Source of the DNA: an uncultured Bacilli bacterium
GTDB lineage: Bacteria > Bacillota_I > Bacilli_A > RFN20 > CAG-826
DNA: 43,593 bases
Direction: 5' to 3'
Assembly (NCBI GenBank): GCA_947625975.1
Contig: CANQQL010000006.1
Coordinates: 1 to 43,593 of the forward strand
Made by a program: the position numbers and the translations under genes. Below are positions 1-43,593 of this stretch, in pieces. Below the pieces are notes generated by a model, which did not search any database, was not told where the DNA came from, and worked only from the letters and a program-made list of their open reading frames with translations. Within the stretch, counting starts at the first letter, position 1; every line of letters begins with the position of its first letter.

Positions 1-139
1 CATTTATATCTTAATAAATTAATATCTTGGATGCTAGTCCAATTTCTTTTCGATTGCTAAATCGATTTTGTTCTTAAAAGTTATACCACATAATATTGCA
101 ATAATCCATGAATATATATTTGAGTAAATTAACTAGACA

Positions 140-169
140 TTGACTTTTTTCTCTAAAAATAGTTATAAT
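140..169 (+). promoter_or_regulatory. Sigma-A promoter of the TerB-like/protease locus
   Basis: A -35 box TTGACT (140-145) and a perfect -10 box TATAAT (164-169) are separated by 18 bp. The Shine-Dalgarno AAGGAG at 183-188 sits 8 bases before the ATG at 197. I see nothing recognisable in bases 1-139. Confidence 0.75.
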
Positions 170-196
170 TTTTTTGGTATTTAAGGAGAGTTTTTT

Positions 197-835
197 ATGG
201 AAAATGAAGTAAAACAAACAGCTTTGGATAGCTATGACAAAATTATTAATTTACTAGAAAATATTTTTAAATCATGGAAAGAAACCTTTCAAAAAGAATT
301 TGATATTCGTGTAGGCCTTAATTGTTTTGATGTCCTTTTACAGTTTTCTATGTTGCAAATAGCGCTTAATGATGGTCAATTGCAAAGTGAAGAATTGGAA
401 TTTATACGAGATATTTCAAAATATTGCAATATTTGTGATTATTTTAATCAACGGGGTTATCAAAATGTTGAATGGCAGAATATCTTAAATACAGACGAAA
501 GCACATTAAAAGAAATTTTAAATGGCTTACAAGAGGATATTATTGATATTAGTATGGATTTTGTAAATATTTTCTCTTATGCCGATGCGGCTATAAGCAA
601 GTATAATTTCTTTGATTCTTTAAAAAATAATATTTTTAATATTTTGATAGCGGTTGCTAGTGCGGACAATAATGCGGACAAATCGGAATTTAATTGGTGC
701 ATTATTTTCGCAACACTCAATGAAATTGCAAAACGTAAACAAGCATATATAGATGCATTTAATAATCCTTCCAATCCTAATGGAGAAAACACGAATAAAA
801 AGTCTTTAAAGGATTTCTACGTAAAAAAAAAATAA
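197..835 (+). CDS. TerB-like helical domain protein, probable N-terminal half of a split protease
   Basis: 212 residues, mostly predicted helix. Two acidic repeats (LNDGQLQSEELEFI near residues 56-69 and VASADNNADKSEF near 153-165) resemble the paired Asp/Glu motifs of TerB (tellurite resistance B-like) domains; this is a motif-level match only, and the function is unknown. No signal peptide or membrane segment, so it is probably cytoplasmic. The start at 197 is supported by a well-placed AAGGAG and a strong promoter. The frame ends in VKKK-stop inside and just after a run of ten A (823-832). One base back, the other frame is open from 799 through a complete trypsin-like domain ending at 1440, so one extra A or a -1 slip would give a single protein of about 414 residues. 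It may therefore be half of a protein rather than a separate gene. Confidence 0.7.
   Translation: MENEVKQTALDSYDKIINLLENIFKSWKETFQKEFDIRVGLNCFDVLLQFSMLQIALNDGQLQSEELEFIRDISKYCNICDYFNQRGYQNVEWQNILNTDESTLKEILNGLQEDIIDISMDFVNIFSYADAAISKYNFFDSLKNNIFNILIAVASADNNADKSEFNWCIIFATLNEIAKRKQAYIDAFNNPSNPNGENTNKKSLKDFYVKKK
823..832 (+). other. A10 homopolymer at the TerB/protease frame junction
   Basis: Ten consecutive A between GT and TAATTAAT. The upstream frame stops at 833-835. The downstream frame is open from 799 and enters the protease domain without a good start codon. Slippery A runs of this length allow transcriptional slippage or -1 ribosomal frameshifting, and are also typical places for sequencing errors. 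I see no clear downstream stem-loop to stimulate ribosomal frameshifting. Confidence 0.75.
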
Positions 836-927
836 TTAATGCCGAAAGCCTAAAATTAGTAAATTATCTCAATAAAGAAAAAGCACTTGCTTATATTGAA
901 ACCGATACAGGGAGTGGTTCAGGTTTT

Positions 928-1440
928 ATGATTACAAGTAGTGGTTTATGTTTTACTTGTAATCATGTAGTGAATGGAGCTCAAGAAATATATGTTAGAC
1001 TCCAAGATAATGATGGAAACAACGTTGTCTACAAAGCCAACCCTGTTTATCAATCCGCGGAATATGATTTTGCAATTATCCAACTTGAAGATATCGAAGA
1101 TAATTACTTTTATGAAATTGAATTAGATTACAGTCATTTAACCACGGGTGATGATGTTGCAGTATATGGTTACCCTTTTGGTTCTAATTTAAATGATGAA
1201 GTTATGGAACTAGAACCTTCATTAACAAAGGGTTACATTGCTTCTAAAAATAAGGTCCAAGGTCAAGTTTGTTATTTTTTGGATATTCGCTCTGCCCCTG
1301 GTAATAGCGGTGGTCCAGTCTTTTCTTTAAAAAGCAATAAAGTAATTGGATATTTATGTGGTTCACTCGGAAATGATCAATCGAACATAATATTTATCAG
1401 AACGTTGGAACAATTTATTAAACTGCTCATAAAAGATTAA
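928..1440 (+). CDS. Trypsin-like (S1C/DegP-type) serine protease domain, start unclear
   Basis: 170 residues from the first in-frame ATG. The chymotrypsin-fold triad is complete: His in CNHVV (codon 964-966), Asp in EYDFAIIQL (1066-1068) and Ser in APGNSGGPV (1306-1308). The ATG at 928 is not a convincing start: no Shine-Dalgarno precedes it, and it cuts the first strand, because the codons before it spell TGSGSGF, the usual N-terminal strand of such proteases. The frame is open back to 799, after a stop at 796-798, with no ATG, GTG or TTG. The domain therefore most likely belongs to the same polypeptide as the TerB-like domain upstream, joined by slippage at 823-832, or the locus is a recent frameshift pseudogene. 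No signal peptide is visible on either half, which suggests a cytoplasmic protease. Substrate unknown. Confidence 0.75.
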   Translation: MITSSGLCFTCNHVVNGAQEIYVRLQDNDGNNVVYKANPVYQSAEYDFAIIQLEDIEDNYFYEIELDYSHLTTGDDVAVYGYPFGSNLNDEVMELEPSLTKGYIASKNKVQGQVCYFLDIRSAPGNSGGPVFSLKSNKVIGYLCGSLGNDQSNIIFIRTLEQFIKLLIKD

Positions 1441-1451
1441 TTAAGTTAAAA

Positions 1452-1492
1452 AAACTCTAAACATTTAGTTGATGTTTAGAGTTTCGTTTTCT
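1452..1492. terminator. Bidirectional rho-independent terminator
   Basis: A 13-bp perfect stem (AAACTCTAAACAT at 1452-1464 pairing with 1472-1484) with a 7-base loop, flanked by an A run on the left and a T-rich run on the right. It ends the protease transcript on the plus strand and the glm operon on the minus strand. The stop codon of the minus-strand pseudouridine synthase (1476-1478) lies inside the stem. Confidence 0.85.
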
Positions 1493-2294
1493 TTTTAATA
1501 TTTAGTAAATTTTTCGTAATCGGATGAGTAAATATTAAATTATAGCATTCTAATTTTAAGTCAATGTCTTTATCATGGCCATATAACGAATCACCAATTA
1601 CAGGATGATTTATACTTGAAAAGTGCAATCTTATCTGATGTGTTCTTCCTGTTAATAAATGAACTAATAATGTGGTATTATCTTGATCATATTTTAGAAC
1701 TTTATATTCAGTGATACTCTTTTTTCCGTCTGAACATATGATGCGTTTCTTAGTGTCATGAGGATCTTTTTTTATGGGAAATTTAATAATTCCGTTTTCT
1801 TTTATAATTCCATGTACTGTTACAAGATAGTATTTATCTATTAACGTATTTTGAAAAAGGTTATGAATATATTGATGTTTAGCAAAAAGCACTAAACCCG
1901 ATGTTTCATAATCTAGTCGTGTCACACAATGAATTTTCCCCTGAATATTATGCTGTAAATAATAATGGCTAACATCGCTCGCTAAATTATCTAAATAATG
2001 ATTAAAAGTAGGAATAGTAGCCTGATTTTTTTTCTTAAAAACAATCAGTATATATTCATCTTCATATATGATGTCTAATGGCGATGATGATTCACCATAA
2101 ATTTTATTATCTTCAATTAAATTGATAGTCAATTCATCACCCATTTTTAAATTGAAATTTTCGATTGGTTTGTTGTTAACTAAAATATTTTCGGGGTGAT
2201 GATAAAGATAATGACTTAAATTATAAGAGAAGCCAAAATCTTTTAAGGTTGAAATTAAATCATTGTTTTTGTGGATAGAATATAAAATTTTCAT
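1476..2294 (-). CDS. RluA-family RNA pseudouridine synthase
   Basis: 272 residues. An S4-like RNA-binding region (about residues 14-60, ILVNNKPIENFNLKMGDELTI) is followed by the pseudouridine synthase domain. The catalytic Asp is D128 in the motif VTRLDYETSGLVLFAK, and the later motif GRTHQIRLHF is also present. The family converts uridine to pseudouridine in rRNA or tRNA in the cytoplasm; RluA, RluC, RluD and the Bacillus YlyB/YjbO types cannot be told apart here. It is the last gene of glmS-glmM-glmU-rluA; its ATG lies 3 bases after the glmU stop with no clear Shine-Dalgarno, which suggests translational coupling. There is no known functional link to UDP-GlcNAc synthesis. Confidence 0.88.
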   Translation of the reverse strand: MKILYSIHKNNDLISTLKDFGFSYNLSHYLYHHPENILVNNKPIENFNLKMGDELTINLIEDNKIYGESSSPLDIIYEDEYILIVFKKKNQATIPTFNHYLDNLASDVSHYYLQHNIQGKIHCVTRLDYETSGLVLFAKHQYIHNLFQNTLIDKYYLVTVHGIIKENGIIKFPIKKDPHDTKKRIICSDGKKSITEYKVLKYDQDNTTLLVHLLTGRTHQIRLHFSSINHPVIGDSLYGHDKDIDLKLECYNLIFTHPITKNLLNIKKKTKL

Positions 2295-2297
2295 TGA

Positions 2298-3668
2298 CTA
2301 TTTTTTTGTATAGGAATATTTTTTTGCATAGTCCTCTTTTGTAACTTGGCGAGTTCTGGCAATAGAAAAAGCTTCATCAGGTATGTCTTCGGTAATTGTC
2401 GAACCTGCTGCAATAAAGACATTATTGCCAACATTTATTGGCGCGATTAAGTTGGTATTACAACCAATAAAGACATTATCTCCTACAACTGTGCGATGCT
2501 TGTATTTACCATCATAATTAACTGTGACACATCCGCAACCCCAGTTAACATTTTTTCCACAAGTGGTATCACCTAGATAAGTTAAATGTGAAATTTTTGT
2601 TCCATCATCGACAAATGAATTTTTTAATTCCACAAAATTTCCAATTCGACAGTTTGCACGAACGTCGGTATTGTTTCTCAAATGTGCAAAAGGACCAACA
2701 GTGGTATTTTCTCCTACTTTGGAATCTGAAACTAAGGAATGCCTAATTTGGGCTTTAGAAAATATTTCAGAATTATGCACTTCAGAGTCTGGACCCACGA
2801 CAACACCAGTATGGATTATAGACTTTCCTGTTATAAAAGTATTTGGATAAATTGTTACTCCGGGTTCAATTATCACTTCCGAAGAAATTGTAACAGTCTC
2901 AGGCGATATAATATTTACGCCATTCATCAAATGCATTCTATTAGTTGTATTTTTTATTTTTTGCTCCACCTGTGATAATGTATAAAAATCGTTTACATCA
3001 GCATAATAATCGGAATTATTAGAAGTATAAGTACAAATGTCAAAGCCAATTTTTTTCGCTACCTCAATAATAGTATTTAAGTAGCACTTTCCCGTTGCCA
3101 TATATTTAAAAATTTCTGTCAAAACATTATTTTTTACAAAATATATTCCGGTGTTGACTTCTTTAATATTTAGTTCTTCATTTGTGGCATCCTTAGCCTC
3201 TTGAATTCGCTCGATATGGCCATTATTACGCACAATTCTACCGTAGCGGTTATAGTCATTTTTATCATCAAAAAAAGTAGTTATAACGCCTAAATCGTTT
3301 TTGTTTTTTACGACAGTATTTATAAAATCGTTTATTTCATTTTTATTAATAAGTGGTACATCGCAAGGAAGAATCAATGTGTAACCATCAGAATCTTTTA
3401 TCTCATTTAAGGCAGAACGAACAGCGTCCCCGCTTCCTAAATGTTGCTCTTGGATAATATAATTTACGGCGTTAGCAAATATAGCAGAAAATTTTTCTTG
3501 CGTATTTGGATTAATGACAAGCAAAAATTCATTAATAATATCTTTGTCAATGGCGTCATAAACATATTGGGCCATAGGTTTTTTGAGAATAAGGTGAGCA
3601 CATTTGGGAACATCCACTTTCATGCGCTTGCCCTCACCGGCTGCTAATAAAATTGCATAATTAGTCAT
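2298..3668 (-). CDS. glmU: Bifunctional GlcN-1-P acetyltransferase / GlcNAc-1-P uridylyltransferase
   Basis: 456 residues, normal for GlmU. The N-terminal nucleotidyltransferase (about 1-230) has LAAGEGKRMK (residues 8-17), the metal/UTP Asp in PCDVPLI (D103) and NTGIY. The C-terminal left-handed beta-helix (about 250-456) has the hexapeptide repeats, HLTYLGD with the catalytic His, NYDGKYKH and the final FIAAGSTITEDIP. It makes GlcNAc-1-P from GlcN-1-P and acetyl-CoA, then UDP-GlcNAc with UTP, the precursor of peptidoglycan and other envelope glycans. It lies 3 bases after glmM, directly downstream of its pathway partners. The second half of the first motif (EGKRMKVDV instead of KGTRMKS) is slightly divergent. 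Confidence 0.95.
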   Translation of the reverse strand: MTNYAILLAAGEGKRMKVDVPKCAHLILKKPMAQYVYDAIDKDIINEFLLVINPNTQEKFSAIFANAVNYIIQEQHLGSGDAVRSALNEIKDSDGYTLILPCDVPLINKNEINDFINTVVKNKNDLGVITTFFDDKNDYNRYGRIVRNNGHIERIQEAKDATNEELNIKEVNTGIYFVKNNVLTEIFKYMATGKCYLNTIIEVAKKIGFDICTYTSNNSDYYADVNDFYTLSQVEQKIKNTTNRMHLMNGVNIISPETVTISSEVIIEPGVTIYPNTFITGKSIIHTGVVVGPDSEVHNSEIFSKAQIRHSLVSDSKVGENTTVGPFAHLRNNTDVRANCRIGNFVELKNSFVDDGTKISHLTYLGDTTCGKNVNWGCGCVTVNYDGKYKHRTVVGDNVFIGCNTNLIAPINVGNNVFIAAGSTITEDIPDEAFSIARTRQVTKEDYAKKYSYTKK

Positions 3669-3671
3669 ATT

Positions 3672-4976
3672 TTATACCTCTCTATCAATGCTCTGTACTA
3701 AAGTAACAAAATTTTCTATCGTGTCATCGACTAAGTGTTTGGACTTGGCACAGCAAAATATCCTTAGTAAATTTTCTGTTCCACTTGCACGTATCACCAA
3801 TTGGATTTCATTATTATGTTTTTCTAAAATTTCTTTCACTTTACTTTGTATTCTTAAATCATTTGCGATGCGCTTGTCGTGAACTTTTAAATTAACTAAC
3901 TTATCAGGCCAAATTTCTATTTCGCTAGTCAATTCCTTTAGTGATTTATGTTTTTCTTCCATAATATTTAAAATAGTAATGGCCGTCAACATTCCATCAC
4001 CAGTTGTTAATTGATGAAGTTGAATGATATGACCGGAATTTTCGCCACCAACTAAATAGTTATGTCGATTCATTTCAAGCAATACATTGCGATCACCAAC
4101 GCTTGTTAAAGAAGTTTCAATTCCGCTTTTATGTAAAGAAGATATGATACCTAAATTGGACATAATTGTTAATACAACTTTATTGTTCGTTAAGGAATTT
4201 TTTTCTTTTAAATATTTTGCTATGATGAATATTAACTCATCCCCAGTATGCAAATTGCCGGCATTATCTACGGCTAAAACACGATCACCATCGCCATCAA
4301 AAGCAAATCCTATGTCAAGATGATTCTCTTTTACAAAAGAAGAAATATTTTCAATGTGCGTAGAACCTACATTTAAATTAATATTCTTACCATTTGGTTC
4401 ATTAGCACATACTAAAATGTCGCTTCCAAAAGCTTTAAAAATATCTTGACCGATTAATGATGTAGCACCATTTGCGAGATCTAAACCAATCTTGAATTTT
4501 GTTGCCTTTATTTTTGATTTTAGAAAATCGACATAGTTTTTGACATAGGAAGTATCATAAATAATTTCACCATTTTCGTTATTAACGAGAGTGTCGTCAT
4601 TATTATCAAGATAGTTTTCTATTCTTAACTCATCTTCATCTTTAATCTTAACACCGTTAAAAAATATTTTAATTCCGTTATCCTGATATGGATTGTGTGA
4701 GGCCGTAATCATCACGCCCAGACATTTATTTAAAATAGTATTGTAGCATAGTCCGGGAGTAGGGATAATTCCAATATCAATAATTTTCTTCCCCATGCTT
4801 TTTGCTCCCGAAGCAATGGCATTTGCCAACATATGGTTAGATTCACGAGTGTCATATCCGATAAGTACTAAAGGACAATCAAGAAGCACTAAACTTTTGC
4901 CTACTTTAGTTGCCAGTGATTCGGTTAACGTGACATAGGCTTCTCCACGTATACCATCAGTTCCAAAATATTTCAT
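3672..4976 (-). CDS. glmM: Phosphoglucosamine mutase
   Basis: 434 residues, close to the usual 440-450. It begins MKYFGTDGIRG as this family does. The phosphoserine loop is TASHNPYQDNG with S93, the metal-binding loop is DGDGDR (D227, D229, D231), and the C-terminal phosphate-binding loop is RASGTENLLRIF. It converts GlcN-6-P to GlcN-1-P. It sits between glmS, 11 bases upstream, and glmU, 3 bases downstream, so the three genes form one transcript for UDP-GlcNAc. A GAGG-like Shine-Dalgarno (GGAGGTATAGAG on the minus strand) precedes the ATG. Confidence 0.96.
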   Translation of the reverse strand: MKYFGTDGIRGEAYVTLTESLATKVGKSLVLLDCPLVLIGYDTRESNHMLANAIASGAKSMGKKIIDIGIIPTPGLCYNTILNKCLGVMITASHNPYQDNGIKIFFNGVKIKDEDELRIENYLDNNDDTLVNNENGEIIYDTSYVKNYVDFLKSKIKATKFKIGLDLANGATSLIGQDIFKAFGSDILVCANEPNGKNINLNVGSTHIENISSFVKENHLDIGFAFDGDGDRVLAVDNAGNLHTGDELIFIIAKYLKEKNSLTNNKVVLTIMSNLGIISSLHKSGIETSLTSVGDRNVLLEMNRHNYLVGGENSGHIIQLHQLTTGDGMLTAITILNIMEEKHKSLKELTSEIEIWPDKLVNLKVHDKRIANDLRIQSKVKEILEKHNNEIQLVIRASGTENLLRIFCCAKSKHLVDDTIENFVTLVQSIDREV

Positions 4977-4987
4977 CTCTATACCTC

Positions 4988-6766
4988 CTATTCAACTGTG
5001 ACGGATTTAGCTAAATTGCGAGGCTTATCAATGTCATTGCCACGCAATAAAGCAGCATAATAAGCTAAGTATTGAGTAATCATGACTGTAGCTAGAACAA
5101 TTAGCTCAGAATCATAATTTTCGATTACAAATGTATCATTATCGATGGCATTTTCTTTAGTTACAAATGAATAAATTGTACCTTTGCGTGCTGTAATCTC
5201 TGAAAAATTACCTCGCATCGCTTGAGAAATTCTTTTATTCGTAATAAAGCCAAATACTGGAGTATTTTCTTCGATAAGTGCGATAGGACCATGTTTTAAT
5301 TCGCCACCTGGGAATGCTTCGGAATGTATATAGCTAATTTCTTTTAACTTAAGCGATCCTTCAAGCGCTACACAGTAATCTAATCCGCGCCCCAAAAAGA
5401 AAGCATGATGAGCATTTTTTATCTTTTCAGCAATTTCTTTAAAAGATTCTTTGCGTTTAATAATATCAGTCAGCAAATTATTTGTATCTAAGAGTTTAAA
5501 TGGAGCATTAGTATCATTAATAATGGCGCTTTTTAAAAGATACAATAAGGCCACCTGTGCATTATAGGCTTTTGTAGAAGCTACAGCAATTTCAACACCG
5601 GCATATAGCAGAGCGGAATAGGTTGCATCTCTTTCCAAAGTTGATCCTTTAGTATTCGTGATGGTTATGCTTGGATGGGTATGTGTCTGATTTAAAATTT
5701 TCAAACAAGTGATAACATCTGCGGTTTCACCAGATTGGGAAACTAAAATAAATACCTCGTTTTCGTCAAGAAATTTTGGAAAATATGCCCATTCCGAGGC
5801 AATGTAGACATTAGATGTTTTGCCAATAGATTCTAAATAGTTTTTACCGATTAAGGAGGCATGGTAAGAAGTTCCACAGGCAATAAATGAAATGCATTTA
5901 CTTTTTCTTAATGTCTCAATCATTTCTTTATTAAAGCAATAAGAACCATTATTTACATAATTGTCGACTAAGCGAGATATGCAGCTAGGAATTTCTTCAA
6001 TTTCTTTTATCATATAATGTGGAAATCCATTTAAATCTGTATTTAGTAATTCGGCATTTCTTGTTGTATATTTTGCTCTTTGCTTTATGCCATCTTGAAA
6101 TATTTTAACTTCATTTTTGCTGATAAAGCCATATTGATTATCCGTTAAATCAATAAATTTCTTTGCATATTTTATCATCGGTAAAGCATCAGATGCCAAA
6201 TAATGTGTAGTTTCTCCCACTCCAATTAATAAGGGAGACTTTCTTTTGGCAAAAAACAATTTATCGTTAAAGTTTTTAAAAATGATTGCAATTGCCAGTG
6301 ATCCATGTAAGCGTTTCAAACAACCATTTATGGCACTTAAAACATCATTAGTGGAACCATATTCATCTTCTAATACATTAGCAATAACTTCAGTGTCAGT
6401 CTCAGAATAAAAAGTGTAGCCTTTTTGTATTAACTCATTTTTTATTTCATGAAAATTCTCTATAACTCCATTATGTACAATTGTAAAAAGTCCATGATTG
6501 CTTTTATGTGGATGACAATTATTAAAAGATGGCTCGCCATGTGTTGCCCACCTTGTATGGCCGATACCTAAATTAACATTAATTAGCGAGGGAATTTTAG
6601 TTTCTAATAAATTCACTCTGCCCACTACACGATAAGTCATTATTTCCTTACCACTCATGACACTAATCCCGGCAGAGTCATATCCTCGATATTCTAACGA
6701 TTTTAAACCGTTAATTAAATAATTTCTTGCATCGTAATCGCCAACAATTCCTACAATACCACACAT
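4988..6766 (-). CDS. glmS: Glutamine--fructose-6-phosphate aminotransferase (isomerizing)
   Basis: 592 residues, normal for GlmS. The N-terminal glutaminase starts MCGIVGIVG, with Cys2 as the nucleophile after Met removal, and contains HTRWATHG. Two SIS sugar-isomerase domains follow, with SQSGETADV in the first. The C-terminus is DKPRNLAKSVTVE, the classic GlmS end. It makes glucosamine-6-phosphate and commits carbon to amino sugars. It is the first gene of glmS-glmM-glmU-rluA. The start is supported by AAGGGAGAG seven bases before the ATG. Many Firmicute glmS genes are controlled by the GlcN6P ribozyme, but the leader here is almost pure A/T and has none of its conserved core. Confidence 0.97.
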   Translation of the reverse strand: MCGIVGIVGDYDARNYLINGLKSLEYRGYDSAGISVMSGKEIMTYRVVGRVNLLETKIPSLINVNLGIGHTRWATHGEPSFNNCHPHKSNHGLFTIVHNGVIENFHEIKNELIQKGYTFYSETDTEVIANVLEDEYGSTNDVLSAINGCLKRLHGSLAIAIIFKNFNDKLFFAKRKSPLLIGVGETTHYLASDALPMIKYAKKFIDLTDNQYGFISKNEVKIFQDGIKQRAKYTTRNAELLNTDLNGFPHYMIKEIEEIPSCISRLVDNYVNNGSYCFNKEMIETLRKSKCISFIACGTSYHASLIGKNYLESIGKTSNVYIASEWAYFPKFLDENEVFILVSQSGETADVITCLKILNQTHTHPSITITNTKGSTLERDATYSALLYAGVEIAVASTKAYNAQVALLYLLKSAIINDTNAPFKLLDTNNLLTDIIKRKESFKEIAEKIKNAHHAFFLGRGLDYCVALEGSLKLKEISYIHSEAFPGGELKHGPIALIEENTPVFGFITNKRISQAMRGNFSEITARKGTIYSFVTKENAIDNDTFVIENYDSELIVLATVMITQYLAYYAALLRGNDIDKPRNLAKSVTVE

Positions 6767-6856
6767 AATAAATCTCTCCCTTAATAATTTTATTTAGAAC
6801 TAATTTCTTATTAATCATATTATGCATATTTAAAATAAATTTTAATGCATAACTAA

Positions 6857-6879
6857 CAATATTTTGAAGAAAAATATTG
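6857..6879. repeat. Perfect inverted repeat in the glmS leader
   Basis: CAATATTTT (6857-6865), five bases, then AAAATATTG (6871-6879): a 9-bp perfect palindrome inside the predicted glmS 5' leader. It could be a repressor operator or a weak RNA hairpin; no T run follows it, so it is not a terminator. Confidence 0.55.
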
Positions 6880-6893
6880 CCTTTTAATCCACA

Positions 6894-6919
6894 AAAAAAT
6901 GCAAAAATCTGCATTTTTT
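6894..6919. repeat. Inverted repeat at the glmS transcription start
   Basis: AAAAAATGCA (6894-6903), a 6-base spacer, then TGCATTTTTT (6910-6919). It overlaps the expected glmS start site (about 6914-6915), just downstream of the minus-strand promoter. That position suits a repressor operator. As a hairpin it also resembles an A/T terminator, but no gene reads into it from the left. Confidence 0.5.
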
Positions 6920-6921
6920 AA

Positions 6922-6950
6922 ATAATAAAAAAAAAATAACAAAATGACAA
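6922..6950 (-). promoter_or_regulatory. Sigma-A promoter of the glmS operon
   Basis: On the minus strand, TTGTCA (6950-6945), 17 bp, TATTAT (6927-6922). This gives a leader of about 150 bases before the glmS ATG, containing the two palindromes at 6857-6879 and 6894-6919. The gap between glmS and the phosphatase gene (6767-7065) otherwise holds only A/T-rich sequence and the opposing promoter. Confidence 0.65.
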
Positions 6951-7015
6951 GATGATAAAATAAATTAAAATTATAAAATAATTTTAAAAAAATTTTATAT
7001 TTTTATTTATTTAAC

Positions 7016-7044
7016 TTGATATAAAAAATATAAAATATTATTAT
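7016..7044 (+). promoter_or_regulatory. Sigma-A promoter of the PAP2 phosphatase gene
   Basis: TTGATA (7016-7021), 17 bp, TATTAT (7039-7044). The Shine-Dalgarno AAGGGA (7053-7058) follows at once, so the leader is very short. The same promoter may carry the RlhA-like gene, which starts 16 bases after the phosphatase stop. Confidence 0.65.
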
Positions 7045-7065
7045 GTCATAGAAAGGGAAATAAGT

Positions 7066-7938
7066 ATGAAAAACAAAAAAGCATTTTTTATTATTTTGGG
7101 ATTAGTTTTGGCTGTATTTCTACTAGGTCTTTTCTTTGATTTTCAGTTTGCCAAATTAATTTATAAACCTGATAGCATTGTTGGAAAAATTTTAGCAGCA
7201 ATAGGAGAAACACCTGCATATGGTGGTTTAGCATTTATCGGAGGTGGCTTAATTGCCGTTAATTTAAAAAGAGAAAATAAAATTGTAAAGGGAATATTTT
7301 TTGCTATAGCATTTATTTGTGTTTTAGCGGGGATAGTATTGTCCACACGTGCTATGGCTTCTCACAACGCTTTTAATATTGAAGATAAGTGGTATATTAC
7401 CTTGCCTTTTGCTATAGTCATTGATGGTGGTTTAGGATTTTTAGGATATCGTATGTGTTTAAAATCAAATAACGAGGATACTTTGAAAATTCTTCTTTTT
7501 ATGTTAGTTGTAATCGGCCTGGTGATTTTAACCGTTACGGTCTTAAAACGAATCTGGGGTAGACCAAGGTACCGCTGGTTAGCCGATAATGATTTACTGG
7601 ATAAGTTTTGCAATTGGTGGCAAATTAATCCGGGTATTAAACAAGAATTTCCTGAGGTTTCAACAGATGAATTTAAATCTTGCCCTTCCGGACATACATC
7701 CTCAGCAGCTTGTGCTTTATTGCTAATGTATTTGCCCTTAATAAGTGAGAAATTAAAAGGAAAAGAGACATTACTCCTTTTCATCGGCGCAATTTGGGCT
7801 GGCGTTGTTGGATTCTCAAGACATATCATGGGCGCACATTTTTTAACTGATACGACATTCGGATTTTTAATTACAATGTTGGTAATTTTATGTATGAATT
7901 TTGCTTTTTATAAAATTAAAGATAAAATCAGAATCTAA
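7066..7938 (+). CDS. PAP2-family membrane phosphatase
   Basis: 290 residues with about six hydrophobic segments, the first starting at residue 6. All three PAP2 (type 2 phosphatidic acid phosphatase) signatures are present: K161 with RP at 166-167, CPSGHTSS with His210, and SRHIMGAHFLTD with R252, H258 and D262. Members dephosphorylate lipid phosphates such as undecaprenyl pyrophosphate, phosphatidylglycerol phosphate or phosphatidic acid at the outer membrane face; the substrate here cannot be read from sequence. An undecaprenyl-PP or lipid phosphatase role would suit the neighbouring UDP-GlcNAc genes, but that is inference. Shine-Dalgarno AAGGGA eight bases before the ATG. Confidence 0.88.
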   Translation: MKNKKAFFIILGLVLAVFLLGLFFDFQFAKLIYKPDSIVGKILAAIGETPAYGGLAFIGGGLIAVNLKRENKIVKGIFFAIAFICVLAGIVLSTRAMASHNAFNIEDKWYITLPFAIVIDGGLGFLGYRMCLKSNNEDTLKILLFMLVVIGLVILTVTVLKRIWGRPRYRWLADNDLLDKFCNWWQINPGIKQEFPEVSTDEFKSCPSGHTSSAACALLLMYLPLISEKLKGKETLLLFIGAIWAGVVGFSRHIMGAHFLTDTTFGFLITMLVILCMNFAFYKIKDKIRI

Positions 7939-7954
7939 CCAATAGGAATTATAT

Positions 7955-10264
7955 ATGTCTAAAGTAGAGTTGTTAGCCCCGGTGGGTAATATAAATGCTT
8001 TAAAGCCGGTGATTTATAATGGCGCAGATGCCATATATTTGGGTTTAGATAAATATAATGCTCGCATGAATGCGGAAAATTTTACTATCGACAATATTCG
8101 AAATATTATAGAATTTGCGCATCTTTATAATGTGAAGGTTTATGTGACCATTAATATTGTCTTAAAAGATGAGGAAATTACTGATTTTATAAATCTTATC
8201 GATTTATGTATTGCGGCCAAAGTCGATGCCTTCATTGTCCAAGATATTGGTGTGGCATATTTTTTGAAAAAGCATTACAAAAATATTTGCCTTCATGCAT
8301 CAACCCAAATGGGAATTCATAATTATTTAGGCGCAAAAGTACTAGAAGAAATAGGATTCAAAAGGATCATTCTCTCGCGTGAAACAACGCTAGATGATAT
8401 AAAATATATTCATAAACACACAAATTTAGAAATTGAATTTTTTGTTCAAGGAGCTTTGTGTGTTGGTTTTTCTGGCAATTGTTATATGTCTAGCTTCCTG
8501 GCAAATGAAAGTGGAAATCGAGGAAGATGTAAACAATTTTGTCGGCAAAAATATCAGATTATTGAAGATAATAGAGTTATAAAAAATGGCTATTATTTAT
8601 CCTCACGTGACTTATGTCTTGCAAATGAATTACAAGAATTGATTAATGCCGGTGTGACATGTTTTAAAATTGAGGGAAGAATGCGAAGAGAAGGATATGC
8701 AGCCTTAGTAGTTCAAACATATCGCAAACTCATTGATGAAAATTTTCGCAAAATTAAAGAAGAAGAAAAAAATATTTTGCGCATTGCTTTTTCAAGAGGA
8801 GATTTTAATTATTATGCCTATCTTAATGGTTTACAAAGTGGAATTATCAACGAAGATATTCCCAATCATTTAGGCCTAAAAGTAGGAAAAGTTTTGCAAA
8901 TAAAACCTTTTAAGAAGGGCCTTTATGAATTAGAAATTTTTTCTCGACACGATTTATTTAAAGGGGATGGCTTAAAATTTATAAATGGGGAAAAAGAAGT
9001 GGCAAGTTTAGGTGTAGGAAATGTTATAAAAAAAGCTCAAAATATTTATAAAATTTTTACCAAGCAAAAAATAAGTGGAAAGAATTTAGATGTATATTTG
9101 ACCTTAAATAAACAAAAAGAAAGCGAAGTCTTAAGTTATAGTAAGAAATTAATGGTAACGGCAAAGGTTTGTGCCAAAGAAAATCAAAATCTGACTATCT
9201 CACTTGAATGTCGTAATTCTCTAATAACTTACACTTCATCCTTTATATGTAAAAAAGCAAATAATGTTATAACTAATTGTGAAGAAATTGCTACGCAAAT
9301 TAACAAATTAAATAATTCTGAGTTTGCTTTAAAACATTTGTGTATAGATGCTGATCATGTTTTTCTCCCAAAGAGTATTTTAAATGATTTAAGGAGAGAA
9401 GCTTTTAAGCTATTAAAAGTATCTCTAATTAGTGATTACGAAAAAAAATTAAACGTCCCAAAAATAGACCATAACGAGGAGATTAATTTACCAGAATTTC
9501 AAAGTTATGGTCAGTCTTTAATTATTAATGAAGAAGTAGACATTGAGAGAATTGATAAAAGTTTTAAAGGGTTAATTATTTATTCACCGAAAATTTTTTA
9601 TGCTGAGTTAAGTTCAAAACTAAAATTTCTGCAGCAATATTTTTCAAATGCTAAAATTGCACTTAATTTGCCAATTATTGCGTTGAGAATGGACTTAGAA
9701 ATTATCGACAAAATTATTAAAAATAGTGGGGAAATTTTATTAGTGGCTAATAACCTTTATGGCCTTTATTATCGAAAAAATCATGAAGTTATTGCCAGCC
9801 ATAATTTAAATATATGCAATGCTTTGGCGATAAAGTTTTATAAAGAATTCGGGATAAAAAATGTTGTAGCATCCTTAGAAACCAATAAGGATTTTTTAGT
9901 TAATAATCCGGATATTTATTACTATGCTTTTGGTTATAATACTTTAATGAATTATGTTCACTGCCCCTTTAAAAGCATTTATAAAAACGAATGCCGAAAT
10001 TGCACATATAGTGACAAAGTTTCATTTGCCGATTTATCTTGTAAAGATATTTTTCCTCTTAGGAGAATAAAGTTAAGTAAATGTTATTTTGAACTTCTGA
10101 ATTCAAAGGCGATTAATACTTTCAAAAAAGCGAATAATGCTGTGATTATTGATTTGCGCAATGTAAAAAACATATCCAAAGCTTTAAACATGCTTGAAGA
10201 AACATGTCCAAAAAAAGTCGAAGATAAAGAAACACTTGGAATGTTTTTTAAACAATTGAACTAA
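7955..10264 (+). CDS. Large U32-family protein, RlhA-like (23S rRNA C hydroxylation)
   Basis: 769 residues. The U32 domain starts VELLAPVGN and has GADAIYLG and four conserved Cys at 169, 176, 192 and 196 (GNCYMSS, RCKQFC), the set that holds an iron-sulfur cluster in RlhA and TrhP. The C-terminal half keeps the long RlhA-type extension, with a Cys pattern HCPFKSIYKNECRNCTY and then FPLRR and CYFELLNS. U32 proteins were first called collagenase-like peptidases, but E. coli RlhA (YdcP) is needed for 5-hydroxycytidine in 23S rRNA and depends on prephenate. The size and two-part layout fit RlhA rather than the shorter TrhP. The gene ends 5 bases before a convergent chorismate mutase gene, whose product makes prephenate. 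The family is sure; the rRNA role is by homology. Confidence 0.82.
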   Translation: MSKVELLAPVGNINALKPVIYNGADAIYLGLDKYNARMNAENFTIDNIRNIIEFAHLYNVKVYVTINIVLKDEEITDFINLIDLCIAAKVDAFIVQDIGVAYFLKKHYKNICLHASTQMGIHNYLGAKVLEEIGFKRIILSRETTLDDIKYIHKHTNLEIEFFVQGALCVGFSGNCYMSSFLANESGNRGRCKQFCRQKYQIIEDNRVIKNGYYLSSRDLCLANELQELINAGVTCFKIEGRMRREGYAALVVQTYRKLIDENFRKIKEEEKNILRIAFSRGDFNYYAYLNGLQSGIINEDIPNHLGLKVGKVLQIKPFKKGLYELEIFSRHDLFKGDGLKFINGEKEVASLGVGNVIKKAQNIYKIFTKQKISGKNLDVYLTLNKQKESEVLSYSKKLMVTAKVCAKENQNLTISLECRNSLITYTSSFICKKANNVITNCEEIATQINKLNNSEFALKHLCIDADHVFLPKSILNDLRREAFKLLKVSLISDYEKKLNVPKIDHNEEINLPEFQSYGQSLIINEEVDIERIDKSFKGLIIYSPKIFYAELSSKLKFLQQYFSNAKIALNLPIIALRMDLEIIDKIIKNSGEILLVANNLYGLYYRKNHEVIASHNLNICNALAIKFYKEFGIKNVVASLETNKDFLVNNPDIYYYAFGYNTLMNYVHCPFKSIYKNECRNCTYSDKVSFADLSCKDIFPLRRIKLSKCYFELLNSKAINTFKKANNAVIIDLRNVKNISKALNMLEETCPKKVEDKETLGMFFKQLN

Positions 10265-10269
10265 TTCTA

Positions 10270-10554
10270 TTATTTTTTAAAATTATTTTTTATTAATTTT
10301 TCTTGATATATTTTGCTTACATTAATAAGCGAATCAGAAACCATACTGTAATAATCTCTTATTAAAGGGGAAGGGTGATTCTTGATAGTTTCTTTAATTT
10401 GCTTTTCTCGTTGCTTATTTTCAATTGAAATATTGTTTTCAACTTTGAACTTTGCAATTTTTGAAACAATTTCCATACGTTTTAAAAATAGCAATGCAAA
10501 TTCCTCATCGATTTTATCTATTTCTTGTCGGAGTATTTCTAATTCATTTGTCAT
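10270..10554 (-). CDS. Monofunctional chorismate mutase (AroQ class)
   Basis: 94 residues from the chosen start. It is a single all-helical chorismate mutase domain with LRQEIDKIDEEFALLFLKR, the usual helix-1 pattern with the catalytic Arg near its start, followed by IAKFK and the later helices. It converts chorismate to prephenate. No prephenate dehydratase, prephenate dehydrogenase or DAHP synthase domain is fused. Two ATGs lie in frame, at 10560 and 10554. GGTGA directly abuts the first, so the second, six bases further on, has the better spacing; the first would add only Met-Thr. It is transcribed divergently from the shikimate operon and converges on the RlhA-like gene. Confidence 0.92.
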   Translation of the reverse strand: MTNELEILRQEIDKIDEEFALLFLKRMEIVSKIAKFKVENNISIENKQREKQIKETIKNHPSPLIRDYYSMVSDSLINVSKIYQEKLIKNNFKK

Positions 10555-10571
10555 AGTCATTCACCATTAAA

Positions 10572-10580
10572 ATTATAACA
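10572..10580 (-). promoter_or_regulatory. Extended -10 promoter of chorismate mutase
   Basis: On the minus strand TGTTATAAT (10580-10572), an extended -10 with a perfect TATAAT; no good -35 is seen. The expected start lies only about ten bases before the ATG at 10554, giving an almost leaderless mRNA that begins near the GGTGA. Confidence 0.5.
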
Positions 10581-10691
10581 TACTTTTTTTATCTCGTAAT
10601 AATACTTAAATTCTTATAATCATTATTTGTTTTGAATAATTATTTAAAAAAAATAATTTTATTTTTGTTGCTATGACAAGTTTTTATCAAC

Positions 10692-10720
10692 TTGACTACT
10701 TATAAGTTTACAATTAATAT
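10692..10720 (+). promoter_or_regulatory. Sigma-A promoter of the shikimate operon
   Basis: TTGACT (10692-10697), 17 bp, TAATAT (10715-10720). The leader is only about 30 bases and contains the Shine-Dalgarno AAGGTG (10745-10750). It is too short for a T-box or a tryptophan-type attenuator, so there is no sign of control by aromatic amino acid supply through the leader. The rest of 10561-10758 is A/T-rich with no gene. Confidence 0.72.
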
Positions 10721-10758
10721 TAAAATAATTAATTATTTTAAAAGTAAGGTGATTATTT

Positions 10759-11739
10759 ATGATTATTAATTTAACGATGGAGCGAAGTAGATACCAAGCT
10801 TACATCAAAAAAGGCATAATTAATAATTTAGATAGTTATCTTGATTTCTCAAAAAAGGTTCTTTTTGTGATAGATGATAATGTTAATGGTAAATTTTATG
10901 AAAAATTTATTAAAGATAAACTGGTACATAAAATTACCGCTAATGAAAAGTATAAAACAATGGATGTTGTGTTAGAAATATGCAAAATTTTAGCAGACTT
11001 TCAATTTTCTCGCGATGATTATATCGTTTCTATAGGTGGAGGCATAACCTCAGATATTGTGGGATTTGCGGCGTCTATTTTTAAACGTGGAATCCTTTGG
11101 ATTTCTATCCCTACCACCACTTTGGCAATGATTGATGCTTCCGTCGGAGGAAAAACCGGAGTAAATTTTCAATCAGTAAAAAATATGCTGGGTGATTTTT
11201 ATCCACCAAATAAGATATTAATTGATATAGATTTCTTAAGTACTCTTGATAAAAGAAATTTCAATAATGGTTTGTGTGAAGCTTTAAAAATGGGTATTAC
11301 TATTGATAAATCGATATTAGAACTATTAAATAATCCAGAGAAAAACATAACAAATATAATTATAAAATCTATTAAAGCAAAAAATAAAATCGTTAAGGTA
11401 GATGCACGCGATAGAAATGTACGATATGTTTTAAATTACGGGCATACCTTTGGTCATGCTTTCGAACTTATTGATAAAAATTTTTTGCATGGTGAAGCGA
11501 TACTACTAGGAATGTGGTATGTTTCTAGCTTGAAAGTAAAAGAAATTATTAAGAAATACATCGAAAAATTTAATCTTATAAATCCTAATTATAGATTTAC
11601 TGATCTTAAACCTTTATTATTACAGGATAAAAAAATTAAAACGCAACTATTTCATCTTGTAATTGTTAATGAAATTCTAGATTATAAAATAGTAGCGGTA
11701 GATATAAATGGTTTAAAAACGATTTATGAGAGAAGGTAA
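10759..11739 (+). CDS. aroB: 3-Dehydroquinate synthase
   Basis: 326 residues, slightly short for the family (about 350). NAD-binding GGGITSDIVGF (93-103), substrate loop PTTTLAMIDASVGGKTGVN (118-136), E174 in GLCEALKMG, then NYGHTFGHAFE and HGEAILLGM, whose His residues (229 and 244) with E174 are the likely zinc ligands. It turns DAHP into 3-dehydroquinate, step 2 of the shikimate pathway. First gene of the aro operon; aroC starts 3 bases after its stop. Confidence 0.95.
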   Translation: MIINLTMERSRYQAYIKKGIINNLDSYLDFSKKVLFVIDDNVNGKFYEKFIKDKLVHKITANEKYKTMDVVLEICKILADFQFSRDDYIVSIGGGITSDIVGFAASIFKRGILWISIPTTTLAMIDASVGGKTGVNFQSVKNMLGDFYPPNKILIDIDFLSTLDKRNFNNGLCEALKMGITIDKSILELLNNPEKNITNIIIKSIKAKNKIVKVDARDRNVRYVLNYGHTFGHAFELIDKNFLHGEAILLGMWYVSSLKVKEIIKKYIEKFNLINPNYRFTDLKPLLLQDKKIKTQLFHLVIVNEILDYKIVAVDINGLKTIYERR

Positions 11740-11742
11740 CTT

Positions 11743-12729
11743 ATGGCAAGTAGTTTTGGAAAAAATATAATTTTAACGCTTTTTGGTGAATCCCATGGCC
11801 CATTTGTGGGAGGCACGCTTTGTGGTTTACCTTCATCAATTATGATTGATAAGGATTTTATAAATTCACAAATGCTAAAAAGGAAGGCCAAAGCCGGTGT
11901 GACATCGGCACGTCTTGAAGAAGATAAGGTCCACTTTATCAGTGGAATAAAAAATGGATATACGAACGGAAATCCCTTAACAATTTTAGTGGAAAACAAA
12001 AATTATAAAAATAATGAATATAACTCCAATTTAGCTCGACCATCACACGCTGATTTCACTAATTTTGTGCGACATGGTGAATATGGAGAAAGATTAGGGG
12101 GAGGCTTTTCTTCTGGCCGTCTTACCGCTCCACTTGTTGCCTTAGGAGCAATTGCCCTAAAAATAATTAATAAACATGGCATAGAAATTAACTCTAACGT
12201 GGATCGTGAAATTATAAATAAACTAGAAGATATAAAACAGGCTAATGATTCAATCGGCGCTAAAGTTACAACAATTATAAAAGGCGTTGAAATTGGAGTC
12301 GGAGAACCGTTTTTCGATTCTTTAGAAAGTGTATTTGCTCATGCAATATTTTCGATACCAGGCGTTAAAGGAGTTTCTTTTGGCTTAGGTTTTGATTATA
12401 ACGGAAAGTTAGGCAGTGAAGTGAATGATCAATTTTGTATACGAAATGGCAAAGTAACAACTATTTCCAATAATAGCGGTGGGATTGATGGGGGATTAGC
12501 GAATGGAAATGACATTGTGATTAATACGATTTTTAAACCAACACCATCAATCGGTATTCCACAAAGCACCGTGAATTTATCCACCATGCAAATAGAAAAA
12601 TATCAAATTAAAGGACGTCATGATGTCTGTATAGCCCTGCGTGGGCAAGTTGTCATTGATAGCATACTTGCAATAAGTTTGCTGGATATGCTAGTAGAAT
12701 ACTATGGTAAAGGATTTATAAAACAATGA
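11743..12729 (+). CDS. aroC: Chorismate synthase
   Basis: 328 residues, somewhat short compared with the usual 350-390. FMN and substrate motifs: GESHGPFVGG, RPSHADFTN, GGGFSSGRLTAP, GGIDGGLANG and DVCIALRGQVVID. It makes chorismate from EPSP, the last shared step, and needs reduced FMN. AGAAGG inside the aroB end serves as its Shine-Dalgarno. Its TGA stop overlaps the ATG of the next gene (ATGA), so the two are translationally coupled. Chorismate is the substrate of the nearby mutase. Confidence 0.95.
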   Translation: MASSFGKNIILTLFGESHGPFVGGTLCGLPSSIMIDKDFINSQMLKRKAKAGVTSARLEEDKVHFISGIKNGYTNGNPLTILVENKNYKNNEYNSNLARPSHADFTNFVRHGEYGERLGGGFSSGRLTAPLVALGAIALKIINKHGIEINSNVDREIINKLEDIKQANDSIGAKVTTIIKGVEIGVGEPFFDSLESVFAHAIFSIPGVKGVSFGLGFDYNGKLGSEVNDQFCIRNGKVTTISNNSGGIDGGLANGNDIVINTIFKPTPSIGIPQSTVNLSTMQIEKYQIKGRHDVCIALRGQVVIDSILAISLLDMLVEYYGKGFIKQ

Positions 12730-13970
12730 GATTTGGTTTAATAGGTAGCAAAGTAGACAATAGTTTTTCTAAGTATATCCATCATCTTTTTCATAATGAT
12801 GATTATTTTTTGTACTCGGCAAAGGAATCTGAACTTTCGCAAATTTTTGAAGCAAAGAAATTTCAGGGTCTAAATATCACTAAACCTTTTAAAAAAATTG
12901 TGATTAAATATTTAGACGAATTAGATGATATTGCACGTAAAACTAATTCGGTCAATACTATTATCAATGAGCATGGTGTTTTAAAAGGATACAACACGGA
13001 TTATGACGGCTTTAAGTATTTGCTCTTTAAAAATAAAATAGATGTTAAAAATAAAATAGTGGCCATATTAGGAACAGGCGGAGTTAGTAATACAATCGAA
13101 ACGGTCATGTATGAACTAGAGGCAAGGACAGTTTATAAAGTGAGCAGAAAGAATCAAAAAAATTGTCTAACTTACAATAAACTAAGTAAGAAGCAAATTG
13201 ATATTATTGTGAATGCTACACCGCGAGGGATGGATCAATCTTCTTTTCATCCCTTGATAAATCTTAAAAAATTTAAAAACTTAAATGCTGTCATAGATTT
13301 AATTGCAAATCCTTTTAATACGTTCCTCTTACAAGAAGCAAAGAGTTTAAATATAACCGCAGTTAATGGCCTTGATATGTTAATTGAACAAGCCCGTTTG
13401 AGTGAACAATTATTTCAAAAAGTAGAAATACCTCCAGCAAAAAATGAGCTGGTTTGGAAAGCAACATTTGAAAAGTATGCAAATATTGCTTTAATCGGTA
13501 TGCCCTACGCCGGTAAATCCACAATTGGATTTTATTTGAGTAAGTATTTAAAGAAAGATTTTGTTGATTTGGATATGCTTATCGAAGAAAACGAAGGAGT
13601 CAAAATAACAGATTTTATTAAAAAATGTGGAGAAAATGCCTTTCGTATGAAAGAACACCAATTTGTAAAAATTATTAGTTTCCAAAATGGCGAGGTTATT
13701 TCTTCCGGCGGAGGAATTATTACAAAGAAAGAAAATATCAAATTACTCAAGCAAAATTCTTTCGTGGTTTATATAAAACGGGATATTGATTTAATAGAAT
13801 TTTCTAACAATCGACCATTATCATCTAATAAAAAGGATTACCTTAAGCTTTTAAAAGAACGAGAAAAAAAATATGAAAAATATGCGGATATTATTGTTGA
13901 GAATAATAAAACCATTGAAGATGCAGTAGAGGAAATTGCGAGGAAATTTTATGAAATTATTAATAATTAA
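12726..13970 (+). CDS. aroE/aroK: Fused shikimate dehydrogenase - shikimate kinase
   Basis: 414 residues, two complete enzymes in one chain. Residues 1 to about 245 are AroE: catalytic K53 in LNITKPFKK, D92 in NTDYDGF, an NADP loop GTGGVSNT (116-123), VNATPRGM and NGLDMLIEQA. Residues about 250-414 are AroK: P-loop GMPYAGKST (258-266), DLD (281-283), R307 in AFRMKE, GGG (328-330) and NRPL. The first half reduces 3-dehydroshikimate with NADPH and the second phosphorylates shikimate with ATP, so consecutive steps are joined. No linker residues are lost and both active sites look intact. It overlaps aroC by ATGA. Confidence 0.94.
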   Translation: MRFGLIGSKVDNSFSKYIHHLFHNDDYFLYSAKESELSQIFEAKKFQGLNITKPFKKIVIKYLDELDDIARKTNSVNTIINEHGVLKGYNTDYDGFKYLLFKNKIDVKNKIVAILGTGGVSNTIETVMYELEARTVYKVSRKNQKNCLTYNKLSKKQIDIIVNATPRGMDQSSFHPLINLKKFKNLNAVIDLIANPFNTFLLQEAKSLNITAVNGLDMLIEQARLSEQLFQKVEIPPAKNELVWKATFEKYANIALIGMPYAGKSTIGFYLSKYLKKDFVDLDMLIEENEGVKITDFIKKCGENAFRMKEHQFVKIISFQNGEVISSGGGIITKKENIKLLKQNSFVVYIKRDIDLIEFSNNRPLSSNKKDYLKLLKEREKKYEKYADIIVENNKTIEDAVEEIARKFYEIINN

Positions 13971-14415
13971 CGGTGTTAATTTAAATATGTTGGGAATACG
14001 CGAAAAAGAAATCTATGGTGCGAATAGTTATCGTGATCTTTGTGAGTATATTAATACTACTGCGGAACAAGAAAATCTTAAAGTAGACATATTTTGCTCC
14101 AATTATGAAGGTGAAATAGTTGAAAAAATACAAAAAGCGTATAGGAAATATGCGGGAATTATAATTAATCCGGGAGCATATTCTCATTACTCTATTGCGA
14201 TATTAGATGCTTTGCGAGCAGTAGATATTCCTGCTATTGAAGTGCACTTAAGTGATGTAAAAAAAAGAGAAAGTTATCGTCAAGTATTAGTTACAAGCGA
14301 AGCCTGTTTTTTAACAATTATGGGCAAAGGTTTTGCAGGATATAAAGAAGCAATTATTGCGATGAAAAAGAAACTAGGTGAAGAGAATGAAAATATATCT
14401 AAAAAGGACCGCTAA
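13951..14415 (+). CDS. aroQ: Type II 3-dehydroquinate dehydratase
   Basis: 154 residues from the ATG at 13951, which has GAGGAAA ahead of it (13939-13945); a TTG at 13936 would add five residues but lacks support. Type II motifs: NGVNLNMLG, catalytic Y22 in IYG, NYEGEIVEKI (normally NHEGE), INPGAYSHYS, EVHLSD with H99, and R110. It dehydrates 3-dehydroquinate to 3-dehydroshikimate, step 3. It overlaps the aroE/aroK gene by 20 bases and the DAHP synthase gene by 29, so this is a tightly coupled operon. Confidence 0.94.
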   Translation: MKLLIINGVNLNMLGIREKEIYGANSYRDLCEYINTTAEQENLKVDIFCSNYEGEIVEKIQKAYRKYAGIIINPGAYSHYSIAILDALRAVDIPAIEVHLSDVKKRESYRQVLVTSEACFLTIMGKGFAGYKEAIIAMKKKLGEENENISKKDR

Positions 14416-15364
14416 TTTTGCAAGTATAAAAAATAAATTAAATGAAAACGACATATTTTTTTCAATGCATGAAGTCGATGGAAGATTTGTTCTTTTTATT
14501 GATGATTTAGATTATCGTGAATTTGAAAAATTAAATTTCAAAGCTGAAATCGAAGAAGTTAAACCATGTTATGATTTAAAATTAGTTTTAAGAATGAATC
14601 AACCTAAATCGACGCTTATAAAAGTTAAGAATTGCATAATTGGCGGAAATAAAAAAATAATTATTGCTGGTCCTTGTGCAGTAGAAAGTGAAGATTCCAT
14701 GCGAAAAATTGCTTATAAGGCTAAAGAATGTGGCGTTAATATTTTAAGAGCAGGGGCATTTAAACCTCGCACTAACCCATATTCGTTTCAGGGACTTTTA
14801 AAAGAAGGTTTAGATATTCTCAAGAAAATTGGCGATGAATTTAATTTGCCAGTTGTCTCGGAAATTACCGATATTGCGGAAATTGAGCGATTTATTCAAT
14901 GTGTAGATATAATTCAGGTGGGAGCAAGAAATATGCAAAATTTTGCTTTACTTGAGAAACTTGGTCAAATCAATAAACCCATTTTGTTAAAGCGGGGATT
15001 TAATAATACAATTGAAGAATTGTTGTGCTCTGCCGAATATATTATGAAGCAAGGAAATAACAATGTTATTCTATGTGAAAGAGGTATTCGTACGCCACTA
15101 AGTTACACGAGAAGCACTCTGGATTTAAGTTCTGTTGCTATATTGAAAGAATTAACTCACTTACCAATTATTGTTGATCCATCTCATGCTACCGGTAAAA
15201 GAAAGCTAATTTATCCCATGTGCTTGGCAGCCTTCAGTGCCGGAGCCGATGGAGTTATTTTAGAAGCCCATATTTCACCCAATAGTGCAATCTCTGACTC
15301 TGAAGAAACCATCTCGTTTGCCGAAGTTACAAAAATAATAAAGAACACTAATTATGAACATTAA
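14387..15364 (+). CDS. aroF: DAHP synthase (3-deoxy-7-phosphoheptulonate synthase, type I-beta)
   Basis: 325 residues from the ATG at 14387, preceded by AGGTGA (14376-14381); a GTG at 14378 would add three residues. A small N-terminal domain (about 1-85), as in the ferredoxin-like regulatory domain of I-beta enzymes, precedes the barrel with IAGPCAVES, GAFKPRTNPYSFQG, KRG, CERGIRTP, VDPSHATG and EAH. It condenses PEP and erythrose-4-phosphate, step 1. No chorismate mutase is fused, unlike the Bacillus enzyme; the mutase is the separate gene at 10270-10554. Feedback control through the N-terminal domain is possible but cannot be judged from sequence. Confidence 0.93.
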   Translation: MKIYLKRTANFASIKNKLNENDIFFSMHEVDGRFVLFIDDLDYREFEKLNFKAEIEEVKPCYDLKLVLRMNQPKSTLIKVKNCIIGGNKKIIIAGPCAVESEDSMRKIAYKAKECGVNILRAGAFKPRTNPYSFQGLLKEGLDILKKIGDEFNLPVVSEITDIAEIERFIQCVDIIQVGARNMQNFALLEKLGQINKPILLKRGFNNTIEELLCSAEYIMKQGNNNVILCERGIRTPLSYTRSTLDLSSVAILKELTHLPIIVDPSHATGKRKLIYPMCLAAFSAGADGVILEAHISPNSAISDSEETISFAEVTKIIKNTNYEH

Positions 15365-17450
15365 AGTAAAAAATAATAGTAAAAAAGATTTTCAAACAAT
15401 ATCTTTATTGGGTAGTAAAAGCATTACTATTCGGGCTTTGTTTTGTGCTTTTCTAGCTGATTCTACATCGAAAATTTCCAATTTTTCTCATAGTGAAGAT
15501 GTTGATGCCACGATTAAGGCATTAAAAGTTTTGGGTGGAAATATTATTAAAAGAAATGACTCTCTTTTTGTTTATAAAAGAAAGATTCTCGATAAAAGTT
15601 CTTTTAAAATAAATGTTTGCTCTTCCGCAACTTTATTAAGATTTATTATTCCACTATTTTTAATCATTTATCCTAAGAGAGAATTAATAATTACAATGAA
15701 TGATGATTTATGTAATCGACCACTTGATGGATATGAGCAAATGTTTAAAGAAAATAATGTGGTCTTTAATAAATGCGGTAATACTTTAAATATATGTGGG
15801 GAAATAAAACAAAACAAAATCACCCTAGATGGTGCGAAATCTTCGCAATTTATCTCTGGATTCTTGTTATCTCTACCACAAAGAACTAGCGACACAATCA
15901 TGTGCATTAAAAGTGAAATAAATTCTTATGGGTATGTGAATATGACCTTAAAGATAATGGAATATTTTTCTGTAAAGGCAAATTTAGCTTATGTTAAAGG
16001 AAGACAAAAATATCAGGGCAAAAATTTAATTGTTGAAGGTGACTTTTCTAATGCTAGTTTGTTCTTTGCACTTGCCTTAAATAAGAAAGAAACAAAATTT
16101 AAAAACATATCTTTAAATTCTCTTCAACCGGATAGTGCTATTCTTCGAATTTTACAAGATGCTGGAGCAAAGATGCAATTTGAAGATGATACATTAACTA
16201 TCTATCAATCGGCATTAAGAGGCTTTTCATTAAATTTGAATAATTGCATTGATTTGTCTTTGATGTTATTCTCTTTGGCGGTAAACTGTAGAGAAAAAAG
16301 TATTTTCCAGGGCATTGAGCGCTTAAAATATAAAGAATCAGATCGTTTAAAAGAAATTTTAAAAATTTTTGATCTGCTAAATGTCAAATATACTTATCAT
16401 TTAGATGAATTAATAATTTACCCTTCTAAAATAGAGTTAGATCCATTTATAAATAGTCCCAAAGATCATCGCCTTATTCACGCCTTGATTTATTTAGCGA
16501 GTTTATGTGATAAGGAAATTGAACTTACGAATGCTCAATATATTTATAAATCTGATTTGAAAATATTAGCTAATTTGCGTCATATCATTGATATTACTAT
16601 AAATAAACCGCAAGTTTTAATATCGATAAAATCATTGGAAGATTTACATTTAAAAGCGGATGGATATGTTATGGGTTATAAAAAATATACGCTTTTTGCA
16701 CCAAATTATTTTACTTTTTCCGAAATAAAAAAAGCTACAAAACTTAAGAAAATATTTCTTTTGCTCAATGCTTTAATTCATCAAAGTAAATTGTTAGATT
16801 TTAAAAAAGAAGTTGATAAACTTTGTACTCTAAATGTTTCCTTTATTATCCAAGATGTCGGAGCACTTAATTATTTAAAAAGTAAGATTTCTCCAGATCG
16901 AATAATTTTTAATCCTTATACTTTGGTTTGTCAACAAGATGAATTAGCTGCGTATCAATTAAATAGTAAAATTACAATTGGTATAAGTAGCGAAATTACC
17001 TTACAAGATACTTACAAAACCTTAAAAGCAGGAGATTCATTTGCTTTGGTTTTTGGTTACGCACCAATGTACCAAAGTTATCGCAAATTATTAACACTAT
17101 ATCAAAATCATGTCCATCGAGAATACGATAAAACCAATTTGTTTTTAAGAGAAGACACAAGAAATGATTTTTATCACATTACGGAAAATAAATATGGTAC
17201 GGTTATATATCGACCATATATCTTATCTTATCTAGAAAATATGTCTTTAATGCTAAATGCCAAATATATATATTTGGATTCAAATTTTATAAATGTAAAG
17301 AAATTTCAAAAAATCGTAAAACTTGTTCAAGATATTTTACATAATAAAATTACGGAAGACAAAGTTTTAATTATTTTAGCAAATTTAAATTTAAAAATCG
17401 AAAATGGGTTTAAGTATCAAGATTCGATATATAAGGAGAAAGCGCTATGA
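15354..17450 (+). CDS. aroA: EPSP synthase fused to a TrhP1 (YrrN)-like U32 domain
   Basis: 698 residues, far longer than AroA (about 430). Residues 1 to about 412 are EPSP synthase: GSKSITIRAL, CSSATLLRF, CNRPLDGYEQM, DGAKSSQFISGF, GDFSNASLFFAL, RLKYKESDRL and DHRLIHALIYLAS. Residues about 418-698 match the TrhP1/YrrN-type U32 protein: an opening strand like YKKYTLFAPNYF, FLLLNALIHQSKL, IIQDVGALNYL, FGYAPMYQSYRKL, REYDKTNLFLRED and FKYQDSIYKEKAL. Like YrrN it lacks the four-Cys cluster (only C491 and C526 in this part). The AroA half makes EPSP, step 6. The next gene is the TrhP2-like partner, just as yrrN and yrrO adjoin in Bacillus. The ATG overlaps the end of aroF. The fusion is seen directly; a shared function is inferred. 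Confidence 0.86.
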   Translation: MNIKVKNNSKKDFQTISLLGSKSITIRALFCAFLADSTSKISNFSHSEDVDATIKALKVLGGNIIKRNDSLFVYKRKILDKSSFKINVCSSATLLRFIIPLFLIIYPKRELIITMNDDLCNRPLDGYEQMFKENNVVFNKCGNTLNICGEIKQNKITLDGAKSSQFISGFLLSLPQRTSDTIMCIKSEINSYGYVNMTLKIMEYFSVKANLAYVKGRQKYQGKNLIVEGDFSNASLFFALALNKKETKFKNISLNSLQPDSAILRILQDAGAKMQFEDDTLTIYQSALRGFSLNLNNCIDLSLMLFSLAVNCREKSIFQGIERLKYKESDRLKEILKIFDLLNVKYTYHLDELIIYPSKIELDPFINSPKDHRLIHALIYLASLCDKEIELTNAQYIYKSDLKILANLRHIIDITINKPQVLISIKSLEDLHLKADGYVMGYKKYTLFAPNYFTFSEIKKATKLKKIFLLLNALIHQSKLLDFKKEVDKLCTLNVSFIIQDVGALNYLKSKISPDRIIFNPYTLVCQQDELAAYQLNSKITIGISSEITLQDTYKTLKAGDSFALVFGYAPMYQSYRKLLTLYQNHVHREYDKTNLFLREDTRNDFYHITENKYGTVIYRPYILSYLENMSLMLNAKYIYLDSNFINVKKFQKIVKLVQDILHNKITEDKVLIILANLNLKIENGFKYQDSIYKEKAL

Positions 17451-18649
17451 AAAGGGTTGAATTACTTGCACCGGCCGGTGACTTAGATCGTCTTAAATTA
17501 GCGCTTATTTATGGCGCAGACGCAGTTTACATAGGTGGGAAAGAAATGTCTCTTCGTTCTCATGCTTCTAATTTTACTTTAGAAGATATAGATGAGGCGG
17601 TGAAATTTGCGCATAATTTGAACAAGAAAGTTTATGTAACGTGTAATATGATAATGCACAACGAAGATAAAAAGCAGGCCTTAGAGTATTTAAGGGCATT
17701 AAAAAAATGCCAGGTTGATGGGATTATTACATCATCCTTAGATTTAATAAATCTTAATAATAAATTTGTGGGAAATGAAATGCATATTTCCACGCAATTA
17801 TCGACTTTAAATGAAGAAGCTATTAAATATTACCAGCAATTTAAGATAACAAGAGTAGTTTTAGGCCGCGAATGTTCGATTAAAGAAATTAAAGAAATAA
17901 CTGCGCATACACCAGTTGAGATTGAGGTGTTTATTCATGGCGGAATGTGTTCATCATATTCAGGCAAATGTATGCTTTCAAACGTTATGACATTGCGCGA
18001 TGCCAACAGGGGAGGATGTGCTCATTCTTGCCGTTGGAAATATTTTCTTTATAATGATCAGCGAAAAATTAATAAAAAGAATGAATATTTTGCAATGTCA
18101 AGTAAAGATCTTTGCGCGATAAGATATATTCCTGCTTTAATCAAAGCAGGGGTCGCCTCTTTAAAAATCGAAGGCAGAATGAAGTCTTATAATTATCTTG
18201 CATCAATAATTTCAGCTTATCGAAAATGTATTGATGACTATTATGCAAAGAAAAAATTAAATTTTAAATACTATTATGAATTAATGTCATATGGTGAAAA
18301 TCGTTTGACCGGACATGGCTTTTTAAATGGTGAGGTAACACCCAATGAGCAATTATTTGTTTTAAATGATGAGTTTAAAAATGCCGGCGACTTTATTGGA
18401 ATCGTACGTGGTTATGATGATAAAAATGGCCTAGCTGATATAGAGATTAAAAACAAAATTGTCCAAGGAGAAGAATACCTTAAAATTTCGCCCGGTCAAA
18501 AACCAAAAAAATTCAAACTGCTAGCACTTTATTTTGAAAAAAAAGCAGTAGGCTCTTATACAATTGCGAAGAATATTGTACAAATCAAAACACATGAAAG
18601 ATTTAAACCATATGATATTATTCATGCGAGAAAACTTAAAATTAATTAG
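17447..18649 (+). CDS. trhP2: U32-family protein, TrhP2 (YrrO)-like tRNA hydroxylation protein
   Basis: 400 residues, normal for YrrO/TrhP2. It starts VELLAPAGDLDRLK and has GADAVYIGG, then the four-Cys set C168, C175, C191 and C195 (HGGMCSSYSGKC, GGCAHSC), KIEGRMKS and a C-terminal beta domain. In Bacillus, YrrN and YrrO (TrhP1 and TrhP2) are needed for 5-hydroxyuridine at the tRNA wobble position; the E. coli homologue TrhP (YegQ) depends on prephenate and probably an iron-sulfur cluster. The ATG overlaps the aroA/trhP1 stop (ATGA) and has AAGGAG ahead of it, so the two proteins are made together. Last gene of the aro operon; its stop overlaps the convergent mutM/coaE stop by 8 bases. The family is sure, the exact role by homology. 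Confidence 0.86.
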   Translation: MKRVELLAPAGDLDRLKLALIYGADAVYIGGKEMSLRSHASNFTLEDIDEAVKFAHNLNKKVYVTCNMIMHNEDKKQALEYLRALKKCQVDGIITSSLDLINLNNKFVGNEMHISTQLSTLNEEAIKYYQQFKITRVVLGRECSIKEIKEITAHTPVEIEVFIHGGMCSSYSGKCMLSNVMTLRDANRGGCAHSCRWKYFLYNDQRKINKKNEYFAMSSKDLCAIRYIPALIKAGVASLKIEGRMKSYNYLASIISAYRKCIDDYYAKKKLNFKYYYELMSYGENRLTGHGFLNGEVTPNEQLFVLNDEFKNAGDFIGIVRGYDDKNGLADIEIKNKIVQGEEYLKISPGQKPKKFKLLALYFEKKAVGSYTIAKNIVQIKTHERFKPYDIIHARKLKIN

Positions 18650-20051
18650 GTAGTTTATTTAAAATAGTTTGTAAGATTTTAGCTAACTCTTTTTGTAGTT
18701 CAACAATATTAATATCCGGAGTGGTTATAAAATCCATTTTGTCTTTATTTTCAAAAAACGCATTATTTTGATTTAATTTCAGATACCCATCAATATCTTC
18801 GACTTTTCTTTTCTTTAGGTTCTGAATTTGTTTTTCTTCGGATATATCTATGCCTATTATGTAGTCGCACATATAATCCATATGGGAACTGAATAGTAAG
18901 GGTACTTCAAGAAAAACTAATTTTGATTGAGAATTTTTTATAAAATTTAATAATTGTTCCTCCACTAAAGGGTGAATTATACTTTCTAGAAAAAGTTTTT
19001 TCTTGGCATCTTTTAAGATGATTTCTTTAATAATTTTTTTATCGATTTTATCGTTTGTTATAGCTTTATTAAAATGGCGTTTAATTTTTGCAATTACAGT
19101 GTTATCTTTATACAAGTTATGAACAATTTCATCACTAGATATAGTATCATAACCGAGATCTTTAAAATAATTTAAAGCAGTAGATTTACCGGAGGCTATC
19201 TTTCCGACAATTCCCACAACGGTTTTGTTAAATTGCAATTTTTGGCATTTAGGACAATAGGTGGTACCGCGACCGCCAACGGTAATTTTTTTAAGCTTAT
19301 AACCACAATTTGAACAAGTAGATCCTTTCTTTCCATAGACTAAAAGTTCGTGTTGAAACATGCCATCAATTCCTCGTGCGGCATGATAAGATTTGACAGT
19401 TGAGCCACCCAATTTAATGGCTTTATTTAAGACGATAACCGCGTTATCTACAAGGCTTTTTATTTGCTCGTCGCTAAGATCTTTTGAGGGAGTTAAAGGA
19501 TTGATTTTACTCATAAATAAAACTTCATCGGCGTAAATATTTCCTAATCCGGCGATAATGCTTTGGTCCATAATAGATACTTTAATAGGAACGTTTGTGT
19601 TTAATTTTTCTTTTAAATTATCAATATTTTTAATTTCAAAAGGTTCTTGCCCAAGTTTTTTAAGCATTTCCTCTTGATCTAGTTTATCAGATTCAATTAG
19701 TTTCATGATTCCAAAGCAGCGGGTGTCATCATAGGAAATCCTTTTCCCATCATTTAAGGTGAAAATAACCCGGGCATGCGAGCTTTTTGTTTCATCCTTA
19801 AGTAACTCAATATATTTTCCTTCCATTCTTAAGTGAGAAATCAAGACTAAATTGTCGCTTAAATAAAAAAGTAAGTATTTTCCTTTTCGTTGAATATCTA
19901 AAAAAGTTTTTCCTTCCAATTTATTTTTAAACTCGTTAAGTGGAGATAATATCATTTTCGGATATAAAATTTCTACTTTTTGAATAGTTTTTCCAACTAA
20001 AAGAGGCGTTAAAATTCTTTTTACTGTTTCAACTTCTGGTAATTCCGGCAT
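18642..20051 (-). CDS. mutM/coaE: Fused formamidopyrimidine-DNA glycosylase - dephospho-CoA kinase
   Basis: 469 residues. Residues 1 to about 272 are Fpg/MutM: it begins MPELPEVETV with catalytic P2 and E3, has K58 in RKGKYLLF, DQSIIAGLGNIYADE, and a zinc finger with Cys 246, 249, 266 and 269. Only about ten residues later comes dephospho-CoA kinase (about 278-469): P-loop GIVGKIASGKST (280-291), DTISSDEIV, and EVPLLFSSHMDY. The first half removes 8-oxoguanine and formamidopyrimidines from DNA; the second makes CoA with ATP. mutM and coaE are neighbours downstream of polA in many Firmicutes, so the fusion probably arose by loss of a stop. Both active sites look intact. Eight bases lie between the polA stop and this ATG, with AGGTGA as Shine-Dalgarno. 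Confidence 0.93.
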   Translation of the reverse strand: MPELPEVETVKRILTPLLVGKTIQKVEILYPKMILSPLNEFKNKLEGKTFLDIQRKGKYLLFYLSDNLVLISHLRMEGKYIELLKDETKSSHARVIFTLNDGKRISYDDTRCFGIMKLIESDKLDQEEMLKKLGQEPFEIKNIDNLKEKLNTNVPIKVSIMDQSIIAGLGNIYADEVLFMSKINPLTPSKDLSDEQIKSLVDNAVIVLNKAIKLGGSTVKSYHAARGIDGMFQHELLVYGKKGSTCSNCGYKLKKITVGGRGTTYCPKCQKLQFNKTVVGIVGKIASGKSTALNYFKDLGYDTISSDEIVHNLYKDNTVIAKIKRHFNKAITNDKIDKKIIKEIILKDAKKKLFLESIIHPLVEEQLLNFIKNSQSKLVFLEVPLLFSSHMDYMCDYIIGIDISEEKQIQNLKKRKVEDIDGYLKLNQNNAFFENKDKMDFITTPDINIVELQKELAKILQTILNKLPN

Positions 20052-20059
20052 ATTTTCAC

Positions 20060-22657
20060 CTACTTTGCATCATACCAAGTTTTCGCATAACTACCATCTA
20101 CTTTTAATTTTACCGGTAATTTCGGATAAACTTGTTCCATTAAGTTTTTAATTTTTTTACTGACAATACTTATTTCGTTTTTGGGAACTTTAAAAATTAA
20201 TTCATCATGAATTTGTAAAACTAATTTGGTCTCGTATTTATTTTCGCTAAGCATTTTATCAATATTTACCATCGCCATTTTGATTAAATCCGCAGCTGTT
20301 CCCTGAATAGGTGCGTTTGTAGCGGCCCGTTTGGCAAATTCTCGCACTTGATAATTTGGATCGTGAATTTCTCTTAAATATCTGACACGTCCAAATATCG
20401 TTCTTACATAGCCATCTTTTTCAGCATTTGTGATAATGTTGGACATAAAATACTTAATTTCCGGATAAGTGTCGTAAAAACTTTTAATGATTTCTCTGGC
20501 CTCAAAAGCAGAAATCTCTAATTGTTCTGATAAACCCCAATCGGAAATTCCATAAACTATGCCGAAATTGACGGCTTTTGCTTTTCGGCGATCGGCACTT
20601 GTAATCTCAGTCTTATGAAAAACATGTCTGGCAGTTGCTTCGTGAATGTCTTCATCGTTATTAAATGCATCAATTAATTTCGTACAGTTACTAAGTGCTG
20701 CTAAAACTCTTAATTCAACTTGTGAGTAGTCAAATGATAAGATGTAATAATCGTCATTATAGTAAAAGGCTTTGCGAATACATTTCGCTTCTTCATCGCG
20801 AACAGAAATATTCTGAAGATTAGGATTTGAGGATGACAATCGTCCAGTCGTAGTTTCAGCTTGGTTAAATTTCGGATGAAGTTTACCATCCTCATAAATA
20901 TGGACAAGTAATCCATCAATATATGTTGAGGTTAATTTGGCGTATTTACGATATTCTAAGATTAAAGGAATAATTTCGTGCTTATGAGCAACTTTTTTCA
21001 AAACATCGATAGAAGTAGAGAATTTTTTATCTCCTTCAAATACACCAAGCCTTATTAATAATTCCGAAATTTGTTTTGGAGAAGCAATATTAAATTTTTC
21101 ACCGGCTATTTCGTAAATTCGATTTTCTAATTCTTTTTGTTTGTCATAAAATGCTTGTCCGATTTCTTTTAATTGATGGGCATTTAGCGGAAATCCTTCA
21201 ATTTCCATTTTGGCTAAAACATTTGTTAATGGCAATTCGACTTCATTATATAGCTTAAATAATTGTAAATCCGAAATTTGTTTTTCAATATCGTGCTTTA
21301 AGTGTAAAGAATAAAACGCTATTTCACAAACTCTTTTTATCTCTTTGCTGTTATCGGAAAATAAGTCTATAACATCATCTTGGCGAGTTAGAGACGTCGA
21401 AAAAAAGTTAAAAATTGCATCTATATTGTTGTTTAAAGATGAATCAATCATATAAGAGGCAATTAAAAGATCAAAAGTCAAGCCTGATAAATTTATCCCA
21501 ATTCTTGACAATGCCACTTTATTAGCCTTAAAGTCATAGCAACATTTTTTTATCTCGTTACTCTCAAGAATACTTTTTAATCTTGAATCTTTTTTAGCAT
21601 CTTCAATGCTAAGATAATAAATATTATTCAGAGTAGAAATAGCAATACCGGAAATAGAACTATCATAGTAATTTGTTTCATCGTAATTTAATGCTAGACC
21701 CACAATATTATCACTTATTTCTGGGAGACTTTTTACTTCTTTATAATCAATATTTGTTGACTTGCTGGTAGTCCTAATAAATTTTTGATCAATTTTATTC
21801 ATCAGTGTTCTTAAATCATAACGTTTACAAAATTCCGAAAGACGGTTAAAATCAAAACCATAATAGATTGTATCTTCTAAATTAAATGGCAATAATAAGT
21901 CAGTTTTAATTTGTGCTAGATGCTTACAAAGTTTGCCAGACTCTTGATTTTCAATAATAGAAGTATATATTTTGCCTGTTCTTGTTTTTGCAGCTTCAAT
22001 AATATTTTCAAGATTATCCAATTCATTTAATAATTTTACTGCGGTTTTGATTCCGATTCCTGGAATACCCTTTAAGTTATCCGAGGAATCGCCCATTAAA
22101 CCTTTAAAGTCCGGAATCTGATCTGGACGAAGACCCATCTCTTCAAAAAGAGTATCCTCATCCATAACTCTAATGTCACTTAAACCTTTTTTGATTAAAT
22201 TAATTTTTATGTGTTTGTCAATGAGTTGTAAAAAGTCTTTATCGGAGGTATAAATGGTTACTTCATAGCCTTCACTTTGGGCCAATTTAGCGGCTGTTCC
22301 GGCAATATCATCGCCTTCAAAACCCTCTAATTCATATGTATAAACTCCTAAGGCAGATAAAAGTTCACGGGCAATTGGCATTTGTTCAATTAATTCTTTA
22401 TCGACTGGTTTACGATTGGCTTTATATGAATCTAATTCTTGATGGCGGAAAGTCTTTTTACCTGTATCAAAAACTACGAGAAAGCGCTCTTCGCCTTTAA
22501 AACCATTGATAATTCGCGCGAGCATATTCGAAAAAGCAAAAATTGCGTTAGTGGGTGTGCCATCTTTTGCACGCATTAAAGGAGCATTGGGATTAAATGT
22601 TGCAAAATAAGCACGAAACAAGAGAGAATTGCCATCAATAATAATGATTTTTTTCAT
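20060..22657 (-). CDS. polA: DNA polymerase I
   Basis: 865 residues, normal for PolA. The 5' nuclease domain (about 1-290) begins IIIDGNSLLFRAYFA. The middle 3'-5' exonuclease-like domain (about 300-470) has lost its metal ligands: the DxE position reads LALNYDETN, and the later Asp sites are also changed (CCYDFKANK, CEIAFYSLHL). It is therefore probably inactive for proofreading, as in Bacillus. The polymerase domain has SFDYSQVELRVLAAL (motif A), RRKAKAVNFGIVYG (motif B) and QIHDELIF (motif C). It fills gaps in repair and removes Okazaki primers, which suits its place between dnaE and mutM. GGAGG precedes the ATG, 2 bases after the dnaE stop. Confidence 0.96.
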   Translation of the reverse strand: MKKIIIIDGNSLLFRAYFATFNPNAPLMRAKDGTPTNAIFAFSNMLARIINGFKGEERFLVVFDTGKKTFRHQELDSYKANRKPVDKELIEQMPIARELLSALGVYTYELEGFEGDDIAGTAAKLAQSEGYEVTIYTSDKDFLQLIDKHIKINLIKKGLSDIRVMDEDTLFEEMGLRPDQIPDFKGLMGDSSDNLKGIPGIGIKTAVKLLNELDNLENIIEAAKTRTGKIYTSIIENQESGKLCKHLAQIKTDLLLPFNLEDTIYYGFDFNRLSEFCKRYDLRTLMNKIDQKFIRTTSKSTNIDYKEVKSLPEISDNIVGLALNYDETNYYDSSISGIAISTLNNIYYLSIEDAKKDSRLKSILESNEIKKCCYDFKANKVALSRIGINLSGLTFDLLIASYMIDSSLNNNIDAIFNFFSTSLTRQDDVIDLFSDNSKEIKRVCEIAFYSLHLKHDIEKQISDLQLFKLYNEVELPLTNVLAKMEIEGFPLNAHQLKEIGQAFYDKQKELENRIYEIAGEKFNIASPKQISELLIRLGVFEGDKKFSTSIDVLKKVAHKHEIIPLILEYRKYAKLTSTYIDGLLVHIYEDGKLHPKFNQAETTTGRLSSSNPNLQNISVRDEEAKCIRKAFYYNDDYYILSFDYSQVELRVLAALSNCTKLIDAFNNDEDIHEATARHVFHKTEITSADRRKAKAVNFGIVYGISDWGLSEQLEISAFEAREIIKSFYDTYPEIKYFMSNIITNAEKDGYVRTIFGRVRYLREIHDPNYQVREFAKRAATNAPIQGTAADLIKMAMVNIDKMLSENKYETKLVLQIHDELIFKVPKNEISIVSKKIKNLMEQVYPKLPVKLKVDGSYAKTWYDAK

Positions 22658-22659
22658 TT

Positions 22660-25653
22660 TTATTCCTCCAATTTTTTAATTTCTTCGGCTATAAAAGCCT
22701 TATTGTCATTGTGCTCAAAATAGCCTTTAATAATGAGCACACTATTAGGTTTAAGTATTGGCCAATATTTTTCATATTCACGGGGGAAGACGATAACTTC
22801 TATATCATCACTTTCATCGTTGCAAGAAAGGTAAGCCATTTGAGTTCCTTTTTTAGTTTTAATAATTTTATTTTTTAGGAGTATAACCCCAATTTTACAA
22901 GAACGAGTTGTCTTTTTTGCTTCCATAATAGCTATGGTATTATTGTTTTTTAATATTTCTTTTTTATATTTAAGAGGCGAAGAGGATAGCATAATGCCTA
23001 GCGCTTCAAATTCTTGTTGCAGATTAAATAAATAATCATCTTCTTTTTGGATTAGTTCAAAATGCAAGCCAAAATCGCTATTGGAGAGCAAACTAACATC
23101 AAGAGTTGAATTAAATGATGCCTGATTTAAGGCATTGGCAATAGAAGCACGTAAAGTTGCACGATTTGCAAATTCATCTAAAGCACCGGAATCAATTAAG
23201 CGCATTATGATATTTTCGTTTATATGATGTTTATATAGACGAGTAACTAAATTAAAGAAATCAGGAAAGTTACCATAATTTTCTCTTTCATTTATTATTA
23301 ACTCAACAAATTTGCTTTGGATACCGCGAATGGCACTTAAGGGAAATAATAACTTGCCATTAAGAATAGTAAATGAGTTCCCGGAGAGATTTATACTTGG
23401 CGGAAGAAGTTCAATATTTTGAGCACGTATTTCCCGTAAGTATTCGTAGATTTTATCACTAGTAAATCCAGATTCATGCTCTAAAATTACCGAATAAAAA
23501 TCCAAAGGATAGTAGGCTTTTAAAAAAGCCATCTGACAGCAAATGTAGGCATATGATATAGAGTGAGCTTTGTTAAAACCATAAGAAGCAAATTTTACAA
23601 TTGTCTCAAAAACTTTTTCCGCATCCTCTTTTTTATAGCCATTCTTTATTGAACCGCCAATAAAGTCATCCTTAAGTGCATCCATCTTGCTTAAATCTTT
23701 TTTGGAGATTGAGCGACGGAAATTATCTGCCTCGGCCAGCGATAATCCGGCCATATCTGTCGCTATTTTAATGATTTGCTCCTGATAAATAATAATTCCG
23801 TAGGTAGAAGATAAAATTTCCGTGAGTTTCTCATTTAGATGGGGTATTTTCTCTTTTCCTTCTTTCCTTAAGGCATAAGTAGATATATTTCCCATAGGAC
23901 CAGGCCTAAATAAGGCAATAAGAGCAGCAACATCAGCAAAACTTGAAGGCTTTAATATGTCTATGGATTTTTTCATGCCCGGTGATTCTAATTGAAATAT
24001 TCCCATTGTACAATTGTCGTGAATAATTTTTATGGCCTTTTCGTCGTTATATGGCAAAAAATATGGGTTAAGATTAACATTTGATCGCGCACAAATTTCT
24101 TTAATAATTGTGAGATTTCGTAAGGCTAACAAGTCCATCTTTAAAAATCCTTGTTCTTCAAGATATGACATTTCGTATTGTGAGGTTAAATTACCCTCTA
24201 AATCTTTTAAAACTGGTAAGACTTGCTCGATATTTTCATTGTTTAAGATAATGCCGGCCGCATGGAGACTGGATTGACGAATTAAGCCTTCTATCTTGGA
24301 AGCTAAACGCACAATATTTAAATAATGTGGCTCTTTGTCAATTAAATTTTTAAAAGCTAAATTTGTTTGATAACTGCTTTTAAAAGAAGTGGTAAATTGA
24401 CCTAAAGCTTTGCTCAAATAATTAATTTCGAAATTATCAATCTGAAAAACACGTCCAATATCTCGTAAGGCTTGTTTTGCACCGATAGTTTGAAAAGTTA
24501 CAATATTGGCCACTCTTTCTTTACTATATTTTTGCTTTAAATAAGACACAACTTCATCGCGCTTGATGTCTTCAAAGTCTATATCAATATCTGGCATGGT
24601 TCTTCGACTTGGATTCAAAAAACGCTCAAAATATAAATGATGTTCTATTGGATCGGGAGTAGTTATATTTAAAGCAAATGCCACCAATGAACCAGCAGCG
24701 GATCCTCGGCCTGGCCCAACTAAAATATCATGTGTCTTAGCAAATTTTACGTAATCTTCAACAATTAAAAAATAATTGTTATATCCCATTTGATCAATGA
24801 TTTTTAATTCGTAATTTAAACGGGAAATATATTCTTCATTGTTTAAAAGATTTTTCTTTTCTAATCCGGATATACAATGCTCTCTAAGCAGAGCCTTTTC
24901 CGAATTATCATTAACATATTTAAGCAAATTTCCCCGACCCTTTTGTAAATCAAAATCAATTACGTTCAGCATAATTGATAAATCATATAAAGGGAAATCG
25001 CTATATAACGCTTCAATTTCTGCATCACTTTTTAAATACATAGAGCCGGATTTGGCTTGATAATCTAGCGTATTGTTATTTTTGATAGCGTCTACAATGT
25101 CTAGCACTATTGCATCTTCGGATTTTAAGTATTTAATATGAGGAAAAGCAATAAATTTATAATCTTTTTCAATGCTTTTAATAATATCCTTCATTTGATT
25201 TTTTTCTGAGTCAGTGTATATTTCTAATCCAATAAATAAATTGGAAAGACAGGCACTCAGATTAGTAATTAAGGGCAAAGTCTCCAAGTAGTTATTGACA
25301 TTAACAGAGACGATAAAGAAAAGACCATCATGGTGATCCTTTAAGAAGTCCAAAGTGATTTCGTTTGTTTGGAGAAAGTTTGTAATTTTAATAAGGTTTA
25401 AATAGCCTTTTTCATTGATAATATAAGCTGTTATTAAGTGCTTGTTTAGAAAAAAATCCATTCCAAAAAGTGGTTGAATATTGTTTTCTTTAGCGTAGTT
25501 ATTAAATATGGGAAAACTAAATACAACATTTAAATCAGAAATCCCTAAAATTTTAATATTATTTTTTTTGGCAAAGGTAAAATACTTTTCCAAAGTCAAT
25601 CCGGAATTCAAAAAACTATATTCGCTATATACATGCATGGGAATAAAGTACAT
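22660..25653 (-). CDS. dnaE: DNA polymerase III alpha subunit, DnaE type
   Basis: About 997 residues, short compared with the 1,100 or more of most DnaE. PHP domain (about 1-200, HVYSEYSFLNSG), then the PolIIIalpha palm with VGPGRGSAAGSLVAFAL and the catalytic Asp motif PDIDIDFED, FQLESPGMK, IIYQEQIIKIA, a helix-hairpin-helix region and a C-terminal OB fold (SCNDESDDIEVIVFP). No PolC-type proofreading domain is inserted, so this is the error-prone or lagging-strand DnaE; a PolC would be expected elsewhere in a Firmicute. Two ATGs are in frame, at 25659 and 25653. GGTGA touches the first, so I chose the second. First gene of dnaE-polA-mutM/coaE. Confidence 0.94.
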   Translation of the reverse strand: MYFIPMHVYSEYSFLNSGLTLEKYFTFAKKNNIKILGISDLNVVFSFPIFNNYAKENNIQPLFGMDFFLNKHLITAYIINEKGYLNLIKITNFLQTNEITLDFLKDHHDGLFFIVSVNVNNYLETLPLITNLSACLSNLFIGLEIYTDSEKNQMKDIIKSIEKDYKFIAFPHIKYLKSEDAIVLDIVDAIKNNNTLDYQAKSGSMYLKSDAEIEALYSDFPLYDLSIMLNVIDFDLQKGRGNLLKYVNDNSEKALLREHCISGLEKKNLLNNEEYISRLNYELKIIDQMGYNNYFLIVEDYVKFAKTHDILVGPGRGSAAGSLVAFALNITTPDPIEHHLYFERFLNPSRRTMPDIDIDFEDIKRDEVVSYLKQKYSKERVANIVTFQTIGAKQALRDIGRVFQIDNFEINYLSKALGQFTTSFKSSYQTNLAFKNLIDKEPHYLNIVRLASKIEGLIRQSSLHAAGIILNNENIEQVLPVLKDLEGNLTSQYEMSYLEEQGFLKMDLLALRNLTIIKEICARSNVNLNPYFLPYNDEKAIKIIHDNCTMGIFQLESPGMKKSIDILKPSSFADVAALIALFRPGPMGNISTYALRKEGKEKIPHLNEKLTEILSSTYGIIIYQEQIIKIATDMAGLSLAEADNFRRSISKKDLSKMDALKDDFIGGSIKNGYKKEDAEKVFETIVKFASYGFNKAHSISYAYICCQMAFLKAYYPLDFYSVILEHESGFTSDKIYEYLREIRAQNIELLPPSINLSGNSFTILNGKLLFPLSAIRGIQSKFVELIINERENYGNFPDFFNLVTRLYKHHINENIIMRLIDSGALDEFANRATLRASIANALNQASFNSTLDVSLLSNSDFGLHFELIQKEDDYLFNLQQEFEALGIMLSSSPLKYKKEILKNNNTIAIMEAKKTTRSCKIGVILLKNKIIKTKKGTQMAYLSCNDESDDIEVIVFPREYEKYWPILKPNSVLIIKGYFEHNDNKAFIAEEIKKLEE

Positions 25654-25675
25654 GAGCATTCACCTTCACTAATTA

Positions 25676-25704
25676 ATTTTAGCTTTTTTGGCATGGTTAA
25701 TCAA
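25676..25704 (-). promoter_or_regulatory. Sigma-A promoter of dnaE-polA-mutM/coaE
   Basis: On the minus strand TTGATT (25704-25699), 17 bp, TAAAAT (25681-25676). The start would lie near 25669, giving a leader of about ten to sixteen bases. Confidence 0.6.
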
Positions 25705-25736
25705 TTAATAAATATTTTTAATATTTAAAGGATTGC

Positions 25737-25765
25737 TTGTATTAGTAAAATAGTTTAAATATAAT
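25737..25765 (+). promoter_or_regulatory. Sigma-A promoter of the LicD-family gene
   Basis: TTGTAT (25737-25742), 17 bp, TATAAT (25760-25765). The leader is about 105 bases and contains a strong but unused Shine-Dalgarno (AAAGGAG, 25799-25805). Confidence 0.65.
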
Positions 25766-25876
25766 GATGTCAGTCATAATTTTTGTATTTTCGATAATAA
25801 AGGAGTTTGGTCGAAATTGTTTAAGATTTATGAAATTCAAAATATTGAATTCTAAAAATTAGGTTAAAATTTTGTT

Positions 25877-26725
25877 ATGAATGAACTACAGCAGAAAGAA
25901 AGAGATTTGTTAAAGCATTTTATAGATTTTTGCGAGAAAAATCATCTCACATATTTTTTGATTGGTGGCACACTTTTAGGCGCTATCAGGCATTCGGGTT
26001 TCATACCTTGGGATGATGATATTGATGTTGGTATGCCAAGACCGGATTATGATAAATTTTGTCAATTGGCAGAAAAGCATTTTGTGGGTGATATATTTTT
26101 CCAATCTTATCGTAGTGATAAGCATTATCCTTATATTTTTTCTAAATTAAGAGATTCTAATACTACCTTTATCGAAAAAATTTATTGTCACGTTCCTATG
26201 AATCATGGCGTCTATATTGATATTTTTCCAATAGACGGAATCTCCAAAAACCCCTTGGAGAAAAAGAAAAAAATGGATCGAAAAATTATGTTGAAAGCTA
26301 TATTATTTTTTGTTTCTTGGCCAGTAAATCTAATGCGAAAACCACGCCTTAAATTTTTTATAACTGATATTTTAATTGATATATTACTTTCACCATTTCT
26401 TCTTTTAAATATCAATAATTGGTCAAAAAAATTATATGAAAAAAGCATGAAAAAAATAAACATAAATGATTCGGCGTTTGTCGCTAATATGCAATGTGGC
26501 AATTATCTTAATAAAAATAACATTTATCCGACACGTCTCCTTCAGGAATTCATAGATTGGCCATTTGAAGATTTAGTATGTAAAGTGCCAAAAGAATATG
26601 ACGAGTTTTTAAAATTGTCATATGGAAATTATATGCAATTACCGCCAAGTGAACAGCAAGTAGGTCATCATTATAATTCGGGTTATGATATGCATACTTC
26701 ATATCGGAACTATAAGGGAAAATAA
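25877..26725 (+). CDS. LicD-family phosphotransferase
   Basis: 282 residues. The LicD nucleotidyltransferase-like core is clear: YFLIGGTLLGAIRHSGF (26-42) followed by IPWDDDIDVGMPR (43-55), whose Asp residues bind metal. LicD proteins move phosphocholine, or a related phospho-group, from a CDP-linked donor onto teichoic acids or capsule sugars; the donor and acceptor here are unknown. The hydrophobic, basic stretch near residues 135-180 may contact the membrane. Single gene with its own promoter and terminator. The ATG at 25877 has only a weak AGGT upstream; in-frame stops at 25853 and 25865 rule out a longer form. Confidence 0.86.
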   Translation: MNELQQKERDLLKHFIDFCEKNHLTYFLIGGTLLGAIRHSGFIPWDDDIDVGMPRPDYDKFCQLAEKHFVGDIFFQSYRSDKHYPYIFSKLRDSNTTFIEKIYCHVPMNHGVYIDIFPIDGISKNPLEKKKKMDRKIMLKAILFFVSWPVNLMRKPRLKFFITDILIDILLSPFLLLNINNWSKKLYEKSMKKININDSAFVANMQCGNYLNKNNIYPTRLLQEFIDWPFEDLVCKVPKEYDEFLKLSYGNYMQLPPSEQQVGHHYNSGYDMHTSYRNYKGK

Positions 26726-26752
26726 AAGCCAGAATAATTCCTGGCTTTTTCG
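26724..26752. terminator. Bidirectional terminator between licD-like and nrnA-like genes
   Basis: AAAAGCCAG (26724-26732), 8-base loop, CTGGCTTTT (26741-26749), then a T run. It overlaps the licD-like stop codon and serves both convergent genes. Confidence 0.8.
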
Positions 26753-27745
26753 CTATTTTATAAATAATTTATCTAATTCATTTATAAGACTATCAAGTTC
26801 TGCGATATCTTTAAGTTTTCCTCCGGCGGCTTGCTCATGCCCACCACCGCCAAACATAGAGGCAACACCATTAATAGGAATTTCCTTGGATCTAATTGAA
26901 ACTCGCCATTCATCTTTTTTTGTGTCTTGCGTAATTGAACACCAAGCATTAATTCCTTCGACATTTGCAAACAAATTCACATTTTCTTTACCGCGTTCTG
27001 CGGTTATTTTTAAACTTTTTTGGATATCATCGGGAAGAACGTAGTAGGCGACACCACCTTTAGAAACTTTAAAATTATTTAACACGTAAGCCGTAACTTT
27101 TAAATCATCGATATTTTTTTGATACATTTTCTGATAAACATCTCTAGATAAATCAATACCGGTTTCAAGAAGCAATTTTGAAATTGCAAAAGTATGAGAA
27201 GAAGTAGAATTATATAAAAATCGTCCTGAATCACCGGCAATTCCAGAGTAAAAATATTTTGCTGCCTCTTTACTCATTTTCTTATGGAAAGATATAAGCA
27301 TATTTGCAACGAGTTCGGCACATGATGCCAGTTCTTCATGTACGATTACGACATTTCCATAGGGCTCATGATTAGGATGATGATCAATTTTTATGATAAA
27401 ATCTGCTTTTTGAAATCTTTGATCGGAAATGCGCTTGGAATTTCCGGTGTCTAAGACGATGGCAAGAAAACGATTTTCATTGAACCACTTATCATTGATC
27501 GTTTCCATTTCTGGATATAGACGATTAGTCAAAGTCACATGGTTTTCACCAGTTAAATGTATTTCTTTGTGAGGAAAATTGTCTTTTAACCAAATATAGA
27601 ATCCCATTTGGGAACCGAGAGCATCAAAATCAGGTACTTCGTGACGGAAAATGACAATTTTGTCGTATTTTTTTATGGCATTATAAACTTTTTTATATGA
27701 AACTCTTTCGTCCTTAATTAATTTTTTTATAGCTTTATCTAACAT
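26753..27745 (-). CDS. nrnA: DHH/DHHA1 phosphoesterase, NrnA-type oligoribonuclease / pAp phosphatase
   Basis: 330 residues, normal for NrnA. The DHH domain has H35, D39 and D41 in FRHEVPDFDALGSQ (family norm HxxPDGDA), VLDTGN with D99, and IKIDHHPN with D121, H122 and H123, all manganese ligands. The C-terminal DHHA1 domain ends in GGGGHEQAAGG. NrnA degrades the last 2-5 nucleotides of RNA and removes phosphate from pAp. PDF instead of PDG is a mild change and leaves the metal ligands in place. AAGGAGAG is well placed before the ATG; extended -10 promoter upstream. Single gene, convergent with the licD-like gene. Confidence 0.9.
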   Translation of the reverse strand: MLDKAIKKLIKDERVSYKKVYNAIKKYDKIVIFRHEVPDFDALGSQMGFYIWLKDNFPHKEIHLTGENHVTLTNRLYPEMETINDKWFNENRFLAIVLDTGNSKRISDQRFQKADFIIKIDHHPNHEPYGNVVIVHEELASCAELVANMLISFHKKMSKEAAKYFYSGIAGDSGRFLYNSTSSHTFAISKLLLETGIDLSRDVYQKMYQKNIDDLKVTAYVLNNFKVSKGGVAYYVLPDDIQKSLKITAERGKENVNLFANVEGINAWCSITQDTKKDEWRVSIRSKEIPINGVASMFGGGGHEQAAGGKLKDIAELDSLINELDKLFIK

Positions 27746-27775
27746 ATTGACTCTCCTTATTTCCTTATATTTACT

Positions 27776-27784
27776 ATTATATCA
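27776..27784 (-). promoter_or_regulatory. Extended -10 promoter of nrnA
   Basis: On the minus strand TGATATAAT (27784-27776): TGn before a perfect TATAAT, with no clear -35. The Shine-Dalgarno AAGGAGAG follows close behind. Confidence 0.55.
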
Positions 27785-27881
27785 AAAAAAAATTTCTTGC
27801 CTATTTAAAATGTAATAAATGAATCTTTACTATAAAAATAATTTTACTAACAGAAAATTTTCGTGCTAAATTTCAAAACTC

Positions 27882-27910
27882 TTGCATATGAATTTGAATA
27901 TCACTAAAAT
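27882..27910 (+). promoter_or_regulatory. Sigma-A promoter of malQ
   Basis: TTGCAT (27882-27887), 17 bp, TAAAAT (27905-27910). The start falls near 27917, directly before the palindrome at 27921-27936. Confidence 0.65.
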
Positions 27911-27920
27911 ACTAGTGAAT

Positions 27921-27936
27921 AACTATTTCAATAGTT
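27921..27936. promoter_or_regulatory. Possible operator in the malQ leader
   Basis: AACTATT, two bases, AATAGTT: a perfect 7+7 palindrome just after the predicted start site and before the Shine-Dalgarno AAGGGAG (27941-27947). The position suits a repressor; the binding protein is unknown. Confidence 0.4.
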
Positions 27937-27952
27937 TATCAAGGGAGTTATT

Positions 27953-29449
27953 ATGAACTTTAAAAGAAACGCAGGTATTTTATTACACGTTACATCCTTA
28001 CCATCTAAATATGGAATCGGAACTTTGGGTAAGGAAGCTTATGACTTTGTAGATTGGTTAAAAAAATCAAAAATGAAAATTTGGCAAGTTCTACCTTTAG
28101 TGCCGACAAATTATGGCGATTCCCCATATCAATCAGCGTCATCTACGGCTTTGAATTATTTCCTAATTGACTTTGATATTTTGCGTAAGAAAGGTTTATT
28201 GAGAGTAAAAGACTATAAAGATTTAAAATTTAATTATACCGATAATCGTGTAAATTATGAATTGTTGTTTCAAAACAAAATAGCGGTATTAAAAAAGGCT
28301 TTTACAAATTTTAATATACATAATCGAAATTTTGTGAAATTTGTTGCAAAAGCTAGTTATAAAGATTTTGCTGTTTTTATGACAATTAAAGAAATGCATA
28401 ACTATCAGGCTTGGACAAATTGGGAAGAACATTATCAGGATTATTCCGAGGAATTAGAAAATGAGATTATAAAAAGTCACCAGCACGAATATTTATTTTG
28501 GCAATGGACGCAATATGAATTTTTATATGAATGGAATAAACTACACACTTATGCAAGAGATAATGGCCTTGAAATTATGGGTGATATGCCACTATATGTC
28601 GCCTACGATAGCGTTGAAGTATGGAAAAATCCTGAACTATTTGTATTAACGGAAAGTAAAGGCCTTAAATTAGTAGCAGGTTGTCCACCTGATGCATTTA
28701 CCGATGATGGACAACTTTGGGGAAATCCTATCTATGATTGGGAATATATGCGAAAAACTCATTATGAGTGGTGGAATCAAAGAATTAGTAAAGCTTTTGA
28801 GCTATATGATATTCTAAGAATTGATCATTTCCGAGGATTTGATCGTTACTATGCGATTCCTGCTGATCATAAAAATGCTCGCAATGGTCATTGGGAAGAA
28901 GGACCGAAATTTGATTTATTTAAAGATAAATTAGATTTAAAAATCGTCGCGGAAGATTTAGGACTGATTGATGATGGAGTACGTAAGTTAATGGCTGATA
29001 CGCAATATCCTGGTATGAAAGTATTGGAATTCGCTTTCGATGGCAATCCGACAAATGAGCATAAGCCTTCAAATTGCACTGAAAATTTTGTGATTTATAC
29101 CGGAACACATGACAATATGCCTTTATACCAATACATCTGTGATTTAAATGATGATCAATATCGCACTTTTGTTTGGGATGTACATAATGAATGTGCTAAA
29201 TTGAATGTTCCCGTTTTAGATGAGACGCGCCAAGATATTGTTAAAACAGTTGTGGAACTTGCCTTTGCTTCGAAAGCCAAGATGTGCATTATTCCGATGC
29301 AAGATTTATTGGCACTAGATGGACATTCACGAATGAATTTACCATCGACTGTTTCCACTGATAACTGGAGCTATCGTATCGCAAAGAAAGACTTGTCCAA
29401 TGAGTTACAAGAGCGATTAAAAAAATACGCTATAAAATATGATAGATAA
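27953..29449 (+). CDS. malQ: 4-alpha-glucanotransferase (amylomaltase, GH77)
   Basis: 498 residues, normal for MalQ. It starts with ILLHVTSLPSKYGIGTLG and has WQVLPLVPT, GDSPYQS, the nucleophile D291 in RIDHFRGF, the acid/base E334 in VAEDLGLI, and YTGTHDN. No signal peptide, so cytoplasmic. It moves glucan chains between imported maltodextrins, releasing glucose and making longer chains for a phosphorylase. It has its own promoter and terminator and directly precedes the maltodextrin transport operon, whose products supply its substrate. Confidence 0.96.
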   Translation: MNFKRNAGILLHVTSLPSKYGIGTLGKEAYDFVDWLKKSKMKIWQVLPLVPTNYGDSPYQSASSTALNYFLIDFDILRKKGLLRVKDYKDLKFNYTDNRVNYELLFQNKIAVLKKAFTNFNIHNRNFVKFVAKASYKDFAVFMTIKEMHNYQAWTNWEEHYQDYSEELENEIIKSHQHEYLFWQWTQYEFLYEWNKLHTYARDNGLEIMGDMPLYVAYDSVEVWKNPELFVLTESKGLKLVAGCPPDAFTDDGQLWGNPIYDWEYMRKTHYEWWNQRISKAFELYDILRIDHFRGFDRYYAIPADHKNARNGHWEEGPKFDLFKDKLDLKIVAEDLGLIDDGVRKLMADTQYPGMKVLEFAFDGNPTNEHKPSNCTENFVIYTGTHDNMPLYQYICDLNDDQYRTFVWDVHNECAKLNVPVLDETRQDIVKTVVELAFASKAKMCIIPMQDLLALDGHSRMNLPSTVSTDNWSYRIAKKDLSNELQERLKKYAIKYDR

Positions 29450-29450
29450 A

Positions 29451-29482
29451 AATAAGGGCCCTAGTTGGTCTTTATTTTTTTT
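29451..29482 (+). terminator. Terminator after malQ
   Basis: AATAAGGGCC (29451-29460) pairs with GGTCTTTATT (29467-29476) with two G-U pairs, a 6-base loop and a following T run. It separates malQ from the malE operon. Confidence 0.75.
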
Positions 29483-29507
29483 AGCGAATAAAAAAATCAA
29501 AAAAAAT

Positions 29508-29521
29508 CGAAAGCGCTTACC
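29508..29521 (+). promoter_or_regulatory. cre-like / LacI-family operator before malE
   Basis: CGAAAGCGCTTACC matches the catabolite-response consensus TGWAANCGNTNWCA at 12 of 14 positions, with a perfect core GAAAGCGCTTAC. It ends 8 bases upstream of the -35 box, so it could be bound by CcpA or by a MalR-type regulator. A site above -35 may activate rather than repress. Confidence 0.6.
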
Positions 29522-29529
29522 ATTTTTTG

Positions 29530-29558
29530 TTGACACTCTACGCATAATGTGGCAAAAT
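29530..29558 (+). promoter_or_regulatory. Promoter of the maltodextrin operon
   Basis: A perfect -35 TTGACA (29530-29535), 17 bp, CAAAAT (29553-29558) as a weaker -10. The leader is about 145 bases (to 29708) and ends with AAGGAGGAAA before the malE ATG. I recognise no riboswitch in it; TACTTCT and AGAAGTA (about 29644-29676) could pair weakly. Confidence 0.6.
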
Positions 29559-29708
29559 CATATTGTCTAAAGTACATTAGTGGCTAAAATCTACAAAATT
29601 ATGCAATTAAATAGCAATAATCAATAATCTTTGAATCCATAGCTACTTCTTACTTGAAGATAAATGTCTAGAAGTAAAATGGCAAATTTAAATCAAGGAG
29701 GAAATTAA

Positions 29709-30980
29709 ATGAAAAAAAGATTTTTTGCCCTAGGAGCTGCGTCAATTTTAGCGTTAGGTTTAGCCGGTTGTGGTGATAATACGAGTACACCATCAACAGC
29801 AACACCAGGAGGACCTAAAACTATTCAATTAGAGTATTCAGGTACTGGCTCCGATAAAGAGTTTAACTTGCAACTTTTTGAAGATTTCAAAGCTGCAAGA
29901 AAAGCTGCAGGTGATGAGAATACATATGAAATTAGTTATGTAGAACACGGACCTGATAAAGTAGATAGTGAAGTTTTAGACTGGGAAGTCGGACCAGATG
30001 TTTATGAATTTGCATCTGATAAAATTACCGGTTTATATCAAAAAGGTGCATTAGCAAGAATTATTGGCTCTAATGCAACATTTATCGAAGAAAATAACAA
30101 TGACTTAGGTAAAGGTTTAGCAACATTTAATGATGAGTACTATGCTTATCCTTATACTGGCGATAATACTTACTATGTTCAATATGATAAATCATTTTTC
30201 AGCGAAGAGGATGTTAAATCAATTGAAACCATGTTGTCCAAAGCTGCTGCGAGTGGTAAAAAAATCGGCTACAACCTTAAAGAAGCATTCTGGGTGGGGG
30301 GAGCAATGTTTACATTCGGCGCCGATTATAAAATGTCGTTCGATGCTGATGGTGCAATTGCAAATATAGCTGCTGATTTTGATACGGAAAAAGGATTAAA
30401 AGCTGCAAAAGCTATTAAACAAATCATGTCTTCGCCTGCATGGCAAAATGAGATGGAAGCACCAACTCCAACAAATAATCTAGTTGCTTGTATTGCAGGT
30501 ACATGGGATATTGCAGCTTATAAAGAAGCTTTAGGTGACAATTATGCTTGTGCAACTATGCCAACTATTACTATTGATGGAGAAACTAAAAACTTAGGAG
30601 CTTTCTTAGGTGGTAAATTATTTGGTATAAATCCACAAAGAGCTGCTGGTGACACAGATCGTTTAGTCGCTGCTAATGAATTAGCAAAATACTTATCTGG
30701 TAAAGCAGCACAATTAAAGAGATTTGATGAAAAAGGTATTGCACCATGTAATCTTGAAGCTGCAGCAGAAGAAAGAGTTACCGCTGATCCAAACGTTAAA
30801 GTTTTAATTGAACAAGCAAAATTTGCTCATGAACAAACTGCTGTTCCAGGCAATTTCTGGAGTGCTCCAGCTACATTAGCAACTGCAATTGAAGAGGGTA
30901 TTAAAGATAGTTCATTAACTGATGAAAAATTAGTTGCCCTAGTCAAAACAATGAATGATAGCGTTAAAAGCAGTAACTAA
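29709..30980 (+). CDS. malE: Maltose/maltodextrin ABC transporter substrate-binding lipoprotein
   Basis: 423 residues. Lipoprotein signal: basic MKKR, hydrophobic stretch, lipobox LAGC with Cys21, then a Ser/Thr/Pro linker. The body is a family 1 extracellular solute-binding protein, with TIQLEYSGTGSDKE, an N-terminal lobe around YTGDNTYYVQYDKSFF, and GTWDIAAY. It is anchored outside the membrane and delivers the sugar to the MalFG pore. Maltodextrin is inferred from the operon, which also encodes amylase, pullulanase and a starch-binding protein. First gene of the operon, with a strong AAGGAGG Shine-Dalgarno and an attenuator-like hairpin after it. Richer in alanine and GC than its neighbours, as expected for a highly expressed gene. 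Confidence 0.88.
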   Translation: MKKRFFALGAASILALGLAGCGDNTSTPSTATPGGPKTIQLEYSGTGSDKEFNLQLFEDFKAARKAAGDENTYEISYVEHGPDKVDSEVLDWEVGPDVYEFASDKITGLYQKGALARIIGSNATFIEENNNDLGKGLATFNDEYYAYPYTGDNTYYVQYDKSFFSEEDVKSIETMLSKAAASGKKIGYNLKEAFWVGGAMFTFGADYKMSFDADGAIANIAADFDTEKGLKAAKAIKQIMSSPAWQNEMEAPTPTNNLVACIAGTWDIAAYKEALGDNYACATMPTITIDGETKNLGAFLGGKLFGINPQRAAGDTDRLVAANELAKYLSGKAAQLKRFDEKGIAPCNLEAAAEERVTADPNVKVLIEQAKFAHEQTAVPGNFWSAPATLATAIEEGIKDSSLTDEKLVALVKTMNDSVKSSN

Positions 30981-30993
30981 AGTTAATTAAATC

Positions 30994-31040
30994 ACAAAAG
31001 TATGGGCTACTTTTATAGTGGCCTATACTTTGTTTTTTTT
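30994..31040 (+). terminator. Attenuator/partial terminator between malE and malF
   Basis: An imperfect stem (left arm 30994-31010, right arm 31017-31032; one bulged A and two G-U pairs) followed by eight T. The malF Shine-Dalgarno GAGAGGTGA follows at once. The hairpin probably lowers expression of the pore genes relative to malE or protects malE mRNA. Confidence 0.7.
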
Positions 31041-31054
31041 AGAGAGGTGAATTT

Positions 31055-32596
31055 ATGTCGACTATCGAATATCTTGCTTTACCTGCCTATAAAAGATTCT
31101 TTTACAAAATCTTAAACTTTTTTGTCGCTATCCCTAAAGCAATTTGGCGCTTTATTTCTGTGACAATTGTAGGATTTTGCTTAAAAATTGGTAAAGGAAT
31201 TGCCAATTATTTTGTTAGGTTATATGAAATTTTTGTAAGTGGTGATTGGAAAACAAAGTTATCGTACTTAATTATGGGATTTGGTCACATTACGCGTCGT
31301 TCTTATATTAAAGGATTTATGTACTTGATATATGAAGTAGCGTTTTTATATTTTATGATTACAACCGGTATCCCATGTTTTATAAAAATCGGAACATTTG
31401 GATATGTTGCACAAACATCATTTGTAGATCCTATAAAAAATGTAACTGTTGATGTCTTTATGGATGATAGTTTAATGATTTTATTAAACTTTGTTATAGC
31501 CATAGTTCTGATTGGAATCTTTATTTTCCTCTGGAGTATACAAGTAAAAGAAAATAATGAATTAGAAAATTTAAATAAGATTGGAAAAAGTATTGGTGAT
31601 AAAGAAACTTTAAATAGTCTGGTAGGTAAGAATTTCCACAAAGTGCTTTTATCTTTTCCGACACTTGGTGTGGTTATGTTTACCATCATTCCTCTTATCT
31701 TAATGATCATTGTTGGTTTTACAAATTTTTCATCGACTTATCAAAATCCGAAAGAGTTATTTGATTGGGTGGGAGTTTACAATTTTCAAAAATTATTTGG
31801 TTTAACTGGTGATAATGGCTACCAATTTGCTTATGTTTTCGGTCAAATATTATTATGGACTCTTATTTGGGCCTTTTTTGCAACATTTACGAACTATTTC
31901 TTAGGTATGGTAGTCGCGTTAATGATTAATAAAAAAGGTATTAAATTGAAAAAACTTTGGCGAACTATTTTAATTACTACCATCGCTGTTCCACAATTTA
32001 TATCCTTGTTATTCTTATCTAAATTTTTAAGTAAGGATACTGGTGCGCTTAATGTTGTATTAAAAAATCTTGGTTTGATTACCGAGAACATCGGTTTTTT
32101 AGAAGATGCTCTAATAGCAAAAATAACGATTATCGTTGTTAATATGTGGATTGGTATTCCATATACCATGTTGATGTGTTCTGGAATTTTAATGAACATT
32201 CCGCAAGATTTATATGAATCAGCAAGAATTGATGGTGCAAGTCCATTTAAGATGTATATGAAAATTACTTTACCATACATGATGTTTGTAACAGGACCAT
32301 ACTTGATTTCCAATTTTGTTGGTAATATTAATAACTTTAATGTGATTTATCTCTTATCTGGTGGAAATCCGCAATTTACAAATGTACGCGGAACACCAAT
32401 AAGTATTAATGTATATGGAGCTGGCCAAACGGACCTATTGATAACTTGGTTATATAAAATTGCGATGACTAATGTATCAAAAGATTATGGTGTTGCCTCT
32501 GTTATCGGAATCATTGTCTTCGTTGTAGTTGCTTCTATATCATTGATTTTCTACAATCGAACAAATGCTGTTAAGAATGAAGGTGACTTTCAATGA
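31055..32596 (+). CDS. malF: Maltodextrin ABC transporter permease, MalF type
   Basis: 513 residues, longer than the usual 300-430 of Gram-positive MalF. The first 100 residues hold amphipathic and hydrophobic stretches and a soluble loop, and the conserved permease fold begins near residue 200. The EAA loop that docks on the ATPase is ESARIDGASPFKMYMKITLP (from residue 388). It forms the pore with MalG. AGAGAGGTGA precedes the ATG; the stop overlaps the malG ATG (ATGA). Confidence 0.9.
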   Translation: MSTIEYLALPAYKRFFYKILNFFVAIPKAIWRFISVTIVGFCLKIGKGIANYFVRLYEIFVSGDWKTKLSYLIMGFGHITRRSYIKGFMYLIYEVAFLYFMITTGIPCFIKIGTFGYVAQTSFVDPIKNVTVDVFMDDSLMILLNFVIAIVLIGIFIFLWSIQVKENNELENLNKIGKSIGDKETLNSLVGKNFHKVLLSFPTLGVVMFTIIPLILMIIVGFTNFSSTYQNPKELFDWVGVYNFQKLFGLTGDNGYQFAYVFGQILLWTLIWAFFATFTNYFLGMVVALMINKKGIKLKKLWRTILITTIAVPQFISLLFLSKFLSKDTGALNVVLKNLGLITENIGFLEDALIAKITIIVVNMWIGIPYTMLMCSGILMNIPQDLYESARIDGASPFKMYMKITLPYMMFVTGPYLISNFVGNINNFNVIYLLSGGNPQFTNVRGTPISINVYGAGQTDLLITWLYKIAMTNVSKDYGVASVIGIIVFVVVASISLIFYNRTNAVKNEGDFQ

Positions 32597-33963
32597 GTTT
32601 AAGAAAAAAATCTACTCTTTATACACTAATAAATATCGTTTCTTTTATCATAATTATGGCTTTTGTGGCTATGATTGCCGGGAAAGGTCTATTTAATTAT
32701 ATAGGAGAGGGCTGTCGTTATTTATACAATTCGCTATTCAATAGACAATTTGATTTTAAAACGCTAGTTGTTATTTTGATTTTATTGGCGTCATTTAGTT
32801 TATTTGGCTATATAATGTTTAGAACTTTGAGCAAAGACAGGATACATGGCGAAGATTTAATTGCGCCATTTGCCGCTATTATTGCCCCAACCCTAGTATT
32901 AGCAGCCATTTATGGTAAGAAAATTGGAGTATATGCGGATAAAAGCAAGGTTTTATTGATTTTTGCTATTATCTTCTTATGCCTTTATGTTTTATCTACT
33001 ATCATACTTTTAGTTGATGTAATTAAAAATATTATGCGAGAAAAAGGAATTGTTTTTGTAGGATTATTCAGAACTAAGAAAAGATTCTCGATTTTCGATA
33101 ACGGAAAGATGAAAGGTGGTAAGCGAGCAAGAGAAATAGTAAGCAGAACCATCATTTATGTCATACTTATAATAATTTCTATTATTTGGCTTGCTCCATT
33201 CGTATATTTAGTAATTCAATCTTTTGCCGTTCGTTATGAAGCAGGTCTTATTATTCCTGAACAGTGGACATTAGATAATTACAAGCAACTAATTACAAAT
33301 ATAACATATCCTTTCTGGCGTTGGTATTTAAATACCTTTGTGATTGCCTTAATAGTGTCCGTACTTAATACAGTATTAACTCTAATTAGTGCCTATGCCT
33401 TTTCAAGATTACAATTCAAAACGCGAAAAGGATATATGAAAATTATTCTTATTATAGGTATGTTCCCAGGCTTTTTAGGAATGATTGTTACCTACTATAT
33501 GCTCAAACAAGTAGGATTGGCTAATGGTATACCGGGATTATTCGGTTTAGTGCTTGTTTATATTTCCGGATGCGTTATGAACTACTATGTTGCAAAAGGT
33601 TTTTTTGATACAATCTCAAAGTCCTTAGATGAAGCGGCAATGATCGATGGTGCAAATAAAAACACAATTTTCTGGCGTGTCATTATGCCACTTTCAAAGC
33701 CAATCGTAGTTTATACAATTTTATTAGCATTTACCGCGCCATGGGGCGATTATATGTTAGCCTCAGTTATGGCTGGAGGTCATACTGAATTGTTCAATGT
33801 GGCGGTCGGCTTACAGCAAATGTTAACAAAAGAAGCTGGTACAACGTACTTCCCAGTTTTCTGTGCTGCCGGTGTTGTTGTTTCAATCCCTATCATGATA
33901 TTGTTCTTCTGTTTACAAGGATATTACGTGGAAGGCGTTACCGGTGGAGCTGTTAAGGGCTAG
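32593..33963 (+). CDS. malG: Maltodextrin ABC transporter permease, MalG type
   Basis: 456 residues against about 280 for most MalG. The extra N-terminal part (about 1-185) has four hydrophobic segments and a basic cytoplasmic stretch ending GKMKGGKRARE; the normal MalG starts near residue 190. The EAA loop is DEAAMIDGANKNTIFWRVI (from residue 346), followed by MPLSKP. The C-terminus ends EGVTGGAVKG, as MalG proteins do. Overlaps malF by ATGA, so the two pore halves are coupled. The function of the extra membrane segments is unknown. Confidence 0.9.
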   Translation: MSLRKKSTLYTLINIVSFIIIMAFVAMIAGKGLFNYIGEGCRYLYNSLFNRQFDFKTLVVILILLASFSLFGYIMFRTLSKDRIHGEDLIAPFAAIIAPTLVLAAIYGKKIGVYADKSKVLLIFAIIFLCLYVLSTIILLVDVIKNIMREKGIVFVGLFRTKKRFSIFDNGKMKGGKRAREIVSRTIIYVILIIISIIWLAPFVYLVIQSFAVRYEAGLIIPEQWTLDNYKQLITNITYPFWRWYLNTFVIALIVSVLNTVLTLISAYAFSRLQFKTRKGYMKIILIIGMFPGFLGMIVTYYMLKQVGLANGIPGLFGLVLVYISGCVMNYYVAKGFFDTISKSLDEAAMIDGANKNTIFWRVIMPLSKPIVVYTILLAFTAPWGDYMLASVMAGGHTELFNVAVGLQQMLTKEAGTTYFPVFCAAGVVVSIPIMILFFCLQGYYVEGVTGGAVKG

Positions 33964-33967
33964 ATTT

Positions 33968-35587
33968 ATGAAAAATTTAAAAAAAATAATTTTATCTATT
34001 ATATCTCTATCATTAGCAGGAGTATGTATGGGTTGTAATGAATCAGGGCCTTACGGAATGCACATTAAGGAAGATTTAGAAACTACAAATATTATTGATG
34101 ATAATTATCGAAATTATTATGAAATATTTGTTCGTTCATTTTATGATTTTGATGGTGATGGTGTCGGTGACCTTCAAGGTGTGATAAGCAAGTTAGATTA
34201 TATTAAAGATTTAGGCTTCAATGGAATATGGTTAATGCCAATTAATGTGGCCGGTTCTTATCATAACTATGATGTCATTGATTACTACAATATTGATTCT
34301 AAATATGGCACAATGGATGATTTAGAAGAGTTAATTCGTGAATGTCATAAAAGAGATATTAAACTAATCTTAGACTTAGTATTAAATCACTCAAGTAATG
34401 GCAATGAATGGTTTAGCAAATCTGTTAACGCACATGCTAAAGAATTAAATGGTGAACAGTTAACGGAAGAAGAAGACAAATTTAAGGATTTTTATTCTTT
34501 CTATAATACGGAGGCGGATATTCCGTCTAGTACTAAAGCTTATAAAGTAAACGGAAAGAATTTCTACTATGAAGCAAATTTTACATCCAATATGCCGGAG
34601 TTTAACTGCGATAGTGAAGCTGTTCAAGAAGAATTTAAAAAAATTATTAAATTCTATTTAGATAAAGGCATTGATGGCTTTAGATTAGATGCTGTAAAGT
34701 ACTATTATTATGATAGTCATAGTAAAAGTGTAGAATTTTTATCAAAAATTAATAAATGGGTTAAAGACATCAAACCTAACGCTTATCTTGTTGGTGAATG
34801 TTGGGACTCTAAACAAACAATAAATCAATATTATAGCAGTGGTTGTGATTCATTCTTTAACTTTACAGTTTCAGTTAATGATCCGTCTAGTCCTCTTATC
34901 AATTCCCTTAATCAAGAAGGTAGAATGTTAGATAGATACTATACCGGACTTCAAAATAATGTGGAAATGGCAAATGGCTACATTCCGGCGCCATTCCTTG
35001 ATAACCATGATATGCCGAGATTTACATCGAAAGTAAATTTAAAAACCACTAAATTTCGCTACGCGTTGCTATCGATGATGAATGGGACAACATTTACTTA
35101 TTATGGTGACGAAATCGGAATGGTTGGATCTAACGCTGGCGATTCTAATCCGGATCAAAATGTCCGTATTGCCATGCCATGGGGAGAAGATTCCGGCAAT
35201 TGTCAAATGATTTCAGGTGTTACGGATTATGCCTATCCGCATGGAACAGTAAAAGATCAAATGAACGATAAAGATTCATTGTATAATTTTTACAAAAAAT
35301 GTTTGTTAATCAGAAATCAAAATCCGGAAATTGCTCGAGGAGATCTTTCCTTAGTAAAAATGGATCGCGAAGATACAAAATGTTTATTTATAAGAAAAAC
35401 TTATAGTGGTAATTCACTTGGAATAATATTCAATTTTTCACCAGCTGAAAATTTAAATGTTGATTTCAAAAGTGAAGGATTCAAAAATGTTGTGGGTCAG
35501 ATTGTCGTCGATAATGAAACATACATTGGCTTACAAAAAGATGGAAATGTCACTTTACCACCGTATAGTATTGCAATAGTTAAGTAA
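33968..35587 (+). CDS. Lipoprotein alpha-amylase (GH13)
   Basis: 540 residues from the ATG at 33968; an upstream in-frame GTG at 33944 lies inside malG and would bury the signal peptide. The signal MKNLKKIILSIIS is followed by two possible lipid Cys (20 or 23, VCMGC), an atypical lipobox. The GH13 barrel has DLVLNHSS, the nucleophile D241 in GFRLDAVKY, the acid E277 in VGECW, and D348 in FLDNHDMPR; it starts YYEIFVRSFYDFDGDGVGDL. It is likely to cut alpha-1,4 bonds of starch or maltodextrin on the outer face of the membrane; alpha-glucosidase or neopullulanase activity cannot be excluded. Between malG and the ATPase gene. Confidence 0.9.
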   Translation: MKNLKKIILSIISLSLAGVCMGCNESGPYGMHIKEDLETTNIIDDNYRNYYEIFVRSFYDFDGDGVGDLQGVISKLDYIKDLGFNGIWLMPINVAGSYHNYDVIDYYNIDSKYGTMDDLEELIRECHKRDIKLILDLVLNHSSNGNEWFSKSVNAHAKELNGEQLTEEEDKFKDFYSFYNTEADIPSSTKAYKVNGKNFYYEANFTSNMPEFNCDSEAVQEEFKKIIKFYLDKGIDGFRLDAVKYYYYDSHSKSVEFLSKINKWVKDIKPNAYLVGECWDSKQTINQYYSSGCDSFFNFTVSVNDPSSPLINSLNQEGRMLDRYYTGLQNNVEMANGYIPAPFLDNHDMPRFTSKVNLKTTKFRYALLSMMNGTTFTYYGDEIGMVGSNAGDSNPDQNVRIAMPWGEDSGNCQMISGVTDYAYPHGTVKDQMNDKDSLYNFYKKCLLIRNQNPEIARGDLSLVKMDREDTKCLFIRKTYSGNSLGIIFNFSPAENLNVDFKSEGFKNVVGQIVVDNETYIGLQKDGNVTLPPYSIAIVK

Positions 35588-35600
35588 AGGAGAAAAAATT

Positions 35601-38144
35601 ATGGCTGGATTAAAATTAGAACATATCTACAAAGTTTATCCGAATGGCACAAAAGCTGTCTCTAATTTTACAATGGAAATTAAAGATAAGGAATTTATTG
35701 TTTTTGTAGGACCATCAGGTTGTGGTAAGTCTACAACTTTAAGAATGATTGCAGGTCTTGAAGACATAAGTGCCGGTGAACTTTATATTGGGGATCGAAT
35801 TGTTAACGATGTTGAACCTAAAGATCGTGATATCGCAATGGTTTTCCAAAACTATGCTTTGTATCCTCATATGACCGTTTATGAAAATATGGCTTTTGGT
35901 CTAAAACTTCGCCATGTACCAAATTCGGAAATACATGAAAAAGTTCTTTGGGCTGCGAAAGTGCTCGATTTAACTGAATACTTAGATCGCAAACCAAAAG
36001 CTATGTCGGGTGGTCAAAGACAAAGAGTTTCTTTAGGAAGAGCTATTTTAAGAAATCCTAAAGTTATGCTTTTAGATGAGCCACTTTCTAACTTAGATGC
36101 TAAGTTACGTGCCCAAATGCGTAGCGAAATTGCCAAACTTCATGAGAAGTTACAGACAACATTTATTTACGTTACTCATGACCAAATTGAAGCTATGACT
36201 TTAGGTACGCGAGTTGTTGTTATGCACTTAGGTGAAATCATGCAAATTGATACACCAAAAAATCTATACGATTATCCAAATAATTTATTCGTGGCTGGAT
36301 TTATTGGCACACCGCAAATGAATTTCTTCCATGCAACATTAAAAAGAGTAAAAGATATGATTCATGTGGATTTTATGGGAAGCGATGATTCAATTGACGT
36401 ACCACAAGCGCAACTTGCCAAAGTGCAACCACAATATTTTGATGGAAAAAAGGAAATTGTTGTTGGTGTAAGATGTGAAGATTTGTCTCTTGATCCAGAA
36501 GTAGTGGCAAAATCAAAATACTTAATCGACGTTAAAATTTCTCATTTCGAAGAATTAGGTAATGAAACATTAATTTATACAGTGATTAATAAAACCAGTG
36601 ATGGCTTTAGTGAAAGTTCAACGCGTGCAATTATTAAAGGAAGATCAAACTATGGCTTAGAAAAAGGACAAATTGTCAAAGCTGCAATTGATGTTTCCCG
36701 TATCCATATGTTTGATAAAGAAACGGAAATGAGTATTAATCCACGTGTACCAAAAGATAACTTAATTACCTGTGAGATTAAAAATGGAAAATTAATGTTA
36801 GGAAATAATACATTCGTATTACCAGCGGTAATGAACTTAGAAGATGGAACCTATGATGTTTTAATCCCAACTTCTGCGATTACTTTATCGGAAAATAGCG
36901 GTGCAAAAATTCCTGTAGCCTCTACAGAAGTAATAGGTGATATTAATTTAATTGGTTTAAAAGTGTCGGATCAAGTCTTGTTTATGACTAAGGATAAAGA
37001 TTTCAAAGTTAAGGACTCGCTTACAATTGATTTGGACTTTACGCAAATTGAATTTAGAAAAGATGGCAAAATAGTTAAAGAAGCTATTACTGAATTTGAT
37101 TCGATAAACGCAATCTTCTTAAATCATGACACGGCCAAACATTTTGTTGGCAATAAATATGATGCGGTTGTGGATGAGCGTATCGAAAATGTAAAAAATA
37201 TTTATGAGCCAAAAATCGCTGCTTTAAAGGATAAATTCCAAAAAGACTCATCGGAAGCTAGAAATGTTGATGCAAAGCTTGTCAAAGAAAAGAACAAACC
37301 AGAAATTGCTGAGAAAACTAGTAAATTAAAATCCGAATTAAAGAGATTAAAATCCGAATTCAATGAAAATAAAGCAAGATTGGATAGTGAGCATAAGAAA
37401 AATAATTTAGAAATATTTGATACCGTTGAGGAAATGTATGCTAAGATTCGCCATGATGAATTAGATTCATTTGAAAAATTCAAAAAGATGAATAAGGACC
37501 GTGATGCATATCGTAAACGCGCAGCGGAAATTCGTGAATTTAAGGAAAACTTTAAGCTCGAAAAGAATAACGAATTAGAAAAACGTATAAATTTAGAAGC
37601 AATGCGTTATGAAAGTGAACTCAATGCTTTAAAAGGTAATTATAAACGTACAGTGGAGAACTTGAAAAAACAACACAAAGATTTCCTTGCCAAATGCAAA
37701 GATGAAGCAAATCCTCTGGCAAATCTCAGTAAAGCATATAAGAACGAATTAAAGGCCCTTAATACGGAATATCAGCATCAACTTGATTTAGCAAATATTA
37801 TCTTCTTTTTCAAAACAGGAGAACTTATAACTTTATCCTCTGATGCTATTTCCAATAAAATGATTCAAAGTTTAGGAGTTAAAGTATTTACCAAACAGTA
37901 TTTGTTGGAAATTCCGCATGATGCATATTATGTAGACGAGAATGGTCTTGAACTTGAAACAGAAGAATTATTAGATTATGGCAATAAGAAATATTTACAT
38001 TGCAAATATAAAGATGAAGACAATGTCAAAGATTTATATCTTTTAGTCAAGGATTCGCAAGATATTCCTTCCACAATAAGAGTCAAATTTGATGTTTCAA
38101 AGATTCATATAACCGAAAAATCAATGGAAATCAAAATTTATTAA
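35601..38144 (+). CDS. MsmK/MalK-like sugar ABC ATPase with a long coiled-coil extension
   Basis: 847 residues, more than twice the usual 360-375. ABC domain 1-240: Walker A GPSGCGKST (37-45), Q83, signature MSGGQR (135-140), Walker B VMLLDEP (155-161), His193. A normal TOBE-type regulatory region follows to about 380 and ends DVSRIHMFDKETEMSI (364-379). A further beta-rich segment runs to about 500, then a strongly charged predicted coiled coil (about 525-730). The last 20 residues, DVSKIHITEKSMEIKI, repeat the end of the first TOBE region, so the tail looks like a duplicated TOBE module split by the coiled coil. It powers sugar import by MalFG from the cytoplasmic side. AAAGGAG before the ATG. 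The ATPase is certain; the role of the tail is unknown. Confidence 0.9.
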   Translation: MAGLKLEHIYKVYPNGTKAVSNFTMEIKDKEFIVFVGPSGCGKSTTLRMIAGLEDISAGELYIGDRIVNDVEPKDRDIAMVFQNYALYPHMTVYENMAFGLKLRHVPNSEIHEKVLWAAKVLDLTEYLDRKPKAMSGGQRQRVSLGRAILRNPKVMLLDEPLSNLDAKLRAQMRSEIAKLHEKLQTTFIYVTHDQIEAMTLGTRVVVMHLGEIMQIDTPKNLYDYPNNLFVAGFIGTPQMNFFHATLKRVKDMIHVDFMGSDDSIDVPQAQLAKVQPQYFDGKKEIVVGVRCEDLSLDPEVVAKSKYLIDVKISHFEELGNETLIYTVINKTSDGFSESSTRAIIKGRSNYGLEKGQIVKAAIDVSRIHMFDKETEMSINPRVPKDNLITCEIKNGKLMLGNNTFVLPAVMNLEDGTYDVLIPTSAITLSENSGAKIPVASTEVIGDINLIGLKVSDQVLFMTKDKDFKVKDSLTIDLDFTQIEFRKDGKIVKEAITEFDSINAIFLNHDTAKHFVGNKYDAVVDERIENVKNIYEPKIAALKDKFQKDSSEARNVDAKLVKEKNKPEIAEKTSKLKSELKRLKSEFNENKARLDSEHKKNNLEIFDTVEEMYAKIRHDELDSFEKFKKMNKDRDAYRKRAAEIREFKENFKLEKNNELEKRINLEAMRYESELNALKGNYKRTVENLKKQHKDFLAKCKDEANPLANLSKAYKNELKALNTEYQHQLDLANIIFFFKTGELITLSSDAISNKMIQSLGVKVFTKQYLLEIPHDAYYVDENGLELETEELLDYGNKKYLHCKYKDEDNVKDLYLLVKDSQDIPSTIRVKFDVSKIHITEKSMEIKIY

Positions 38145-38166
38145 TGAAAAATTAAGGAGGTAAAAT

Positions 38167-38814
38167 ATGCAATACAAATATTTAAAAACTTTTACCGCTT
38201 TATTTGCTTTGGGAACTATTTTGACTAGTTGTGGCGATAATAAGACAGCGTTACCAGGATATATTGGTGAAGATGAGTTGAATGAAATTGTAAGTAAGTT
38301 TAAATCCACCAATATCTATGAGCATTACTCCGTAAAAGGTAGCTTAAACTATTTTGCTTATAGCGAAGATTTAGTTCCTAACACGGTCAATAGATCGAAT
38401 GTAAAATTTAATGATGATCTTGAAAAATATAATACTTCATCTTCATCCTACTATTTGCAAGTTCCACTCCATCTTACTCCGCAAAATTGGGTATGTGAGG
38501 AAGAAAATAGTCAAGGGTTACCATTAGCAACTAAATATCAACTTGAAGCGAAAATATATCGTCCGGCAGGACTTGATAAAATTTATTACTATCGAAGTGA
38601 TAATGATGGATTTATATGTCGGGTATTCGGAGCAAATAAGGAATTGATTGTTAAAAATCCAAGTGATATCAGATGCCACGGTAAGTGGGATATTGAAATT
38701 GAATATAACTCGGATGGATATCTGGTAAGAGAAAAATTTGCGACAATTAACGCTTCCGAAAATAACAAATCCGAAAGTTGCTATGGTGAAGCAACTTATA
38801 CCTTTAGTGAGTAA
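38167..38814 (+). CDS. Lipoprotein of unknown function in the maltodextrin operon
   Basis: 215 residues. Signal peptide with lipobox ILTSC (Cys22), then CGDN. I do not recognise the mature domain. It starts GEDELNEIVSKFKSTNIYEHY and is rich in Tyr, Ser and Asn, with predicted beta strands. The next gene begins directly after its stop, and its mature N-terminus is similar (DIKNFVDQLDYKLAYEHV), so the two look like diverged paralogues. AAGGAGG before the ATG. The context suggests a surface role in binding or handling starch, but nothing in the sequence proves it. Confidence 0.8.
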   Translation: MQYKYLKTFTALFALGTILTSCGDNKTALPGYIGEDELNEIVSKFKSTNIYEHYSVKGSLNYFAYSEDLVPNTVNRSNVKFNDDLEKYNTSSSSYYLQVPLHLTPQNWVCEEENSQGLPLATKYQLEAKIYRPAGLDKIYYYRSDNDGFICRVFGANKELIVKNPSDIRCHGKWDIEIEYNSDGYLVREKFATINASENNKSESCYGEATYTFSE

Positions 38815-39558
38815 ATGAAAAAGTTAAAACTAAAACTTTTGATTCCGGTTTCATGTTTATTAACCGGATGCGGAATTGTTGAAATACCGGAAGGGGATAT
38901 TAAAAACTTTGTTGATCAACTGGATTACAAATTGGCTTATGAGCATGTAAATACTGGAAAAAGTATTATAACTGCCTCTTACTATGTGAATGATGTTTTA
39001 GATGGTCAAGTTTGCTCCACAACTTATTTTGATAAGACTAGTGACACGAAGTACTATTATATCAACACGGAAGTTGAAGGAAGCTTTATTGGCAATGATA
39101 GCGATCAATATCCTTATAACAATCAGCAAATATTAGCTTATTTAGATAGCGAAAAAAACGTAAAAGTTTTTAAGAAAACCGATGAAATTCTCGAAAATAT
39201 TAGTTATCGAGAAGAAGATATTAACACATCTATTAACAACTTTTTCTATTTAGAATTAGAGGGTGGTTATCATCGTGGTGGTGTTTACTATGGGGACTAC
39301 ATTAAAGTCAATTGTGGTCAATTTTACGATTTCTTCCATTTGAATAGTGCAAAAGATGAATTGCGATATGCGATTCTTACTAAAAGCTTGAATAGTGAAA
39401 ATGAAGAAATTGAAACATTGCACGACTTTGTTGTGGACAAATATGGAATGATTATCACTTTAGAGTCCACATCAACTTATAAGGCGAGAAATGTCAAAAT
39501 GAAAACAACGATAACTTGTGACTATAATATCGAAATAGAAAAAAAATATGAATTATAA
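38815..39558 (+). CDS. Second lipoprotein of unknown function, paralogue of the previous one
   Basis: 247 residues. Basic start MKKLKLK, hydrophobic core and lipobox LLTGC (Cys19). The mature part is unrecognised; it begins with a helix like that of the preceding lipoprotein (YEHVNTGKSI against YEHYSVKGSL) and then alternates strands rich in Tyr and Asp. The ATG directly follows the upstream TAA with no separate Shine-Dalgarno apart from an AAAT-rich end, so it depends on coupled translation. It lies between the unknown lipoprotein and the pullulanase in the same operon. Confidence 0.8.
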   Translation: MKKLKLKLLIPVSCLLTGCGIVEIPEGDIKNFVDQLDYKLAYEHVNTGKSIITASYYVNDVLDGQVCSTTYFDKTSDTKYYYINTEVEGSFIGNDSDQYPYNNQQILAYLDSEKNVKVFKKTDEILENISYREEDINTSINNFFYLELEGGYHRGGVYYGDYIKVNCGQFYDFFHLNSAKDELRYAILTKSLNSENEEIETLHDFVVDKYGMIITLESTSTYKARNVKMKTTITCDYNIEIEKKYEL

Positions 39559-39572
39559 AAAAGGAAAAAAAT

Positions 39573-42287
39573 ATGAAAAAAATAAAATTACTCTTGTTAA
39601 GTGCTCTAGTAGCTCCTGTTTTATTTTCTTGTGGTGATAATAGCTCGGCTTCAGAATTATCAAATAAAGTCTCAGTTTCAACAACAACTGATGATGAGAT
39701 GCCTTCTGTTAATACCCCAGAATTGACTGAAACAAGTGAAAGTGTGGGATTTGCTATTCACTATAACCAAACAAGTGCTGTGAGTGGTAAATTCAAGTAC
39801 AATCTTTGGCTTTGGACGGAAAATAAAGATGGCGCGGATTATCAGTTTAATGAAATTGATGATTATGGTACTGTTGCCCGTTATACTTGGTCGGACTTAA
39901 ATTCATCATCGGAAGTAGTAAATATGGGAATAATCATTAAAGAAAACAAAGTATGGGAAGATAGCCCTGTTAAAGATATCGATAGTGATAGATATGTTGA
40001 TTTTCGCACTTTGGAAAAAGATAAATATGGTTACTGTCACGTTTATTTTAAAAAAGGCGATGCAAATATTTACACAAGTGCCGATGGACAATTGTATGAA
40101 GTAATTAAAAGTTTTGAATTTGCTTATAACAAATTTGATGGTGGATTTAAACTTTGGTTTAATACAAATAATGCTATAGGCTCTTATAAAATTACTTATA
40201 ATGATCAACCGTTGTTCTCAAGTGAAGTAACGGATGAACGTCTAATTTCGAAAAGCAAAACTCAAGTAGTTTATCTACTTGGGCCAGAATTGCCGGAATT
40301 GCTTGGCGAATATCGTTTAGAGGTAGTATTTGAACAAAGCCAAAGAAAAGTTAGCGCAATTGCGGCAAAACAAGCCTTATTTGCTACAGAAAAATTTAAT
40401 GAGCTTTATACTTATAATGGCGAATTGGGCGCCATATATTCTGCTAATAGTACTCTTTTTAGAGTTTGGTCACCGGTATCTACGGAAATGAAACTCCGTA
40501 TTTATAATACGGGTACACCAAAAAATTTGGGTGGCGATGATTTATATCAAGAATATGAAATGCATCAAGGTGAGCAAGGCACTTGGGAAGTTACCGTGAA
40601 TGGTAATTTAGAAGGCAAATACTACACCTATGTGGTCAGTAATGCAAATTATAAAAACTTCGAAGTTGTCGATCCTTATGCAAAATCGGCAGGTATTAAT
40701 GGTTTAAGAGGTATGATTGTAGACTTTACTAAAACCAATCCTAATGGTTGGGATGAAATTACAATTCATAATTATAAATCTACGCAATTAACAGTATATG
40801 AAACACATATTGCGGATGTTACCAGTAGCCAGACTTGGGGTGGAACGAAAGAAAATGCCAAACTTTACAAAGGCTTTTATGAAGAAGGAACAACTTATAC
40901 CGAAAATGGTACGACAGTTAAAACAGGCTTTGATCATATTAAAGAGCTTGGCGTAAATGCGGTACAGATTTTACCGATTTTTGATCAAGCCAATGATGAA
41001 AGACCAGAAAATCGTCAATTTAATTGGGGTTACAATCCGTTAAATTATAATGTCTTAGATGGTATTTATTCCGCAAATCCTTATGATGGATATGAGCGTA
41101 TCAAAGAATTCAAACAGTTAGTTATGGCCTATAACAAAGCAGGCATTAATATAATTATGGATGTTGTATATAACCATGTTAATGGCTTAGATAGAAGCTC
41201 CTTTGATGTTTTAATGCCAGGATATTACTTCCGTTATTCAAATGGCGGTCCATCTAATGGATCAGGATGTGGCAATGAAACCGCATCAGAAATGCCAATG
41301 TTTCGAAAATTTATGATTGAGTCCACTGAATTCTGGGCTAGCGAATATAAGCTTGGTGGCTTCCGTTTTGATTTAATGGGAATCCATGACATCGAAACGA
41401 TGAATCAACTTGCCAAAAATTTACACGATAACGTTTCGGAAAGTATTACTATTTATGGTGAGCCATGGGCAGGTGGCACAATTGCACTAGGCTCTGGAAA
41501 TGTTCCGGCTAGCCAAATAAACATGAACAAATATGAAGGTTATGGATGTTTTAACGACAAACTTCGTGATGCTTTGATAAAAGGTGGCTTAAACTCTGTA
41601 ACTGACAAAGGATGGATTACCAATAACACTTCCGTCTCTAATAGTGATGTTATAGATATGTCAGCAGGAATTATCGGCAAAGTCTTGGCAACGAATCAAA
41701 AAGTAGAAACCGAAAAGTGTGTCAATTATGTTACATGTCATGATAATTACACTTTATATGATCGAATTTTTGCAGCAGGGATTAAGGACGAAGATACCAT
41801 TAAGAAAATGGCAATGCTTGCTAATTCCGTGGTATTTACTTCACAAGGTACTACCTTTATGTTAGCGGGAGAAGAATTTTTAAGAACGAAAGGAGGTAAT
41901 TCCAATTCGTATACGGCATCTTACAAAGTTAATGAACTCGATTATTCCTTAAAAATCAAGCATTTCGATATGTTTACGAATTATCAAAAACTAATTGCCT
42001 TAAAACACAATAGTGCTTTATTTGGATTAACTGGTGAAGAAAGTGTAAATATCGAGATTAAGATGAATGAAAATAAATCGATGATTTATTATGATCTTGT
42101 TGATAAGGTTAATAATTGTACTTATCGCATTGTTCATAGTAATGGTGTATCAAGTGCCGATAAAGTAGTGGACTTAGAAGGATATACTCTATATTTAGAC
42201 ACTTTAAATACAGAAAATCTGACATTAACTAACGAAACACCTATTCGTGAATATCAAACAATTATTGCTTATAAGAGTTTGGCTTAA
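39573..42287 (+). CDS. pulA: Lipoprotein type I pullulanase (GH13)
   Basis: 904 residues. Lipobox LFSC with Cys20, then CGDNSSAS. An N-terminal region of about 260 residues with a beta domain that may be carbohydrate binding is followed by a CBM48-like domain (YSANSTLFRVWSPVSTEMKL, near 290). The GH13 barrel carries the pullulanase signature FNWGYNPLNYN, MDVVYNHVN, the nucleophile D600 in FRFDLMG, the acid E630 in YGEPWAGG, and D724 in TCHDNYTLYD. It cuts alpha-1,6 branches of pullulan, amylopectin or glycogen outside the cell, so that amylase products become linear maltodextrins for import. AAGGA before the ATG, 14 bases after the previous gene. Confidence 0.93.
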   Translation: MKKIKLLLLSALVAPVLFSCGDNSSASELSNKVSVSTTTDDEMPSVNTPELTETSESVGFAIHYNQTSAVSGKFKYNLWLWTENKDGADYQFNEIDDYGTVARYTWSDLNSSSEVVNMGIIIKENKVWEDSPVKDIDSDRYVDFRTLEKDKYGYCHVYFKKGDANIYTSADGQLYEVIKSFEFAYNKFDGGFKLWFNTNNAIGSYKITYNDQPLFSSEVTDERLISKSKTQVVYLLGPELPELLGEYRLEVVFEQSQRKVSAIAAKQALFATEKFNELYTYNGELGAIYSANSTLFRVWSPVSTEMKLRIYNTGTPKNLGGDDLYQEYEMHQGEQGTWEVTVNGNLEGKYYTYVVSNANYKNFEVVDPYAKSAGINGLRGMIVDFTKTNPNGWDEITIHNYKSTQLTVYETHIADVTSSQTWGGTKENAKLYKGFYEEGTTYTENGTTVKTGFDHIKELGVNAVQILPIFDQANDERPENRQFNWGYNPLNYNVLDGIYSANPYDGYERIKEFKQLVMAYNKAGINIIMDVVYNHVNGLDRSSFDVLMPGYYFRYSNGGPSNGSGCGNETASEMPMFRKFMIESTEFWASEYKLGGFRFDLMGIHDIETMNQLAKNLHDNVSESITIYGEPWAGGTIALGSGNVPASQINMNKYEGYGCFNDKLRDALIKGGLNSVTDKGWITNNTSVSNSDVIDMSAGIIGKVLATNQKVETEKCVNYVTCHDNYTLYDRIFAAGIKDEDTIKKMAMLANSVVFTSQGTTFMLAGEEFLRTKGGNSNSYTASYKVNELDYSLKIKHFDMFTNYQKLIALKHNSALFGLTGEESVNIEIKMNENKSMIYYDLVDKVNNCTYRIVHSNGVSSADKVVDLEGYTLYLDTLNTENLTLTNETPIREYQTIIAYKSLA

Positions 42288-42338
42288 TATAACTCTAAAA
42301 TTAAAAAAACAAAATTATTTATAAGGAGAATTAAAGAA

Positions 42339-43343
42339 ATGAATAAAATTTTAAAAACATTAATGTTGACCTTTGCATTTTCTTTTGGTGCCTTTGCTAT
42401 GGCATCTTGTAATGACAATACAAGTTCAAATAGTACAAGCGGAACCCATGTACACGATCTTGAAACTGAGTGGAGCAAAGACGCTACCAAGCATTGGCAT
42501 GCTTGCAAAGACTGTGATGAAAAAGTTGATAAAGCTGCACATACTTGGGGTGAATGGATTGAAGATAAATCTGCGACAGACACTGAAAAGGGTTCTCATC
42601 ACCGCATCTGTTCAATTTGTTTATATCGCGCTGATGAAGAAATTCCAATGCTAAGTCCGGAATTTGGGGCAGCAACCGAATTAACCGCAATATATGCGAA
42701 AGTTCCTACAGATTGGGAAACCGTAAATATTTATTATTGGGGCGCGGACATCGAAGAAGGGTACGCAGTTGGTTGGCCAGGAAATGAAATGACATTAGTC
42801 AATGCAGATGAAGCTTTATTTGGATATAAAATTCCTGCTGGAACTGATCATGTAATTATCAATAATGGTTCAGTTCAAACCGTGGACTTGGAATATGCAC
42901 CATCTAGAAATTTGTTAGTGCTAGATAAGTTAAATGCTGAAAATAAATATGAAATTTACTATAGCACATATACTCCTACGGATAGTGATCCAGAATTAGC
43001 CCAACCTGAATATAATATTGTGGAAAAGATTACGGTTTATGCACAAGTTCCTACTGAATGGGAAAAAGCTTGTGTTCACCATTGGGGTAGTGCTACATCG
43101 ACAGATTGGCCAGGTGAAGAAATGACATTAGTTGATGCTGACAAACATATTTATAGCTGTGAAGTGCCAGCAGATATTACGGGTATCATTTTCACAAATG
43201 GCGCACCAGAAGGAACCATTCAAACCGTTAATTTGGAATTAGTAGATGGCGCAAATGCTTTCATTCTTACAACCACTGACGCCGAAGGTCATTTCAATGC
43301 TACAGTTGGCGTTTATGAAAATGGAAATATAACGCAACTATAA
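42339..43343 (+). CDS. Lipoprotein with Cys/His module and two CBM26 starch-binding domains
   Basis: 334 residues. Lipobox AMASC with Cys24 and a Ser/Thr linker. Residues 36-98 form a His/Cys module (HVHDLETEWSKD, HWHACKDC, HTWGEW, CSIC), with CxxC pairs at 56/59 and 91/94 that could bind zinc. Two tandem CBM26-like modules follow at about 114-210 and 230-326; each has a VP-T-W start, an aromatic strand (YYWG or HHWG), WPGxEMTLV, and a late strand NNG or TNG followed by QTV. CBM26 binds starch through exposed aromatic residues. No catalytic domain is present, so it probably tethers starch granules or glycogen at the cell surface for the amylase and pullulanase. AAGGAG before the ATG; the terminator follows. 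Last gene of the operon. Confidence 0.86.
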   Translation: MNKILKTLMLTFAFSFGAFAMASCNDNTSSNSTSGTHVHDLETEWSKDATKHWHACKDCDEKVDKAAHTWGEWIEDKSATDTEKGSHHRICSICLYRADEEIPMLSPEFGAATELTAIYAKVPTDWETVNIYYWGADIEEGYAVGWPGNEMTLVNADEALFGYKIPAGTDHVIINNGSVQTVDLEYAPSRNLLVLDKLNAENKYEIYYSTYTPTDSDPELAQPEYNIVEKITVYAQVPTEWEKACVHHWGSATSTDWPGEEMTLVDADKHIYSCEVPADITGIIFTNGAPEGTIQTVNLELVDGANAFILTTTDAEGHFNATVGVYENGNITQL

Positions 43344-43380
43344 ATTTATTAAAGTCTAAAGATATAATTTGAAGAATTTG

Positions 43381-43412
43381 GCACATAGTGATGCTTGCTA
43401 TGTGCTTTTAAT
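43381..43412 (+). terminator. Terminator of the maltodextrin operon
   Basis: GCACATAG (43381-43388), 9-base loop, CTATGTGC (43398-43405), then TTTTAATTTTTT. It lies 37 bases after the stop of the CBM26 lipoprotein. Confidence 0.82.
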
Positions 43413-43490
43413 TTTTTAAATAAAAGTGTTTGCACATAGTAAAAAACAAGTAATTTTTTTAATTTTCTGTTAAAATCGGTTATTTTTTTC

Positions 43491-43519
43491 TTGTAATCGC
43501 TTTCACATAGTTATATAAT
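43491..43519 (+). promoter_or_regulatory. Promoter for a gene beyond the right edge
   Basis: TTGTAA (43491-43496), 17 bp, perfect TATAAT (43514-43519), overlapped by a cre box. No gene is seen in the remaining 74 bases. The interval 43344-43593 holds the operon terminator, this promoter and a hairpin, but no coding region. Confidence 0.65.
43492..43505 (+). promoter_or_regulatory. Perfect cre (catabolite response element) match
   Basis: TGTAATCGCTTTCA fits TGWAANCGNTNWCA at all 14 positions. It overlaps the -35 box and spacer of the promoter at 43491-43519, the classic place for repression by CcpA or another LacI-family protein. Confidence 0.72.
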
Positions 43520-43552
43520 CTCATCTTTGACAGTTGGAGAAAAGGAAAAGAA

Positions 43553-43582
43553 GAAAAAAAAGCCTAAATAAAGGCGTTTTTC
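43553..43582. terminator. Small GCCT/AGGC hairpin flanked by A and T runs
   Basis: A run, GCCT (43562-43565), 6 bases, AGGC (43572-43575), G, T run. On the minus strand it reads as a short terminator with eight T, so it may end a gene coming from the right. On the plus strand it would terminate the cre promoter's transcript after about 55 bases. Confidence 0.45.
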
Positions 43583-43593
43583 TACTTTTAATA

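Follow-up and report, generated by a model that had tools for sequence, protein, structure and literature searches.

The window, that is, the whole stretch of 43,593 nucleotides analysed here, is the entire contig C6 (CANQQL010000006.1) of the 1.27-Mb genome of a rumen/gut-type bacterium (66 contigs, 89% complete). Near its start, two overlapping open reading frames are found on the forward strand. The first of them, ORF1 (197–835), codes for an all-helical, weakly TerB-like protein of 212 amino acids with the C-terminus ...LKDFYVKKK, and its 3' end reads GTA AAA AAA AAA TAA: a run of exactly ten A (823–832), a putative slippage site that contains A_AAA_AAA, is followed directly by the zero-frame stop TAA (833–835). 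The second frame, -1 relative to ORF1, is open from 799 to 1440 and encodes a trypsin-like serine protease. The first ATG, GTG or TTG of this frame is ATG 928, which lies inside the protease fold, 3' of its TGSGSGF strand, while upstream of it the -1 frame offers just ATA 832, ATT 835 and ATT 895; the linker at 833–927 is readable only in the -1 frame and has no ATG, GTG or TTG. A -1 shift at the A run gives a fusion of 414 residues, and the slippery run sits at the overlap of the two ORFs in the correct register. The initial annotation had claimed that ORF1 ends at a ten-A run, that the protease frame is open from 799, that the TGSGSGF strand precedes any possible start codon and that a frame change at the run restores a 414-residue protein, and all of this was confirmed, the third claim for ATG, GTG and TTG.

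The best match to a sigma-70-type promoter 5' of the gene is TTGACT-18-TATAAT (140–169, forward strand, 11 of the 12 consensus positions), and the Shine-Dalgarno sequence of ORF1, AAGGAG, is located at 183–188 of the same strand. A pattern search places an intrinsic terminator with a 14-bp stem 3' of the protease, at 1452–1484, and the two ORFs are therefore probably transcribed together. Judged by these consensus matches, the promoter, AAGGAG, the two ORFs and the terminator are predicted to form, probably, a single unit. The terminator (1451–1485 when both strands are considered) is bidirectional, as it serves both the protease gene and a convergent pseudouridine synthase gene (1476–2294, minus strand), the last codons of which fall within the stem.

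The protease domain matches PF13365 with an E-value of 1.8e-20 and a score of 74.6 bits versus a cut-off of 27.6. Alignment to the Deg/HtrA proteases assigns the catalytic His to CAT 964–966, Asp to GAT 1066–1068 and Ser to AGC 1306–1308 (in GNSGGP), all on the forward strand and all invariant in four orthologs. The full-length Deg/HtrA family TIGR02037 scored under its cut-off (64.9 versus 416.2 bits), and a PDZ domain was absent from the Pfam matches. In the predicted structure of the protease domain of an ortholog (L020), the fold matches that of DegP with a Z-score of about 14; the full-length model of the unbroken ortholog had a pLDDT of 65 overall and was poor in the protease half. PADLOC reported matches over the protease only, namely to the defence-system proteases RT-Protease_XI, LmuA, HamA and Avs1b. 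Since neither a signal peptide nor a membrane segment was evident by eye, the enzyme is likely to be cytoplasmic.

The gene had been described initially as a TerB-like domain joined to a protease. The protease part of this description is clear, whereas the TerB part is weak: ORF1 matches PF05099 with an E-value of 2.2e-4 and 21.9 bits, below the cut-off of 24.4. The ortholog L024 scores 24.9 bits on the same profile, and 4 of 12 relatives match it at E ≤ 0.01. The predicted structure of ORF1 is confidently all-helical (pLDDT 86), no PDB entry matched the model at E ≤ 0.001 (best Z 5.6), and comparison of the helical domain using Foldseek and VIA-align gave no clear TerB entry, a result that is uninformative either way. 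Relatives that stand alone, about 200 residues long, were found both elsewhere in the family and in a second family of the class, suggesting that the helical domain is a module used alone or with several partners. In that second family, TerB-like proteins of about 190 residues lie beside a two-domain acetyltransferase, as tandem copies in two loci (L064-L067). Elsewhere, one stand-alone TerB-like gene adjoins HipA-like pieces (L025, 2529–3541) and another adjoins a nuclease-like protein (L033, 2099–3517), either by chance or as parts of a system.

Among 114 close genomes searched, both parts of the gene were present in one other genome of the same genus, G002 (RUG131, public contig ONAT01000001.1). 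Its gene shares both the position and the -1 register of the break, at GTAAAAAAAAACTAATTAATG, after which the protease continues in that frame; the junction reads GTA AAA AAA AAC TAA, the run being nine A capped by C, and the stop is kept as TAATTAATG. The promoter of G002, at the matching place, fits the consensus in 12 of 12 positions (TTGACA-18-TATAAT). Identity between the two genes is 43% over ORF1 and 63% over the protease, and 21 of the 31 linker residues agree. Neither part was found in G001 and G003, which are closer members of the genus: the GlmS identity to the genome studied is 78-79% for these two, 68% for G002 and 48-49% for two other genera. With GlmS just 68% identical between the two carriers of the split gene, the split is old if it had a single origin.

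The initial annotation had proposed looking for full-length fusion homologues in related genomes, and these do exist. An uninterrupted one-frame gene coding for 413 and 434 residues was found in two genomes of other genera of the same family: L020 in G237 (a metagenome-assembled Erysipelotrichaceae, RUG14810) and L024 in G162. The junction of L020, GTA AAG AAA AGC GAG ATT AAT, has no long A run. Homologues in which the two parts are separate genes with good starts were not found. As the unbroken orthologs make the fusion alone, the fusion probably represents the functional ancestral state, to which this genus would have added the short product, as far as can be judged from these sequences. The split form was seen in only two genomes, and the four-sequence tree neither supported nor rejected the sisterhood of the two split genes (AU p 0.53 versus 0.56); hence two origins or a transfer are possible. 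No match was returned by a search of genome contigs with ORF1 alone or by a search of viral contigs with the fusion as the query, and a class-wide search of 395 genomes gave, outside the order, just stand-alone TerB-like proteins. Within the genomes searched, the TerB-like-trypsin protein is therefore found in one bacterial family only. We did not find such an architecture in the literature either, the sole near case being a mention of TerD-trypsin (PMC2605481). The neighbouring genes, named by eye from their translations, differ between all the loci read: the window has a pseudouridine synthase gene and glm genes, G002 has a pepT-like gene together with rplS, L020 lies with genes for an XRE-type regulator and for a permease, and L024 lies with infB and rbfA. 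Beside these loci we saw neither a partner nuclease nor a defence gene.

To see how the two halves evolve, the window was compared with G002 by codon position. The differences at positions 1/2/3 amounted to 91/59/127 in ORF1 (p 5e-9) and to 51/38/107 in the entire -1 part (p 3e-14); the start-less linker alone showed the same direction, 8/6/12, not significantly. Since the excess of third-position differences is in the ORF1 frame before the run and in the -1 frame after it, the switch of frame coincides with the A run in both species. Judging by this two-species comparison, both halves are under purifying selection at the protein level, ORF1 in the zero frame and the protease part in the -1 frame. 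Synonymous conservation was raised at the junction (14/16 versus 99/195, p 0.007 for a chosen window), and was not significant once the best window anywhere was allowed (p 0.12-0.76).

These results bear directly on the idea that the break is an error of sequencing or assembly, the cell itself having an ordinary gene, or else a frameshift that is recent or decaying and leaves a pseudogene. In its favour, homopolymers are error-prone, and two closer members of the genus lack the gene. However, G002, a second species assembled independently, shares the -1 register and has a different run (A9 C), and there is purifying selection on both sides of the run. Because the same -1 break occurs in a species with 68% GlmS identity and both halves are under purifying selection, recent frameshift and sequencing error, two of the four readings left open by the initial annotation, are now unlikely, and we regard error or decay as hardly probable. 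A second gene of the genome with a frameshift at an A run, a tyrosine recombinase (L041/L062), was rejected as a similar case: it is decayed, being broken at several places, whereas the split protease gene has one break. At L062 (G000:C5, 1834–2735) the recombinase is spread over three frames, with one of the breaks at A9, near a SipW/TasA-like cluster.

Long A runs are rare in this genome. In the whole 1.27 Mb there are six runs of at least ten A and 21 of exactly nine, the majority of them intergenic, and those within genes include dnaX and whiA (named by eye), both of which remain in frame. Sampling 16 ORFs of the window gave 22 A7 and four A8 as the runs of seven or more A, and no A or T run longer than eight. 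With long A runs so rare and mostly intergenic, and with the break recurring in a second species, the break at the A run is not a matter of chance. The window contains another A10 run (6927–6936), which is intergenic and lies upstream of glmS.

We also considered whether two separate products might be made, with translation stopping at TAA 833 and then starting again, at AUU 835, which overlaps the stop, or at another site, to yield a stand-alone protease. In both species the stop and the ATT overlap (TAATT), and initiation at AUU is reportedly known, e.g. in IS911. Nevertheless, the window has no ATG, GTG or TTG 5' of the first protease strand, a GTG of G002 (L018, 2193) has no counterpart in the window, and the Shine-Dalgarno-like sequence AAAGGA is 21 nt from the ATT, too far for ordinary initiation. 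The unbroken L020 has ATT-AAT as well, so these codons are explained as coding for Ile-Asn. Such re-initiation thus seems very unlikely to us.

Taken together, the break kept in a second species and the unbroken gene in other genera suggest that the full enzyme is probably made by slipping, which was also among the readings left open initially and is now the best supported one. We consider it probable that 197–1440 is one gene, the halves of which are joined by slippage-dependent expression; the occurrence of slippage, its frequency and the making of both products are what we infer. Without a slip, translation would end at TAA 833 and leave the 212-residue TerB-like domain alone. The 414-residue protein would be made either by transcriptional slippage, in which some transcripts acquire an additional A within A10, or by a ribosomal route, in which some ribosomes move back by one base on A_AAA_AAA. 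This full-length product would carry an active trypsin-like (Deg/HtrA-type) domain. The two routes appear about equally likely, with a slight lean to transcription, given the 9-10 A in the run. As for the ribosomal route, a heptamer of the X_XXY_YYZ type is in frame in both species (A_AAA_AAA, in G002 also A_AAA_AAC), and an internal Shine-Dalgarno-like hexamer, AAAGGA (808–813, forward strand), precedes the A run by 9 nt and is identical in G002 (TTA AAG GAT). In the sampled ORFs, a Shine-Dalgarno-like 5-mer stands at the right distance from 2% of positions, and from none of the 23 other runs of seven or more A. The hexamer is common to both split orthologs, weak evidence as it comes from two sequences, and L024 has AAAGAT there. 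The search for a 3' stimulatory RNA structure gave nothing significant (z -0.5 and -1.6), and a hairpin that abuts the run in G002 is weakened in the window and was not convincing as a stimulator. The tRNA-Lys set gives no support, since the UUU and CUU anticodons are both present. In E. coli reporter cassettes, frameshifting reached 63, 40 and 10% on 11, 9 and 7 A, respectively (PMC3711429), which makes a substantial slipping fraction plausible. A single conserved direction of the shift has been taken as favouring ribosomal frameshifting (PMC3711429), a criterion for which more than the two sequences compared here would be needed.

A long homopolymer within a coding region may also serve phase variation, the last of the initially open readings: replication slippage would alter the length of the run between cells and turn the protease on or off, and the assemblies would have caught the majority 'off' state. 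Defence systems, whose proteases this one resembles, sometimes phase-vary, and poly-A tracts can do so too (PMC3711429, PMC1088944). Yet the same off register would be needed in both species, the run of G002 is capped by C at nine A, and the in-frame version was not seen in the genus. Phase variation therefore seems improbable, if somewhat less so than re-initiation or error.

Returning to slippage at the A run, such recoding is ordinary in kind and new in this protein, whose split gene is real and conserved, and most likely recoded. Among the closest known cases is tssM1 of C. rodentium, where A11 precedes the stop and experiments have shown both the slippage and the need for the two products (PMC4256274). 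Both genes have a long A run abutting the zero-frame stop and a C-terminal domain in the next frame, with full and short products, which are predicted for the gene described here; the gene described here differs in having A10/A9, in coding for a protease, in being known from sequence, and in its Shine-Dalgarno-like hexamer, reported absent in tssM1. Similarly, the magnesium chelatase fs-genes found by GeneTack are -1 pairs at poly-A that are kept across species and that other taxa have as unbroken fusions (PMC3711429), although they concern another protein, have a wider phylogenetic spread and were reporter-tested. Small trypsin-like domains fused to other domains are likewise known from the Hachiman, AVAST, Lamassu and DRT defence systems (PMC12799240), unlike which the loci read here had no nuclease partner or defence gene beside them.

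The fusion architecture suggests a role for the helical domain in regulating or targeting the protease, which may be gated by it. Tentatively, slippage at the A run might act as a built-in dose control that sets how much of a TerB-like-only partner or inhibitor is made relative to a cytoplasmic protease that could be toxic, perhaps as a single-gene stress or anti-phage effector. If slippage is confirmed, a protease will join the short list of non-mobile bacterial genes that keep an A run for expression, and the two split and two unbroken species will offer a natural comparison in which the role of the short product can be asked about. A gene caller would report two products instead of one, a short TerB-like protein and a piece of the protease that lacks its first strand, and the enzyme would thus be lost from annotation.

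The gene dnaX provides a further parallel, as slippage at an A run gives two length variants of one protein there as well. In E. coli, this is a -1 ribosomal frameshift with an upstream Shine-Dalgarno stimulator, and in Thermus it is transcriptional slippage at A9 (PMC1088944). A slip in dnaX leads to a shorter product, whereas here it would add an enzyme domain, with no clear 3' stem-loop. The dnaX gene of the genome studied (L047, G000:C13:27188-27198) contains A9 in frame near its midpoint, where one added A would bring in an immediate TGA stop (AAT TGA), and slippage would accordingly give a short DnaX.
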